Source of the DNA: an uncultured Rhizobiaceae bacterium
GTDB lineage: Bacteria > Pseudomonadota > Alphaproteobacteria > Rhizobiales > Rhizobiaceae
Length of the DNA stretch: 64,000 bases
NCBI GenBank assembly: GCA_947259295.1
Contig: CAMYMG010000036.1
Location: 62,001 to 126,000, forward strand
Direction: 5' to 3'
Of this stretch, positions 1 through 64,000 are shown piece after piece. The position numbers and the translations under genes were made by a program. The notes below the pieces were generated by a model. It had not been told where the DNA came from. It did no database searches and was given only the letters and a program-made list of their open reading frames with translations. Each line of letters opens with the position of its first letter. Positions within the stretch are counted from its first letter, which is position 1.

Positions 1-160
1 GCACATAGAACGACCAGCCGTCATAGCCGGTCAGCCATGCCATGTTCGACGGGTCCGAGACGATCAGCAGGTCGACGCCGCGCACATCCATCGCCTGCCT
101 GGTCTTTGCCAGCCGGTCGGCATATTCCGCGCGCGAGAATTTCAATCTGGGTTCGCTCAT
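1..160 (-). CDS. doeA: Ectoine hydrolase (M24/Xaa-Pro peptidase family, EutD/DoeA), N-terminal part only, truncated by window edge
   Basis: Reverse-strand ATG at 160 reads MSEPRLKFSRAEYADRLAKTRQAMDVRGVDLLIVSDPSNMAWLTGYDGWSFYV, typical of ectoine hydrolase N-termini; directly upstream of eutC in an ectoine locus. Confidence 0.8.
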   Translation of the reverse strand, partial: MSEPRLKFSRAEYADRLAKTRQAMDVRGVDLLIVSDPSNMAWLTGYDGWSFYV

Positions 161-197
161 TGTTTCCTCGGGTCATTCTTGGGCCTCGCGGCCATAT

Positions 198-1190
198 TCA
201 GCTATCGAATGGCGTGCCGGCGCCCGCGGCCAGCGCGCGGTCGCGCGCCAGCGTGGCGATGGCCGTGTCCTGCACCCCGGTGCCGGTCAGGTCGGCGACG
301 GTCAGGTCGCCCGGAGATTTGCGACCACTCGCCTCGCCGGCGACGATCTGCCCGAGTTCGGCAAGCTCGGCATCGGCCTGCACCAGCCCGGCCTCGATGG
401 CGTGGTGAAGTTCGCCGAGCCGCCTTGTCTGCTTCAGGCTGTCGGCGACATAGAGCCCAGCCCGCGCCACGATTGTCGGCTCGATCTCGTTCTTGTGCTC
501 GGCGTCGGAGCCCATCGCGGTGATGTGCTGGCCGGGCCACAACCAGGCGGCCTTCAGCACCGGCTCGGTCGCCGGCGTGGTTGTCACCACGATGTCGGCG
601 TCTGCCACGGCGCGATCCGGCTCCGGCTCGTAGCGCACCAGTATGCCGAGCCGCTCGCGCAGATCGGCCGCTGTGGCCGCGGCCTTGGCGCCGTCGCGTG
701 CCCAGATTCGCGCCTCCTTGATCGGCCGCACCAGCATCAGCGCCTCCAGCTGCAGGCGCGCCTGCACGCCGGCGCCGAAGATCGCCGCGATCGAGGAATC
801 CTCGCGAGACAGGTGTTTTGCCGCCACCGCGCCGGCAGCGGCCGTCCGCACGTCCGTCAGGTAGCCATTGTCGAGCAGCAGCGCCTCGACCTGCCCGGTT
901 TTGGCCGAGAAGAGCACCATCATCCCGCTGGTGCTCGGCAGGCCGATCTTCGGATTGTCGAAGAAGCCGGGGCTGATCTTGATGGCAAAGCCGTCTATGC
1001 CGGGCACATAGGCGGTCTTCACGTCGACCTCGCCATGGTGCTCGGGAATGTCGAGCCTGAGGATCGGCGGCATCGCAACCGGCAGCGTCGCCAGAGCCCT
1101 GAAGGCGTTTTCCACGCAGGTGACTGCGTCGAGATCGAGTTTCACCACGCTGCGCAGGTCGGCCTCGGTCAGGATGGTCATCCGGGGCAT
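198..1190 (-). CDS. eutC: Ornithine cyclodeaminase/mu-crystallin family protein, ectoine utilization EutC
   Basis: Translation MPRMTILTEADLRSVVKLDLDAV...SGMMVLFSAKTGQVEALLLDNGYLTDVRTAAAGAVAAKHL; ORF trimmed to ATG at 1190; context. Confidence 0.88.
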   Translation of the reverse strand: MPRMTILTEADLRSVVKLDLDAVTCVENAFRALATLPVAMPPILRLDIPEHHGEVDVKTAYVPGIDGFAIKISPGFFDNPKIGLPSTSGMMVLFSAKTGQVEALLLDNGYLTDVRTAAAGAVAAKHLSREDSSIAAIFGAGVQARLQLEALMLVRPIKEARIWARDGAKAAATAADLRERLGILVRYEPEPDRAVADADIVVTTTPATEPVLKAAWLWPGQHITAMGSDAEHKNEIEPTIVARAGLYVADSLKQTRRLGELHHAIEAGLVQADAELAELGQIVAGEASGRKSPGDLTVADLTGTGVQDTAIATLARDRALAAGAGTPFDS

Positions 1191-1404
1191 GGGGTAACCT
1201 CCAAAGCGAGAGCTTCTCGCCAGCTCCCTCTGGCCTGCCCGCCATCTCCCCCACAAGGGGGGAGATCAGCAGCGCCGCCGACGACGGATTTTCCTCGAAA
1301 CAGAAACTGAGCACAGCCCGAAATGACGGCCAATCTCCCCCCTTGTGGGGGAGATGTCCGGCAGGACAGAGGGGGGCGCGAAAGAACGCTGCCCTTGAAT
1401 GCCT

Positions 1405-2391
1405 TCATGCTGCCTGCTCCCTGGCGGCGTCGCCGCAGACGATGCTGCGGTGCTGCGCCATGTCGATGTTGCGTCCCGACAGCAGCGCCACCACCGGCCC
1501 CTCCGACCTGATCTTGCCGGCCAGCAGTGCGGCGATCCCCACCGCGCCGCCGCCCTCTATGATCTCGCGCTCCTGTTCGTAGGCATGGCGCACACCCGCC
1601 GCGATTTCCTCCTCCGACAGCAGGATCACCTCGTCCAGCAGGTCGCGGCACATGGCGAAGGTCAGCTGGTTGTCGAGCCCGACCCCGCCGCCGAGCGAGT
1701 CCGCCAGCGTCGGCAGTTCCTCGACCAGCACCGGCTTTCCCGCATCGAGGCTCGCCTTCATCGCCGCGCCGCGCGCCATCGAGATGCCGATCACCCTGAC
1801 GTCGGGGTTGAGGGCCTTCACCGCGGCGGCGATGCCCGCCGCCAGTCCGCCTCCGGACAGCGGCACCAGCACCGTCGCCGCATCAGGCACAGCTTCCATC
1901 ATCTCCAGCCCGACCGTCCCCTGCCCGGCGACGATCGCCGGATGATCGAAAGGCGGCAGCATGATCAGCCCCTCCTCGGCGACCAGCCGGTCGACCTCCT
2001 CCTGGGCGTCGTCCTGGCTCTTGCCGATGATGCGCACGTCCGCGCCGAGATTGCGGATTTCCGAAACCTTGTTGTCGGGCACCAGTTTCGACATGCAGAT
2101 CACCGCGCGCATGCCTTCGAGCTTAGCCGCATGCGCCAGCCCGCGGCCGTGATTGCCGGTCGAGGCTGCGGTGACGCCTTTGGCCTTCTCGTCGGCGGAC
2201 AGCGAAGCGATGGCGTTCGATGCGCCGCGCAGCTTGAAGCTGCCGGTCGTCTGGCGGTGTTCCAGCTTCAGGTGGACCGGCACGCCGGCAAGCCGGCTGA
2301 GTGAGGCCGACGGCACCGTGGGCGTGGCGACCACCTTGCCCGCGATGCGCTCGCGGGCAGCTGCGATATCCTTGAGCGTGACGAAATCCAT
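1405..2391 (-). CDS. eutB: Threonine dehydratase-like PLP enzyme, ectoine utilization EutB
   Basis: LEHRQTTGSFKLRGASNAI PLP-lysine motif and SGGGLAAGIA; ATG at 2391; context. Confidence 0.88.
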   Translation of the reverse strand: MDFVTLKDIAAARERIAGKVVATPTVPSASLSRLAGVPVHLKLEHRQTTGSFKLRGASNAIASLSADEKAKGVTAASTGNHGRGLAHAAKLEGMRAVICMSKLVPDNKVSEIRNLGADVRIIGKSQDDAQEEVDRLVAEEGLIMLPPFDHPAIVAGQGTVGLEMMEAVPDAATVLVPLSGGGLAAGIAAAVKALNPDVRVIGISMARGAAMKASLDAGKPVLVEELPTLADSLGGGVGLDNQLTFAMCRDLLDEVILLSEEEIAAGVRHAYEQEREIIEGGGAVGIAALLAGKIRSEGPVVALLSGRNIDMAQHRSIVCGDAAREQAA

Positions 2392-2396
2392 GGCCC

Positions 2397-3176
2397 TCAA
2401 CCCTGCCCGAGCGGTAGCGTCATTAACTGCCCCAGTTTGTGGCGCGGAGCCGCGTCGCCGCACAACCGCAGGCAGTTCCAGGCGGTTGCCAAATTGCTGC
2501 TGACCACCGGCCTGCCGAGTGCCCTTTCCATGTGCGGCACGACAACCGCGGCGCGCAGGGCGGTGCAGGAAACGAACAGCGCCTCGGCGTCGGGCGCCAT
2601 CGCCTCGCGCGCCAGTTCCACGATCGCTTCAGGCGCGATGCGCGCCATCTCGCGGTCGTCCTCGAGGCCGAGGCAGGTGAAGCTTGCGATGTCGAAGCCG
2701 CTGCGCTCGAAATAGGCAGCCATCGGCCGGCTGGTCTCGACCGTATAGGGTGTCAGGATGCTGATCCTTTTGGCATCCAGCGCCCTTAGGCCGCGCGTCG
2801 CCGCCAGCGGCGGCGTCACCACCGGCACGCCGGGCTTCGCCTCGTTGATCGCGGCAGCGACCTCGGCGTCGCCGATGACGGCGGAAGCCGCGGTGCAGGA
2901 ATAGCAGATGGCATCGAGCTCTTCGCCTGGCAGGATCAGCCCGGCGCCATTCGTCAATGTCGGCTGCATGCGGCGCAGATTGTCGGGCGTCGTCGGGTTG
3001 GCATAGGGAACGCGCGCCACATAGACGCCGATCCGCTCGCTTGCCACCATGCGATGGAAGTCGGGCTCGCTGGTGTGGTCGGTGGCGAGAATGATCAGGC
3101 CGACACGCCGTGCGAGCGGCCGTGTCTCCAGTTCGGGCCTGCTGCCGGAAACCGTGATGGGAGTCTCTGGGGTCAT
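2397..3176 (-). CDS. eutA: Asp/Glu racemase/arylmalonate decarboxylase family protein, ectoine utilization EutA
   Basis: Translation MTPETPITVSGSRPELETRPLARRVGLIILATDHTSEPDF... with CYSCTAASAVIG and FVSCTALR catalytic-Cys-type motifs; context. Confidence 0.86.
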   Translation of the reverse strand: MTPETPITVSGSRPELETRPLARRVGLIILATDHTSEPDFHRMVASERIGVYVARVPYANPTTPDNLRRMQPTLTNGAGLILPGEELDAICYSCTAASAVIGDAEVAAAINEAKPGVPVVTPPLAATRGLRALDAKRISILTPYTVETSRPMAAYFERSGFDIASFTCLGLEDDREMARIAPEAIVELAREAMAPDAEALFVSCTALRAAVVVPHMERALGRPVVSSNLATAWNCLRLCGDAAPRHKLGQLMTLPLGQG

Positions 3177-3202
3177 CGTTTCGGTGCGCTCTGGCTGCGG
3201 CG

Positions 3203-3643
3203 TCATTTCACCGTGAGGCATGGACAGTCCGCCAGGCTGGTCACCTTGTGCGACACGCTGCCCAGCAGGAAACCTTCCACGTCGCCGAGACCCCGGCTGC
3301 CCAGCACGATCAGGTCGAAGCCGTGGTCCTTGGCGTAGCGCACGATCGTGCGCGCTACCGGACCGCGCCTGACGATCTGCTTCACGTCGTTGAACCCGAG
3401 CGCCGCAAGCTCGCCCGCCGCCTCCACGACGACGCTGTTGGCATATTCGTTCAGCGCCTTGTCAGGCGACCCCGGCTCGTAGGGGCGAACCATCGACAGC
3501 GAGGCCTCCAGCGGCCCGTGGTGGCGGTAGACGCACATCACGGCGACCTCGGAGCCGTAGCGGCCGGCGACATCGGCGCCGACGCGCAGTGCCCGCATGG
3601 CCGGCTCGGAGCCGTCGACCGGAAGCAAGATTTTCTCGAACAA
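3203..3643 (-). CDS. Universal stress protein (UspA family) of ectoine locus
   Basis: MFEKILLPVDGSEPAMRAL...DLIVLGSRGLGDVEGFLLGSVSHKVTSLADCPCLTVK. Confidence 0.9.
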   Translation of the reverse strand: MFEKILLPVDGSEPAMRALRVGADVAGRYGSEVAVMCVYRHHGPLEASLSMVRPYEPGSPDKALNEYANSVVVEAAGELAALGFNDVKQIVRRGPVARTIVRYAKDHGFDLIVLGSRGLGDVEGFLLGSVSHKVTSLADCPCLTVK

Positions 3644-3682
3644 GGCTATCCTCCCCTATGCTTGGTGTCGTTGGCTTCCGCC

Positions 3683-4966
3683 TCAGCGGAAGGCGAGATC
3701 GCGCAGGAACAGGGCGATCTGCGGGAAGAAGATGAGCGCCACCGCCACGCCGAGCAGCATGATGACGAAGGGCGGCGTGCCGCGGACGACCTCGGCATAG
3801 GGCCGTTTGAAGACAGCGATCGCCGTGAAGATGTCGCAACCGAAAGGCGGCGTCGCCGAGCCGATGGCAACCTGCAGCGTGATGATCGTGCCGACCAGAA
3901 CCGGGTCGAGGCCCACCGACTGCACCACCGGCGCGAAGATCGGCACCAGCACCAGGATCACGACGATCGGATCGACGAACATGCAACCGACGAAGAAGGC
4001 GATTGAAATGACGAACAAGACGCCGATCTGGCCCATGTCGGCGATGCCGATGCTCGACAGGATCTGCTGCGGAATCTGGCCGAAGGATATGACCCACGAG
4101 AAGGCGGCGCCGGCACCGACCAGAATGAAGACCACGGCGGTGATCAGGCCGGTTGATTGGGCCGTGCGGTAGACATCCTGCACACTCATGGAGCGGAAGA
4201 CGACGAGTTCGAGCAGGAGCGCGTAGAGCACGCAAACCGCGGCGGCTTCCGTCGGGCTGAAGACGCCGCCATAGATGCCGCCGACGATGATCGCCGGAAA
4301 GCCCAGCGGCCACAGCGCCTGCTGCACCGCCTTGGCCCGCTCGGGCCAGGTCGCCCTGGGTTCGGTCGGCACGTTGTTGCGGATGGCGTAGAGCACGGAA
4401 TAAGCCGAGAAGATGACCAGGATAAGCAGGCCCGGACCGATGCCGGCAATGAAGAGTTCGGCGATCGAGGTGCCCGACACCACGCCGTAGATGATCATGC
4501 CGATCGACGGCGGGATCAGGAAGGCGATGTCGGAAGAATTGACGATCAGGGCGAGGACGAAACTGTCCTTGTAGCCGGCCTTCAGCATGCGCGGCCTGAG
4601 CGGCGTGCCGACCGCGACCACGGTCGCTTGGGTTGAGCCCGAGACCGCACCGAACATCGTGCAGGCGGCCGCCGTCGAGACGGCCAGCCCGCCGCGCACA
4701 TGCCGCACGAAGGCCATCACCATGTCGATCAGCCGTCCGGCCGACTTGCCGCGCGTCATGATGTCGGCCGCGAAGATGAACATCGGCACCGCGATGAGCG
4801 ACGCCGGGCGGATGCCAGCGAGCATCTGCTGGACCATGGTTTCCAGCTGGCCGAAGCCGCCGAAGAGGGTGAAGAATCCTACGAACGCCGCCGCGATCAG
4901 CGGGATCATCATCGGAAATCCGAACAGCAGAAGCACGATCATGATCAGGAAGATGGTCAGCGCCAT
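3683..4966 (-). CDS. uehC: TRAP transporter large permease (DctM-like), ectoine/hydroxyectoine UehC
   Basis: 427 aa multi-TM protein with DctM motifs (PLIAAAFVGFFTLFGG, SGSTQATVVAVGTPLRPRM, PTEAAAVCVLYALLLE). Confidence 0.88.
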   Translation of the reverse strand: MALTIFLIMIVLLLFGFPMMIPLIAAAFVGFFTLFGGFGQLETMVQQMLAGIRPASLIAVPMFIFAADIMTRGKSAGRLIDMVMAFVRHVRGGLAVSTAAACTMFGAVSGSTQATVVAVGTPLRPRMLKAGYKDSFVLALIVNSSDIAFLIPPSIGMIIYGVVSGTSIAELFIAGIGPGLLILVIFSAYSVLYAIRNNVPTEPRATWPERAKAVQQALWPLGFPAIIVGGIYGGVFSPTEAAAVCVLYALLLELVVFRSMSVQDVYRTAQSTGLITAVVFILVGAGAAFSWVISFGQIPQQILSSIGIADMGQIGVLFVISIAFFVGCMFVDPIVVILVLVPIFAPVVQSVGLDPVLVGTIITLQVAIGSATPPFGCDIFTAIAVFKRPYAEVVRGTPPFVIMLLGVAVALIFFPQIALFLRDLAFR

Positions 4967-4978
4967 GTCAGCCGTTCC

Positions 4979-5599
4979 TCAGAGCCCGCTCGTGTCTTCT
5001 TCGTAGCCCTCGAGCACCAGCGTCGAGAGCCAGATCTCCCGATGCGTCAGGTTCTTCACGGCGGTCAGCGCGTACTGGATGCCTGTCATGAAAAAGCCGA
5101 CCGGCACCCAGGCATACATCCACCAGACTGGTACCTGCAGCGCGGGTAGCAGCCTGCCCCGGCCGGCCTGCGTGATGACATAGCCCGCCGAGTACCAGGC
5201 CAGGCCGAGCATGAAGATCGCGGTGATCACGGCTATGACGACCATCGCGATGCGGCGCCCCTGCGGCGGCAGCATGTCGAAGATCGCCGACATGCGGATG
5301 TGGCGCCCGTGCCGCGCCGCGTAGCTGATGCCGGCAAAAGTGATCAGCACGATGAGGATCGAGTTCACTTCCTCGGTGAAATAGATGCTGCTCTGGAGCA
5401 CGAAACGACCGATCACGTTGGCGATCGTGTTCAGCGCCATCAGCAGCACGCCCGTCGCAAGCATGACCGCCTCGACGCGCGCGATGACGCTGTCGACGAC
5501 GCCGAGGACGCCGGGCAGCGTGGATTCGGTGGAGTGGCTGGTCGTGGCGGGCTCGCTCACCGGCGGTGCTCCATCTGATGCAGGAGAGGAAACCGGCAT
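4979..5599 (-). CDS. uehB: TRAP transporter small permease (DctQ-like), UehB
   Basis: DctQ-like 4-TM protein; [30 protein letters not shown]. Confidence 0.86.
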
Positions 5600-5638
5600 G
5601 CCCGACCCGTTGCGGGGCCGGACATGCCGCCGACGATC

Positions 5639-6655
5639 CTAGTCGACCGCGGCCAGGTCGGCCTTCATCTGGTCGAGGATCTTCTTGCCGCTCTCGCCCG
5701 TCATCTCGGCAAAGGCTGCTTCCACCTCGGTGGCCGCTTCCATGAAGGGCTTGCGCTCTTCTTCCGACAGGATGTTGATCTGCATGTCGGGCTTCGCTTC
5801 CTTGATCTTGGCAAGCGATTCCTCCTGCAGTCCGCCTTGGTATTTCAGGATGTAGTCGAACGCCGCCTCGCTGGCATTGTTGACCAGCGTCTTCTCTTCG
5901 TCGCTCAGGCCGTCATAAAAATTCTTGTTGGCCATCACGGCGGTCGTGAAGTTGTTGTGGCCGAGGCAGGTGATGACGTCCGTCACTTCATACATCTTGG
6001 TCGATTCCAGGAAGAAGCCCGGGTTTTCCTGGCCCTGGATGATGCCGGTCTGCAGCGCGCCGTAGACCTCGCCCCAAGGCAGCGGCGTCGGCGTCGCACC
6101 CCAGGCCGCATAGGCCTCGACCAGCAACGGGTTGGTCATGACGCGGAACTTCACCTCGTTGAGGTCTTCCGGCTTCTTCACCGGCTCCTGCGTGGTCAGG
6201 CAGACCTCGCCTTCCGGGAACATCTTCAAGAGTTCGAGGCCCTGCTCGGCATAGAGCTCCGGGAACATCTCGTTGATCGCCTTCGAGGTGCGGAAGAACT
6301 CGAACAGCTTCTCGTCATCCTGCGGCAGCAGATACGGCACGAAGAAGACCTGCGCCTCGGGGATCAGCGCGCCGGTGAAGCCCGGCGACTGGTCGACGAA
6401 CTGCAGGATGCCCGACTGCGCCTGCTCCATTATGTCGGCCGACTCGCCCAGCGTGCCGAACGGATAGAGCGTGACCGTGTGGTCGGAATTGGCTTCGATG
6501 TGTTCCTTGAACTTTGTCGCATAGACGCCCTGCACCTCGGTCAGGGCCTCCTCGAAGGCGTAACGCCACTCGGCGGCCTGCGCGGCAAGCGGCAGCATGG
6601 TGATCGCGGCGCCGGCCAGCAGGCCGCGCACCATGGATTTGGTCAGCATCTTCAT
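5639..6655 (-). CDS. uehA: TRAP transporter periplasmic substrate-binding protein, UehA
   Basis: Signal peptide plus DctP-family protein; conserved segment LNEVKFRVMTNPLLVEAYAAWGATPTPLPWGEVYGALQTGIIQGQENP. Confidence 0.88.
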   Translation of the reverse strand: MKMLTKSMVRGLLAGAAITMLPLAAQAAEWRYAFEEALTEVQGVYATKFKEHIEANSDHTVTLYPFGTLGESADIMEQAQSGILQFVDQSPGFTGALIPEAQVFFVPYLLPQDDEKLFEFFRTSKAINEMFPELYAEQGLELLKMFPEGEVCLTTQEPVKKPEDLNEVKFRVMTNPLLVEAYAAWGATPTPLPWGEVYGALQTGIIQGQENPGFFLESTKMYEVTDVITCLGHNNFTTAVMANKNFYDGLSDEEKTLVNNASEAAFDYILKYQGGLQEESLAKIKEAKPDMQINILSEEERKPFMEAATEVEAAFAEMTGESGKKILDQMKADLAAVD

Positions 6656-6763
6656 TTGCACTTCCCCTTTTTTCTTTTCACTGAATAGACAGACCCCCGT
6701 GCTGCAGGGCCGCCATTGCTCTCAGTTCAAGGGAGAAAACAAACCATGTCAATCTGCAAAATA

Positions 6764-6777
6764 AAATCAGTACAATT
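6764..6777. promoter_or_regulatory. Putative EnuR operator copy 1 (AAATCAGTACAATT) upstream of uehABC
   Basis: 14-mer shared (one mismatch) with 8244-8257; see findings. Confidence 0.45.
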
Positions 6778-6841
6778 TAGCGACCGGATAACACTCGCCA
6801 GCTGCATCTCGTTGTCTTGATAGACTCGGCCAATGCCAGCG

Positions 6842-8227
6842 TTAGATGGCGAGCAGCAGATGCTCCGGGTCGCCCAGCGCCAGTTGCGCAATGACGCTGA
6901 GGCCGGTCCGCAGTTCCTCCTCGGTCGTCGACCCCAGCGAAATCCTGACCGCGTGGGTCCACGGCGCATCCGAAGTCCGAAACGAGGATCCGGGAGCGAT
7001 GGCGACGCCCTGAAGGCGGGCCTGCGCCACGAAACTCTCCTCGCTGCGATTGCCGCTCAGCGGCAGCCAGACATGCAGGCTCTCGCGATGGGCCCTGTAG
7101 TCGATCTCGCCGAGCACCTCCGAAACGATGGCGTGGCGCCGGTGCAGCGCCTTGCGCTGCCAGTTCACCAGTTCGAGCGCGGTGCCGTCGGCAACCCATT
7201 TCGACGCGATCTCGGCGACCATCGGCGTCGCCATCCAGTTTGACACCAGATGGCGGTTGGCGACCGCTGCGACATGCCGGTCGGGTGCAGCGAGATAGCC
7301 GATGCGCAGGCCTGGCATCACCGTCTTGGTGAAGCTGGTGATATAGAGCGTGCGCTCAGGCGCGAGTGCCGCGACCGGCGGCGGCCGATCCTCGATCAGC
7401 GGGCCGAGAACGTCGTTCTCGATGATGGCGAGGTCGTGCTTGCGGGCCACCGCGACGATCGCCTGCCGGCGCGCCTCGCTCATCAGCGTCGCCGTCGGAT
7501 TGATGACGGAGGGCTGCACGAACACAGCGCGTATGTCGGAACGGCCGCATGCGGCGTCCAGTGCCTCGGGCAGCAAGCCGTCCTCGTCGATGGCCAGGCC
7601 CTCGAGCTTGAAGCCGAGATAGGTTGCGAGCGGCACCAGCGTGTGGTGACAGATGGCTTCGGCGGCGACCGTCGAGCCGGGCGGCGCAACGCTCATCAGC
7701 GCCACGGTCATCCCCGCCGTCGCCCCGTTGGTGACGCTGACATTCTGCGGCTGCACTGAATGTCCGCACTGCTTTAGCCACTCGACGGCGACGGCGCGAT
7801 GGCGTGGAAAGACCATGTTCGGGCGGAAGGACAGCGCCGAACTGGCGGGCAGGTTTTCCGACAGCCAGCCGAGCGCCTGCTTCAACCGGTCGAGATGCAC
7901 CTTCTCGCTGACCGGCTTGAGGATCGACAGGTCGATCACCTCGCCCGGCCGTTCCGGCAGGTAGGGCGGCGCCGGTTCGCTGCGCTGCGTTTGTACGAAG
8001 GAGCCGCGGCCGATCTCGCCCGACACCAGGCCGCGACGGATCAGCTCCTCATAAGCGCGGCTCACCGTCTGCACGGAGAGGCCAAGATCCTCCGCCATGC
8101 GCCTGTGCGTCGGCAGTCGGCTGCCGTCCTGCAGCCGGCCGTCATGGATCGCGCGGGCAATCTGCTCGGCCAGGGAAAGATAGGCAGGTCTGCGTACGAG
8201 CGCGGGATCGGGACGCCAAAGTGTCAT
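6842..8227 (-). CDS. enuR: MocR/GntR-type regulator with aminotransferase-I domain, ectoine regulator EnuR
   Basis: N-terminal wHTH (RAIHDGRLQDGSRLPTHRRMAEDLGLSVQTVSRAYEEL) fused to fold-I PLP domain with SFTKTVMPGLRIGY lysine motif; ectoine context. Confidence 0.88.
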   Translation of the reverse strand: MTLWRPDPALVRRPAYLSLAEQIARAIHDGRLQDGSRLPTHRRMAEDLGLSVQTVSRAYEELIRRGLVSGEIGRGSFVQTQRSEPAPPYLPERPGEVIDLSILKPVSEKVHLDRLKQALGWLSENLPASSALSFRPNMVFPRHRAVAVEWLKQCGHSVQPQNVSVTNGATAGMTVALMSVAPPGSTVAAEAICHHTLVPLATYLGFKLEGLAIDEDGLLPEALDAACGRSDIRAVFVQPSVINPTATLMSEARRQAIVAVARKHDLAIIENDVLGPLIEDRPPPVAALAPERTLYITSFTKTVMPGLRIGYLAAPDRHVAAVANRHLVSNWMATPMVAEIASKWVADGTALELVNWQRKALHRRHAIVSEVLGEIDYRAHRESLHVWLPLSGNRSEESFVAQARLQGVAIAPGSSFRTSDAPWTHAVRISLGSTTEEELRTGLSVIAQLALGDPEHLLLAI

Positions 8228-8243
8228 GATTTCATTGAAAGGG

Positions 8244-8257
8244 AAATCAGTTCAATT
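8244..8257. promoter_or_regulatory. Putative EnuR operator copy 2 (AAATCAGTTCAATT) in enuR/doeX divergent region
   Basis: 14-mer shared with 6764-6777; adjacent inverted repeat TGATTTC-N9-GAAATCA at 8227-8249. Confidence 0.45.
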
Positions 8258-8310
8258 GACAATCCAAAACTTGGACCGTCATGCTCCCCCGGACGATCAC
8301 GGACACCCGC

Positions 8311-8805
8311 ATGGCAGGCTACAAACTCGACCCCACCGACCTCAGGATCCTCGACGCCATCCAGCGCGACGGGCGGATCACCAAGCTGAAGCTCGCCGAG
8401 GAAGTCGGGCTGTCGCCGACGCCCTGCTGGGTTCGCTTGCGCAAGCTGGAAAAGGCCGGCGTGGTCACCGGCTACCACGCCAGCATCGACATGCGCCGCA
8501 TCGCGCCCGTCGCCGTGGTGCTCATGGAGGTGACGCTCAGGAGCCATCGCCAGGCCGACTTCGACCGCTTCGAACGGGCGGTCGGCGACTGCGAGGAAAT
8601 CGTCACCTGCTGGTCGGTCGGCGGCGGCGTCGACTATTTGCTGAAGGTCATGGCGCGCGACATCGACGCCTATCAGCGGCTGGTCGACGGCCTGCTTGAG
8701 CGCGAGATCGGCATAGACCGCTATTTCACCTACATCGTCACCAAGACGGTGAAGGACGAGAAGGCGGTGCCGGTCACCAACCTGCTGCCCGCGCCCAAGG
8801 ACTGA
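8311..8805 (+). CDS. doeX: Lrp/AsnC family regulator of ectoine catabolism (AsnC/DoeX)
   Basis: MAGYKLDPTDLRILDAIQRDGRITKLKLAEEVGLSPTPCWVRLRKLEKAGVV...; AsnC HTH plus RAM domain; ORF can also start at 8281. Confidence 0.86.
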   Translation: MAGYKLDPTDLRILDAIQRDGRITKLKLAEEVGLSPTPCWVRLRKLEKAGVVTGYHASIDMRRIAPVAVVLMEVTLRSHRQADFDRFERAVGDCEEIVTCWSVGGGVDYLLKVMARDIDAYQRLVDGLLEREIGIDRYFTYIVTKTVKDEKAVPVTNLLPAPKD

Positions 8806-8927
8806 CAGCCCAAATGCGCTGCCAGGCAGCCGAAAAGAGAGAGTCTCTCTCCTGATCGCGTCGCGAACGGTCTCTTTCTCCTCACCCTCCGGACTAGGCT
8901 TGCGCCATCACCTGCACCGGAGACCCG

Positions 8928-10424
8928 ATGATGTCCGCGCATTTCGCACGCCCCAAACGCCACGATGCTCTCGACCGGCTGGTCGATCGCCGTCTCTACC
9001 GCGAACTCGGCTATGTCGACGGCCAATGGACCGCCGGAGAGACGGGACGCAGCTTCGAGGTCGCCGACCCGGCGAGCGGCGCCAGCGTCGCCTGGGTCGC
9101 CTCGCTCGACGCCGCCCAGACGTCAGTCGCTATCGATGCGGCATCCCGCGCGTTCCCGAAATGGCATTCGCTGCCGCCGCAGGAGCGCTCGAAGATCCTG
9201 CGCAAATGGTACGAGCTGATCGTTGCCGCGAAGCAGGACCTCGCGCTGCTGATGACGCTCGAGCAGGGCAAGCCGCTGGCGGAGTCGCTCGGCGAGATCG
9301 ACTATGCCGCCTCTTTCGTTGAATGGTATGCCGAGGAGGCCAAGCGGCTCAACGCCGAGAGCGTGTCGAGCCACCTTCCCGATGCCGAGATGATCGTCCG
9401 CCGCGAAGCGCTCGGCGTCGTCGGCGTGGTGACGCCGTGGAATTTCCCGTCCGCAATGCTGACCCGCAAGGCGGCCGCCGCCCTTGCCGCCGGCTGCACC
9501 ATCGTCGCCCATCCCTCGTCGGAGACGCCGCTGTCGGCGCTGGCGCTGGCCGAACTCGGCGAAAGGGCCGGCCTGCCCGCCGGCGTCTTCAACGTCGTCA
9601 CCGGCGACGCGGCAACCATCGTCGGCGCCCTGTGCGACGACGCCCGCGTGCGTGCCATGAGCTTCACCGGTTCGACCGAGATCGGCCGGCTGATCGCCGG
9701 CAAGTGCGCTGCCACGATGAAGCGGCTGGTCATGGAGCTCGGCGGCCACGCGCCGCTGATCGTCTTCGACGACGCGGACATCAACCGCGCCGTCTCGATT
9801 GCCGTCGACGCGAAGTTCGCGACCTCCGGCCAGGACTGCCTGGCGGCCAACCGCATCTATGTGCAGCGCGCCGCCTACGAGCGCTTCTGCAACGCCTTCG
9901 CCGAGCGGATCGCAGCCCTCAAAGTCGCTCATGGCCTGGTGGCGGACGCCGATATCGGCCCGCTGATGCACGAGCGCGCCATTGCCAAGGTCGAGGAGCA
10001 GGTCGCCGACGCGCTGAAGCACGGCGCACGCTGCCTTGCCGGCGGCAAGCGCCACGAGGCCGGCAAGCTGTTCTTCGAGCCGACCCTGCTCGCCGACGTG
10101 CCCGACGAGGCGCTGATCATGCGCGAGGAGACCTTCGGCCCGGTCGCTGCCGTCACGCCCTTCGATACCGAGGACGAGGTGGTTGCCCGCGCCAACGACA
10201 CCGAATACGGACTGGTGGCCTATGTCGTCACCGAGAACGGCGCCCGCCAGCTACGCATGGGACGCCGGCTCGACTACGGCATGGTCGCCATCAACCGGGT
10301 GAAGATCACCGGCGCGCCGGTTCCCTTCGGCGGCGTCAAGCAGTCCGGCATCGGCCGCGAGGGCTCGCGCCACGGCATCGAAGCCTTCACCGACCTCAAA
10401 TATCTCTGCCTCGACGCAGCCTGA
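8928..10424 (+). CDS. NAD(P)-dependent succinate-semialdehyde dehydrogenase family
   Basis: ALDH family: TPWNFPSAMLTRKAAAALAAGCT, FTGSTEIGRLI, MELGGHAPLIVFDDAD, SGQDCLAANR. Confidence 0.9.
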   Translation: MMSAHFARPKRHDALDRLVDRRLYRELGYVDGQWTAGETGRSFEVADPASGASVAWVASLDAAQTSVAIDAASRAFPKWHSLPPQERSKILRKWYELIVAAKQDLALLMTLEQGKPLAESLGEIDYAASFVEWYAEEAKRLNAESVSSHLPDAEMIVRREALGVVGVVTPWNFPSAMLTRKAAAALAAGCTIVAHPSSETPLSALALAELGERAGLPAGVFNVVTGDAATIVGALCDDARVRAMSFTGSTEIGRLIAGKCAATMKRLVMELGGHAPLIVFDDADINRAVSIAVDAKFATSGQDCLAANRIYVQRAAYERFCNAFAERIAALKVAHGLVADADIGPLMHERAIAKVEEQVADALKHGARCLAGGKRHEAGKLFFEPTLLADVPDEALIMREETFGPVAAVTPFDTEDEVVARANDTEYGLVAYVVTENGARQLRMGRRLDYGMVAINRVKITGAPVPFGGVKQSGIGREGSRHGIEAFTDLKYLCLDAA

Positions 10425-10438
10425 CAATAACAAGGAAA

Positions 10439-11818
10439 ATGATCATGCTCGACCAGTCAAACGAACTCGCCGCCTGGGACCGCGACCACTTCTTCCACCC
10501 CTCGACCCACATGGGCACCCATGCGCGCGGCGAAAGCCCGACGCGCATCGTCACCGGCGGCGAAGGCGTCTACATCACGGACGCGGCCGGAAAGACCAGC
10601 CTCGATGCCTTTGCCGGCCTCTACTGCGTCAATGTCGGCTACGGCCGCCAGAAGATTTCGGACGCCATCGCCGAGCAGGCGAAGAACCTCGCCTATTACC
10701 ACGCCTATGTCGGCCACGGCACCGAGGCGTCGATCACGCTTGCCAAGATGATCATCGACCGTGCGCCGAAGGGCATGAGCCGGGTCTATTTCGGCCTGTC
10801 GGGCTCGGACGCCAACGAGACCAACATCAAGCTGATCTGGTACTACAACAACGTGCTCGGCCGGCCCGAGAAGAAGAAGATCATCTCGCGCTGGCGCGGC
10901 TATCACGGCTCGGGCGTCATGACCGGCTCGCTGACCGGGCTCGACCTCTTCCACAACGCCTTCGACCTGCCGCGCGCGCCGATCCTTCACACCGAGGCGC
11001 CCTACTATTTCCGCCGCGAAGACCGGTCGATGTCCGAGGAGCAGTTCTCGCAGCATTGCGCCGACAAACTGGAGGAGATGATCCTGGCCGAGGGCCCGGA
11101 CACCGTTGCCGCCTTCATCGGCGAGCCGATCCTCGGCACCGGCGGCATCGTCCCACCGGCCGCCGGCTACTGGCAGAAGATCCAGGCGGTGCTGAAGAAG
11201 TACGATGTGCTACTGGTCGCCGACGAGGTCGTCACCGGTTTCGGCCGGCTCGGCACCATGTTCGGCTCCGACCATTACGGCATGCAGCCCGACCTGATCA
11301 CCATCGCCAAGGGCCTGACCTCGGCCTATGCGCCGCTGTCGGGCGTCATCGTCGGCGAAAAGATGTGGGCCGGCCTCGTCCAGGGTTCCGACAAGCTCGG
11401 CTCGCTCGGCCATGGCTGGACCTATTCGGCGCATCCGATCTGCGTCGCTGCCGGCGTCGCCAACCTAGAACTGATCGATGAGCTCGACCTGGTGACCAAT
11501 GCCGGCGAAACCGGCGCCTATTTCCGCGCCGAACTCGAAAAGGCTGTCGGCGGCCACAAGAACGTAGGCGAAGTGCGCGGCGATGGCCTGATGGCCGCCG
11601 TCGAGTTCGTCAAGGACTGCGACGATCGCGTCTTCTTCGACGCGTCGGAGAAGATCGGCCCGCAGATCGCGACGGCGCTTGCCGCCAGCGGCGTCATCGG
11701 TCGCGCCATGCCGCAGGGCGACATTCTCGGCTTCGCGCCGCCGCTCTGCCTGACCAGGGAAGAGGCCGACATCGTCGTCGCCAGGACCGCAGACGCGATC
11801 GCGTCGGTCCTAGGCTGA
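10439..11818 (+). CDS. doeD: Class III aminotransferase, probable DABA transaminase (Atf/DoeD)
   Basis: DEVVTGFGRLGTMFG...ITIAKGLTSAYAPLSGVIV class-III PLP motif; located after ssd in ectoine locus. Confidence 0.85.
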   Translation: MIMLDQSNELAAWDRDHFFHPSTHMGTHARGESPTRIVTGGEGVYITDAAGKTSLDAFAGLYCVNVGYGRQKISDAIAEQAKNLAYYHAYVGHGTEASITLAKMIIDRAPKGMSRVYFGLSGSDANETNIKLIWYYNNVLGRPEKKKIISRWRGYHGSGVMTGSLTGLDLFHNAFDLPRAPILHTEAPYYFRREDRSMSEEQFSQHCADKLEEMILAEGPDTVAAFIGEPILGTGGIVPPAAGYWQKIQAVLKKYDVLLVADEVVTGFGRLGTMFGSDHYGMQPDLITIAKGLTSAYAPLSGVIVGEKMWAGLVQGSDKLGSLGHGWTYSAHPICVAAGVANLELIDELDLVTNAGETGAYFRAELEKAVGGHKNVGEVRGDGLMAAVEFVKDCDDRVFFDASEKIGPQIATALAASGVIGRAMPQGDILGFAPPLCLTREEADIVVARTADAIASVLG

Positions 11819-11861
11819 CAGAGGCGCCGCCGGAGCTCGATCTGCGCGCCGGGCTCCGGTG

Positions 11862-12176
11862 CTACCTGCTGCGCGGGTCAACCGAGCGAAGCCTCGAGCT
11901 CAGGCTTGCCACCTCTCGCGCACTCCATCTCGAATGTGTCCGCTCGATGGCTGCAGGCCGGTGCTGCAGCGAGAGGTTCAATCCTTCCCGGTAAGCGGTT
12001 CGGGTTCGGACGGGGCGCTCGACGAAACCACCGCCGCAGGTGGCACAGACATTGTGCAGGACCGTTTCCACACAATGGGCGCAATAGGTGCATTCAAAGC
12101 TGCAAATGCGTGCTTCGGGCGATTCCGGCGGCAGGTCGCGATCGCACCACTCGCAATTCGGTCTGAGTTCAAGCAT
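11862..12176 (-). CDS. DUF1272 domain-containing protein
   Basis: MLELRPNCEWCDRDLPPESPEARICSFECTYCAHCVETVLHNVCATCGGGFVERP, DUF1272 cysteine pattern. Confidence 0.88.
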   Translation of the reverse strand: MLELRPNCEWCDRDLPPESPEARICSFECTYCAHCVETVLHNVCATCGGGFVERPVRTRTAYREGLNLSLQHRPAAIERTHSRWSAREVASLSSRLRSVDPRSR

Positions 12177-12203
12177 CCGTGGTTTCCTCCATTGGATGGC
12201 GTG

Positions 12204-13394
12204 TCATGCGGGCGCGGGCTCCGCTTTGCGCAAGACAAGGGCGCCGAGCGAAAGCAGCACGATGAGCATCGAGGCAATCGCGACGACCGCCCAGCCGAGT
12301 TCGGTAACGACGAGGCCGGCCGCGAAGGCGCAGATCGTGGAAACAAGCGCAATGATCGTGTCGTTGACACCCTGAACGGATGACTTCTCCGCGTCCGTGA
12401 CCGCGCTGGCCAGCATACTCGTCGCGCCGATGAAGCTGAAGTTCCAGCCGACCCCGAGCAGGACGAGCGATCCATAGAAATGTAGGGACGACAGGCCGAT
12501 TGTGGCGGCCATAGCGGCGACGGCCAGGATCACGAGCCCCAGAACCGCAACGCGTTGCTGTCCGTATCCTTTGATCAGGAAACCCGTCACGAAGCTCGGC
12601 GCGAACATGGCGACGACGTGCCAGCGGATGACATCACCCGCGACCGCTTCCGTGAACCCGCACCCCAGCATCGCGAGCGGCGTCGGGATCATCATGAACA
12701 TCATGACACCCTGCGATATCGCGGCGATTCCAATGGCCCGTCGCACCGGCGATCTTTGCAGCACGGCGAGCGACGCAAATCGTGAAGTGCGCTCCGCGGG
12801 TTTCGACAATTGCGGCTTTGGAATGCGGACCATTGCCAGCGGCACGATCCCGACCGCGACCAATCCCGCGAGTGCCGCATATGCGCCGGCCAGCGGGGTG
12901 GGCGCCAGCGCGTCCTTGGTCATGATGAAAACCTGCGGCCCGACGATTGCGGCGACGAGGCCGGATGTCAGCATGAGCGAGATCGCCACCGGCTGCCACG
13001 CGGCACTGACAACTTCGGCCGCCGCAAACCGGAAATATTGAAAGGATGTAAGCGCGGCGCCGAGAAGAAGGTGTCCCGCGCAGAGCAGGACAAAGCTGCC
13101 CGTCGTCAGGGCAAACACGCCGATCAACGCGCCCATGATCGCCAGCACCCCGCCGATCGCGAATCCCGTCCTCCGTCCGAGCCGCCCCATCAGAAGCGAG
13201 AATGGTGCTGCGGCCAGCAGCCCCGCAAGCGTTTGGACCGACGCCGGCAATGTCGCCAGCGCGGCGCTCGGCGCCAGCAGAAGACCGGTCAGGCCGCCCA
13301 GGATGAGAAGCATGGGCATGGCTGACGCGAGAATCGTGTTTGCCAGCAGCAGGCCGACGAAATTCTCGTTTCGCGTAGACGAGGCGACCGACAT
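12204..13394 (-). CDS. MFS transporter
   Basis: 396 aa, 12-TM hydrophobic pattern; LLMGRLGRRTGFAIGGVLAIMGALIG MFS signature. Confidence 0.88.
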   Translation of the reverse strand: MSVASSTRNENFVGLLLANTILASAMPMLLILGGLTGLLLAPSAALATLPASVQTLAGLLAAAPFSLLMGRLGRRTGFAIGGVLAIMGALIGVFALTTGSFVLLCAGHLLLGAALTSFQYFRFAAAEVVSAAWQPVAISLMLTSGLVAAIVGPQVFIMTKDALAPTPLAGAYAALAGLVAVGIVPLAMVRIPKPQLSKPAERTSRFASLAVLQRSPVRRAIGIAAISQGVMMFMMIPTPLAMLGCGFTEAVAGDVIRWHVVAMFAPSFVTGFLIKGYGQQRVAVLGLVILAVAAMAATIGLSSLHFYGSLVLLGVGWNFSFIGATSMLASAVTDAEKSSVQGVNDTIIALVSTICAFAAGLVVTELGWAVVAIASMLIVLLSLGALVLRKAEPAPA

Positions 13395-13475
13395 GGGCAG
13401 ATCCCTTCAGGCACGTTGACACAGTGCGTTGTAGATGGGATCAATGTTGTCTGAAATGACAATTGAGTATCAATT

Positions 13476-14432
13476 ATGGACACTCAGTCCAGGACGCGCA
13501 GGATCGATGTCCTGCTCTTCGACAACGTCAATCTTCTCGACGTTGCAGGCCCGGTTCAGGCGTTCGAGGCAGCAAATATCGAGGGCCGCAGGAGATACGA
13601 GATCCGTTTCGTTTCGCCCGATGGCCAACCGGTGCGTGCCTGCTGTGGGCTCACCCTGGTGGCGCATGCAAAATTCGCGTCGACGGCAAACGGCCGCGAC
13701 CTCCTCATCCCGGGCGGCAACGGCGTCGACCGGTTGGTCGATGATCGCGGCATCCTCGAAATCATCCGGAAGCGCGCGAAATCGGAGGGACGGCTGATAT
13801 CCGTTTGCTCGGGCGCGCTCGTCCTGGCAGCGGCCGGACTGCTGGACGGCATCGAAGCAACCACCCACTGGTCGCGTGCCAAAGACACGCGTAAATACGC
13901 CCACGTCGCGTGGAACCTCGACCGTATCAGCGTCACGCAGGGCAAGGTCTTTACCTCCGCCGGGGTAACGACCGGCATCGATCTGGCGCTCGCCATTATC
14001 CAGGCCGATTGCGGGCCGACGGTAGCGCTTGCCGTAGCCCGCGAACTCGTTGTGCAACTGCGCCGCACGGGCGGGCAAAGCCAATATGCCTTCCATCTGG
14101 TTGGCCAGTTCACAAAGGGAGAAGCGCTGACACGGTTGATCGAAATGGTCGTGGCGTCGCCCGGCCTGGACTGGACGCTGGAAGAACTCGCCGACACGGC
14201 CGGAATGAACGCCCGAACGCTCACCCGGCGCTTCAAGCGCGATCTTGACGAGACACCGGCGCAATTCGTCGAAAAGGTGCGCGTCGATCACGCACGAGAC
14301 CTTCTGTCGTCAAACCTGCCCTTGAAGCAGGTCGCCGTGGACAGCGGCTTCGGCGACCTGCAGCGCATGCGCCGTGCCTTCCAACGCCGGTTCGGTGTTC
14401 AGCTGAGCGAGTACAGGAATATGTTCGGGTAA
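13476..14432 (+). CDS. GlxA family transcriptional regulator (DJ-1/PfpI plus AraC HTH)
   Basis: N-terminal DJ-1-like (VLLFDNVNLLDVAGPVQAFEAAN; ISVCSGALVLAAAGLLDG) and C-terminal AraC HTH. Confidence 0.9.
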   Translation: MDTQSRTRRIDVLLFDNVNLLDVAGPVQAFEAANIEGRRRYEIRFVSPDGQPVRACCGLTLVAHAKFASTANGRDLLIPGGNGVDRLVDDRGILEIIRKRAKSEGRLISVCSGALVLAAAGLLDGIEATTHWSRAKDTRKYAHVAWNLDRISVTQGKVFTSAGVTTGIDLALAIIQADCGPTVALAVARELVVQLRRTGGQSQYAFHLVGQFTKGEALTRLIEMVVASPGLDWTLEELADTAGMNARTLTRRFKRDLDETPAQFVEKVRVDHARDLLSSNLPLKQVAVDSGFGDLQRMRRAFQRRFGVQLSEYRNMFG

Positions 14433-14560
14433 ACGGTTCACCTGGTTAGGACGCTAAAGCCCATGATCGACTGTGCAGCGGCATCGCCGCAGATGAGCCG
14501 GCTCAGTTACTACCGGACCTCCAGTACCGGCGGCACGCCACCGGCTTGAGAAGATAGTGA

Positions 14561-15163
14561 TCACGCGGCACGGCGCAGCGGTTTCATGCCCTCAGCAGCA
14601 AGCACGCTGCGAACAGACTGACGACGCTCGGCCTGTTCAATAAATGCCTCAAACATGTCGGGAGTCTCTAGTCCGACCATCCCAGCCCAGCGGAGCATGA
14701 CGTAGAGAAAGGCATCGGCCCCCGTGAACCGGTCGCCAAAGATGTAATCACCTTCGAAGTTCGAGCCAATCCAGCGAAAACGCGGCCCCAGTATCTCGCG
14801 CAAGCAGCCCGATTCCGCTTCGTCCTCGAGGAAAAACAGCGGTATGAACGGCTTGTGGATTTCCGTAGAAATAAACCCGAGCATCTGGAGATGCCTGGTC
14901 CGGCCCATTGTTCCTTCCGGAAGAAGCCCAGCCGATTGGGTAGCGATCCAATCCAGGATCGCGACGTTTTCGGTCAGCACCATGCCGTCGTCGAGGACCA
15001 ATGCCGGTACATAGCCATTCGGGTTGGTCTGTGCGTAGTCCGAGCCATCTTCAAGCGCGCGGCTCAAGATATCGACCTTGCAGGGGCGGAAATCGAGCTT
15101 TGCTTCTCTAAGCAGGATATGTGTCGCCTGCGAGCAGCTGCCTGGGGCATGATAGAATTCCAT
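14561..15163 (-). CDS. Glutathione S-transferase family protein
   Basis: MEFYHAPGSCSQATHILLREAKLDFRPCKVDI...NPNGYVPALVLDDGMVLTENVAILDWIA. Confidence 0.9.
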   Translation of the reverse strand: MEFYHAPGSCSQATHILLREAKLDFRPCKVDILSRALEDGSDYAQTNPNGYVPALVLDDGMVLTENVAILDWIATQSAGLLPEGTMGRTRHLQMLGFISTEIHKPFIPLFFLEDEAESGCLREILGPRFRWIGSNFEGDYIFGDRFTGADAFLYVMLRWAGMVGLETPDMFEAFIEQAERRQSVRSVLAAEGMKPLRRAA

Positions 15164-15273
15164 GACTTGTTTCCTTCGATTGCTGACTGTTGCGCGCTCT
15201 TCGCGTCGCAACATTGCAAATCGAGTAGGGTCAGGTCAGAGGCGAATTCATCATTTTCGGGGCAAAACGGCCA

Positions 15274-16284
15274 TCACGTGAGCAGCCCTCGAATACGGTT
15301 GCGCTGACGGTACTGCGCCGGGGTGACGCCGGCACGACGCTTGAACAGCCGGCGAAAAAAGGTCGGATCCTCATAGCCCACAGCAGCCGAGATCTCTTCG
15401 ATGCTCCTATCGTCGGTTTCGAGCATCTGCTTGGCCTCCTCGATCCTGAGGGCCTGAACGTATTCGACAGGCGTATACCCTGTGGCTGCGGAGAACCGAC
15501 GCTTGAAGCTGCGCTCGGATAGGCCCGAGCGATCGACCATGACGGTGACGGGCGCCGGGGTGTCATAGTGATCGACGAGCCATTCCTGAATCTTTGATAT
15601 GACGGCATCACTATGTTGGCGCGGCCGCGCCATGGAAGCGAATGGCAACTGCCCGTAGCCCCTGTCCCCGAGCAGAAACAGGCGCGCGACCCGGGCTGCT
15701 TCTTCCGGGCCGCAGAACCGACCAATCAAATATAGCGCAAGGTCCTGCCAGGAAGACGCGCCGCCCGTGGTGATCAGTTGCCCGTTTCGTCCGCTGTCGC
15801 ACAGGATCCGTTCAGGCTGGAACCTGATGCTGGGATAGCGGTCGCGGAACAGGTCGGCCATGGTCCAATGCGAAGCTGCCTCGGCGCCATTCAAGAGGCC
15901 GGCTTCGGCCAGGAGTACAGCCCCGCTACACGTGGAGCAGATGAGCGAGCCATGTTCGACGTGGCGGCGCACCCATTCGATCTCCTCGGGCCACCGCCCT
16001 TCGAGCGCATCATCCTGGTTCAAGTGGATGTCGCAGATGATGATGACGTCAGCGCAGCTCCCGCTCAGTCCGCCGTCAGGCGTTACCTGCAAGCCGGTAC
16101 TGGACCGATACGTCCCGCTGCGGCGCGCCACCAGGATAGGGTGGATCGGGCGAGACAGGGCCTGGTCGTTTGTTCCCGTGTCACCGAGAACTTCGTGCAG
16201 GCCAAAGGCGGCCATCGTCCCGCTTTCCGGCAGGCTGAGGATCGAAACACGAAGCGGTTCGGTGGGGCGCAGACGCATCGGCAT
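15274..16284 (-). CDS. GlxA family transcriptional regulator (second copy)
   Basis: DJ-1-like SLICSTCSGAVLLAEAGLLNGAEAASHW plus AraC HTH (LSERSFKRRFSAATGYTPVEYVQALRIEEAKQMLE). Confidence 0.88.
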   Translation of the reverse strand: MPMRLRPTEPLRVSILSLPESGTMAAFGLHEVLGDTGTNDQALSRPIHPILVARRSGTYRSSTGLQVTPDGGLSGSCADVIIICDIHLNQDDALEGRWPEEIEWVRRHVEHGSLICSTCSGAVLLAEAGLLNGAEAASHWTMADLFRDRYPSIRFQPERILCDSGRNGQLITTGGASSWQDLALYLIGRFCGPEEAARVARLFLLGDRGYGQLPFASMARPRQHSDAVISKIQEWLVDHYDTPAPVTVMVDRSGLSERSFKRRFSAATGYTPVEYVQALRIEEAKQMLETDDRSIEEISAAVGYEDPTFFRRLFKRRAGVTPAQYRQRNRIRGLLT

Positions 16285-16395
16285 ACACCAGCCTTGGCAC
16301 AAATGCCCCGAAATTGTCGAGTCTGACACTAACCGTTGAGGGCCGTCTAGCCCAGTCTCGCTCCATTCGGAAACACAGTCACGAAAGGAACGGAC

Positions 16396-16851
16396 ATGAG
16401 GATCGTCGAGGGCACCGTTGACCTGACAAAGGAATATGACCGGCCGGTCGCAGACGCTTTCTCGGCCTGGTCAAGCGAAGACGCGCAGCGGGCATGGGGC
16501 GATCCCGGCGAGGGTTGGGAGATGAGCTTCGACAAGTTCCGCTTCACGGTCGGCGAAACAGACGTTTGCCGCTTTGGCCCCAAGGGTGGCGCGGAGTACA
16601 TCAACGAAAATCGCTACCTGCAAATCGAGCCCGAGCAACGGGTCGTCTACGCAACTTCCCTGACGAGTGCCGACCGGCTCACCTTCGCCGGTACGGTCGC
16701 CATCACCTTCGAGGCGACGAACGCAGGCACGCGATTGCGGTTGATCGAGCAGGGTCTCTATTTCGATGGGCAGGATGACGTTGCGGGTCATCGCTCGGGT
16801 TGGGAGGGGATGCTGGAAGCTCTCGGGAAATACCTTCGCGGGCGTCGCTAA
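16396..16851 (+). CDS. SRPBCC (AHSA1-like) domain protein
   Basis: MRIVEGTVDLTKEYDRPVADAFSAWSSEDAQRAWG... with GHRSGWEGMLEALGKYL C-terminus. Confidence 0.85.
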   Translation: MRIVEGTVDLTKEYDRPVADAFSAWSSEDAQRAWGDPGEGWEMSFDKFRFTVGETDVCRFGPKGGAEYINENRYLQIEPEQRVVYATSLTSADRLTFAGTVAITFEATNAGTRLRLIEQGLYFDGQDDVAGHRSGWEGMLEALGKYLRGRR

Positions 16852-16907
16852 AGCCAGAGCCAGCAGGGTGAACTTGCAGCAACGATGCGTCCTGAGGATG
16901 CGGGAAA

Positions 16908-16931
16908 TCAAGCCGCCGGCCGGCGGCTTGA
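16908..16931. repeat. 24-bp perfect palindrome TCAAGCCGCCGGCCGGCGGCTTGA
   Basis: Read directly; convergent intergenic region. Confidence 0.8.
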
Positions 16932-16951
16932 CGCGATGGCGCCATCAAAGT

Positions 16952-16988
16952 TTGCCGGTAGCCCAACCGCAGTTTGGGCTACCGGCAA
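16952..16988. terminator. 15-bp-stem inverted repeat, probable (bidirectional) terminator
   Basis: TTGCCGGTAGCCCAA-CCGCAGT-TTGGGCTACCGGCAA, 8 bp from the porin stop codon. Confidence 0.65.
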
Positions 16989-16995
16989 CCGATCC

Positions 16996-17724
16996 CTAGA
17001 AGTGGTAACTCACGCCCAAACGGATCATGTCCACATCGAGATCGGCACTGCCGAAAGTGTCATCATCCGGCGACACGTTGATGAGATCGTAGTCGTAATT
17101 CTCATTGCTGAAATCGGCATGCAGATATTCAAACCGCAAACTGATTTTTTCGCTCACCATTGTCTCGACGCCAACTCCGGCCACCCACCCAGTATGGGTC
17201 TCGCCTGCGCGATCACTAGAGTAAGGTGATCCAAAGACAGATGTCTCGACATCGGTGTCGACATGAGCAAAGGCAACACCGCCGGTACCGTAGATGAGAA
17301 AACGGTCCCAAGCGTAGCCGACGCGGCCGCGAACGGTGGCGAGCCAATCCATCTCTGCTTCGACAGCGGTAGAGAACGGGCCAGTCGTTTGGGTCAGATG
17401 ATCGTCCACCTTCGACCAGGAAGCGTCTGCCTCAACGCCGAACACAAAGTTGTCGACCTGCCAGTTATAGCCGATATGAGCGCCGACCTGGCCGCCATCC
17501 ATGTCGAAATTGTACTGGTCATCAGGAATTGGGGATCCGAGGAAGTCCCCATTCCAGTCTCGGTTAGCCCAAGCGTAGCCGATCTGGCCGCCAACATACA
17601 GTCCGGACCACTGCCCGGATGGCTCCGCCACGATCACAACAGGTTCATCGACGATAGCATCTGCCGCGGAAGAGATCGCGGTGGAGGCCAATAGCAGCCC
17701 CAGCGAAATTGCAACTTTATTCAT
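16996..17724 (-). CDS. Outer membrane beta-barrel protein (Omp25/31-like porin family)
   Basis: MNKVAISLGLLLASTAISSAADAIVDEPVVIVAEPSGQWSGLYVGGQIGYAWANRDW...; C-terminal DVDMIRLGVSYHF. Confidence 0.9.
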   Translation of the reverse strand: MNKVAISLGLLLASTAISSAADAIVDEPVVIVAEPSGQWSGLYVGGQIGYAWANRDWNGDFLGSPIPDDQYNFDMDGGQVGAHIGYNWQVDNFVFGVEADASWSKVDDHLTQTTGPFSTAVEAEMDWLATVRGRVGYAWDRFLIYGTGGVAFAHVDTDVETSVFGSPYSSDRAGETHTGWVAGVGVETMVSEKISLRFEYLHADFSNENYDYDLINVSPDDDTFGSADLDVDMIRLGVSYHF

Positions 17725-18084
17725 CACGTTACCCCAACCCAACATTGATCCCTCGGCCGATCCATTCGCACGGTGTCTCAAGGGAAGCGATAGGCAATCT
17801 GTCGAGGCTGCATGATTGCCAAATCGCTGTTGCCCGGCAGCCACATCGCCATGGCACGGCACCGTCCGGCGCCGGATGGGACCGCACGCTAGCCGGTTGG
17901 TATCCCGCAGCTTGAATGGATACCGCCACTCTAAAGCGGAGTGCGCGGCCATTACCCGGAAGAACTATCTGGCCAGCAGCGACGTCATCGCAGCGATCTA
18001 TGCGGGAACGAGACAGGCCTGATGTGTAAAATGCAGAGCCAAGTGTAAAACGGCTTCTAGGAAATCCCCAACAAAGCCTTGGAA

Positions 18085-18160
<76 letters not shown>

Positions 18161-18346
18161 GTGCGGCCGGCGAACCGGCGGTCGCGGCGGATATAGCCAC
18201 AGCGCCCGGCCCTGTCCACCCCTTATGCGCATTCGGTGCAAAGCATTTTCGCCCTGCCCTGCCGGCGAGCCCCCAACAGGGGCCAGGCCCATCGCGAGAT
18301 GGCAGCGCGCAAGGGAGTTACCGATACCAGATCCGGTCCTGCGGGT

Positions 18347-19258
18347 TCAGGCGAAGAGCGTGCCCTCGGCAACCTTGACGGCATGGCCGCCGATCCGCGC
18401 GCCGGCCATCTTTCCCTGCTCGACGTCGATCTCTAGCCTTATGCGCGAGGCGCGCCCCATCTCGATGCCCTGTTCGATCCAGTAGCTGGTCTGGCCGTCG
18501 ACCGGGCGGTCGAAATCCAGGATCGCGCCGGCGAAGGCGGCCGCCGCCGAACCGGTCGCCGGATCCTCGTAGGAGGGCGAACCCGGCACGAACATGCGCG
18601 CGTGGAAGTCGCTGTCATGATGCAGCGTCTCGCGGCAATAGGCATAGGCCGACGCCACGACCCCCTCCCCCTTGGATGGCGCGAGTTCCAGCCATGCGTG
18701 ATTGTCGAAATCGATCTTTGCCGCCGCCTCGAGGTTGGCGACCGGGATCGTCACATAGGGCACGCCGGCCGACCACAGGCTCGGCCTGTGATTCTCGAAG
18801 CCGATCTCGTGCGGGTCGAGGCCGAGGGCGGCGCCGAGCGCGGCGGCATCGGCGGAGAGCGGTGACGGCTGCGGCAAGCGGGCAAGATCGAACTCGGCAA
18901 AAGTGGCGCCCTTGCCCTTGGTCACCGCGCAGCGCACCGGCCCGATATTCTCCTCCAGCACGAACATGCCCGCCGTGCCGTTGTCTCCCTGCTGCTCGGC
19001 CAGCGCGATCGCCGACCCCACCGTCGGGTGACCGGCGAACGGCATCTCGTAGTCGGGCGTGAAGATGCGCACGCGGGCGCGGTGGCGCGGGTCCTCGGGC
19101 GGCAGGATGAACACCGATTCCGACAGGTTGAACTCGCGCGCGATGGCCTGCATGGCCGCCGTATCGAGGCCCTCACAGTCGAGCACGATGCCCAGCGGAT
19201 TGCCGGCAAGCGTCTGTTCGGTGAATACGTCGTAGACGAGATATTTGCGTGATTTCAT
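18347..19258 (-). CDS. PhzF family phenazine biosynthesis-like isomerase
   Basis: MKSRKYLVYDVFTEQTLAGNPLGIVLDCEGLDTAAMQAIAREFNLSESVF; FAGHPTVGSA; DPATGSAAAAFAG. Confidence 0.92.
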   Translation of the reverse strand: MKSRKYLVYDVFTEQTLAGNPLGIVLDCEGLDTAAMQAIAREFNLSESVFILPPEDPRHRARVRIFTPDYEMPFAGHPTVGSAIALAEQQGDNGTAGMFVLEENIGPVRCAVTKGKGATFAEFDLARLPQPSPLSADAAALGAALGLDPHEIGFENHRPSLWSAGVPYVTIPVANLEAAAKIDFDNHAWLELAPSKGEGVVASAYAYCRETLHHDSDFHARMFVPGSPSYEDPATGSAAAAFAGAILDFDRPVDGQTSYWIEQGIEMGRASRIRLEIDVEQGKMAGARIGGHAVKVAEGTLFA

Positions 19259-19333
19259 GGGCTTCCCGCTGTTTCCCGACTCAACATGAGCGAAATTTAA
19301 CTTGTAATGCCGGCCCGTTGGCATGACCTGTCG

Positions 19334-19379
19334 GCATAGGGATATGCGTGTCGGCGCGTATGAACGCGTAGGGATATGC
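19334..19379. promoter_or_regulatory. Tandem 14-bp operator-like repeat GC(A/G)TAGGGATATGC x2 with 32-bp period
   Basis: Copies at 19334-19347 and 19366-19379 between divergent phzF and macA-like genes. Confidence 0.45.
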
Positions 19380-19398
19380 CGAAGAAGAAGGGCGCGCA

Positions 19399-20712
19399 AT
19401 GGACCAGATCGTCGACAAGGAGCGCAACAGACCGGGTAGCGGCGAAGCCCCCGGCCTCGATCCGATTCCATCGGCTCAGGAGGCGCTCGGTCTAGGCTCG
19501 AGACGCTCCGGTGGCCGGCGCTTGCGTCCTTGGCTCATCGCGGCGGCGGTTGTCGCCTTTGTCGCCGCGGCTATCGGCTACTGGCAGTTCGGCGGCTCCT
19601 CGCCTGAACTCAGCTACGTCACCCAGCCCGCCGAGAAAGGCGACATCACCGTCGAGGTGTCGGCCACCGGCACGCTGCAGCCACTGATTCAGGTCGACAT
19701 TTCCAGCGAATTGTCGGGCGTCGTGCGCTCGGTCGCGGTCGACGAGAATCAGATCGTGAAGAAGGGCGACGTGCTGGCCGAACTCGACACGGTGCGGCTC
19801 GCCGCGCAGATCGAGCGCGCAGAGGCGTCGGTGAAGGCCGCCGCCGCGAAAGTCACCGAGGCCAGAACCACCTTGCAGGAAACCGAACAGGCACAGGTCC
19901 GTTCGGCGACCCTGTCGAAGCGCGGCATGGTCACCGACCAGGCGCTCGAGGGGGCAACGGCGGCGCGCGACCGCGCCATGGCCAATGTCGCGCTGGCCGA
20001 AGCCAATCTCGCCATTGCCGACGCCGACCTGAAGCTGCAGCAGGCCGACCTTGAAAAGAGCACGATCTATGCGCCGATCGACGGCATCGTGCTGACCCGC
20101 TCGGTCAACCCGGGGCAGACGGTAGCCTCCTCGATGCAGGCGCCGGTGCTCTTCGTGCTGGCCGCGAACCTCGAAAACATGGAGCTCAAGGCGGCGGTCG
20201 ACGAGGCCGACATCGGCGGGGTGGCGCCCGGCCAGACCGCGCGCTTCACCGTCGACGCCTTCCCGGAACGAAAATTCGATGCCGAGATCCGCGAAATCTC
20301 CTTCGCCTCGGTCGCCACCGAGGGCGTCGTCACCTACGACGCCCGCCTCAACGTCGACAATCAGGCGCTGCTACTCAGGCCCGGCATGACCGCCACGGTT
20401 TCGGTGGTGACGCGCGAGGCGAAGGACGTGGTCATGGTGCCGGCCGCCGCCTTCCGCTTCAGCCCGCAGGCGACCGAACGCCGTTCGATGAGCCTGCGCG
20501 ACCTGTTCATGCCGCGCATGGGGCGTCGTGGTGGGCGCCAGGAGCAGCGCTCGGCAGAGCCTGGCAGCCGCACGCTCTATGTGCTGAAAGACGGCGCGCC
20601 CGAAGCCCTGCAGGTGAAAACCGGCGCCACCGATGGCGAGAATGTCGAGATCGTGTCAGGCGTGGCCGAGGGTGACCCGATCGTCACCGGCGTGCGCCAG
20701 CCGCGCGCCTGA
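19399..20712 (+). CDS. Efflux periplasmic adaptor subunit (MacA/HlyD-like)
   Basis: Single N-terminal TM; VSATGTLQPLIQVDISSELSGVV, APIDGIVLTRSVNPGQTV. Confidence 0.9.
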   Translation: MDQIVDKERNRPGSGEAPGLDPIPSAQEALGLGSRRSGGRRLRPWLIAAAVVAFVAAAIGYWQFGGSSPELSYVTQPAEKGDITVEVSATGTLQPLIQVDISSELSGVVRSVAVDENQIVKKGDVLAELDTVRLAAQIERAEASVKAAAAKVTEARTTLQETEQAQVRSATLSKRGMVTDQALEGATAARDRAMANVALAEANLAIADADLKLQQADLEKSTIYAPIDGIVLTRSVNPGQTVASSMQAPVLFVLAANLENMELKAAVDEADIGGVAPGQTARFTVDAFPERKFDAEIREISFASVATEGVVTYDARLNVDNQALLLRPGMTATVSVVTREAKDVVMVPAAAFRFSPQATERRSMSLRDLFMPRMGRRGGRQEQRSAEPGSRTLYVLKDGAPEALQVKTGATDGENVEIVSGVAEGDPIVTGVRQPRA

Positions 20713-20717
20713 TTGCC

Positions 20718-21422
20718 ATGGCCAGCGCCCCGCTGATCACGTTCGAGAAGGTCTGGAAGACTTATGGCCGCGGCGAGGCCCGTGTGCATGCGCTGGCCGG
20801 CGTCGACCTTGCTATCGCGCGCGGCGAGTTCGTTGCCATCATGGGCCCGTCGGGCTCGGGAAAATCGACCGCGATGAACATCATCGGCTGCCTCGATACG
20901 CCGACATCCGGCCGCTACGGCTTCCTCGACGTGGACGCCGGACGGCTCGACCGGGGCAGCCGCGCGACGCTGCGCAACCTCTATGTCGGCTTCGTCTTCC
21001 AGGGCTACAACCTCTTGCCGCGCACCACGGCCGCCGAAAATGTCGAGCTGCCGCTGATCTATCGCGGCGTGCCGGGGCGCGAGCGGCGCGACCTTGCCAT
21101 GCAGGCGCTCTCCGAAGTCGGCCTGCAGGGCCGCGAGAGCCACACACCGGCCGAATTGTCGGGCGGCCAGCAGCAGCGCGTGGCGATTGCCCGCGCCATC
21201 GTCACGCGCCCTACCCTGCTCGTCGCCGATGAGCCGACCGGCAATCTCGACACCGCGCGCAGCCATGAGATCATGGACCTGATGACACGGCTGAACGAGG
21301 ATCTCGGTCTCACCATCGTCATGGTCACGCATGAGGCAGACATCGCTGCCTATGCCGGCCGCACGATCGGCTTTCTCGATGGCAACGTCGCTTCCGACAC
21401 GAAAAACCTGGAGGCGGCGTGA
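20718..21422 (+). CDS. ABC transporter ATP-binding protein (MacB/LolD-like)
   Basis: Walker [10 protein letters not shown], signature [15 protein letters not shown], Walker [13 protein letters not shown]. Confidence 0.95.
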
Positions 21423-22630
21423 TGCTCTGGGAAACCATCCGCCTCGCTCTGCTGTCGGTTCGTCGCAACGTTCTGCGCTCCTTCCTCACCCTGCTCGGCA
21501 TCGTCATCGGCGTTGCCGCTGTCATCGCCATGATCACCATCGGCTCGGGCACCACCGCAAAGGTGCGCAACGACATCGCCAAGCTCGGCAGCAACCTGCT
21601 CGTCGTGCGCGCAGCCAGGCCGGACCGCTCGGGCTCCACCTCATTCACCCCCAGGCAGCTTGACGAGCGCGACTTCGCCGCCCTGGCCACGGGCCTGGAA
21701 AACGCCAAGGCGGTCTCGGCCGCGGCACAGAAGCAGGTGCGCGTCGTCTATGGCGCGGAGAACATCGCCGCCGAGGTCACCGGCACCGATCCCGCCTATT
21801 TCGTCGCCCGCGACTGGGACATCGCGCTCGGACGCCTGTTCACCGAATCCGAGGCGCGCGGCGGCACCGGCGTCTGCGTCATCGGCGAAACCGTGCGCCG
21901 CCAGTTCTTCGGCGCCGGCGACCCCCAGGGCCAGTCGATCCGCGTCAACCGCATGAGTTGCAAGGTCGTCGGCGTGCTGGCACCCAAGGGCACCTCGGGC
22001 TTCGGCCAGGACCAGGACAATGTCGTGCTGATGCCGCTGTCGGCGTTCCAGCGCCGCATCGCCGGCGACCGCGACATCGATTCGATCTATGTCGCGGCAC
22101 TCGACGGCGTCGCCACATCTTCGGTGCAGGCCGACATCGAGACGATTTTGCGCGAGACGCGTCGGATCGCGCCCGGCGCCGACGACAATTTCGACGTCCG
22201 CGATATGACGCAGATCGCCGACGCCATGACCAGCGCCACCACCACGATGACCGGCATGCTGGGCGCGGTGGCCGGCGTCAGCCTCTTGGTCGGCGGCATC
22301 GGCATCATGAACATCATGCTGGTCTCGGTCACCGAGCGCACCCGCGAGATCGGCATCAGGCTGGCCATCGGCGCGCATGAGAAGCACATCCTGATCCAGT
22401 TCCTCGTCGAGGCGACGGTGCTGTCGCTGCTCGGCGGGCTGATCGGCATTGCGCTAGGGCTCTCGCTCGCCGGCGCGGCATCGATGGCGCTGTCGATCCC
22501 CTTCGCGCCGAGCCTCGCCATCATTGCGCTGGCGGTCGGCTTTTCGGCGCTGATCGGCATGGTCTTCGGCTTCTTCCCGGCCCTGCGCGGCGCCCGCCTC
22601 GATCCCATCGACGCGCTGCGGCACGAGTAG
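21419..22630 (+). CDS. ABC transporter permease (MacB-like, FtsX domain)
   Basis: RRNVLRSFLTLLGIVIGVAAVIAMITIGSGTTAKV; VGGIGIMNIMLVSVTERTREIGIRLAIGA. Confidence 0.95.
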   Translation: MMLWETIRLALLSVRRNVLRSFLTLLGIVIGVAAVIAMITIGSGTTAKVRNDIAKLGSNLLVVRAARPDRSGSTSFTPRQLDERDFAALATGLENAKAVSAAAQKQVRVVYGAENIAAEVTGTDPAYFVARDWDIALGRLFTESEARGGTGVCVIGETVRRQFFGAGDPQGQSIRVNRMSCKVVGVLAPKGTSGFGQDQDNVVLMPLSAFQRRIAGDRDIDSIYVAALDGVATSSVQADIETILRETRRIAPGADDNFDVRDMTQIADAMTSATTTMTGMLGAVAGVSLLVGGIGIMNIMLVSVTERTREIGIRLAIGAHEKHILIQFLVEATVLSLLGGLIGIALGLSLAGAASMALSIPFAPSLAIIALAVGFSALIGMVFGFFPALRGARLDPIDALRHE

Positions 22631-22652
22631 ACTGGCTTGAAGAAACGCATTT

Positions 22653-22670
22653 TGTGAACTATAGTTCACA
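22653..22670. promoter_or_regulatory. 18-bp perfect palindrome TGTGAACTATAGTTCACA, candidate HigBA autoregulatory operator
   Basis: Abuts the probable GTG start (22672) of the toxin gene. Confidence 0.7.
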
Positions 22671-22671
22671 T

Positions 22672-22962
22672 GTGATCGAAGTTCGCCGGACTTCAGTGTT
22701 TGAAACCTGGTTCGTCAAGTTGCGCGACGTTGAGGCGAAAGCCCGCATCAACGTGCGCATCCGGCGACTGTCACTCGGGAACTTCGGCGACACGAAGCCG
22801 GTGGGCAGCGGTGTGAGTGAGCTGCGCATCCATCACGGCCCCGGCTATCGCATCTATTTCGTCCGGCATGGCGACCGGCTTGTGATCCTGCTCTGCGGCG
22901 GCGACAAGTCGAGACAGGACCGAGACATCGCAAGGGCAGAGGAACTCGCAAAGGAGATCTGA
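22672..22962 (+). CDS. Type II toxin-antitoxin RelE/ParE (HigB-like) toxin
   Basis: VIEVRRTSVFETWFVKLRDVEAKARINVRIRRLSLGNFGDTKPVGSGVSELRIHHGPGYRIYFVRHGDRLVILLCGGDKSRQDRDIARAEELAKEI. Confidence 0.92.
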   Translation: MIEVRRTSVFETWFVKLRDVEAKARINVRIRRLSLGNFGDTKPVGSGVSELRIHHGPGYRIYFVRHGDRLVILLCGGDKSRQDRDIARAEELAKEI

Positions 22963-22964
22963 TC

Positions 22965-23249
22965 ATGGCGCTCGAAACGACCAAGTGGGATGCCGCGGAT
23001 TATCTCGACAGCCCTGAAATGATCGCGGCCTATCTCGACGCCGCGTTGGAGGATGGCGATCCGACAGTCATCGCAGCAGCCCTTGGCGACGTCGCCCGAG
23101 CCAAAGGCATGACCGAAATCGCAAGGAAGACCGGCATCACCCGTGAGGGCCTCTACAAGGCACTTAGCGCCGATGGCGACCCGAAGCTCACCACCTTTCT
23201 CGGCGTCATCAAGAGCCTCGGGCTTCAGATCAGCGTGCGCGCGGCCTAG
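22965..23249 (+). CDS. HigA-like addiction module antidote protein
   Basis: DYLDSPEMIAAYLDAALEDGDPTVIAAALGDVARAKGMTEIARKTGITREGLYKALSADGDPKLTTFLGVIKSLGL. Confidence 0.92.
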   Translation: MALETTKWDAADYLDSPEMIAAYLDAALEDGDPTVIAAALGDVARAKGMTEIARKTGITREGLYKALSADGDPKLTTFLGVIKSLGLQISVRAA

Positions 23250-23971
23250 CCACCCTCGCTGCCAAAATGCCAGTCGATCAGCGGCCTCATATGCGGCATC
23301 AGCCCGTCCGGCAGGTCTGTTGCATCGCGGATGATCACCGGCCCGGAAATCTCCGGCTCGCTTTCGCCGGCCACGAAGCCTTCGATCCGTGCCGCGATCT
23401 CGTCGGCCGTCATGTCGAGATGGTAGCGGCGGAAGATAACCGTGCCCCTGTCGGTCGACAGCGCATGGCAGAGGCCGCCTGCCAGCGCCGCGTCAAGGTC
23501 GAGGCCGGTCTCTTCAAGCACCTCGCGCGCCATGTTGCCGTGCAGATCGACGCGGCCACCGGGAAAATCCTCGGGCTCGAAGGAGCCAGCCGCGAAATAG
23601 ACTTTTCCGGCGTTGACCGTATGTGCCGCCATGCGGATCGCCACCAGCGCATTGTCGCTGGCCACCAGCACCGGATGGGCAAAGGCGTGCGCGGCCGTTC
23701 CAGCACGTTCCTTGCGCCAGTACATGAAGGTCGCATAGCGCACCGCGTGGCAGCGGCCGAACAGCCGCCGGCCGGCATAGCCAAACTCGGAAAGCAGCAC
23801 GACCTCGCCGTCGAACAGGGCTGGCCGGGCCTTGATCTCGCTTTGCCAATTCTGCCCGATCGCCTCGGCATGGGCCACTTCGAAAGGGTGCGGCGCCGGG
23901 TCGAGTACCACGTCGACCGTGTCGACCGGCAGGATCACGTCGCGCGGAATATCGAAGACCGGGCCCGCCAT
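23246..23971 (-). CDS. NUDIX hydrolase
   Basis: [25 protein letters not shown] resembles a divergent Nudix box. Confidence 0.85.
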
Positions 23972-23973
23972 GT

Positions 23974-25086
23974 TCAGGCGATATCGAGCGTGACGGCGAC
24001 CGGGCAGTGGTCGGACGCCTTTGGCCGGTCCCATCCGATGCGCGGAAAGCGATCCACTTCCTGGCCGGGCGGAAAGATCGTCCGGAAAGGCTGTCCGTGA
24101 CGCACGATATCCGGCATCGCCTGCGCATTGCGCCGTGCAAGCGCCGGCGACAGCAGGATATAGTCGAGCTGGCAGAGGTGCCGCTCCAGCGGTCCGCGCG
24201 TGTGATAGAGCGTCCAGCGGTCGAGCTCCGGCCGCCGCTCCACGACGTTCTCGCAGAACCCGTCGGCCAGCAATATGTCGACGCTCGACACCGCCTCGTC
24301 GACAACCTCAAACCGGTAGCCCCCGTCCGCCGCGTCGTCGATCACCACGCGCTGCCGATAGTCGTTGAGGTCGCCGCAGATCGCCCATCGCTTGTTGGCG
24401 GCGTGGTCCCGGCCGAAACGCTCCTCGATGATACGCTTGACCGCCTTGGCCTCGGCGATACGTACGGGCATGGTCGCGTCGCGTCCGTTCATGCCGTTGC
24501 GCGCCCCGCCCATCGACTTGAAATGCACCGAATAGATGGTCAGCGGGCGACCGCCGATCTTGACGTCGATCTCCAGGCAGTCGCGGCGGAAAATCCGCTC
24601 GTTCGGGCTGTTTCCGAGTTCGGCGAGTTCGGGCGTGTGCAGCCCGAAATCGTCGAACGTCACATGCGCATGGCTGGTCATGCGCACGAACTCGATCGGC
24701 TGGCCGTGCGCCGTCTCGGCGCGCAGCATGACCGCGACATCGATGCCGCGCATGTCGTTGCCTGTCGTGGTGTATTTCTGGATGTAGCCCTGGCCGACCA
24801 TCTTGAAGAGATAGCCGTACTCAAACGCCTTCAGGGCCTCCAGATTGTCGACTTCCTGCAGGCACAATATGTCGGCGCGCGTAGCGGCGATCGCCAGCGC
24901 CGTGAGTTGCCGCGTATCGTCGGCATGGGCGATCGTTCGAGCCTGCTCAAGTTGCCGGTATTCGGCCTCGTTCTTGATCTCGAAGAGCGCGAGCGTGCGA
25001 TCCTGGTGGAGTTGATTGCGGAAACCGGAATAGTCGAACCTGTTCATCAGGTTCTCGACATTGAAGGTGGCAAGGCGCAGCGACAT
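23974..25086 (-). CDS. Endonuclease/exonuclease/phosphatase family protein
   Basis: [21 protein letters not shown]...[15 protein letters not shown]...[11 protein letters not shown]...[11 protein letters not shown]. Confidence 0.92.
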
Positions 25087-25239
25087 GGCGCGACCTTTGC
25101 AGCCAGTCGCGGCCAAAGACAAGGCCGGGACGCCGTTTGTCAGGCCGCATGCTTGGATTGTCGTTCATCTTGGGTTCATGCGCCGGCGACGATAGTGGAG
25201 CATCTCCTCCGGAAACTATGGCGTGGGGCCTGGCATTTC

Positions 25240-25719
25240 ATGGAGAACGCTATGAAACTGCAGATCTTTTCGCATTGGCGCGCCACCTTGGTGGCGCTGG
25301 GCGTGCTTGCTGGCATGTCGGTGCCGGCGACCGCGGCACCTTTCGCCGCAAGGCTCGATCGGTCGGTGGTCGCGCCAGCGGTGCAAGTGCAGCCGGAATC
25401 GGTCGACTATCGAAAGCGCCGTTACTGCGGGCGCAACGGCTATTGCGGCGGCTGGAAGAACAATTACCGGCGGCATCATCGGCATCGCCACTACGGGCGG
25501 CGCTATGACCGCCGCTACTATGGGCGCGTCTATCCGCGGTTGTATCTCGGGCCGGCCTACCCGACCTATCGATATGTCCAGCCGCGCCGCTACTACAGGG
25601 GCGGTGGCTCGGCCCATGTTGCGTGGTGCTACAACCGCTACCGCTCGTACCGCGCATGGGACAACACGTTTCAGCCCTATCACGGACCGAGGCGGCAGTG
25701 CTGGTCACCCTATAGCTAG
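25240..25719 (+). CDS. BA14K family (lectin-like) protein
   Basis: Signal peptide; Tyr/Arg-rich core; C-terminal [33 protein letters not shown]. Confidence 0.85.
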
Positions 25720-25740
25720 CAGCTCATAGGGCGCGGGGCG

Positions 25741-25771
25741 GGGCGGCGTCGTCATGGCGCCGCCCTTTTTT
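25741..25771 (+). terminator. Intrinsic terminator downstream of BA14K gene
   Basis: GGGCGGCG-N9-CGCCGCCC followed by TTTTTT. Confidence 0.85.
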
Positions 25772-25864
25772 GCGATTTGGGGGAACCAATAGGTGGCGAA
25801 ACTCTTATAACGAGAGGCTGCCCGAATCCCTGGACGTTGCGTTGGGGTAATTCCAGGAAGAGAC

Positions 25865-26149
25865 ATGAGTGAAGAATTGACCCCGCGCGAACACCGCAAC
25901 CGAGTGATCAAAGGCGGTGCGATCCTTTCGGGTATACAGAACTCGGTCGTCAGCTGCACCATTCGCAACATGCACGAAAACGGCGCCGAGCTTCGCGTCG
26001 ACGCGGAGGCCCGCGTGCCAAATGACTTCCTGCTCTACGTTGCAGTCGAAGGCACCTGCTACAAATGCGAGTTGCGCTGGCGAAAGCTCGATCGCTGCGG
26101 CGTCCAGTTCAGCGGCACCGAACCCAAGCCGCACTGGCACTACGGCTGA
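25865..26149 (+). CDS. PilZ domain-containing protein
   Basis: REHRNRVIKGGAILSG...CTIRNMHENGAELRVDAEARVPNDFLLYV...CELRWRKLDRCGVQF. Confidence 0.9.
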   Translation: MSEELTPREHRNRVIKGGAILSGIQNSVVSCTIRNMHENGAELRVDAEARVPNDFLLYVAVEGTCYKCELRWRKLDRCGVQFSGTEPKPHWHYG

Positions 26150-26183
26150 GACCTGCAGCCCTTCGCTCTAAACCCTGAAGACA

Positions 26184-26213
26184 AAAGGCCGGCGGATTGC
26201 TCCACCGGCCTTT
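26184..26213. terminator. Probable bidirectional terminator between PilZ gene and ilvC
   Basis: AAAGGCCGG-N12-CCGGCCTTT between convergent genes, T/A-rich flanks. Confidence 0.75.
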
Positions 26214-26234
26214 CTTGATTGGCGAGGACGAGAC

Positions 26235-27924
<1,690 letters not shown>

Positions 27925-27975
27925 CTGAAACACGGTCGCTTGCCTGGAATTTTGTCGGGAGCGGCACCGTCTTTA

Positions 27976-27997
27976 AACCGTACCGTACGTTACGGTT
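27976..27997. promoter_or_regulatory. 22-bp near-perfect palindrome AACCGTACCGTACGTTACGGTT, candidate TetR operator
   Basis: A single mismatched base pair; ~50 bp upstream of the TetR start. Confidence 0.65.
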
Positions 27998-28091
27998 CGG
28001 CTTATGGCGCAGTTGCAGAAGCGATGCAAGCCGTTCGAGGGAATTTCGAGGCGCCTGTCGGAATTGCGCCCCGAAAAGCAAAAGTCCCGGC

Positions 28092-30011
28092 CTAGATCGC
28101 GACCTGCGTTCCGATTTCGACCACGCGGCCGGTCGGGATCTGGAAATACTCCGTCGCGTCGGATGCGGTGCGCGCTAAGCCGATGAACAGCCGGTCCTGC
28201 CACAGCGGCATGCCTGAATTGGCCGATGCCTTCAGCGAGCGCCGCGACAGGAAGAACGACGTCGTCATGATATCAAATTTCCAGCCCTGCTTGCGGCAGA
28301 TCGACATCGCCTTCGGGATGTTGGGCTGTTCCATGTAGCCGAAAGTCAGCGTTACGCGCATGAACAGGTCGTTGATCGGCTCGAGATTGGCGCGGTCGCC
28401 TTCCGGCACGGTCGGCGTCTGCGCGGTCACCACGCTCAGGATGACGTTCTGCTCGTGCAGCACCTTGTAGTGCTTCAGGCTGTGCATCAGCGCTGTCGGG
28501 GCGCTGTGCGGATCGCTCGTCAGGAACACGGCCGTGCCGGGAACAACCATGGGCGGCTTCTTGGCCAGGTTGTCGGCCAGGAAGTCGAGCGGAATCTCGT
28601 TCTTGCGCGTCTTGTCGAAGAGGAACTTGGAGCCCCTCACCCAAGTCCACATGATTATGCCCATCATGGAGGCAACACAGATCGAGACCCAGCCGCCGTC
28701 GACCACCTTGACCGCATTGGCGAGGAAGAAGCCGGTATCGACCGTCGCGAAGACGATGGTCAGGGCGATCGCGCCGGCGAGCTTCCACTTCCAGCGATGC
28801 CGCATGACGACGAACAGCAGGATCGTCGTCACCAGCATCTCGCCGGTGACCGAGATGCCGTAGGCAGAGGCGAGATTGGTCGATGCCCCGAAGCCGACGA
28901 CGAGGAACATCACGCCGACCGCGAGCAGCAGATTGACCCTCGGCATATAGATCTGCCCGGACTGCATTTCTGAGGTGTGCTGGATCTCGAAACGCGGCAG
29001 CAGGCTGAGCTGCACGGCCTGGCGGGTCAGCGAATAGGCGCCGGAGATCACGGCCTGGCTGGCAATAACCGTCGCCGCCGTAGCCAGGCCGACCATCGGC
29101 AGCAGCGCCCATTCGGGCAGCATTTCAAAGAACGGGTTCTGCGGCGCGCCGCCATGCGCCAGCACGTACGCGCCCTGGCCGAAATAGTTGAGCAGCAGGC
29201 AGGGAAAGACGATGGCGATCCAGGCCGCGACGATCGGCCTGCGGCCGAAATGCCCGAGATCGACATAAAGCGCCTCGGCGCCGGTCACTGCCAGGAACAC
29301 AGCGCCGATCGTGACGAACGCCACTTCGGGCTGTCCGAACAGATAGATGACGCCGTAATAGGGATTGACCGCCAGTAGCACCGTCGGATCGTCGGCGATG
29401 TGCCAGATGCCGGCCAGGCCGATGGCCAGGAACCAGATGGCTGTCACCGGGCCGAACACCTTGGCGACGCCGCCCGTGCCGAAGCGCTGTACCGCAAACA
29501 GTACCGCCAGGATCACCAGAGTGATCGGCACTACATATTCCTCGAAAGCCGGCGTCGCGACCGTGAGGCCTTCGACCGCGGAAAGCACCGATATGGCCGG
29601 CGTGATGATCGCATCGCCAAAAAACAGCGCCGCGCCGCAGACGCCGATCGTCAGGATGGCGCCGCTGGCGCGCGGATAGGCGCGGCGGGCCAGCGCCATC
29701 AGCGACAGCGTTCCGCCCTCGCCGCCATTGTCGGCGCGCAGAACGAAGATGACATACTTGATCGTCACGATGACGGTAAGCGCCCAGACGATGAGCGACA
29801 GGACGCCCAGAACCTCGATGCGGGTGGCGGCCTCGTCGGCCGATGCCGCATGCAGCGCCTCTCGAAATGCGTAGATGGGGCTGGTGCCGATGTCGCCATA
29901 GACGACACCGAGCGCACCCAACATCAGAACCCTGGTGCTTTGGGTCGGAGCGGCCGAAGGTTCCGTCTCACCGGCAGGCTGAGGCACGCTACCGGGGTCT
30001 TTCTGGTCCAT
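28092..30011 (-). CDS. kup: Low-affinity potassium transporter Kup
   Basis: [26 protein letters not shown]...; KUP family over 640 aa. Confidence 0.96.
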
Positions 30012-30645
30012 CAAAACACTGCCACTCCGATAAAGCGGGGGGCTTTACGCCAGTGGTCCCGCCAAAGCAATTGCCGTTCTGCATGGCAGCTACTCGCCAA
30101 TGCGCCGTCTGGATTGCGTGCGCCTTTTACCATCAACAGGCAAAAAGAAAACGACTGATCGCCTGCCGTTGCGGAAACGTTTTTGGCTTCCCGTTCGCAT
30201 GAGCCCGGCCGGGCCACGGGCCACCGCGGCGGCGCTCCCGGTCGATTGCTGCCCACCCGCCACGGCTTTCTCCCTATTTTTCAGGCCGTTCTTGGCGTCT
30301 TCGGAATCAGAGTTTGAGGATTTTCCGCCGATATGGTCCGATTCCCGGAACCGAGTTGTCGAGCTCACGTAACGCGAGGTAGCGGTCCGATGTTCCGCCC
30401 GCGCGATGACGGGCGCCTCGATACGGCTTTCGGAATGAGTCCGCGCCTGATTCGGACGTATCCGGCCACCGACCGGCCATCAGCCAGGTCCGCACCGCGA
30501 CCATGCTATGCTATCCGGAGGGCTGCACTCCCGGCTGGAGGGAACGGATCTTGGCGGATCGCATTTGCCTCGCGAGGCTGACAGTGCGTACCGCGACCTG
30601 GTCGCAGCAAGCCGGAAACCGCGCCGATTACAAGGAGTTCTCCCC

Positions 30646-31047
30646 ATGATCTACGAAACACCGCCCAGCATCCGCCGTCTGGAGACCGACCGCAGCGATG
30701 CCTGCGCCTTCGAAATCACCGGCCATATCACGGCCGCCGACATGGAGAACCTCTACGGCCTTCTGGAAGCCGAATACGCCCTGCACGACAAGCTCGACCT
30801 GCTGGTTCTGATCCACGACTACGAGGGCTTCGACTGGAGCGCCGCCTTCACCGAGACCACCATGCTCGGCAAGACCCATGCTCTCAAGCATATCCGCAAA
30901 TACGCCGTCGTAGGCGGTCCGGACTGGATGCGCGGCGTGCTCGGCTTCTTCAAGCCGTTCTTTTCGATCGACATGAAGCATTTCGAGCTCGACGACGCGG
31001 CAGCGGCGTGGAAATGGATCGGCGCAAACCCGGTCGAAACCGCCTGA
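30646..31047 (+). CDS. STAS/SpoIIAA-like protein
   Basis: AFEITGHITAADMENLYGLLEAEYALHDKLDLLVLIHDYEGFDWSAAFTET...KHIRKYAVVGGPDWM; RBS AAGGAG. Confidence 0.88.
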   Translation: MIYETPPSIRRLETDRSDACAFEITGHITAADMENLYGLLEAEYALHDKLDLLVLIHDYEGFDWSAAFTETTMLGKTHALKHIRKYAVVGGPDWMRGVLGFFKPFFSIDMKHFELDDAAAAWKWIGANPVETA

Positions 31048-31056
31048 CAGCCTTTG

Positions 31057-31080
31057 TGTGACCGGGCATCCCCGGTCACA
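31057..31080. terminator. Hairpin TGTGACCGGG-CATC-CCCGGTCACA downstream of SpoIIAA-like gene
   Basis: 10-bp perfect stem; no clear T-tract. Confidence 0.5.
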
Positions 31081-31132
31081 TGCCCGACACAGCTCATGTT
31101 CAGAAGGCGTGCATGCCTGCTAGAACCTGATC

Positions 31133-32011
31133 ATGAGTCTTTCCCCGACGCTTCGCATTACCGACATGCTCTCGGAGGCCGGCGATCCGGCGCGCGTCAA
31201 CGAGGACGCGGCCGGCGGCAACCGCTGCTCGGCCTTCGTCATCGACGGTGCAACCGGGCTCGGCGCCAAGAGCATCGTCGGCCTGGAAGGGTCGGATGCG
31301 GCCTGGCTCGCCCGGCTGGCAAAAACCTTCTTCGAACAGGAGGTCACGCCCGCCCGCGCCATGCCCGATATCGTCCGCACGCTCAACAAGCAGGCCGCGA
31401 CAGTCGTGCATGACGCGGCCGGCGGCCTGCCGATCGCGCCGTGGAGCCTGCCTGTCGCCGGGTTCCAGCTTGTACGCGTCGAGGGCCCGTCGCTGGTCAC
31501 CTACGGACTTGGCGATTGCCGGCTTTTCCTGACCGGTGCCGACGGGATCACCATGGACACCACGGCGCTGAAAGGCAGCCATGCCCGGGAACAGGAGGGC
31601 GCGCGACGCGCCATCGCGCATGCCGGCGGGCTCTCCGCCGCCCGTTCGCTTGCCGAAGATCCGACCGTGCGTGACGAACTGCGCCGCCATCGCGCCACCT
31701 ACAACCGCGACGACTCGTCCGTCTGGACCCTCGGCACCGAGCCGGCGGCGTCGAAGCACCTGGCCGTGGACAGGCTTGCCGTCGACCTGCCGGCCACGGG
31801 GCTATTGTGCACCGACGGCTTCGCCGCGCTGAGCGACCAGTATGGCCGCTATGCTCCCGACGAACTCGTGGCCGTCGCGAAATCCGCCGGGCTGAAGGCG
31901 CTGATGACGGAACTGCGGCAGATCGAGCGCGTCGAGGACCCGGATGGTCGCCTCTACCCGCGCTTCAAGGTCTCGGACGACGCCACGGCGCTGCTCTTCG
32001 AGGTCGTCTGA
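31133..32011 (+). CDS. PP2C family serine/threonine protein phosphatase
   Basis: RVNEDAAGG...AFVIDGATGLG...YGLGDCRLFL...LLCTDGFAAL PP2C motif order. Confidence 0.85.
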   Translation: MSLSPTLRITDMLSEAGDPARVNEDAAGGNRCSAFVIDGATGLGAKSIVGLEGSDAAWLARLAKTFFEQEVTPARAMPDIVRTLNKQAATVVHDAAGGLPIAPWSLPVAGFQLVRVEGPSLVTYGLGDCRLFLTGADGITMDTTALKGSHAREQEGARRAIAHAGGLSAARSLAEDPTVRDELRRHRATYNRDDSSVWTLGTEPAASKHLAVDRLAVDLPATGLLCTDGFAALSDQYGRYAPDELVAVAKSAGLKALMTELRQIERVEDPDGRLYPRFKVSDDATALLFEVV

Positions 32012-32028
32012 AGCCGGGCCCCTGCCGG

Positions 32029-33156
32029 TCAGCGTACGATGGTCAGGCGCTCGGCGGCACGCGTGATCGCCGTGTAGAGCCAGCGCTGCCGCGTTTCCTT
32101 GAACGCATAACTCTCGTCGAACAGCACGATGTCGTTCCACTGCGAGCCCTGCGCCTTGTGCACGGTCAGCGCGTAGCCATAGTCGAAATCGTCGAAGCGC
32201 TTCTTCTGCTGCCATGGAACGTCGGTATCCGGATCGTCGAAGGCCGATTTGAGCAGCTTGATCTTGGCGACGCCGCGATCCGGGTCGTCCTCCTCCGGCG
32301 ACACCAGCAGGTTGATGCCGGGCTTCACCGTTTCGCGCGACGAGGTCATCACCTTCCACAGCGAGCCGTTGAGCAGGCCCTTGGCCGGGTCGTTGCGCAG
32401 GCAGACAAGCTTGTCGCCGGCCTGCGGGTAATTGGCGGTAAAGCCCTTCAGCTCGCGCAGCCGCTGATTGTAGCGCTTGCGCGTCCGGTTGGTGCCGACG
32501 AGCACCTGGTCGGCCTTGAGCACCAGTTCCTGCGTCACGTCTTCCTTGCCGATCACCTGCGCCGTGCCGTAGTCGCCGCGCATGAATTCGCGGCCCTCGC
32601 GCACGTCGAGCGCCAGCCGCAGGATCGGATTGTCGCGTGCCTGCCGGTGGATCTCGGTCAAAAGGATGTCCGGCTCGTGCTCGGTGAAGAAGCCGCCGCC
32701 CGAAATCGGCGGCAGCTGCGCCGGGTCGCCGAGCACCAGGATCGGCGTGCCGAAGGTGAGCAGGTCGCGGCCGAGCTGCTCATCGACCATCGAGCATTCG
32801 TCGACGATGATAAGCTTGGCGCGCGACACCGGGCTTTGCCGGTTGAGCGAGAAGGTCGGCGACATCGACGTCTTGCCGGTCACCTCGTCGGAGACCGATT
32901 CCTCGCCCTTCGGCCGATAGATCAGCGAATGGATGGTGCGCGCATTCGTAGCGCCCTTGGAGCGCAGCACCTGCGCCGCCTTGCCAGTGAAGGCGGCGAA
33001 CTGCACCTGGCCGTCGACATGCTCTGCGAAATAGCGCGCCAGCGTCGTCTTGCCGGTGCCGGCATAGCCGAACAGGCGAAAGATCTGCGGACGGCCGTCC
33101 TTCAGCCACCGCGCCACCGCCTTCAGCGCGTCGTCCTGCTGCGGAGAAAATTCCAT
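32029..33156 (-). CDS. ATP-dependent RecD-like DNA helicase
   Basis: MEFSPQQDDALKAVARWLKDG...FGYAGTGKTTLARYF...IIVDECSMVDEQL...ALTVHKAQGSQW. Confidence 0.9.
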   Translation of the reverse strand: MEFSPQQDDALKAVARWLKDGRPQIFRLFGYAGTGKTTLARYFAEHVDGQVQFAAFTGKAAQVLRSKGATNARTIHSLIYRPKGEESVSDEVTGKTSMSPTFSLNRQSPVSRAKLIIVDECSMVDEQLGRDLLTFGTPILVLGDPAQLPPISGGGFFTEHEPDILLTEIHRQARDNPILRLALDVREGREFMRGDYGTAQVIGKEDVTQELVLKADQVLVGTNRTRKRYNQRLRELKGFTANYPQAGDKLVCLRNDPAKGLLNGSLWKVMTSSRETVKPGINLLVSPEEDDPDRGVAKIKLLKSAFDDPDTDVPWQQKKRFDDFDYGYALTVHKAQGSQWNDIVLFDESYAFKETRQRWLYTAITRAAERLTIVR

Positions 33157-33387
33157 CGGCCTGACTGACAGGATTCGGTCGCCGGGGGCAAGGGACATGA
33201 GCACCGAACCGAGCCCAGCCGCCGAGGTCATGTTGCGTCGCAGCAATAAACCGTCCTATAGAGGCCGCTCGACAGGACCCGGCGCCAGGCCGGGTGGCTC
33301 TTCCGGCCGCCGATCCGCCGGACAACTCATCGCAGCAGCGTTCGTAGCGGGTTTCCGCGCCGCGTGGCCTGCCTGGAATTCCGGTTT

Positions 33388-34872
33388 ATGATCTCGCTAA
33401 ACGCCTACCGTAACCAGTGGTTCGGCAACGTCCGCGCCGACGTTCTTGCCGGCCTCGTCGTCGCCCTCGCGCTCATCCCCGAGGCGATCGCCTTCTCGAT
33501 CATCGCCGGTGTCGACCCCAAGATCGGCCTCTACGCCTCCTTCTCGATCGCCGTCATCGTCGCCATCACCGGCGGCCGGCCCGGCATGATCTCGGCCGCC
33601 ACTGCGGCCACCGCAGTGCTGATGGTCACGCTGGTCAGGGATTACGGTCTGCAATATCTGCTCGCCGCCACGGTGCTCGCCGGCCTGCTGCAGATCGGCG
33701 CCGGCCTCTTGAAGCTCGGCTATGTCATGAGATTCGTCTCGCGCTCGGTGATGACCGGCTTCGTCAACGCGCTCGCCATCTTGATCTTCATGGCGCAGCT
33801 GCCCGAACTCATCGGCGTGCCCTGGCTGACCTACGTGATGGTCGCCGCCGGCCTTGCCATCATCTACCTCTTCCCGCTGCTCACCAAGTCGATCCCCTCG
33901 CCGCTCGTCTGCATCCTGATCCTGACCGCCGTGTCGATCGGCTTCGGCTTCGACGTGCGCACCGTCGGCGACATGGGCGAACTGCCCTCGACCCTGCCCG
34001 TTTTCCTCATCCCGCAGATCCCCTTCACGCTCGAGACGCTGATGATCATCCTGCCCTATTCGGCGGCGGTGGCGGCCGTCGGCCTGCTGGAATCGCTGAT
34101 GACGGCGTCAATTGTCGACGAGTTGACTGACACGCCGAGCGACAAGAACCAGGAATGCATTGGCCAGGGCATCGCCAACACGGCGACCGGCTTCATCGGC
34201 GGCATGGCCGGCTGCGCCATGATCGGCCAGTCGATCATCAACGTTAAGTCGGGCGGCCGCGGCCGGCTGTCGACCTTCTGCGCCGGCATCCTGCTGCTGT
34301 TCATGATCGTCGTACTCGGCGACTGGGTGAAGGAGATCCCGATGCCGGCGCTCGTCGCCATCATGATCATGGTCTCGATCGGTACCTTCTCGTGGTCGTC
34401 GATCGTCAATCTGCGCCATCATCCGCGCTCCTCGTCGATCGTCATGCTGGCGACCGTCATCTGCGTCGTCTTCACCCACAACCTGGCGATCGGCGTCTTC
34501 GTCGGCGTGCTTTTGTCCGGCATCTTCTTCGCCTGGAAGATCGCCCAGATTTTCCGCGTCACCTCGACCCTGTCGGACGACGGCAAGGCCCGCACCTATG
34601 TCGTCGAAGGCCAGGTCTTCTTCGCATCGGCTGACGATTTCACCGCCGCCTTCGACTTCAAGGAAGCGCTGGAAAAGGTCGTCATCGACGTCAGCCGGGC
34701 GCATATCTGGGACATTTCGAGCGTCGCCGCCCTCGACACCATCGTGCTTAAATTCCGCCGCGACGGGGCGGAGGTGGAGATCGTCGGCCTGAACAAGGCG
34801 AGCGAGACCATCGTCGACAGGCTGGCCGTCCACGACAAGCCGGGCGCGCTCGAAACCCTGATGGGCCACTAG
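33388..34872 (+). CDS. SulP family inorganic anion transporter with C-terminal STAS domain
   Basis: [38 protein letters not shown]-terminal [20 protein letters not shown]. Confidence 0.93.
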
Positions 34873-34978
34873 CGGTCCATTTCCCGACTGCCGTCTCGAG
34901 ACTGGCGACAGGTCATTGCAACGGGTTATGGTCGAAGAATAGCAGAGCCGGCGCGGGCCGGACGCAGGGAGAACACCC

Positions 34979-35833
34979 ATGTCGAAACTCATCGCCCTCG
35001 TCGACGGCTCGATCTATGCGCGCAGCGTCTGCGACCATGCCGCCTGGATCGCCGGCCGTACCGGCCAGCCGGTCGAGCTGCTGCACGTGCTCGGCCGCCG
35101 CGAGACGGCAAGCGTCCCCGCCGATCTCAGCGGTTCGATCGCGCTCGGCGCACGGACCGCGCTGCTCTCGGAACTGGCGACGCTCGACGAACAGCGCGCC
35201 AAGCTGGCGCAGAAGCGCGGTCGCGCCATTCTCGACGACGCAAAGGCCGCCGTTGAAGAAGATGGCGTCGGCGATGTGACGACCAGGCTGCGCATCGGCG
35301 ATCTCGTCGAGACGGTGGCCGAAATGGAAAAGGACGCCGCCATGCTGGTCATCGGCAAACGCGGCGAGGGAGCCGATTTCGCCAAGCTGCACCTCGGCTC
35401 CAACCTCGAGCGGGTCGTCAGGGCCACGCACAAGCCGGTGTTCGTGGCATCGCGCGCCTTCACGCCGGTCGAGCGCTTCGTCATCGCCTATGATGGCGGC
35501 GCCAGCGCCAACCGCGCCGTCGAGTGCGTGGCGTCGAGTGCAATGCTCAAGGGCCTCCCCTGCACACTGCTGTCGGTCGGCGCCGACACGGCCGAAAACC
35601 GCTCCCGCCTCGACGCACCGGCAAAGATCCTGCGCGACGCGGGCTATACGGTCGAAACGCTCCTGCAGCAGGGCGACCCCGACGAGGTGATCGGCGCCCG
35701 CGTCGAATCCGAGCACGAGGGCCTGCTCGTGATGGGCGCCTACGGCCATTCGCGCATCCGCAACCTGGTCATCGGCAGCACCACGAGCGCCATGGTGCGC
35801 CGCTGCAAGATCCCGGTGCTGCTGATCCGCTAG
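34979..35833 (+). CDS. Universal stress protein, tandem Usp domains
   Basis: N-terminal LIALVDGSIYARSVCDHA; C-terminal LLVMGAYGHSRIRNLVIGSTTSAMVRRCKIPVLLIR. Confidence 0.92.
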   Translation: MSKLIALVDGSIYARSVCDHAAWIAGRTGQPVELLHVLGRRETASVPADLSGSIALGARTALLSELATLDEQRAKLAQKRGRAILDDAKAAVEEDGVGDVTTRLRIGDLVETVAEMEKDAAMLVIGKRGEGADFAKLHLGSNLERVVRATHKPVFVASRAFTPVERFVIAYDGGASANRAVECVASSAMLKGLPCTLLSVGADTAENRSRLDAPAKILRDAGYTVETLLQQGDPDEVIGARVESEHEGLLVMGAYGHSRIRNLVIGSTTSAMVRRCKIPVLLIR

Positions 35834-35880
35834 CCCGGACCGCAGCGATAGCAGTTCCGCGAAAAGGCCGATTGCCTCGT

Positions 35881-35915
35881 CAATTAATTGGATGTATCGT
35901 TCATTCAATTAATTG
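35881..35915. promoter_or_regulatory. Two copies of palindrome CAATTAATTG, candidate TetR operator
   Basis: 35881-35890 and 35906-35915, upstream of TetR start at 35928. Confidence 0.55.
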
Positions 35916-35927
35916 TTGACGTTCAGC

Positions 35928-36539
35928 ATGTCGCCTCGCCACTACTCGATGAAGAAGCGCAGCAGCGACGCCGCCGAGACACGGCGGCGCATCGTCGAGT
36001 CGACGCTTCAGCTTCATGCGCAGAAAGGTGTCCTCGGCACGTCCTGGAAGGACATCGCCGCGCTTGCCGATGTCTCGATCGGCACAGTCTACAAGCACTT
36101 TCCCGACCTCGACGCGCTCCTGCCGGCCTGCGGCGCCCTGATGATGGAGCGCTTCCGGCCGCCCTCCCCCGAAGATGCCGGGGACCTGCTCGACGGCCTT
36201 GCCGACCCCAAGGACCGGCTCGGGCGCGTCGTCACCGAAATCTTCGCCTTTTACGACCGGGCCGGTCCGGCGGCGGAGGTCGACCCGCGCGAGCGCAAGC
36301 TGCCGCAGATCCGGGAATGGGAAGCCTATTGGGCCGGGACGGTGGCTACCGTCGTGAGCGCCGCCCTTGCGCCGCTTCGACCAGCCGAAGCACAGCTGGC
36401 TTTCGTCGCCGCCCTGCTCGACCAGCGCAGCTTTGCTGCCTTGAGCGCGCGTGGCATCGCCGCCGACAAGGCCGCGGGCGAAATCGCGCGGATGGCCATG
36501 GCCTGGCTCGCCCTCGATCGGGAGAATTCCAGCCCCTAG
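35928..36539 (+). CDS. TetR/AcrR family transcriptional regulator
   Basis: SDAAETRRRIVESTLQLHAQKGVLGTSWKDIAALADVSIGTVYKHFPDLDALL. Confidence 0.9.
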   Translation: MSPRHYSMKKRSSDAAETRRRIVESTLQLHAQKGVLGTSWKDIAALADVSIGTVYKHFPDLDALLPACGALMMERFRPPSPEDAGDLLDGLADPKDRLGRVVTEIFAFYDRAGPAAEVDPRERKLPQIREWEAYWAGTVATVVSAALAPLRPAEAQLAFVAALLDQRSFAALSARGIAADKAAGEIARMAMAWLALDRENSSP

Positions 36540-36559
36540 TCAGCAACGGGAGGTTTTGC

Positions 36560-37033
36560 ATGAACATGACGCTCCAGAACGCCGGCGCCTTCGCACTCAA
36601 ACCCGACGAGGGTGAACGCCTGCTATGGCTTGGCGAACCGGCCATCCTCAAGATCACCGGCGCGGAGACCGGCGGCCACTACGCCGTTGCCGAGGTGATT
36701 TCGACGCCGGAAGGTTTTGTGCCGCTCCACGTGCATGACAATGAGGACGAGGCTTTCCTGATCATGGACGGCGAGGTCGAGTTCACGGTCGGCGACAAGA
36801 CGCTCTCTGCCGGTCCGGGCGCCTTCATTCTCGGTCCACGCGGCATCCCGCATTCCTACAAGGTGAAATCCGCCAGCGCGCGCATCATGATGATCTTCTC
36901 GCCCGCCGGCTTCGAGAACTTCATCCGCGAGACGAGCCTGCCGCTGGACAGGGCGCAAGAGGCCGGCGAGCCTGATATGGAACATTTGATGCAGACCGCC
37001 GCCCGCTACGGCGCGCGCATCCTCGAGGAGTAG
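36560..37033 (+). CDS. Cupin domain-containing protein
   Basis: EGFVPLHVHDNEDEAFLIMDGEVEFTVGDKTLSAGPGAFILGPRGIPHSYK. Confidence 0.92.
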   Translation: MNMTLQNAGAFALKPDEGERLLWLGEPAILKITGAETGGHYAVAEVISTPEGFVPLHVHDNEDEAFLIMDGEVEFTVGDKTLSAGPGAFILGPRGIPHSYKVKSASARIMMIFSPAGFENFIRETSLPLDRAQEAGEPDMEHLMQTAARYGARILEE

Positions 37034-37058
37034 AAAGCTCCGGCTGTGCAAGCTGCGC

Positions 37059-37418
37059 CTACGCTTCCGGGTCGTTCTCCAGCAGGATCGGCTTGCCGTG
37101 CGGCGTGGCATGCGCGGCGCGCTGCCATGCGGCGGCCAGTCCGTCGATGTCGCTCGCGCCGGCGATACCCTTGGCCGCGAGCATTCGTTCCAGCGCGCGC
37201 AGCCAGCACTGGTAGTAATCGCTGCCATCGGCCGCAACGCCGGGCCGCTTCACCTCCTGCGACAGCATTTCCGCCCATTCCGGCCAGGTGAACAGCCCGC
37301 GCTCATGCAGCGCCACGACCATGGCGAAGGCCTCAGCCTGCCAGGGTTCGTCGAAGGGCCGCGGGTCCATGGCGGAGACCTGGATGTCAGGCGGGCTCAA
37401 GGTAGCTTCCCCAGGCAT
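37059..37418 (-). CDS. Nitrile hydratase accessory protein
   Basis: FDEPWQAEAFAMVVALHERGLFTWPEWAEMLSQEVKR...DYYQCWLRALERMLAAKG; downstream of NHase beta. Confidence 0.88.
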   Translation of the reverse strand: MPGEATLSPPDIQVSAMDPRPFDEPWQAEAFAMVVALHERGLFTWPEWAEMLSQEVKRPGVAADGSDYYQCWLRALERMLAAKGIAGASDIDGLAAAWQRAAHATPHGKPILLENDPEA

Positions 37419-38043
37419 CGATCGACACCGTCAGCGTCGGGTCGGCGTCCTCGCCCCAGATCTCCTTGCCGGTGAAAACCACGGTATAGACCCGTTGCGG
37501 CTGCTCGCCCTCTCCATGCGCATTGCTGTCGGGGAACACGAACCCCTCGTGCACGGTTTCCACGACGCCTTGCTTGGCCCGGGCATAGCGCGGCAGCCGC
37601 GTGTGGCCGCTCGGGCTGAAATTCTTCGTCACCACCAGGTCGCCCGCCTTGAAGCGCGGCGTCTCCACCGGCCGGTCGCAGGGGCCGCCGCGCGCCAGCA
37701 CCGCCGGCACGTCTTCAGCCTTCAGCACGCGCTTCGGCGACGCCGCGGCGTCCACCGCCCTGCCCTCCGCGAGATCGCGCTCGCTGACGAAGCCGTGCCG
37801 TTTCAGCAGCCGCTCCAGCCCCTTGATCCAGATTTCGTAATAGCTCGACGACAGATAGTCGACCGGATGCCGGTTTTCGCGCGCGTGCCGGCTTTCGTCG
37901 ATGTTCCAGGCGCCGAGCGCGCCCGAGGCAAGCGTCAGGCCGAGCGCCCGCTTTTCCCAGTCGGCATGGAACACCGGTTCGTCGATCTCCGGCGCGACCG
38001 GCCCGAGTCCCATCTGGCCGCCGAGGTCGTGCGGCCCGTTCAC
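37387..38043 (-). CDS. nthB: Nitrile hydratase subunit beta
   Basis: [19 protein letters not shown]...[35 protein letters not shown] start overlaps alpha stop. Confidence 0.95.
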
Positions 38044-38660
38044 GCCGCCTCCGGCGCCAGCGCCAGCCCGGTGCCGATCATCGAATCGCGCGTCACCAGT
38101 CCAGCGAGCTTTTCCTCGCTCCAGCCCTCGGTGCCGGCCGGGCGCTCGGGGACCACCAGATAGCGCAGTTCAGCGGTCGAATCCCAAACGCGGATTTTCG
38201 TCTCGGCGGCCAGCGTCAGCCCGAATTCGGCCAGCACGCCGCGCGGATCGATCACCGCCCTGCTGCGATAGGGCGGCGCCTTGTACCAGACCGGCGGCAG
38301 CCCGAGCACCGCCCAGGGATAACAGGAGCACAGCGTGCACACGACGAGGTTGTGCGTGTCGGGCGTGTTGAACGCCGCCTGCATGTGCTCCCCCTGCCGC
38401 CCGGTGAAGCCGAGCGAGGCGATCGCCGCCGTGGCGTCCTTGCGCAGCCAGTCCGCATAGGCCGGATCGCTCCAGGCCTTGGCGACGACCCTGGCGCCGT
38501 TCCTCGGGCCGATCTTGTGCTCATAGGTGTCGACGATGACGTCTATCGCGGCGGCATCGACCAGCCCCTTCTGGGTCAGGATCGTCTCCAGCGCCCGCAC
38601 CCGCGCCGCCATTGGGCCGAACTCATTGTCGTGGTGGTCGTGATCGTGGTCATGCGCCAT
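38040..38660 (-). CDS. nthA: Nitrile hydratase subunit alpha (cobalt-type CTLCSC motif)
   Basis: [29 protein letters not shown] metal-binding motif; H/D-rich N-terminus. Confidence 0.95.
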
Positions 38661-38826
38661 GGCGGGAAAATATGCCTGGCCGCGGCCCGCCGCAAGCCGC
38701 CAGATTTCAGCGCAGCATTGGCCAGAGCGTCGCGCTCAAAGCAGATGACACCCGCTGTCGCCTCAGGATTGGAAAGGCACCCCGCCAGGAACCCGGTCCC
38801 GGCGGTATGATGTGCGCGGCGTCTGG

Positions 38827-39165
38827 TCAGGCGATGATGCCGAGTAGCGACGCGACGATGGCGCGGACATCGGCCAACACCTGCTCGGGCGCATGTTCGA
38901 TGAAGCGGAAGCCGCGCCCCTCTCGCTGCAGCGTGCGTGGCTGGTCGGCCAGGACCGCCCCGATCGTCTCCATGCCCGGTGGCAAGATGACCTTGGTGGG
39001 CCAGAATGTGGTGTTCCGTGTAATCGGGCAAACGACCGACCTTGGATACAAGGAGTTATACGCCTCGTCCGTCAGGACGATCGCCGGCCGTCGGCCTCCC
39101 TGCTCAGTACCGATCACGGGATCGAACACCACCCAGACCAGATCACCGGCCTGCAAGCGGGTCAT
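38827..39165 (-). CDS. MazF/PemK family toxin
   Basis: MTRLQAGDLVWVVFDPVIGTEQGGRRPAIVLTDEAYNSLYPRSVVCPITRN. Confidence 0.94.
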   Translation of the reverse strand: MTRLQAGDLVWVVFDPVIGTEQGGRRPAIVLTDEAYNSLYPRSVVCPITRNTTFWPTKVILPPGMETIGAVLADQPRTLQREGRGFRFIEHAPEQVLADVRAIVASLLGIIA

Positions 39166-39451
39166 CCATCGCAATGCCTCCGCGCGAATACGCGTCGTCG
39201 ATGGCCTCCGAACCCACGTCAGGTCCCCATTCGACGGTTTCCGGTGCGTTTTCAGGCCCGAGACGTTTCGTCTCCGAGATGATCCATGCCAGCGTCATCT
39301 TGCGCGGCCGGACGGGCTCGATGATGCCTTTGCCGTCCCTGACGGTGAGTTCCACCGTCTGACCCGGCTTCAAGCCTAGCTCTTCCATCACCGCCTTAGG
39401 CAAGCGGATACCGGCACTGTTGCCCCATTTGGAAATCTGTACCGCGGTCAT
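39143..39451 (-). CDS. MazE/AbrB family antitoxin
   Basis: MTAVQISKWGNSAGIRLPKAVMEELGLKPGQTVELTVRDGKGIIEP; overlaps mazF start. Confidence 0.94.
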   Translation of the reverse strand: MTAVQISKWGNSAGIRLPKAVMEELGLKPGQTVELTVRDGKGIIEPVRPRKMTLAWIISETKRLGPENAPETVEWGPDVGSEAIDDAYSRGGIAMDDPLAGR

Positions 39452-39466
39452 GGCTTCATCCGAGTA

Positions 39467-39489
39467 ATGTATATCCCAATGATATACAT
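39467..39489. promoter_or_regulatory. Inverted repeat ATGTATATC-CCAAT-GATATACAT, candidate MazE operator
   Basis: 9-bp perfect arms 15 bp upstream of mazE ATG. Confidence 0.7.
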
Positions 39490-39511
39490 CACCGACGGGC
39501 TGGCTTCAAGA

Positions 39512-40084
39512 TTACATCCCTTGCGGGCCACGGTTCATCGCCGCCACGCCGGTGCGGCAGACCTCGACCAGGCCGAGCGGCTTCATGATGGCTATGAACT
39601 GCTCGACCTTCGATACCTTGCCGGTGATCTCGAAGATGAAGTGCTCGGTATTGGCGTCGATGACGCTCGCCCGGAACGCGTCGGCAAGCCGCAGCGCCTC
39701 GACCCGATCGTCGCCGGTTCCTGCCACCTTGACCAGCGCCAGTTCCCGCGCCAGCGGCGACTGCTGGCCGAGCTCCTCGGCCATCACCGACAGGTCGACG
39801 ACGCGGTGCACCGGAACGATACGCTCGAGCTGGTGCTTGATCTGCTCGAGCACGTGCGGCGTTCCGCGCGTCACGATGGTGATGCGCGACAGGTGCTTCT
39901 CGTGCTCGGTTTCCGAGACGGTCAGGCTCTCGATGTTGTAGCCGCGGCCGGAGAACAGGCCGATGACCCGCGCCAGCACGCCCGGCTCGTTGTCGACCAG
40001 CACGGAAAGCGTGTGGTTTTCCGGCTTCTCCGTCTCCTTGGCAATGAAGTAGGCCGATCCGGTGGGTTGAAGCTGTGCGTTCAT
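39512..40084 (-). CDS. ilvH: Acetolactate synthase small subunit
   Basis: NHTLSVLVDNEPGVLARVIGLFSGRGYNIESLTVSETEHEKHLSRITIVT. Confidence 0.97.
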   Translation of the reverse strand: MNAQLQPTGSAYFIAKETEKPENHTLSVLVDNEPGVLARVIGLFSGRGYNIESLTVSETEHEKHLSRITIVTRGTPHVLEQIKHQLERIVPVHRVVDLSVMAEELGQQSPLARELALVKVAGTGDDRVEALRLADAFRASVIDANTEHFIFEITGKVSKVEQFIAIMKPLGLVEVCRTGVAAMNRGPQGM

Positions 40085-40147
40085 GGCATGAATCTCGTTC
40101 TCAAAGGTCTGCTCTAAGGCGCTGCTTTGGCGGCACTGTTTGATCGC

Positions 40148-41929
40148 CTAGACGAGTTCCCGGCCCTTGGCGTCGATGGCATTGGCCACCGCCTCGTCGG
40201 TCGCCTCGTCGGGCAACAGCATCTCGTTGTGCGCCTTGCCCGACGGGATCATCGGGAAGCAGTTAGCGAGCGTCACGACGCGGCAGTCGAAGATCACCGG
40301 TTTCCTGACGTCGATCATCTCCTTGATCGCATCGTCGAGATCGCCAGGCTTCTCGCAGCGTATGCCGTGGCCGCCATAGGCCTCCGCCAGCTTGACGAAG
40401 TCCGGCATCGCCTCGGTGTAGGAATGCGACAGCCGATTGCCATGCAGCAGCTGCTGCCACTGGCGCACCATGCCCATGTACTGGTTGTTGAGGATGAAGA
40501 TCTTGATCGGCGCGTCGTACTGAACCGCGCAGCTCATCTCCTGGATCGTCATCTGCACCGAGGCGTCGCCGGCGATGTCGATGACCAACGCGTCGGGATG
40601 CGCAATCTGCACGCCAAGTGCGGCCGGCAGGCCGTAGCCCATCGTGCCGAGCCCGCCCGACGTCATCCAGCGGTTCGGCTCGTCGAAATGAAAGTGCTGC
40701 GCCGCCCACATCTGGTGCTGGCCGACCTCGGTGGTGATGTAGGTGTCCTTGCCCTTCGTCGCCTCATAGAGCCGCTGCACGGCATACTGCGGCATGATCA
40801 CGTCATTGTTGGGCGTGTAGGCCAGCGAATCGCGCGCGCGCCACTTGGCGATCTGCTCCCACCACGGGTGCAGGCTCTTCTTGTCCGTCTTGACGGTCGC
40901 CCGCCACAGCCGGACCATATCTTCCAGCACGCGGCCGACATCGCCGATGACGGGCACGTCGGCACGCACGTTCTTGTTGATCGACGACGGGTCGATGTCG
41001 ATGTGGATCTTCTTCGAGTTCGGCGAAAACGCGTCGAGACGTCCGGTGATGCGGTCGTCGAAGCGCGCGCCGATGCACACCATGACGTCGCAGTCATGCA
41101 TGGCCATGTTCGCTTCGTAGGTGCCGTGCATGCCGAGCATGCCCATCCAGTTCCTGCCGCTCGCCGGGTAGGCGCCAAGCCCCATCAGCGTCGAGGTAAT
41201 CGGGAATCCGGTCAGCTCGACCAGTTCGCGCAGCAACTGGCTCGCTTCCGGGCCCGAATTGATGACGCCGCCGCCCGAATAGATGATCGGCCGCCTGGCC
41301 GTCGCCATCAGTTCGACCGCCGCCTTGATCTGGTTGAGGTCGCCCTGCACCTTCGGCTGGTAGCTGGTGCGCGGCGCCGTCTGCGGCGGCGTGTAGATGC
41401 CCTTTGCGAACTGGACGTCCTTCGGAATGTCGACGACCACCGGGCCGGGACGTCCCGTCGTTGCGACGTGGAACGCCTCGTGGATGATGCGCGACAGGTC
41501 GTTGACGTCCTTGACCAGCCAGTTGTGCTTGGTGCAGGGCCGCGTGATGCCGACCGTGTCGCATTCCTGGAAAGCGTCCGAGCCGATCAGCGACGTCGGC
41601 ACCTGGCCGGTCAGGCAGACGAGCGGGATGGAGTCCATCAGCGCGTCCTGCAGCGGCGTCACGGCATTGGTGGCACCGGGTCCCGATGTCACCAGCATGA
41701 CGCCCGGCTTACCCGTCGAGCGGGCATAGCCTTCTGCGGCATGGCCGGCGCCCTGCTCGTGGCGGACCAGGATGTGCTGGACCGCGTCCTGCTGGAAGAG
41801 CTCGTCATAAATCGGCAGCACGGCGCCGCCCGGATAGCCGAAGAGGTGAAGGACGCCATTGTCCTTCAGTGCCTGCACAACCATTTCCGCGCCGGTCATT
41901 TCGCGCTGTTCGTATTGTCCGTGGCTCAT
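40148..41929 (-). CDS. ilvB: Acetolactate synthase large subunit
   Basis: MTGAEMVVQALKDNGVLHLFGYPGGAVLPIYDELF...; ALS3 TPP enzyme throughout; start ATG 41929. Confidence 0.97.
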   Translation of the reverse strand: MSHGQYEQREMTGAEMVVQALKDNGVLHLFGYPGGAVLPIYDELFQQDAVQHILVRHEQGAGHAAEGYARSTGKPGVMLVTSGPGATNAVTPLQDALMDSIPLVCLTGQVPTSLIGSDAFQECDTVGITRPCTKHNWLVKDVNDLSRIIHEAFHVATTGRPGPVVVDIPKDVQFAKGIYTPPQTAPRTSYQPKVQGDLNQIKAAVELMATARRPIIYSGGGVINSGPEASQLLRELVELTGFPITSTLMGLGAYPASGRNWMGMLGMHGTYEANMAMHDCDVMVCIGARFDDRITGRLDAFSPNSKKIHIDIDPSSINKNVRADVPVIGDVGRVLEDMVRLWRATVKTDKKSLHPWWEQIAKWRARDSLAYTPNNDVIMPQYAVQRLYEATKGKDTYITTEVGQHQMWAAQHFHFDEPNRWMTSGGLGTMGYGLPAALGVQIAHPDALVIDIAGDASVQMTIQEMSCAVQYDAPIKIFILNNQYMGMVRQWQQLLHGNRLSHSYTEAMPDFVKLAEAYGGHGIRCEKPGDLDDAIKEMIDVRKPVIFDCRVVTLANCFPMIPSGKAHNEMLLPDEATDEAVANAIDAKGRELV

Positions 41930-41992
41930 CGGTCGGTTCCGTTTTCGCTTCGCCGTCTGGCGTTGATGGTCGTTAGTCCGGTTTCGGGCAAT

Positions 41993-42015
41993 AAAAAAGG
42001 CCCCCGAGGGAGCCT
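41993..42015 (-). terminator. Leader (attenuator) terminator upstream of ilvB
   Basis: Reverse strand AGGCTCCCTCGGGGGCCTTTTTT: GC-rich stem plus six Ts. Confidence 0.8.
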
Positions 42016-42048
42016 GTGTCTTGCGCATGGGAGGATTTCGCCCGGCGG

Positions 42049-42102
42049 TTACACCGCCTTGCCCACACGCCTTCCTACTACGAGAATGCTGATCTTTTTC
42101 AT
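42049..42102 (-). CDS. Leader peptide MKKISILVVGRRVGKAV of the ilvBH operon
   Basis: 17-codon ORF on reverse strand with consecutive I-S-I-L-V-V; followed by hairpin and terminator, then ilvB. Confidence 0.75.
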   Translation of the reverse strand: MKKISILVVGRRVGKAV

Positions 42103-42300
42103 GGTCGCGGACAATAAGGGCGGATGGCGCCACAAGTCAATTGCGTTTTTTCGCGACCGTCAGCCTTACGCTCGGCGCCTGCGAAACCGGATCGTTCAAA
42201 TGCAACCGATCGCTTTAGGACCTGATCAACCCTGCCCCCTCACCCCACCTTAACTGCGCGTTGTTAGGGTGCTGCAAGTGGACAGGGGAATCTATTGCTG

Positions 42301-44127
42301 ATGTTTACATCCGACACCTCGAGTGGCGAGGCGACGTCGCAAGAACGTCGCGACGAGCACCAGAACAAGAACCGCACGCTCGGCAATGTCGTCCGCTGCG
42401 ACGGTGCGCGCGCGACGCTGGCGGCCTATGCCGAAAGCGATGTCGACGCGCCTGCGAGTCTTTGGACCGTCGGCCGCATGATCTCCATCAATCTCGGTAC
42501 CGCCCGAACGGTCGGGCTGGTCTATGCCATAAGCAAGGCCGACCTGTCGTGGCAGGACGGCGAGCCCAACGCCATCGAGGTCAGCGTCGAGCTGATCGGC
42601 GAAGTGCGCGACCGCGACGGTTCCGGCGTTCCGGTCTTCGATCGCGGCATCACCGTCTATCCGCATATCGGCGCGGTTGCGCACCGCATCCGCACCGCGG
42701 ATCTGCAGGCCGTCTACGATCTCGCCGGCCGGCCTTCCGTGTCGATCGGCGACCTGTCGCAGGACGAGAGCATCGACGCCCGCATCGCCATCGACGACAC
42801 GCTGGCGCGCCACTTTGCCATCGTCGGCACCACGGGCGTCGGCAAGTCGACAGCCGTTTCGCTGCTGATGCGCAAGGCGATCGAGGCAAGACCGGACCTT
42901 CGCATCCTGATCCTCGATCCGCACAACGAGTTCGCTGCCTCGCTGCCGGAATATTGCGTGCGCGTCGATTCCACCACGCTCGACCTGCCGTTCTGGATGT
43001 TCCGGCTGGAAGAATTCGCCGAAGTGCTGTTCCGCGGCCGCGAGACGGTGCCGGAGGAAATCGATGTTCTGCGCGACCTCATCCCCGCCGCCAAGAACCT
43101 TTACCGCAATCCCGCCGCCGGTGCCTTCCTACGCCGCGGCGTCGACGCACTGACCGCCGACACGCCTGTCCCCTACCGCATGGCCGACCTGATTAAGCAG
43201 ATCGACGAGCGCATGGGTCTGCTCGACAGCAAGGTCGATCGGCCGACGCTGAAATCGCTCAGGACCCGCATCGAATCCGCCGTCAGCGATCCGCGCTACC
43301 GCTTCATGTTCAACTCGCGCCTGATCGAGGACACGATCCACGAGACGATCGGCAAGATCTTCCGCGTCCCGCATGACGGCCGGCCGGTGACCTGCTTCGA
43401 GATGGCGGGCATGCCGTCGGAAGTGGTCAATTCGGTCTGTTCGGTGCTGGCTCGTCTGGCCTTCGACCTGGCGCTGTGGAGCGAGGGCAAGCTTAAGCTC
43501 CTCGTGCTGTGCGAGGAAGCCCACCGCTATATGCCGGCAGATCCGAGGCTCGGATTCGCACCCACCCGCCACGCGCTGTCGCGCATCGCCAAGGAGGGCC
43601 GCAAATATGGCTGCTATCTCGGCGTTGTCACGCAGCGGCCGGGCGAACTGGACCCGACCATCCTGTCGCAGTGTTCGACCTTCTTCGCCATGCGGCTGGC
43701 CAACGAGCAGGACCAGGCCATTATCCGCTCGGCAATCGCCGATTCCTCAGCGTCGAGCCTGGCCTTCCTGTCGTCGATGGGGCAGCGCGAGGCGATCGCC
43801 TTCGGCGAGGGTGTCGCGACGACGATGCGGCTCAGATTCGAGCGCATGCAGGCCAAGCTCATCCCAGGTGCCGCCCAGCGCGCCGAGGACCATGCCGACC
43901 ACAGCGACGCCGGCGACGTCGATCTGATCAGCATTGTCGAACGGCTGCGCAACGTGCCGAAGGCGCAAAGCAATCTCGGCTTCGCCGAACCGGTCAGCCC
44001 ACAGCTTCAGCCCGGCGATCCGGGCTACAAGAAGCCGGAGGCCCCAGCGCCACGGCCGGTCGCTACCCGTGACGAGTTGGACTTCGGCTACGGACTGAAG
44101 CCCGGAAAATTCGGCTCGCGCGCCTGA
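42301..44127 (+). CDS. ATP-binding protein, HerA-like/DUF87 helicase family
   Basis: HFAIVGTTGVGKSTAVSLLMRKAIEARPDLRILILDPHNEF; LKLLVLCEEAHRYMP; GVVTQRPGELDPTILSQCSTFFAMRLANEQDQAII. Confidence 0.9.
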   Translation: MFTSDTSSGEATSQERRDEHQNKNRTLGNVVRCDGARATLAAYAESDVDAPASLWTVGRMISINLGTARTVGLVYAISKADLSWQDGEPNAIEVSVELIGEVRDRDGSGVPVFDRGITVYPHIGAVAHRIRTADLQAVYDLAGRPSVSIGDLSQDESIDARIAIDDTLARHFAIVGTTGVGKSTAVSLLMRKAIEARPDLRILILDPHNEFAASLPEYCVRVDSTTLDLPFWMFRLEEFAEVLFRGRETVPEEIDVLRDLIPAAKNLYRNPAAGAFLRRGVDALTADTPVPYRMADLIKQIDERMGLLDSKVDRPTLKSLRTRIESAVSDPRYRFMFNSRLIEDTIHETIGKIFRVPHDGRPVTCFEMAGMPSEVVNSVCSVLARLAFDLALWSEGKLKLLVLCEEAHRYMPADPRLGFAPTRHALSRIAKEGRKYGCYLGVVTQRPGELDPTILSQCSTFFAMRLANEQDQAIIRSAIADSSASSLAFLSSMGQREAIAFGEGVATTMRLRFERMQAKLIPGAAQRAEDHADHSDAGDVDLISIVERLRNVPKAQSNLGFAEPVSPQLQPGDPGYKKPEAPAPRPVATRDELDFGYGLKPGKFGSRA

Positions 44128-44183
44128 ATTTGTACGGCTGGCAATGAGGCAATGGCCGCGCCAATCGCGGCCGGTCGGATGTC

Positions 44184-44525
44184 TCAGCGCTTCGACTTGC
44201 GCCAGCCGGCACGGCGGGCATCGGCCTCCGAGCAGAACCAGCGCTCGCCGTAGTCCTTGGAAATGCGGGTCTGCGAATAGAATTTCTGTCCCGGCACGTG
44301 GTAGATGCGCTCGCCGGTGTCGATGCTGATATTGCCTTTGATGTCGCACGCCCCGCCGGGTAGTGCCGCTGCCAGGTGGTGAAGCGGCGACTCCTCCGAC
44401 AGCACTGCCACTGATGCAACGCCAGTCAGCATGAGCGTGAAAGGCACGACAAGTGCGCGCGTCAAACTGCTGTGACGGTGCGAATATCGCCGAGGTCGTC
44501 GGCCGTAGTTTGGGCGCCGGTCCAT
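44184..44525 (-). CDS. Sunset domain-containing protein (often annotated as succinoglycan biosynthesis ExoI-like)
   Basis: CDIKGNISIDTGERIYHVPGQKFYSQTRISKDYGERWFCSEADARRAGWRKS. Confidence 0.8.
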   Translation of the reverse strand: MDRRPNYGRRPRRYSHRHSSLTRALVVPFTLMLTGVASVAVLSEESPLHHLAAALPGGACDIKGNISIDTGERIYHVPGQKFYSQTRISKDYGERWFCSEADARRAGWRKSKR

Positions 44526-44605
44526 GGCATCATGATCGCCGACGCCGATTGAAGCTTGGTCAAGACGGTCGAAAGAATTTTAGGAAACAGGCTTCGGTGC
44601 GAGCC

Positions 44606-45397
44606 TCAGGCGCTGACGCGGTTTCGGCCGAGCTTCTTCGCCTCGTAGAGATGCTGGTCGGCGCGCCGGTAGAAGCTCTCGGCATTTTCCTTGCGGTCCC
44701 AGATCGCCAGTCCGACGCTGGCGGTGATCTTCAGCCGGACATTGCCCGAAACGACAGACAGCCCGGATATCGCCTTGCGGATGCGTTCGGCGAAACGGAT
44801 CATCATGTCCATCTCCATGTTCGGCGCCACCACGGCGAACTCCTCGCCGCCGAGCCGGGCGACTATGTCGTGATAGCGCGTCAGATCCTTCAGGCAGCCG
44901 GCAACCGCGCGCAGCACCTCGTCGCCGACATCGTGCCCGTGCGTATCGTTGACCTGCTTGAAATGATCGAGGTCGAGGATCATCAGCCCGACCGGCCGGT
45001 CGATGCGCCGGAACTCCTCGAGATATTCGCGCAGCGCATCGTCGAAATAACGCCGGTTCTGCATGCCCGTGAGACCGTCGGTCAGCGCCGCCTGCTCGAG
45101 CGTGACCGAGCGTGCACTGAGCGAAGCGGTCATGGCGCGCAGCTTGCCCTCTTCCCGCACCTGTACCCGGATCATCGGGTAGATGAAGAAAATGCCGAAG
45201 AACAGCGCCGTTGTGAGCAGCATTCCGACCGCGAACAGCAATTTTGACAGATAGGCCACGTCGTTGAAATGGCCGATCTGCGAGACCAGTTCGGCGATTG
45301 AAAGCAGCACGCCGTATGCGTGAAACGTCAGTCCGCCCGCCACAAGTATGACCGCGATAAACACGAAAAACGCGGATTCTGATTTGTGGAAGCGCAT
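44606..45397 (-). CDS. GGDEF domain protein (diguanylate cyclase)
   Basis: Two TM segments; DALTGMQNRRYFDD-like LTDGLTGMQNRRYFD; signature motif RLGGEEFAV. Confidence 0.94.
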   Translation of the reverse strand: MRFHKSESAFFVFIAVILVAGGLTFHAYGVLLSIAELVSQIGHFNDVAYLSKLLFAVGMLLTTALFFGIFFIYPMIRVQVREEGKLRAMTASLSARSVTLEQAALTDGLTGMQNRRYFDDALREYLEEFRRIDRPVGLMILDLDHFKQVNDTHGHDVGDEVLRAVAGCLKDLTRYHDIVARLGGEEFAVVAPNMEMDMMIRFAERIRKAISGLSVVSGNVRLKITASVGLAIWDRKENAESFYRRADQHLYEAKKLGRNRVSA

Positions 45398-45519
45398 TGT
45401 CCCCTCGATCACTGCGGCATCGATTATCCCATGACCGGGCTTAAGGAGCGTTAAAAGCAATCACCGGCTCGCGAGATCGGCGATACGGTAAGCAAGGCGT
45501 AAGCATAGCGCCCTGCCTT

Positions 45520-46452
45520 TTACAGGTGCACCCCAGCGAGGCCGCTGGGCCCGGGCAGGCGCTGCCATTCGGGGCCAAGCTGGTGGCGGAACCAGGTTGC
45601 CTGCCGCTTGGCGTACTGCCTTGTTGCGATCTTCGCCTGCTCGATTGCGGCCTCGAGCGTCATCTCGCCGGCCGAAGCCGCGAGCAGTTCACGCACGCCG
45701 ATCGCCTTCATCGCCGGCAGCGAAGGATCGAGGCCGAGCGCGCCGAGCGCCCTTGCCTCCTCCATCGCGCCGTTGGCGATCATGGCGTCGAACCGCCTTT
45801 CGATGCGGGCGACCAGGTCGGCGCGATCGGGCTCGATCACCAGCAGCCGTGCGCTCTTCACGTCTATCAGCGGCTTGCCCCGCTCCTGCTGCCATTTGAG
45901 GATCGAGCGGCCCGAGGCCTGCAGCACTTCCAGCGCGCGCACGATCCGCTGTCCGTCCGTCGGCTTGAGGGCCATGGCCGCCGCAGAGTCTTCGCGCATC
46001 AGGATCCTGTGCAGCTTGGTCGACCCCTGTTGCGCCAGTTCATAGCGCCAGCGCTCGCGTACCGTTTCAGGGATTTCCGGCATCTCCGAAATGCCGCCAA
46101 CAAGCGCCCGGAAGTAGAGGCCGGTGCCACCGACGAAGATCGGCCGCCCGCTATCGAGCTCCCCGCGGCCGCTCAGCGCCATGACATCGCGCAGCCAGGC
46201 GCCGGTCGAATAGGCAACGCTCGGGTGCACATGGCCATAGAGCGCATGTGGCGCGCGCTGCAATTCGTCCGCGCCCGGCCGCGCGGTAAGCGTCCGCAGC
46301 ACGGAATAGACCTGCATGGAGTCGGTGTTGACGATGGTACCGCCGTGGCGCGCCGAAAGCTCGAGCGCCAGCGCCGACTTGCCGCTTGCGGTCGGCCCGG
46401 CTATCAGGATTGCGTTCCTGATCCGCCCCTCACCCCCGCCGGACTCATTCAT
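45520..46452 (-). CDS. miaA: tRNA dimethylallyltransferase
   Basis: [49 protein letters not shown]-track N-terminus extends antisense to serB and was trimmed to MNESGGGEG. Confidence 0.95.
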
Positions 46453-47338
46453 GTCGCTTGTCGCCACGCTCATTTCCCATCCTGCCGCGCGCCTGCTGAC
46501 GCCGGATCTCGCAGCTACCGCTGCCGGCACTGTCGGCGCAAGCAGCATAGACTGGCTCGCCGAACAAGCAGCCTGCGATCTGGTGCTGCCGGCCGGTCTC
46601 GGCAAGGCCGAGGCAGCCGATGCCCTCGCCGCTGGTCTGGCCGGCAAAAACGTCGATATCGTCGTCCATGATGCCAGCGCGCGGCGCAAGAAGATGCTCA
46701 TCGCCGACATGGATTCGACCATGATCGACCAGGAATGCATCGATGAACTGGCCGACGAGGTCGGGCTCAAGGACCGCGTCGCCGACATCACCGCGCGCTC
46801 GATGAATGGCGAAATCGCCTTCGAGCCTGCACTGCGCGAGCGCGTCGCGCTGCTCAAGGACCTCGAGGCGTCGGTCATCGACCGGATCATCGACAATCGG
46901 CTGACCCTGGCCTCGGGTGGGCCGGTACTGGTGCGCACCATGCGCCACAACGGGGCCTGGACGGCGCTGGTGTCGGGCGGCTTCGACGTGTTCACGTCAC
47001 GCATTGCCGCGAAGCTTGGCTTTCAGGAGAACCGCGCGAACCGTCTGGTGGAAGCCGGCGGCAGGCTCACCGGCGAAGTCGCCGAACCGATTCTCGGCCG
47101 AGCCGCCAAGGCCGAGGCGCTGAGCGACATTGCCATCCGGCTGGATCTCGATCCGAGCGACGCGATCGCCGTCGGCGACGGCGCCAACGATCTCGACATG
47201 CTCAATCTCGCCGGCATGGGCGTGGCGCTGCATGCCAAGCCAGCGGTCGCCGCCCAGGCCGGCATTCGCATCGACCACGGCGACCTGTCCGCCCTGCTCT
47301 ACCTACAGGGCTACAAAGAAAACGAGTTCGTCGCATGA
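46451..47338 (+). CDS. serB: Phosphoserine phosphatase
   Basis: [53 protein letters not shown]. Confidence 0.96.
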
Positions 47339-47892
47339 AACCGTTGCGCACCGAACGGCTGATCCTCCGCAACTGGCAGGAGAGCGACAGAGACCTCTTC
47401 CACCGCATCAATTCCGACGACCGCGTCATGGAGTTCTTCCCGTTCCGCCGCGACCGGACGCAGGCGGACGCCGTCATGGACGAGATGCGCGACGCCATCG
47501 CTCGGGATGGGTATGGCTGGACTGCCGCCGAGATTGCCGAGACGGGCCAGTGCATCGGCTTCATTGGCCTTAACGCCCCGGAGATCGCGCCCATCGCTCC
47601 CGAAGGTACTTTGGAGATCGGCTGGCGGCTGGCGCCCGAATTCTGGGGCAAGGGCTACGCAACCGAGGGTGCGCGCGCGCTGCTCGACCATGCTTTCGGA
47701 CCGCTGGGGCAGCCGGAAGTCATCTCCTTCGCCGTCACCGGAAATAGGCGCTCGACCGCCGTTGTGGAGCGTCTCGGCATGCATCGCGACGCCGATACCT
47801 TCCAGCACCCCGAGGTTCCGGACACGCATCCCCACCTTCAGCGCTTCGTGCTCTACCGGATGAGCCGCGAGCAATGGCTTCGCTCGCACTAG
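47335..47892 (+). CDS. GNAT family N-acetyltransferase
   Basis: [36 protein letters not shown]...IGWRLAPEFWGKGYATEGARALLDHAF. Confidence 0.94.
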   Translation: MKPLRTERLILRNWQESDRDLFHRINSDDRVMEFFPFRRDRTQADAVMDEMRDAIARDGYGWTAAEIAETGQCIGFIGLNAPEIAPIAPEGTLEIGWRLAPEFWGKGYATEGARALLDHAFGPLGQPEVISFAVTGNRRSTAVVERLGMHRDADTFQHPEVPDTHPHLQRFVLYRMSREQWLRSH

Positions 47893-47972
47893 CCAGCCAT
47901 CCGGGACAGGAATTTCCCAGAAAATCAGCCGCTTGTCCGGCTTTTCGGAATCAGATTCTGGCTGATTCCCGG

Positions 47973-49493
47973 TCAATCCATCCGAATGGTGACGAAACGC
48001 AGTTCGCCGGTCTTCGAAGCGAGCATCAGCAGAGCGTTCTTGCGCCCCTGCTCTTTCAGCGCCGAGATCCGGTCCAGCACGTCGCTCGGCGTCGACACGG
48101 TCTCCTGCGCGATCTCGGTGATCACCTCGCCCGCCACGACACCGCGCTCGCCGGCCGCCGAATTCTCATCGACGCTGGTGATGACCACGCCCGATACATC
48201 CGGGCCGATACCGAAGGTGCTGCGCGCCTCGTCGGTCAGTTCGCCGACCGTCATGCCGAGCACCGAGGCGGTGGCCACCGGACCGCCATCCTCGGAGGCG
48301 GTTCCGCCTTCCGCCTCGGCGAGCTTCTCGCCCTCCTCGAGACGGCCGAGCGTCACCTTGACCGTCACTTCCTTGCCCTTGCGCACGACCAGCACGTCGA
48401 CCTCCTTGCCGACTTCGCTTTCGGCAACCGCCAGCGGCAGTTCGCGGCTCTGGCCGATGTCCTTGCCGTCGAACTTCGTGATGACGTCGCCGAGTTCGAT
48501 CGAGCCGTTGTCGACCGGGCCGCCCTTGATGATGCCGGAAACCAGAGCGCCCTTGGCGCTCGGCAGGCCGAGGCTCTCCGCGATCTCGTCGGTCACCGGC
48601 TGGATGCGCACGCCAAGCCACCCGCGGCGAGTTTCGCCAAATTCGGCAAGCTGCGCCACGACGCCCGAAGCCAGTTCCGAGGGGATCGAGAAGCCGATGC
48701 CGATCGAGCCGCCCGACGGCGAAATGATAGCCGTGTTGATGCCCACCACTTCGCCGTACATGTTGAACAGCGGGCCGCCCGAATTGCCGCGGTTGATTGC
48801 GGCATCGGTCTGGATGAAGTCGTCATAGGGGCCGGAATCGATGTCGCGGTTGCGTGCCGATATGATGCCGACGGTGACCGTGCCGCCAAGGCCGAACGGA
48901 TTGCCGATCGCCATCACCCAGTCGCCGATGCGCATCTTTTCGGAATCGCCGAACTTGACCGCCTTGAGCTTCTTCAGCGTCGGATCGACCTTGAGCACGG
49001 CGATGTCGGTCTTTGTATCCGTACCGACGAGTTCGGCCTTGAGCTTCGAACCGTCGGAGAAATTGACCTCGATCTCGTCGGCATCGGCGATCACATGGTT
49101 GTTGGTTACGACGATGCCCTTTTCCGCGTCGAGGACGAAGCCCGAGCCGAGCGACTGCACCTTCTGCTGCGGTCCGCCGCCGCCATCGCCCTGCCGGTCC
49201 TTGAAGAACTCGTCGAAGAAGTCCTGGAAAGGCGAGCCGTCGGGCGCCTTCGGCAGCGGCACTGTGTCCGGACCTTCGGTGCCCTTCACGTTCTGCGAGG
49301 TGGAAATGTTGACCACCGCCTCAAGCAGCCCTTCAGCCAGATCGGCCACCGAGGCGGGGCCGCTCGACGGCGTCGCCGGAGAGGCCATCTGGGCACTGGC
49401 CACCGAAATCGGCAGCACGGAGATCGGCAAGAGCACCATCGCTGCAGAGAGGAGCAGCTTGCGCACCGCGGGCAGGAAAGTCGTGGATGTCAT
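47973..49493 (-). CDS. Do/DegP family periplasmic serine endopeptidase with PDZ domains
   Basis: GSGFVLDAEKGIVVTNNHVIADADEI; TDIAVLKVD; TDAAINRGNSGGPLFN; signal peptide. Confidence 0.96.
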   Translation of the reverse strand: MTSTTFLPAVRKLLLSAAMVLLPISVLPISVASAQMASPATPSSGPASVADLAEGLLEAVVNISTSQNVKGTEGPDTVPLPKAPDGSPFQDFFDEFFKDRQGDGGGGPQQKVQSLGSGFVLDAEKGIVVTNNHVIADADEIEVNFSDGSKLKAELVGTDTKTDIAVLKVDPTLKKLKAVKFGDSEKMRIGDWVMAIGNPFGLGGTVTVGIISARNRDIDSGPYDDFIQTDAAINRGNSGGPLFNMYGEVVGINTAIISPSGGSIGIGFSIPSELASGVVAQLAEFGETRRGWLGVRIQPVTDEIAESLGLPSAKGALVSGIIKGGPVDNGSIELGDVITKFDGKDIGQSRELPLAVAESEVGKEVDVLVVRKGKEVTVKVTLGRLEEGEKLAEAEGGTASEDGGPVATASVLGMTVGELTDEARSTFGIGPDVSGVVITSVDENSAAGERGVVAGEVITEIAQETVSTPSDVLDRISALKEQGRKNALLMLASKTGELRFVTIRMD

Positions 49494-49609
49494 GCGGATT
49501 GCTCCCGGTGCGTCGTGAAAGGTCATGGAGGGCCTGAGCCGAGCGCCATGATGGCAAGAATTACGGCGTGTTTGCGGCTTTGGCTATCGGCGCTGGGATA
49601 AATCCTCCG

Positions 49610-49795
49610 TTACCCGCGCACCAGCCACACAATGCCGACGCCAACGGCTATGGCCCCCAGCCCTGCAATTCGCAACGCACTTTCCGGCGATGACTGGACT
49701 TCGGCCGCCAGTCGCTTGGCGAGTGCCGGAAAGCCGCCATAGACCAGTCCCTCGACGACGAGGACCAGGCCTATGGCGGCCAGAAAATCCGACAC
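49610..49795 (-). CDS. DUF2065 family protein
   Basis: MSDFLAAIGLVLVVEGLVYGGFPALAKRLAAEVQSSPESALRIAGLGAIAVGVGIVWLVRG. Confidence 0.9.
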   Translation of the reverse strand: MSDFLAAIGLVLVVEGLVYGGFPALAKRLAAEVQSSPESALRIAGLGAIAVGVGIVWLVRG

Positions 49796-49806
49796 AGCGC
49801 TGCGGC

Positions 49807-50766
49807 CTACTGGCTGGTGCCCGCCGCTGGCGCCGCGGGCTGGAGCGCAGCCGGCTGCTGTGGCGTCGCAGAAGGCGCGGTCACGGCTCTACCACCGGAG
49901 TCCTTGAAGAAGCGGAAGAACTCGGAGTCCGGCGACAGCACCATCGTGGTGCCGGTGCCCTGAAGCGCGTTTCCATAGGCAATCATCGAGCGATAAAACT
50001 CAAAGAAGCCGGGATCGCGCTGGAAGGCATCCGCAAACACCGCATTGCGCTCGGCTTCGCCCTCACCGCGCAGGATTTCCGATTCCTTGCGGGCTTCGGC
50101 AACGATCTCGACCACTTCGCGGTCGGCGCGGGCACGGATGCGCTGTGCCGCCTCGCGGCCGCGCGCCCGCAGCCTTTCGGCCTCGGCCAGACGTTCGGCC
50201 TTCATGCGGTCGAAGGTCTGCTGCGACACTTCCTGAGTAAGGTCGGTACGGCGAATGCGCACGTCCTCGACCTGCAGGCCGAGCGAGGTGGCGTCCGGAC
50301 GAAGCTGGTCGGCGACCTCGCGCATCATCGCGGCGCGCTCTTCCGACAGGGCAGACTCGAAGCCACGCACGCCGTAGACCCGGCGCAGGGCAGCGTCGAG
50401 ACGTGTGCGCAGGCGCTGCTCTGCGAGAGCCACGCTGCCCGAAACGGCCTGCCGGAACGTCCGTGCATCGGAAATGCGGTAGGTCACGAAGGCGTCGACC
50501 TCATAGAACTTGCCGCCCGAGACCTGGACGCGGATGTTGTCGAGGTCGAAGCGCAGGATGCGGTCGTCGATGATCTGCACGTTGTCGGCCTCGAAGAAGC
50601 CGAACGGCAGCTTGAAGTAGAGCCCCGGATCGCGCTTGACGTCGACGATCTCGCCGAAGCGCAGCACGATTGCCTGCTGGCGCTCGTTGACGACGAAGAT
50701 CGACGAGAAGATCAGGAACAGGATGGCCGCCAGGACGATGGCGATGAAGGGAAGACGATTGGCCAT
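49807..50766 (-). CDS. hflC: Protease modulator HflC
   Basis: SSIFVVNERQQAIVLRFGEIVDVKRDPGLYFKLPF; SPFH/band-7 protein adjacent to hflK. Confidence 0.96.
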   Translation of the reverse strand: MANRLPFIAIVLAAILFLIFSSIFVVNERQQAIVLRFGEIVDVKRDPGLYFKLPFGFFEADNVQIIDDRILRFDLDNIRVQVSGGKFYEVDAFVTYRISDARTFRQAVSGSVALAEQRLRTRLDAALRRVYGVRGFESALSEERAAMMREVADQLRPDATSLGLQVEDVRIRRTDLTQEVSQQTFDRMKAERLAEAERLRARGREAAQRIRARADREVVEIVAEARKESEILRGEGEAERNAVFADAFQRDPGFFEFYRSMIAYGNALQGTGTTMVLSPDSEFFRFFKDSGGRAVTAPSATPQQPAALQPAAPAAGTSQ

Positions 50767-51860
50767 CAGTTGGCTCCTTCGGCAGGCGCCGCGCGCTTGG
50801 TCAGTTCAGGCAGGGGCAGGTAGGGCACGACGCCCTGGCCGCTGCCCTGCTCGACGATGACCTTGTTGGAATCCTTGAGCACCTTTTCCATCGTCTCGAT
50901 GAACAGGCGCTCGCGCGTCACTTCAGGGGCCTTGGCATATTCGTCATAGACGGAGATGAAGCGCTGCGCCTCACCTTGCGCCTCCTGCACGACCCGGTTC
51001 TTGTAGGCAGCCGCTTCTTCGCGGACCTGCGCGGCTTCACCGCGTGCCTGGCCGAGCTGCTGGTTCGAATACTGGTTCGACTCCTCGACGAAACGGTCTT
51101 CGTCCTGCTCGGCGCGCTGCACCTCATCGAACGCGTCGGCCACTTCGCGCGGCGGGGCCGCGTCCTCGATGGAGATGGCGTTGATCGTCAGTCCGGTACC
51201 GTACTGGTCGAGCGTCGTCTGGATGATTTCGCGAACCGTATCGGCGATGCCCTGACGGTCGTCGCGGAAAATGTCCTGCGCCGGACGCTTGCCGACGGCT
51301 TCGCGCATCGCGCTCTCGCCGACCTGGCGCACCATGTCGTCGGGATTTGCGACGTTGAACAGATATGCCTCCGGGTTCGACACCTGGTAGGCGATGGAGA
51401 ACTTCACGTCGACGATGTTCTGGTCGCCTGACAGCATTAGGCCGGACGAGGTGTTGCCGCGCACTTCGCCGAGGTCGACGAGCTTTTCCGCGGTGTTGGC
51501 GAATTCGACCGTCTCGATCGGCCACCAATGGAAATGCAGGCCGGGCTGCGACAGTTCTTCCTTCGGCTTGCCGAAACGCAGTTCGACCGCGAGCTGGTCG
51601 GGCTGGACGGTATAGATCGACTGGAACAGCCATAGCGCCACCAGGCCGAGCGCAATCAGTCCGAACAGTGCCGGCGTCGCGCGCCCGCCACCGGGAAGCG
51701 CCTGCTTCAACCGGTCCTGGCCGCGGCGAATGATGTCCTCGAGGTCCGGTGGGGATCCTTGCGGTCCGCTCGGACGAGGTCCCTGCCCCCATGGGCCACC
51801 ATTGTTGCCGTTACCGCCGCCCCATGGGCCGCCGCCGCCGCTCTTGTCGTTCCAGGGCAT
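50766..51860 (-). CDS. hflK: FtsH protease activity modulator HflK
   Basis: Gly-rich N-terminus; SIYTVQPDQLAVELRFGKPKEELSQPGLHFHWWPIETVE. Confidence 0.96.
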   Translation of the reverse strand: MPWNDKSGGGGPWGGGNGNNGGPWGQGPRPSGPQGSPPDLEDIIRRGQDRLKQALPGGGRATPALFGLIALGLVALWLFQSIYTVQPDQLAVELRFGKPKEELSQPGLHFHWWPIETVEFANTAEKLVDLGEVRGNTSSGLMLSGDQNIVDVKFSIAYQVSNPEAYLFNVANPDDMVRQVGESAMREAVGKRPAQDIFRDDRQGIADTVREIIQTTLDQYGTGLTINAISIEDAAPPREVADAFDEVQRAEQDEDRFVEESNQYSNQQLGQARGEAAQVREEAAAYKNRVVQEAQGEAQRFISVYDEYAKAPEVTRERLFIETMEKVLKDSNKVIVEQGSGQGVVPYLPLPELTKRAAPAEGAN

Positions 51861-52013
51861 GAAAGTCCTTTCGGTATTCTGAAAACCCAAGCGCGCCGAA
51901 ACGTTGCGGCGCGCGCTCCCGTGATCTCTTCTATAGGGACGAGCGGCTGCGCTTTCAACGCGACCGACGATGCGGATGATCGAATAATCGCCCGATTCCC
52001 AATGGTTCGGGCC

Positions 52014-52532
52014 TCAATGCACTGCTTGGCGTCGCTCGTAAACCGTATAGCGCGTCGCGTGGCTATCCTTTTCGCCGGCCGGGTACTCCGCACTGCTGAC
52101 GGAACGCCACACATCAGGGTCGATCGGCGGAAACTTTGTGTCGCCCTCGACCTCGGCCAGCACATGCGTCACGCAGAGCCTGTTGGCCAAAGGCAGCGCC
52201 TGTTTGTAAATCTGGCCGCCGCCGATGATGCAGATCTCGTCGATGCCGGTCACCGTGTGCGAGCGGGCCCGGGCCAGCGCTATGGCGTCCTGCAGTGACG
52301 TAACGACATCGGCGCCTTCGGCCGGGAAATCCGCGTCTCGCGTCACAACGATGTTGTGGCGTCCCGGCAACGGCCGGCCGATGCCCTGCCAAGTCTTGCG
52401 GCCCATGACGATCGGCTTGCCCATCGTATCGGCCTTGAAGCGCTTGAGATCGCTGGAAAGCCGCCACGGTAAGCCGCCTTCGCGGCCGATCACCCCGTTA
52501 AGGGCAATCGCGACATAGATCGCGATATCCAT
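52014..52532 (-). CDS. folA: Dihydrofolate reductase
   Basis: MDIAIYVAIALNGVIGREGGLPWRLSSDLKRFKADTMGKPIVMGRKTWQGIGRPLPGRHNIVVTR. Confidence 0.97.
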   Translation of the reverse strand: MDIAIYVAIALNGVIGREGGLPWRLSSDLKRFKADTMGKPIVMGRKTWQGIGRPLPGRHNIVVTRDADFPAEGADVVTSLQDAIALARARSHTVTGIDEICIIGGGQIYKQALPLANRLCVTHVLAEVEGDTKFPPIDPDVWRSVSSAEYPAGEKDSHATRYTVYERRQAVH

Positions 52533-52558
52533 CCTCCACGCATTCTCCGTTTGGCGGG

Positions 52559-53356
52559 CTAGACCGCGATCGGCGCCCTGATCGTCGCGTCTGCGACATA
52601 GTTCTCGAGCGAGAAATCCTCGAAGCGGAAGGCGAACAGGTCCTTGACGTCCGGGTTCAGCCGCATCGTGGGCAATTGTTTTGGCTGCCGCGACAGCTGT
52701 TCGCGCGCCTGCTCGAAATGGTTTGAATAAAGATGCGCGTCGCCGAGCGTCAGGATGAAATCGCCGGGCTCCAGCCCGCTCACCTGCGCCACCATCATCG
52801 TCAGCAGCGCATAGGAGGCGATGTTGAACGGGATGCCAAGGAAGATGTCGCCGGAGCGCTGGTAGAGCTGGCACGACAGCTTTCCGTCGGCAACATAGAA
52901 CTGGAAGAGGCAGTGGCAGGGCGGCAGCGCCATGGCGTCGACCTCGGCCGGGTTCCACGCCGAGACGATCAGACGTCGCGAGTGAGGATTCTTCTGCAAC
53001 TGATTCAAAAGATTCCGGATCTGGTCGATCGGCTTGCCGTCATGCCCGCCCGGCCAAGAGCGCCACTGCTTGCCGTAAACGGGGCCGAGATCGCCGTTCT
53101 CGTCGGCCCATTCGTCCCAGATGGTAACCCCGTGATCGTTGAGATACCTGATATTGGTGTCGCCGTTCAGGAACCACAAAAGCTCGTAGATGATGGACTT
53201 GAGGTGCAATTTCTTCGTCGTCGTCACCGGAAAGCCGTCGGCTAGGTCGAACCGCATCTGGTAGCCGAACACCGAGCGCGTGCCGGTGCCGGTGCGGTCG
53301 CTACGGTCCGTGCCGTTGTCGAGCACGTGTCTGAGGAGGTCGAGATACTGGCGCAT
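52559..53356 (-). CDS. thyA: Thymidylate synthase
   Basis: [51 protein letters not shown]. Confidence 0.98.
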
Positions 53357-53516
53357 GATTCGGGGCTCGCGGGAGATTTCGAGCATCCTACAGGATGCCG
53401 TCCGGAGCGAACATAGGCATTCCCGCCGCTGCCCACAGCCCAGTCCGGTCGGGCGTGCACGAAAGCCCCGGCGCGGCCCTTTCCATCCGCCTCCTGGCTC
53501 CCTATATTAGCCGGGT

Positions 53517-53830
53517 CAGCTTGACTGACTATGGTGATAAACAGGCGATGCAATAAGCCGTTCGGACCCGGGGGCGGTACCCGGCGCCTCCACCACAAGC
53601 TGCCCGGCAGGGCAGTTTCTGATGGGGGCGAAACAGGATCGACGAAGGTGTAAAGATCGTACTTTTGCCCGGCATGGTACCACCGTTATCGGACTAAACT
53701 TGTAGTTGCAAATGACAACTATGCGGAAGCACGTCTCGCAGCGTAAGCTGTGCGATAGCTTCAAATTCAAGCCCTAGCGGTTCGCACTTCTAGGCGGGGT
53801 TCGGAGGTACCTGGCAACAGAAACCTCCAC
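53517..53830 (+). ncRNA. ssrA: Circularly permuted two-piece tmRNA (ssrA); boundaries approximate
   Basis: Acceptor piece ending CGCCTCCACCA (~53595), short intervening hairpin, coding piece from GGGGGCGAAACAGGATCGACG (53624); tag ORF 53708-53746 = ANDNYAEARLAA*. Confidence 0.95.
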
Positions 53831-53916
53831 TTTCCCTCCCTATTGCTTCCCAGATTGTGCCGTGTGCCGACAGCCGTCCGTGCCGGTCTGTGTTCAATGT
53901 TGCCTGGAGAGAAGCC

Positions 53917-54492
53917 GTGAGACAGCAGTCCGACAACCTTTTTGTCCTCACCGGAGGCCCCGGCTCCGGAAAGACGACACTGATCGAGGCGCTGAAGGCG
54001 CGCGGTCATTCGACCATGGACGAAGCCGGCCGGGGCGTGATCCGCGAGCAGGAGCGCAGCGGCGGCGGCGGACTGCCATGGATCGACCCTCAACGCTTCG
54101 CCGAACTGATGTTAGAGTGGGAGCTTCGATCGTATCGGCAGGCGCAGCGGCACGACGGCCCGGTGTTCTTCGACCGCGGACTGCCTGACACGCTCGGCTA
54201 TCTGAAGCTCGAGGGCTTCGAGGTCCCTGCCACCATGCAGGAGAAGGCGCTACGCCTTCGCTACAACCGCCGCGCATTCGTCGCCCCGCCCTGGAAGGCC
54301 ATCTACGGCAACGACGAGCATCGGCGGCAGAGCTGGGAACTGGCGGTGCGCACATACGAGGTGATGTGCAGCACATACGCGGAACTCGGCTATGAGCTTG
54401 TGGAGCTGCCGCGTGTCAGCGTCGAGGAGCGGGTCGCGTTCCTGGTCGAGGCGGCAGCCCCAGCCGCGCCGGCAAGCTCCGGGCGCGACTGA
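53917..54492 (+). CDS. AAA family ATPase (AAA_28-type predicted NTPase)
   Basis: NLFVLTGGPGSGKTTLIEALKARGHSTMDEAGRGVIREQ; GTG start 53917. Confidence 0.88.
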   Translation: MRQQSDNLFVLTGGPGSGKTTLIEALKARGHSTMDEAGRGVIREQERSGGGGLPWIDPQRFAELMLEWELRSYRQAQRHDGPVFFDRGLPDTLGYLKLEGFEVPATMQEKALRLRYNRRAFVAPPWKAIYGNDEHRRQSWELAVRTYEVMCSTYAELGYELVELPRVSVEERVAFLVEAAAPAAPASSGRD

Positions 54493-54531
54493 CGGCAGCG
54501 CAGACCCGCCCAGCCTTGGCGCCGGCGAAGT

Positions 54532-55740
54532 CTATCCGGCGACAGCATTTGCCGTCACTGCCGGAGACCGCCTTATCGTCACCAGCGTGAGCAGCAGCGC
54601 CATTGCCGCGCAAACCGCAATGCCGGTCACCATCGGCGTCGGCAGCCCATTGGCGAAGAAGCTTGTCACCGTCATCGCAGCGACGCCCGTCACCATGTGC
54701 AGCGTGCCCATCAGAGCCGAAGCGGTTCCGGCTATCTCGCCATGGTCTTCCATCGCCAGCACAGATGTCGTCGGGATCACCAGGCCGAGGAACCCATAGG
54801 CGACGAACAGCGCCACCGACATGAAGGCGAGCGACTCGATGCCCCCGGCCATCACCGCCCACATGGCGATGATCACCCCGGAAAATCCGAACACGGCGAT
54901 CCGCACGACCCGGTGCAGGCCGAACCGGCCGGTCAGCCAGCCGCTCATCTGCGAGACACTGAAGAACGAAACCGCATTGACCGAGAAGAACAGGCTGTAG
55001 ACCGACGGCGACATGCCGTAATGGTCGATGATGACGAAGGACGAGTTCGCCAGGTAGACGAAGAAGCTGGCAATGCCGAAGCCGCCGATCAGCGACAGGC
55101 CCATGAAGCTGCGGTCGACCGCCAGCAGCTTGTAGCCCTTCCAGGCGGATGCGAATGAACTGCCGCTGCGGCGCTCGACCGACCGCGTCTCGGCAAGGCC
55201 GAACCACATCAGTACGAAGGCAACAACCGCGGCAATCGTCACGGCCCAGAACACCGCGCGCCAGCCGAACGCCTCGATGACGAAGCTGCCGGTCAGCGGC
55301 GCCAGGATGGGCGAGATGCTGAACACCAGCATCAGCAGCGACATCAGTCTGGTTGCCTCTGGACCGGTGTGCAGGTCGCGCACCACGGCGCGTGGCACGA
55401 CCATGCCGGTGCTGGCGCCTAGACCCTGGAGCAGGCGGAAGAAGATCAGCCATTCGACCGTCGGGGCGAGCGCGGCGCCGATGCTGGCTGCAGCGAAGAC
55501 GATCAGCCCGCCATACATCACCGGCTTGCGTCCGTGGATATCCGAGAGCGGGCCGACCACGAGCGGGCCGATCGCAAACGACAGGAAGACCACCACCAGG
55601 CTCATCTGCACGGCCATGGCGCTGGCGCCGAGATCGGCGCCGATCGTCGGCAGGGCCGGCAGATACATATCGATGGCGAAGGGACCGATGGCCGATGTGA
55701 GGCCAAGCACGAAGGCGATACGGAGGAAGCCGGATGTCAT
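54532..55740 (-). CDS. Bcr/CflA family multidrug efflux MFS transporter
   Basis: GPFAIDMYLPALPTIGADLGASAMAVQMSLVVVFLSFAIGPLVVGPLSDIHGRKPV. Confidence 0.93.
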   Translation of the reverse strand: MTSGFLRIAFVLGLTSAIGPFAIDMYLPALPTIGADLGASAMAVQMSLVVVFLSFAIGPLVVGPLSDIHGRKPVMYGGLIVFAAASIGAALAPTVEWLIFFRLLQGLGASTGMVVPRAVVRDLHTGPEATRLMSLLMLVFSISPILAPLTGSFVIEAFGWRAVFWAVTIAAVVAFVLMWFGLAETRSVERRSGSSFASAWKGYKLLAVDRSFMGLSLIGGFGIASFFVYLANSSFVIIDHYGMSPSVYSLFFSVNAVSFFSVSQMSGWLTGRFGLHRVVRIAVFGFSGVIIAMWAVMAGGIESLAFMSVALFVAYGFLGLVIPTTSVLAMEDHGEIAGTASALMGTLHMVTGVAAMTVTSFFANGLPTPMVTGIAVCAAMALLLTLVTIRRSPAVTANAVAG

Positions 55741-55862
55741 GGAGTTCAACCTTGGAATTGCCGTGCCGCAGCCGCGGTCACCGTCGCGACGATCACCACA
55801 GGAACGTTTCGGTCATGTGCCGCCCGACGTGGCGAGATCAGGTGCCTATTTCTATCCACATT

Positions 55863-55882
55863 TTTAGACACACTTGTCCAAA
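55863..55882. promoter_or_regulatory. Near-palindrome TTTAGACA-CACT-TGTCCAAA, candidate TetR operator
   Basis: One mismatched pair; lies between divergent MFS and TetR genes. Confidence 0.55.
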
Positions 55883-55910
55883 TCGTCAATCACCTGTATA
55901 TCGGCTTTCG

Positions 55911-56558
55911 ATGAAAACTGACACGGTTCCTGACATTCTCCCGCCGCGCGGCCATGACGCGAAACGCGTTTCGGTCATCGAGGCGGCGGCAGCAGTGTTC
56001 TGCCGCGAAGGATTTGCCGGCGCCAATATCGACCTGATCGCGGCCGAAGCCGGTGTGTCGCGCCAGACCATCTACAATCACCACGGCGACAAGGAGCACC
56101 TGTTCATCGCCGTGGTTCGCGAACTGGCCGAACGCACCAACGCCGGCTATTTCGAGACGATCTCGACCTTTCCCGACCAGCCTGAGGATCTCGAGGCCGA
56201 CCTCATCGCCTTTGCCGTCCGCCTGCACAGCAACTGCATCTGCAACCGCGATGGCAAGTTCCTGCGCAAGCTGGTCCAGGCGGAAGGCGAGCGCTACCCG
56301 GAACTGTTCGCCGGCTGGCGCGAACAGGGCCCCTCGCGCACCTGGGCCGCACTGGCGGCGCGTTTCGCCCGGCTCGCCCATGCCGGCCTGCTGGACATCG
56401 ACGATCCCGATCTTGCCGCGCGACAGTTCCTCGCTCTGATCAACGCCGATCTGCAGGTTACCATGATGCTGGGCATGCAGCCGGACGAAGCCGCGCTCCG
56501 GACGGCGTCCACAAATGCGGTGCGCACGTTCCTCAAAGCATTTCGCGCCCCCGGCTGA
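55911..56558 (+). CDS. TetR/AcrR family transcriptional regulator
   Basis: KRVSVIEAAAAVFCREGFAGANIDLIAAEAGVSRQTIYNHHGDKEHLF. Confidence 0.92.
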   Translation: MKTDTVPDILPPRGHDAKRVSVIEAAAAVFCREGFAGANIDLIAAEAGVSRQTIYNHHGDKEHLFIAVVRELAERTNAGYFETISTFPDQPEDLEADLIAFAVRLHSNCICNRDGKFLRKLVQAEGERYPELFAGWREQGPSRTWAALAARFARLAHAGLLDIDDPDLAARQFLALINADLQVTMMLGMQPDEAALRTASTNAVRTFLKAFRAPG

Positions 56559-56695
56559 CCCCTCACTGCCGCATTTTTGCCTCAAGGCGGTCCGACGCAG
56601 ACGGCCGGAGGCCGCTGTCCCGCTATATCCCGGTTTACGCCGGCCCCAAGCTTGACTACAGCTATTATGATCGATTCAGAGGAAGCCGCCGATCA

Positions 56696-57259
56696 ATGGC
56701 CGAAGACCATATCCGCTACGACATCCTGGCTCAGGAGGCTTTGCGCGGCGTCATGCGCAAGGTTCTTGCCGAGGTGGCGCGGACCGGCCTCCCCGGTAAT
56801 CACCACTTCTTCATCACCTTCGTTACCGGGGCGCCGGGCGTCCGCATCTCGCCGCGCCTGCGCGAGCGCTATCCGGAGCAGATGACGATCGTCGTGCAGT
56901 TCCAGTATTGGGACCTGAAGGTCACAGACAGCGGTTTCGAAATCGGCCTGTCCTTCTCCGACGTTCCCGAGCGATTAGAAATTCCCTTCGCCGCCGTCCG
57001 CGGCTTCTACGACCCTTCGGTCAACTTCGAGCTCGAATTCGATGTGAAGACCGACATTGCCGCCGAGTCCGAGACTGCAGAGGAAGACGAGGCGCCGAAG
57101 AAGCTGAAGGGCGAGATTGCGAAACCGGCCGCCGTCGCAAAGAAGCCTGACGCCAAGAAAAAGCCGGCTCAAGACAAGGACGGCAAGAAGGATGCCGTTG
57201 CGGACGCGGCGGCCAAGAGCGCCGAAGTCGTGTCTCTCGACGCATTCCGCAAGAAGTAG
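56696..57259 (+). CDS. sspB: SspB family ClpXP adaptor (alphaproteobacterial type)
   Basis: MAEDHIRYDILAQEALRGVMRKVLAEVARTGLPGNHHFFITFVTGAPGVRISPRLRERYPEQMTIVVQFQYWDL. Confidence 0.94.
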   Translation: MAEDHIRYDILAQEALRGVMRKVLAEVARTGLPGNHHFFITFVTGAPGVRISPRLRERYPEQMTIVVQFQYWDLKVTDSGFEIGLSFSDVPERLEIPFAAVRGFYDPSVNFELEFDVKTDIAAESETAEEDEAPKKLKGEIAKPAAVAKKPDAKKKPAQDKDGKKDAVADAAAKSAEVVSLDAFRKK

Positions 57260-57261
57260 CG

Positions 57262-57459
57262 GTGTCTTCCGTCGTCAATCTCCGTCTCGCCCGCAAACGC
57301 AAGGCGCGTGCGGAGAATGAGCGGACTGCCAGCGAGAACCGCGCCCTGCACGGCCGTACCCTCGAGGAAAAGCGGCGCGACAGGCTGAACGCCAAGAAAT
57401 CCGCCGCCTTTGTCGACGGCCACCGGCGCGAAACGGGCAGCGACGACGAGACGCAATGA
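57262..57459 (+). CDS. DUF4169 family protein
   Basis: SSVVNLRLARKRKARAENERTASENRALHGRTLEEKRRDRLNAKKSAAFVDGHRRE. Confidence 0.88.
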   Translation: MSSVVNLRLARKRKARAENERTASENRALHGRTLEEKRRDRLNAKKSAAFVDGHRRETGSDDETQ

Positions 57460-57680
57460 CCGCCGTCCGCAAGCGATCGGTCACCATTCGTGGGCACCGC
57501 ACCAGCTTTTCGCTCGAACAGCCCTTCTTCGATGACCTGCAGGCCATTGCCACCGATCGCGGCATGGCGGTGGCCGCCCTCGTTGCCGAGATCGACGAAA
57601 GCCGGCCCCGCGATGCAAACCTGTCGTCAGCGCTAAGGATATTCGTGCTCGACCACGCCAAGAAGTCGCGGTCGGCCTGA
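57456..57680 (+). CDS. Ribbon-helix-helix domain-containing protein
   Basis: RKRSVTIRGHRTSFSLEQPFFDDLQAIATDRGMAVAALVAEID. Confidence 0.88.
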   Translation: MTAVRKRSVTIRGHRTSFSLEQPFFDDLQAIATDRGMAVAALVAEIDESRPRDANLSSALRIFVLDHAKKSRSA

Positions 57681-57683
57681 CTG

Positions 57684-60600
57684 CTACTCGGTACCTTGCA
57701 GCATCCTCATGAAGCCGTCCATCGACAGCGAAGGCTCCGGTTCGGGCTTGCTTTCGGCGGCCGGCCGATTGCTTTCGACGGGTGCTGCGAGCGGCAGACG
57801 TTCGATGCCTGGCGTCGGATCGACAATCGGTTCCTCGAAGGCACGGCGCGCCTTCTCTTCGGCATCGCGCCGGGCGGCTTCTTCCTCTGCGCGGGCCGCG
57901 GCGGCCCTGGCTTCGTCGGCCTGCCTGGCTTCTTCGGCGGCGCGCTCTTCAGCTTGCGACTGCTGTCGTGCCGCCTCCTCGGCCTTGCGCGCCTCTTCGG
58001 CTTCGGCCTCCGCCTTGCGGCGCGCCTCCTCTTCCTGCTCGCGCAACAGCCCCATCGCCTTGTCGTGCTCTTCCTGGAGCGCCGCATAATAGCGCACCTC
58101 GCGGCGCAGCCGCTGCTTCTCCAGCAGCGACGCCTGCATCGCCTCGACCCGCGCCTGTTCTGCCTCCAGCGCGCGCTGCGTCAGGAACTGCGCCAGCGGC
58201 TCGCTGTCGAACGTCACGCCGGCGGTCGCAAGCGGTCCCTCGAGGCTGAAACGCAGCGCCGGCTCCGAACCGACCAGCGCCTCGATACCGGGCTTGTAGG
58301 TGATCGTCCCGTCGGCCGAAACCTCGCCCGTGTTGAAGTCGGCCTCGACGTCGGCCTCTAGTTTCGCAGCGTCGTTCTCCAGCGTCAGCGGCGGGGCGCG
58401 CAGCACGCCGCCTGCTATGGTGAAGGCGGCCTCGGCGGGATCGGCCGCAAAACTCCCCGAAGCGGCGATCGCCGGCGCGAAGCCCGCGGTCCTTGCGGCG
58501 TCGATATCCTTGCCCAACATGTCGGCCCGCGCGATGAACCGCGGCAGGGCCTCCGGATTGATGCCGTCGATGGCCAGCGAGCGAAGTGCCGCCGTTCCGG
58601 AACCCGCCATCGTCGCAACCAGGCCGCTGACCGACTTGCCGCTCGCCGAGAGTCCGGTCGAGATATCGCCCTGCCCGCGCACGCCCTGCGTCCCCAGCAC
58701 CCTGGCGATATCGGCGCCGCTGAGTTTCATCTGGCCGGTGACGATGCCGGTCCCGCCATTGTTCTTGATCTCGAAAAGGCCGCTCACCTCGCCGCCGAAC
58801 AGCTTCGCCTTCAGGTCGGAGACGCGCAGGCCCTCGTCGTCGAGCTTCAACGACAGGCCGGCATCGTAGCCGGTGGCGAAGGAACCCGCTGCAAGCGTTG
58901 CGGCAGAAATCTGCACATCGGCGCTGAACGGCGCCGTCACTGCCGCCTGGAAAGGCGTCTGCGACCAGGCAAGCCCGCCGGCCTCGACCGCCGCCTCGCC
59001 GAGCACCATGGCGACCAGCGGATCGAGTGCCAGTTCGTCGAGCGTCAACTGGCCAGACACATGCGGCCTGCCATCCTTGAGCACGGCATTCACGTCGCCG
59101 GCCACCGCCGCCTCGCTGACCGCGCCCTCGATGCCGCCGAGCACCAGCAGTTCGTCGGCATAGTCGGCCTCGGCCCTCAGATCCACGGGGATGCCCGCTC
59201 CCATGCCCGGCAGCCCGACGCCGGCCGTCATAAGCCAGGGTTCGAGGTCAGTCGTGTTGAGGTTTGCCGTGCCCTTGAGACTGACGCCGCCTCCCTCGAT
59301 GCGGGACCTGCCCGAAAATGCCGCCGCAAAGCCGTCTGCCGTCAGGGCTGCCGCCGTCTCCATGTCCGCAGAAAGCTTGCCCTTGACGGTCAGGTCGGTC
59401 TCGCCCGCTCCCGTCATGCCGATTTCCAGCACAGGCAAGCCGTAAAGTGCCAGCAGCCTGGTTGCATCGTCATTGCGGCCCGACAGTATCAGCGAAACCT
59501 CGGTGTCAGCGATCGCGTCGGGCCGGCCGTTGCCCGACAGCGTCGCCGACAGCGCCGTACCGCCGGCTTTGCCCTGCGCGCTGACGGCGAAGCCCGTACT
59601 GCCGTCGCCATTGGCGGCCGATGTGGCGACGATATCGAGACGCGCGTCCGAAAACAGGTCGGGATGCGACGCAGCACGTTGCTGCAGTCCCTTGACGATC
59701 GGGTTCGTTCCGTAACGCTCGGACGCCGCTGCAATCAACGGCGCAAGGTCAACGGCCACGAGGGACGCATCGACATTGCCGGCCAGATCGTCGGGAAACC
59801 CCTTCAGCGTCCCGGTTGCGCTGACCGTGGCGCCGGCCAGCCCGCCGATCGACAGGCGGTCGATCTCGAGCAGGCCCTCGCGCAGCCTCAGAGCCGTGTC
59901 CACGCTGTTGGCTGTAAGGCCGGCCGCACTTACCGGCCCGGCCTTGATCTCCAGGTCGAGGTCGCGGTCGGCGAAGCGGTTGGTGCCGACATCGCTGACA
60001 AACAGCGACGCCAGCGCCGCGAGACCGTCGACGTCGAGCGCCCCGCCCTCCAGGGAAAGCACCGTGGAGGCCTTGGCGTCGCGCGGCTCGGAACTCTCGG
60101 CATGGCCGCGGAACGTCGCATTGCCTAGCCCGAGCTCGAGGTCGTCGAAGCGCTGGTGGTTCTTGGTCAGGTCGACCGTGGCTCGGAAGCCCGCAGCAGG
60201 CAGCCTCCTGATCGCGTCGTCGACATTCTGCGACACCCAGGCCGCAAAGCCGGATGGCTGGCCGATGGCTAGCAGCAGCGATCCCTTGAACCCCAGTTCT
60301 CCGTCGGTCCTCAACCGTCCGTCGGCTTCGAGCGTCGTCCGCCCGGGCAGCGTCGCGGCAAGCGACTTGATGGTCCATCCGTCGGGGGCGGGCTCGGCCG
60401 ACAGGCGGACCTCGCGGATCGTGGTATCTCCCGCCACCACTGCCGGCAGGTTGACGTCAAGCGTGCCTGGGATGGTCGGCCTCGGCAGGTCTGCCAGCGC
60501 CTCCTGCGTGGCGGCGAGACGCTGGCTGAAGTTCTGTCCACCGCCGCCTTCCTCGGCGCCGATGGCCTCGTCGAAGCGCACCTGCGCGCCGTCCACCGTG

Positions 60601-61517
60601 ACCTCGAAACGCGCCTGCTCGCCGAGGTCGACAAAACCGCGGCCGTCTGCCGAGTAGGGGTTGGACAGAGGGCCGGTCTCGAACAGGAACTCGTCGAAAG
60701 ACAGCCTCTCGTGGTCGAGGGAGAACTTGCCGTTGATCCGGTAGCCGGGCCCCTGATCGGCCGCCGGCTGCTGCGTCGGGTCGCGGCGCGCCGCAATCTT
60801 GAAGGTGCCGCCGTAGTTGGCCGCCCCGTTCTCGAAGCGGATATTGCCGTCGGATTCCACGCTGACGGCATGGATTTCCGGCTCCGCCTGGATTCTGAGC
60901 CGCATTGCCCCGGCCGAATCCACTTTGCCTGTGTTGACCGTCAGTGCCGTCAGCATGCCGTCGAGGCGCGCAGAGCCGGTTACCCGCCACGGCCCGTCGA
61001 GCGACTTCGCAGATATCTGTGTGTTGATCTCGGTCAGCCGGTGCGTGCGGCCGCTGGCCACGTGGCGTAGGGATATCTGCCCTTCCGTCACGGTCAGCTT
61101 CTCGATCGAGATCTGCTCGGCGTCGAAGGGAGCGGATGGCCGCACGGCCCAGTCGACGGTACCGTCGTCCGCGACTTCGATCGTTGCCTTCGGCCGCACC
61201 AGCCGCATGTCGAAGATCAGGATGTCGCCGCGCAGAAACGGCGCCAGTTCGGCATCCATCGAGAAGGTCTCGACCGTCATCGCCGCTTCGCCGTTGGGGC
61301 CGCCGCCGACGGCAACGTCGGAGAAGGTCACCGAGGGAAACGGCAAGAGGCGTGCGGTTGCGTCGCCGTTGACGGTTACCCGGCGCCCGAGCACGGCGCT
61401 CGCCTCGCGCTCGAACCCGGCACGGTAGCTGGACCAGTCGACAAAATACGGCACCACCAGCGCCGCCGTCAGCGCCAGCACGATCAGACCGCCAATGATT
61501 ACAAAAAGTCGGGCCAG
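57684..61517 (-). CDS. AsmA family protein; probable CTG start at 61517
   Basis: AsmA-like N-terminus LARLFVIIGGLIVLALTAALVVPYFVDWSSYRAGFEREASAVLGRRVTVNGD; Glu/Ala-rich coiled-coil C-terminus; ORF track starts internally at GTG 61481. Confidence 0.88.
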   Translation of the reverse strand: MARLFVIIGGLIVLALTAALVVPYFVDWSSYRAGFEREASAVLGRRVTVNGDATARLLPFPSVTFSDVAVGGGPNGEAAMTVETFSMDAELAPFLRGDILIFDMRLVRPKATIEVADDGTVDWAVRPSAPFDAEQISIEKLTVTEGQISLRHVASGRTHRLTEINTQISAKSLDGPWRVTGSARLDGMLTALTVNTGKVDSAGAMRLRIQAEPEIHAVSVESDGNIRFENGAANYGGTFKIAARRDPTQQPAADQGPGYRINGKFSLDHERLSFDEFLFETGPLSNPYSADGRGFVDLGEQARFEVTVDGAQVRFDEAIGAEEGGGGQNFSQRLAATQEALADLPRPTIPGTLDVNLPAVVAGDTTIREVRLSAEPAPDGWTIKSLAATLPGRTTLEADGRLRTDGELGFKGSLLLAIGQPSGFAAWVSQNVDDAIRRLPAAGFRATVDLTKNHQRFDDLELGLGNATFRGHAESSEPRDAKASTVLSLEGGALDVDGLAALASLFVSDVGTNRFADRDLDLEIKAGPVSAAGLTANSVDTALRLREGLLEIDRLSIGGLAGATVSATGTLKGFPDDLAGNVDASLVAVDLAPLIAAASERYGTNPIVKGLQQRAASHPDLFSDARLDIVATSAANGDGSTGFAVSAQGKAGGTALSATLSGNGRPDAIADTEVSLILSGRNDDATRLLALYGLPVLEIGMTGAGETDLTVKGKLSADMETAAALTADGFAAAFSGRSRIEGGGVSLKGTANLNTTDLEPWLMTAGVGLPGMGAGIPVDLRAEADYADELLVLGGIEGAVSEAAVAGDVNAVLKDGRPHVSGQLTLDELALDPLVAMVLGEAAVEAGGLAWSQTPFQAAVTAPFSADVQISAATLAAGSFATGYDAGLSLKLDDEGLRVSDLKAKLFGGEVSGLFEIKNNGGTGIVTGQMKLSGADIARVLGTQGVRGQGDISTGLSASGKSVSGLVATMAGSGTAALRSLAIDGINPEALPRFIARADMLGKDIDAARTAGFAPAIAASGSFAADPAEAAFTIAGGVLRAPPLTLENDAAKLEADVEADFNTGEVSADGTITYKPGIEALVGSEPALRFSLEGPLATAGVTFDSEPLAQFLTQRALEAEQARVEAMQASLLEKQRLRREVRYYAALQEEHDKAMGLLREQEEEARRKAEAEAEEARKAEEAARQQSQAEERAAEEARQADEARAAAARAEEEAARRDAEEKARRAFEEPIVDPTPGIERLPLAAPVESNRPAAESKPEPEPSLSMDGFMRMLQGTE

Positions 61518-61621
61518 CTTCGATCCTTCACCGGTGTGCCAGAAGTGGACGCTAGTCTACCTGCATCCGCGTGTCGATAAAATGGCGTTTTGCACCAGTG
61601 GCTTCCGGCAAGTGCACTTCG

Positions 61622-63034
61622 CTACATCAGCGGAAAGATCTTGCCCGGGTTCATGATGTTCTGCGGGTCGAGCGACCTCTTGATGGCGCGCATGACCTCG
61701 ATGCCATGGCCAATTTCCTGTTCGATGAAGCTGAGCTTGCCCTGGCCGATACCGTGCTCGCCCGTGCAGGTGCCGTCCATGCGCACCGCCCGGCTGTTGA
61801 GACGCGCGACGAACTTCTCCGACAATGCGATCTCGGCCGGATCCTGGACGTCCATCAGGACCAGCACGTGGAAGTTGCCGTCGCCGACATGGCCGACGAT
61901 CGGCGCGATCAGACCCATCTCGGCGATGTCGGCCTCCGTCTCGGCGATGCATTCGGCGAGACGCGAGATCGGCACGCAGACATCGGTCGACAGGCCACGC
62001 GCACCGGGTCTCAGCGTCAGCGACGCCCAATAGGCGTCATGGCGCGCCTTCCAGAGCTTGGCGCGCTCTTCTGCGACCGTCGTCCACTGGAAGGATCCAC
62101 CGCCAAATTCGGCAGTGATTTCCCCGAAAGTTTCCGCCTGCTCCGCGACGCTGGCCTCGCTGCCATGGAACTCGACGAACAGGCACGGGCTCTCCGGGTA
62201 GTCGAGATGCGAATAGGTCTTCATCGCGCGCATCTGCAGCGCGTTGACCAGTTCGATGCGGGCCACCGGTATGCCCATCTGGATCGTCGCGATGACCGCT
62301 TCGCAGGCCTGCTCGACGGTCGGGAACGGACAGACGCCGCCCGACACCGCCTGCGGGATGCCGGCGAGTTTGAGCGTGATCGAGGTGATGACGCCGATCG
62401 TGCCTTCCGATCCGACCAGCAGCCGCGTCAGGTCGTAGCCGGCCGAACTCTTCTTGGCCCGCCTGCCCGTCGTGACGATGCTGCCGTCCGCCATCACCGC
62501 CGTCAGCGACAGCACATTGTCGCGCATCGTGCCGTAGCGCACCGCGTTGGTTCCCGATGCTCGGGTCGCGGTCATGCCGCCGAGGCTCGCATTGGCGCCG
62601 GGATCGATCGGAAAGAATAGGCCGGTATTGCGAAGAAATTCATTGAGCTCGACGCGCGTCACGCCGGGCTCGACGGTGCAGTCCAGATCCTGCGCGTTGA
62701 CCTCCAAAACCTTGTTCATGCGCGACGTGTCGAGCGAAATGCCGCCGCCCGGCGCATTCACCTGGCCTTCCAGCGAGGTGCCGGCACCGAAGGCAATGAC
62801 CGGCACGCGATGCTCGGCACAGGCGCGCACGATTTCCTGCACCTCCTCCACCGTTTCCGGGAACACCACGCCGTCCGGCGCCTGCACAGGAATGTAGGTG
62901 GTCGTGTGGGCATGTTGCTCGCGAAGCGACTTGCCGGTCTGGAATCGCTCGCCAAAGCGCTGTTTCAGAATTCCAACCACGGTCGAAATGCCCGTTTCGT
63001 TGCGTTCCACGGTCAAAAGGTCGCTGAGTGCCAT
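61622..63034 (-). CDS. FAD-binding oxidase (glycolate/D-lactate dehydrogenase-type)
   Basis: VIAFGAGTSLEGQVNAPGGGISLD; CTVEPGVTRVELNEFL; C-terminal GTCTGEHGIGQGKLSFI. Confidence 0.94.
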   Translation of the reverse strand: MALSDLLTVERNETGISTVVGILKQRFGERFQTGKSLREQHAHTTTYIPVQAPDGVVFPETVEEVQEIVRACAEHRVPVIAFGAGTSLEGQVNAPGGGISLDTSRMNKVLEVNAQDLDCTVEPGVTRVELNEFLRNTGLFFPIDPGANASLGGMTATRASGTNAVRYGTMRDNVLSLTAVMADGSIVTTGRRAKKSSAGYDLTRLLVGSEGTIGVITSITLKLAGIPQAVSGGVCPFPTVEQACEAVIATIQMGIPVARIELVNALQMRAMKTYSHLDYPESPCLFVEFHGSEASVAEQAETFGEITAEFGGGSFQWTTVAEERAKLWKARHDAYWASLTLRPGARGLSTDVCVPISRLAECIAETEADIAEMGLIAPIVGHVGDGNFHVLVLMDVQDPAEIALSEKFVARLNSRAVRMDGTCTGEHGIGQGKLSFIEQEIGHGIEVMRAIKRSLDPQNIMNPGKIFPLM

Positions 63035-63168
63035 GATTTCCTGCGCGTTTGGGCCATCGACGGCCGCTGTCTTGCGTCTATGATCGATTCAAGCACCCAC
63101 CGTAAAGGTGAAAACCGATTCCCGGCAATCGCCCGGGCGACGGGCACAAGCGAACGCAAGGTATCTCA

Positions 63169-63651
63169 ATGACATTGTCAGCCCCCTTCGAGTCCCGCGT
63201 AATGGAAATCGAGAAGGACTGGATCGACTATAACGGCCATCTCAACATGGCTTATTATAACGTGCTGTTCGACCGCTGTTCTGACGACGCCTATGAAATC
63301 ATGGGGCTCGGTCCCGACTATGCCAGGGAGCGCCGCCTGACCATCTACACGGCGGAAGTCCATGTCTGCTACGTCCGGGAACTGCATCTCGGCGACAAGG
63401 TCACCGCGACCTTCCAGCTGCTCGACCACGACGCCAAGCGGCTGCGCGCCTACCAGGAAATCCGTCACGTCGACGGCTGGCTTGCCGCCACGTCCGAGAG
63501 CCTGTCGCTGCATGTCGACATGAGCGGCCCCAAGGTCGCGCCCTTCCCCGCCGACGTGATGGAGAAGGTCGAGGCAATGCGCGCTGCCCATGCCGCGCTG
63601 CCGATGCCGGAACGGGCTGGCCGCGCCATCGCCATCAAGCACAAGGCCTGA
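63169..63651 (+). CDS. Thioesterase family protein (hotdog fold)
   Basis: KDWIDYNGHLNMAYYNVLFDRCSDDAYEIMGLG; 4HBT-type. Confidence 0.92.
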   Translation: MTLSAPFESRVMEIEKDWIDYNGHLNMAYYNVLFDRCSDDAYEIMGLGPDYARERRLTIYTAEVHVCYVRELHLGDKVTATFQLLDHDAKRLRAYQEIRHVDGWLAATSESLSLHVDMSGPKVAPFPADVMEKVEAMRAAHAALPMPERAGRAIAIKHKA

Positions 63652-63804
63652 GCCGGCGCCGCGAAGCCGTGGTTACATTCCGTTAACCCTAATGAATAAT
63701 TAACGTGAATGACGAAATGCCACCTATTGATCCTCGCCGAGACTCATCTGAAATAGCCGCATCCGATTTTTTCGGACGAGGTCGGAGCGTGACTCGAGGC
63801 GCGG

Positions 63805-64000
63805 ATGAAGCAGGACATTGGAACAGCGGCGTCCCGACTCGCTGAAAACCCACGTATCACGGACTATGATTTCTGGCGCACCCTGAAAAATCTCGACAAC
63901 GAGATTTTTCGCATCGCCAGCGCCCGGCAGCCGATCCCGATCGAGATGATCCGCTGGCGCGCCATCATCCGCCAGGCACGTTCCCGGCGCGGCATGATCT
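63805..64000 (+). CDS. Hypothetical protein, truncated by window edge
   Basis: Open frame from ATG 63805: MKQDIGTAASRLAENPRITDYDFWRTLKNLDNEIFRIASARQPIPIEMIRWRAIIRQARSRRGMI. Confidence 0.6.
   Translation, partial: MKQDIGTAASRLAENPRITDYDFWRTLKNLDNEIFRIASARQPIPIEMIRWRAIIRQARSRRGMI

Follow-up and report, generated by a model that had tools for sequence, protein, structure and literature searches.

The window considered here, i.e., the whole stretch of 64,000 nucleotides analysed from an uncultured bacterium of the family Rhizobiaceae, encodes on its minus strand the two subunits of acetolactate synthase, namely (i) the large subunit, ilvB/ilvI, at 41929-40148, and (ii) the small subunit, ilvH/ilvN, at 40084-39512. 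The former gene, called ilvB in a first-pass annotation made from the letters alone, matches NCBIfam NF006581 (PRK09107) at 1222.8 bits and is the gene taken to be controlled by the leader described below; the latter matches NCBIfam NF008864 at 223 bits and, judging by gene order and strand, presumably lies in the same operon. Further downstream of ilvH, at 37387-39451 on the minus strand, ORFs resemble, by their translations, nitrile hydratase subunits and a MazF/MazE-like pair.

Upstream of ilvB, likewise on the minus strand, a sigma-70-like promoter (TTGACT-18 nt-TATTGT, 42140-42111), the only one of this type in the scanned stretch, ends its -10 box 8 nt before the ATG of a 17-codon leader ORF (42102-42049), read from the sequence as MKKISILVVGRRVGKAV plus stop, and homologous leaders with a run of branched-chain amino acid (BCAA) codons are present at nearly all inspected loci of the same RNA family. 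The sensor codons ATC AGC ATT CTC GTA GTA (I-S-I-L-V-V) occupy 42093-42076 and are followed, within leader codons 11-14, by the 5' arm of a long-range stem, hereafter P1 (GCGTGTGGG, 42070-42062), the 3' arm of which (CCCATGCGC, 42031-42023) is complementary to it with one G-U pair. P1 encloses a hairpin including the stop codon (GGCGGT-GTA-ACCGCC, 42058-42044), apparent in the sequence and from covarying positions in a scan of 127 sequences, and is separated by a linker of 7 nt (42022-42016) from an intrinsic terminator, AGGCTCCCTCGGGGGCCTTTTTT, made of AGGCTCC-CTCG-GGGGCCT and a T-run (42015-41993), the helix of which is conserved and which stands between leader ORF and gene. The ORF with its I-S-I-L-V-V run, the stop-codon hairpin, the pairing of 42062-42070 with 42023-42031 and the terminator upstream of ilvB had all been pointed out in the first-pass annotation and are indeed there; the terminator does precede the ilvB ATG at 41929, but by 63 nt rather than the 64 bp claimed.

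An Rfam scan assigned positions 42100-41983 of the minus strand to RF02502 (Atu_C8), the match covering the full length of the model (1-122 of 122) with a score of 99 bits against a gathering threshold of 50 bits (E 2.7e-21). Short ORFs from shuffled copies of the leader, for their part, contained five I/L/V in any six residues in 71 out of 14,817 cases; on these counts and on the family match, the element is far beyond chance. Of note, TTGCC-like bases right after the T-run (41983-41992 in the window), i.e., past the termination point, are well conserved among the homologues.

The copy before ilvB is the only one in the source genome, as revealed by a genome scan, while the family was found in 291 of 298 Rhizobiaceae genomes and in 179 of 298 genomes across the order. 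Among 127 inspected homologues, 116 encode an I/L/V-rich peptide and are followed by an ilvB gene, so that a short ORF rich in these residues stands before the matching biosynthetic gene at 116 ilvB-linked loci, as ISILVV does in the window. Seven Rhizobiaceae genomes have no such element; in five of them no biosynthetic ilvB scores above the curated cut-off, and the other two, the reduced genomes G458 and G518, do have the gene; all six reduced genomes tested that carry the element have ilvB. Regarding other alphaproteobacterial families, a single one of the 29 ilvB loci searched (L243) was found both by a leader-plus-terminator scan and by model R1, two approaches the reach of which may be limited. 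Some genomes carry more than one copy before ilvB: at L036 and L037, two ilvB genes arranged in tandem are spaced by about 2.7 kb and are individually preceded by an attenuator copy, and the genomes of L031, L074 and L077 possess a second ilvB that has diverged from that of the window (70-75% identity) and likewise bears an attenuator.

Across 84 alignable ilvB leaders, the peptide reads I/L, I/L, V, V, then usually G-x-R-[MV]-G-[RK]-x-V, with the residue class kept constant and the codons varying between ATT, ATC, CTT and CTC on the one hand, and GTA and GTG on the other hand, Val being nearly always encoded by one of the latter two. Both Val residues of the sensor are encoded by GTA in the window; across six of the window's genes, GTA accounts for 1.2% of the 170 Val codons and ATT for 7.8% of the 115 Ile codons. 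A metabolite riboswitch or a protein-binding leader would also present itself as a structured 5' leader with a terminator; nonetheless, RF02502 is the only Rfam family to pass its gathering score in the scanned stretch, loop sequences are variable and what is conserved is the translated I/L/V run, which leaves such a reading extremely improbable. As for translation of the leader, of the 51 Rhizobiaceae leaders in which a promoter can be recognised, 50 have a -10 box ending 6-9 nt ahead of the ATG, and a Shine-Dalgarno (SD) match of at least 4 nt is absent in 90 of 97 Rhizobiaceae leaders; on this basis, translation of the leader of the window probably proceeds from a leaderless or nearly leaderless message, with a predicted transcription start. 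In some other families, among which the Devosia-type ilvB leaders, a GGAG-like SD is found instead.

The suggestion made at first pass that ilvB 5' regions be compared across Hyphomicrobiales is borne out, with I/L/V-run leaders and terminator conserved and the long-range stem covarying. In 40 diverse copies, 98.6% of the P1 cells are paired and 7 of the 9 P1 pairs have both partners changed, P1 thus being a conserved stem whose 5' arm sits in the last codons of the leader, and the terminator helix is paired at 97.9%; taken jointly, the two helices reach 98.3% with both-side changes at 8 pairs, 7 of these in P1. For the whole structure, the covariation score amounts to 0.365 versus 0.190 in shuffles, none of the 500 shuffles scoring as high. 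The outer pairs bracketed by Rfam, which join bases before P1 with bases after the T-run, were considered as well, and they are mostly mismatched in the window and do not figure among the top covarying pairs of the 127-sequence scan.

The same covariation bears on whether the RNA would act primarily in trans, as a small RNA ended at 41993 whose position before ilvB is incidental. While Rfam classifies the family as "Gene; sRNA" and trans activity of attenuator RNAs is known from related bacteria, rnTrpL of Sinorhizobium meliloti being an example (PMC7298713, PMC10117765), the two arms of P1 change together without restriction from one family to another and hence retain no fixed antisense sequence, and the location before ilvB is kept together with the BCAA ORF in the 116 copies mentioned above; a primarily trans-acting RNA is decidedly improbable. 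A dual function, by which a cis attenuator would additionally release an RNA and/or a 17-aa peptide acting in trans, by analogy with rnTrpL/peTrpL, appears rather unlikely: the anatomy equals that of S. meliloti trpL, where a leaderless sORF opens the attenuator RNA, but the C-terminal half of the peptide is dictated by the arms of P1 and of the hairpin, so that its conservation is no proof of a function of the peptide.

From these features, the element of the window is very probably a ribosome-mediated transcription attenuator of the ilvB-ilvH operon. The term "classical" applied to it by the first-pass annotation holds as far as BCAA attenuation of ilvB is concerned but not for the switch in the strict sense. 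In all of the 126 parsed homologues, a gap of 3-10 nt lies between P1 and the terminator, with zero overlap, and neither there nor in the window does a stem exclude the terminator through shared bases. Both helices exceed a probability of 0.7 in 122 of the 126 parsed copies, with means of 0.98 for P1 and 0.94 for the terminator in the 116 ilvB copies. A simulated ribosome gives P1 a probability of 0.96 when placed on Ile6 and of 0.00 when placed on the stop codon, the terminator being unchanged, and blocking P1 in the model leaves the probability of the terminator unaffected. No third helix competing with the terminator emerged from the pair probabilities computed with the terminator forbidden and/or P1 blocked, and the all-against-all covariation scan of 127 sequences recovered P1 and the stop-codon hairpin with no partner for the terminator.

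P1 being free of any overlap with the terminator and both co-folding, the classical step by which an antiterminator excludes the terminator is therefore not supported. Yanofsky-type attenuation, with an antiterminator sharing bases with the terminator, does have counterparts among distant relatives, namely at L243, the ilvB locus of another alphaproteobacterial family, and in six MFS leaders (L092, L159, L160, L161, L164 and L165), where P1-type arms enter the 5' arm of the terminator in the same register; set against the linker of 3-10 nt in the window and all parsed close homologues, it remains improbable for the element considered here. We read P1 of the window as a likely homologue of this overlapping antiterminator, now sitting a few bases upstream. 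In the folding model, P1 reports the position of the ribosome; since the simulated ribosome shifts P1 but not the terminator, secondary structure alone leaves the effect of P1 on termination unexplained. Because P1 shares no bases with the terminator here, a steric effect is proposed, whereby P1 folded 3-10 nt upstream would keep the terminator hairpin from fully closing in the exit channel of the polymerase, a tentative idea, and the least certain step of the model, which we hold to be possible rather than likely. The narrow range of the linker suggests that the distance between P1 and the terminator matters. As such, the first-pass observation is confirmed and its interpretation is correct in outline, with a base-pairing logic that is incomplete.

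The attenuator favoured here would work as follows, where we infer the transcription start, the stalling and the favouring of read-through by P1. RNA polymerase would start at the leader AUG or a few bases from it, and a ribosome would load on the leaderless message. With charged Ile, Leu and Val tRNAs plentiful, the ribosome would reach the stop codon and cover the 5' arm of P1, P1 would be blocked, and the terminator would end transcription, releasing an RNA of about 110 nt, i.e., the "Atu_C8 sRNA". With these charged tRNAs scarce, the ribosome would stall on the I-L-V-V codons, two of which are the rare GTA, P1 would form, and the polymerase would read through into ilvB. The element thereby probably restricts the synthesis of isoleucine, leucine and valine in the cell to times of shortage. 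For the window, this is ordinary and explains the control of ilvBH; for the family, it provides a clean test of an attenuator whose ribosome-sensed stem shares no bases with the terminator.

In several genomes, second copies of the element stand before an MFS gene of the Bcr/CflA family instead of ilvB (L032:1401-1518, L033, L082, L085, L087, L088, L089, L013 and L014, and, in named genomes, L156, L157, L166, L170, L172, L188, L189 and L224), the MFS genes matching TIGR00710 with E 1.1e-47, which is below the curated cut-off, and 6.5e-65. The scan of named genomes relied on an MFS alignment, with attenuator matches obtained by our own model and confirmed with Rfam; it placed the attenuator before an MFS gene in Devosia ureilytica, another Devosia, Rhizobium lusitanum, R. 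sullae, Rhizobium sp. R634, Mesorhizobium sp. WSM4311 and two further Rhizobiales, all eight with E 1e-16 to 1e-23 under our own model. A tree built from 81 MFS proteins groups 18 of the 19 labelled carriers in a single branch of 19 rows, the carrier label changing 3 times versus 17.4 in shuffles. MFS-linked leaders average 3.9 Val and 0.8 Leu, versus 3.4 Val and 1.6 Leu in ilvB leaders. A further copy (L086, G559:C10:1141-1260), with the leader MKTALMVVIGRMGRMV, precedes an ABC exporter-like gene, neither ilvB nor MFS.

With a confidence somewhat short of even, these copies could point to a second job of the family, in which a Val-rich leader (e.g., MKIAMVLVVVIGRMGRMV) would control one clade of Bcr/CflA MFS exporters in Rhizobium, Mesorhizobium and Devosia, turning efflux on when charged Val, Ile or Leu tRNA is short, both uses operating via a stem adjoining, not overlapping, the terminator. 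If this reading is true, the pump might be triggered, e.g., by natural compounds that inhibit BCAA synthesis or aminoacyl-tRNA synthetases, and the family would tie the sensing of amino-acid starvation to a conserved exporter class in soil and root-associated bacteria. No earlier report of MFS-linked attenuator copies was found in a literature search that left out most subscription journals, nor did it return any work combining transcription attenuation, leader peptide, MFS transporter and efflux.

Compared with known systems, the element of the window is not new, contrary to what its first description implied. It coincides from end to end with Rfam RF02502 Atu_C8, a Rhizobiales sRNA; whereas Rfam labels this family an sRNA gene, it appears here as the attenuator leader of ilvB with a conserved leader ORF, and the RF02502 "sRNA" is better described as a cis attenuator leader of ilvB whose leader ORF is coding and conserved. 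An attenuator of ilvIH in S. meliloti has been in the literature since its prediction by Vitreschak et al. (2004), as listed in PMC2573895, and on that listing this close relative shares with the window a BCAA attenuator, there placed before ilvIH. The ilvBN leader of Caulobacter crescentus (Tarleton, 1994), which PMC4117421 describes as an attenuator carrying Ile and Val codons in tandem, shares with the window, on the features given there, these tandem codons and a terminator before ilvBN, but lies outside RF02502, a control set including Caulobacter vibrioides having given no match. In S. meliloti trpL, the leader ORF is leaderless and the terminated RNA accumulates as the sRNA rnTrpL (PMC10117765, PMC7298713); while that system senses Trp and controls trpE, the leader of the window has I/L/V codons before ilvB. 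The switch of the window is, as such, already known, and the detached stem and the MFS-linked copies are the parts worth following.
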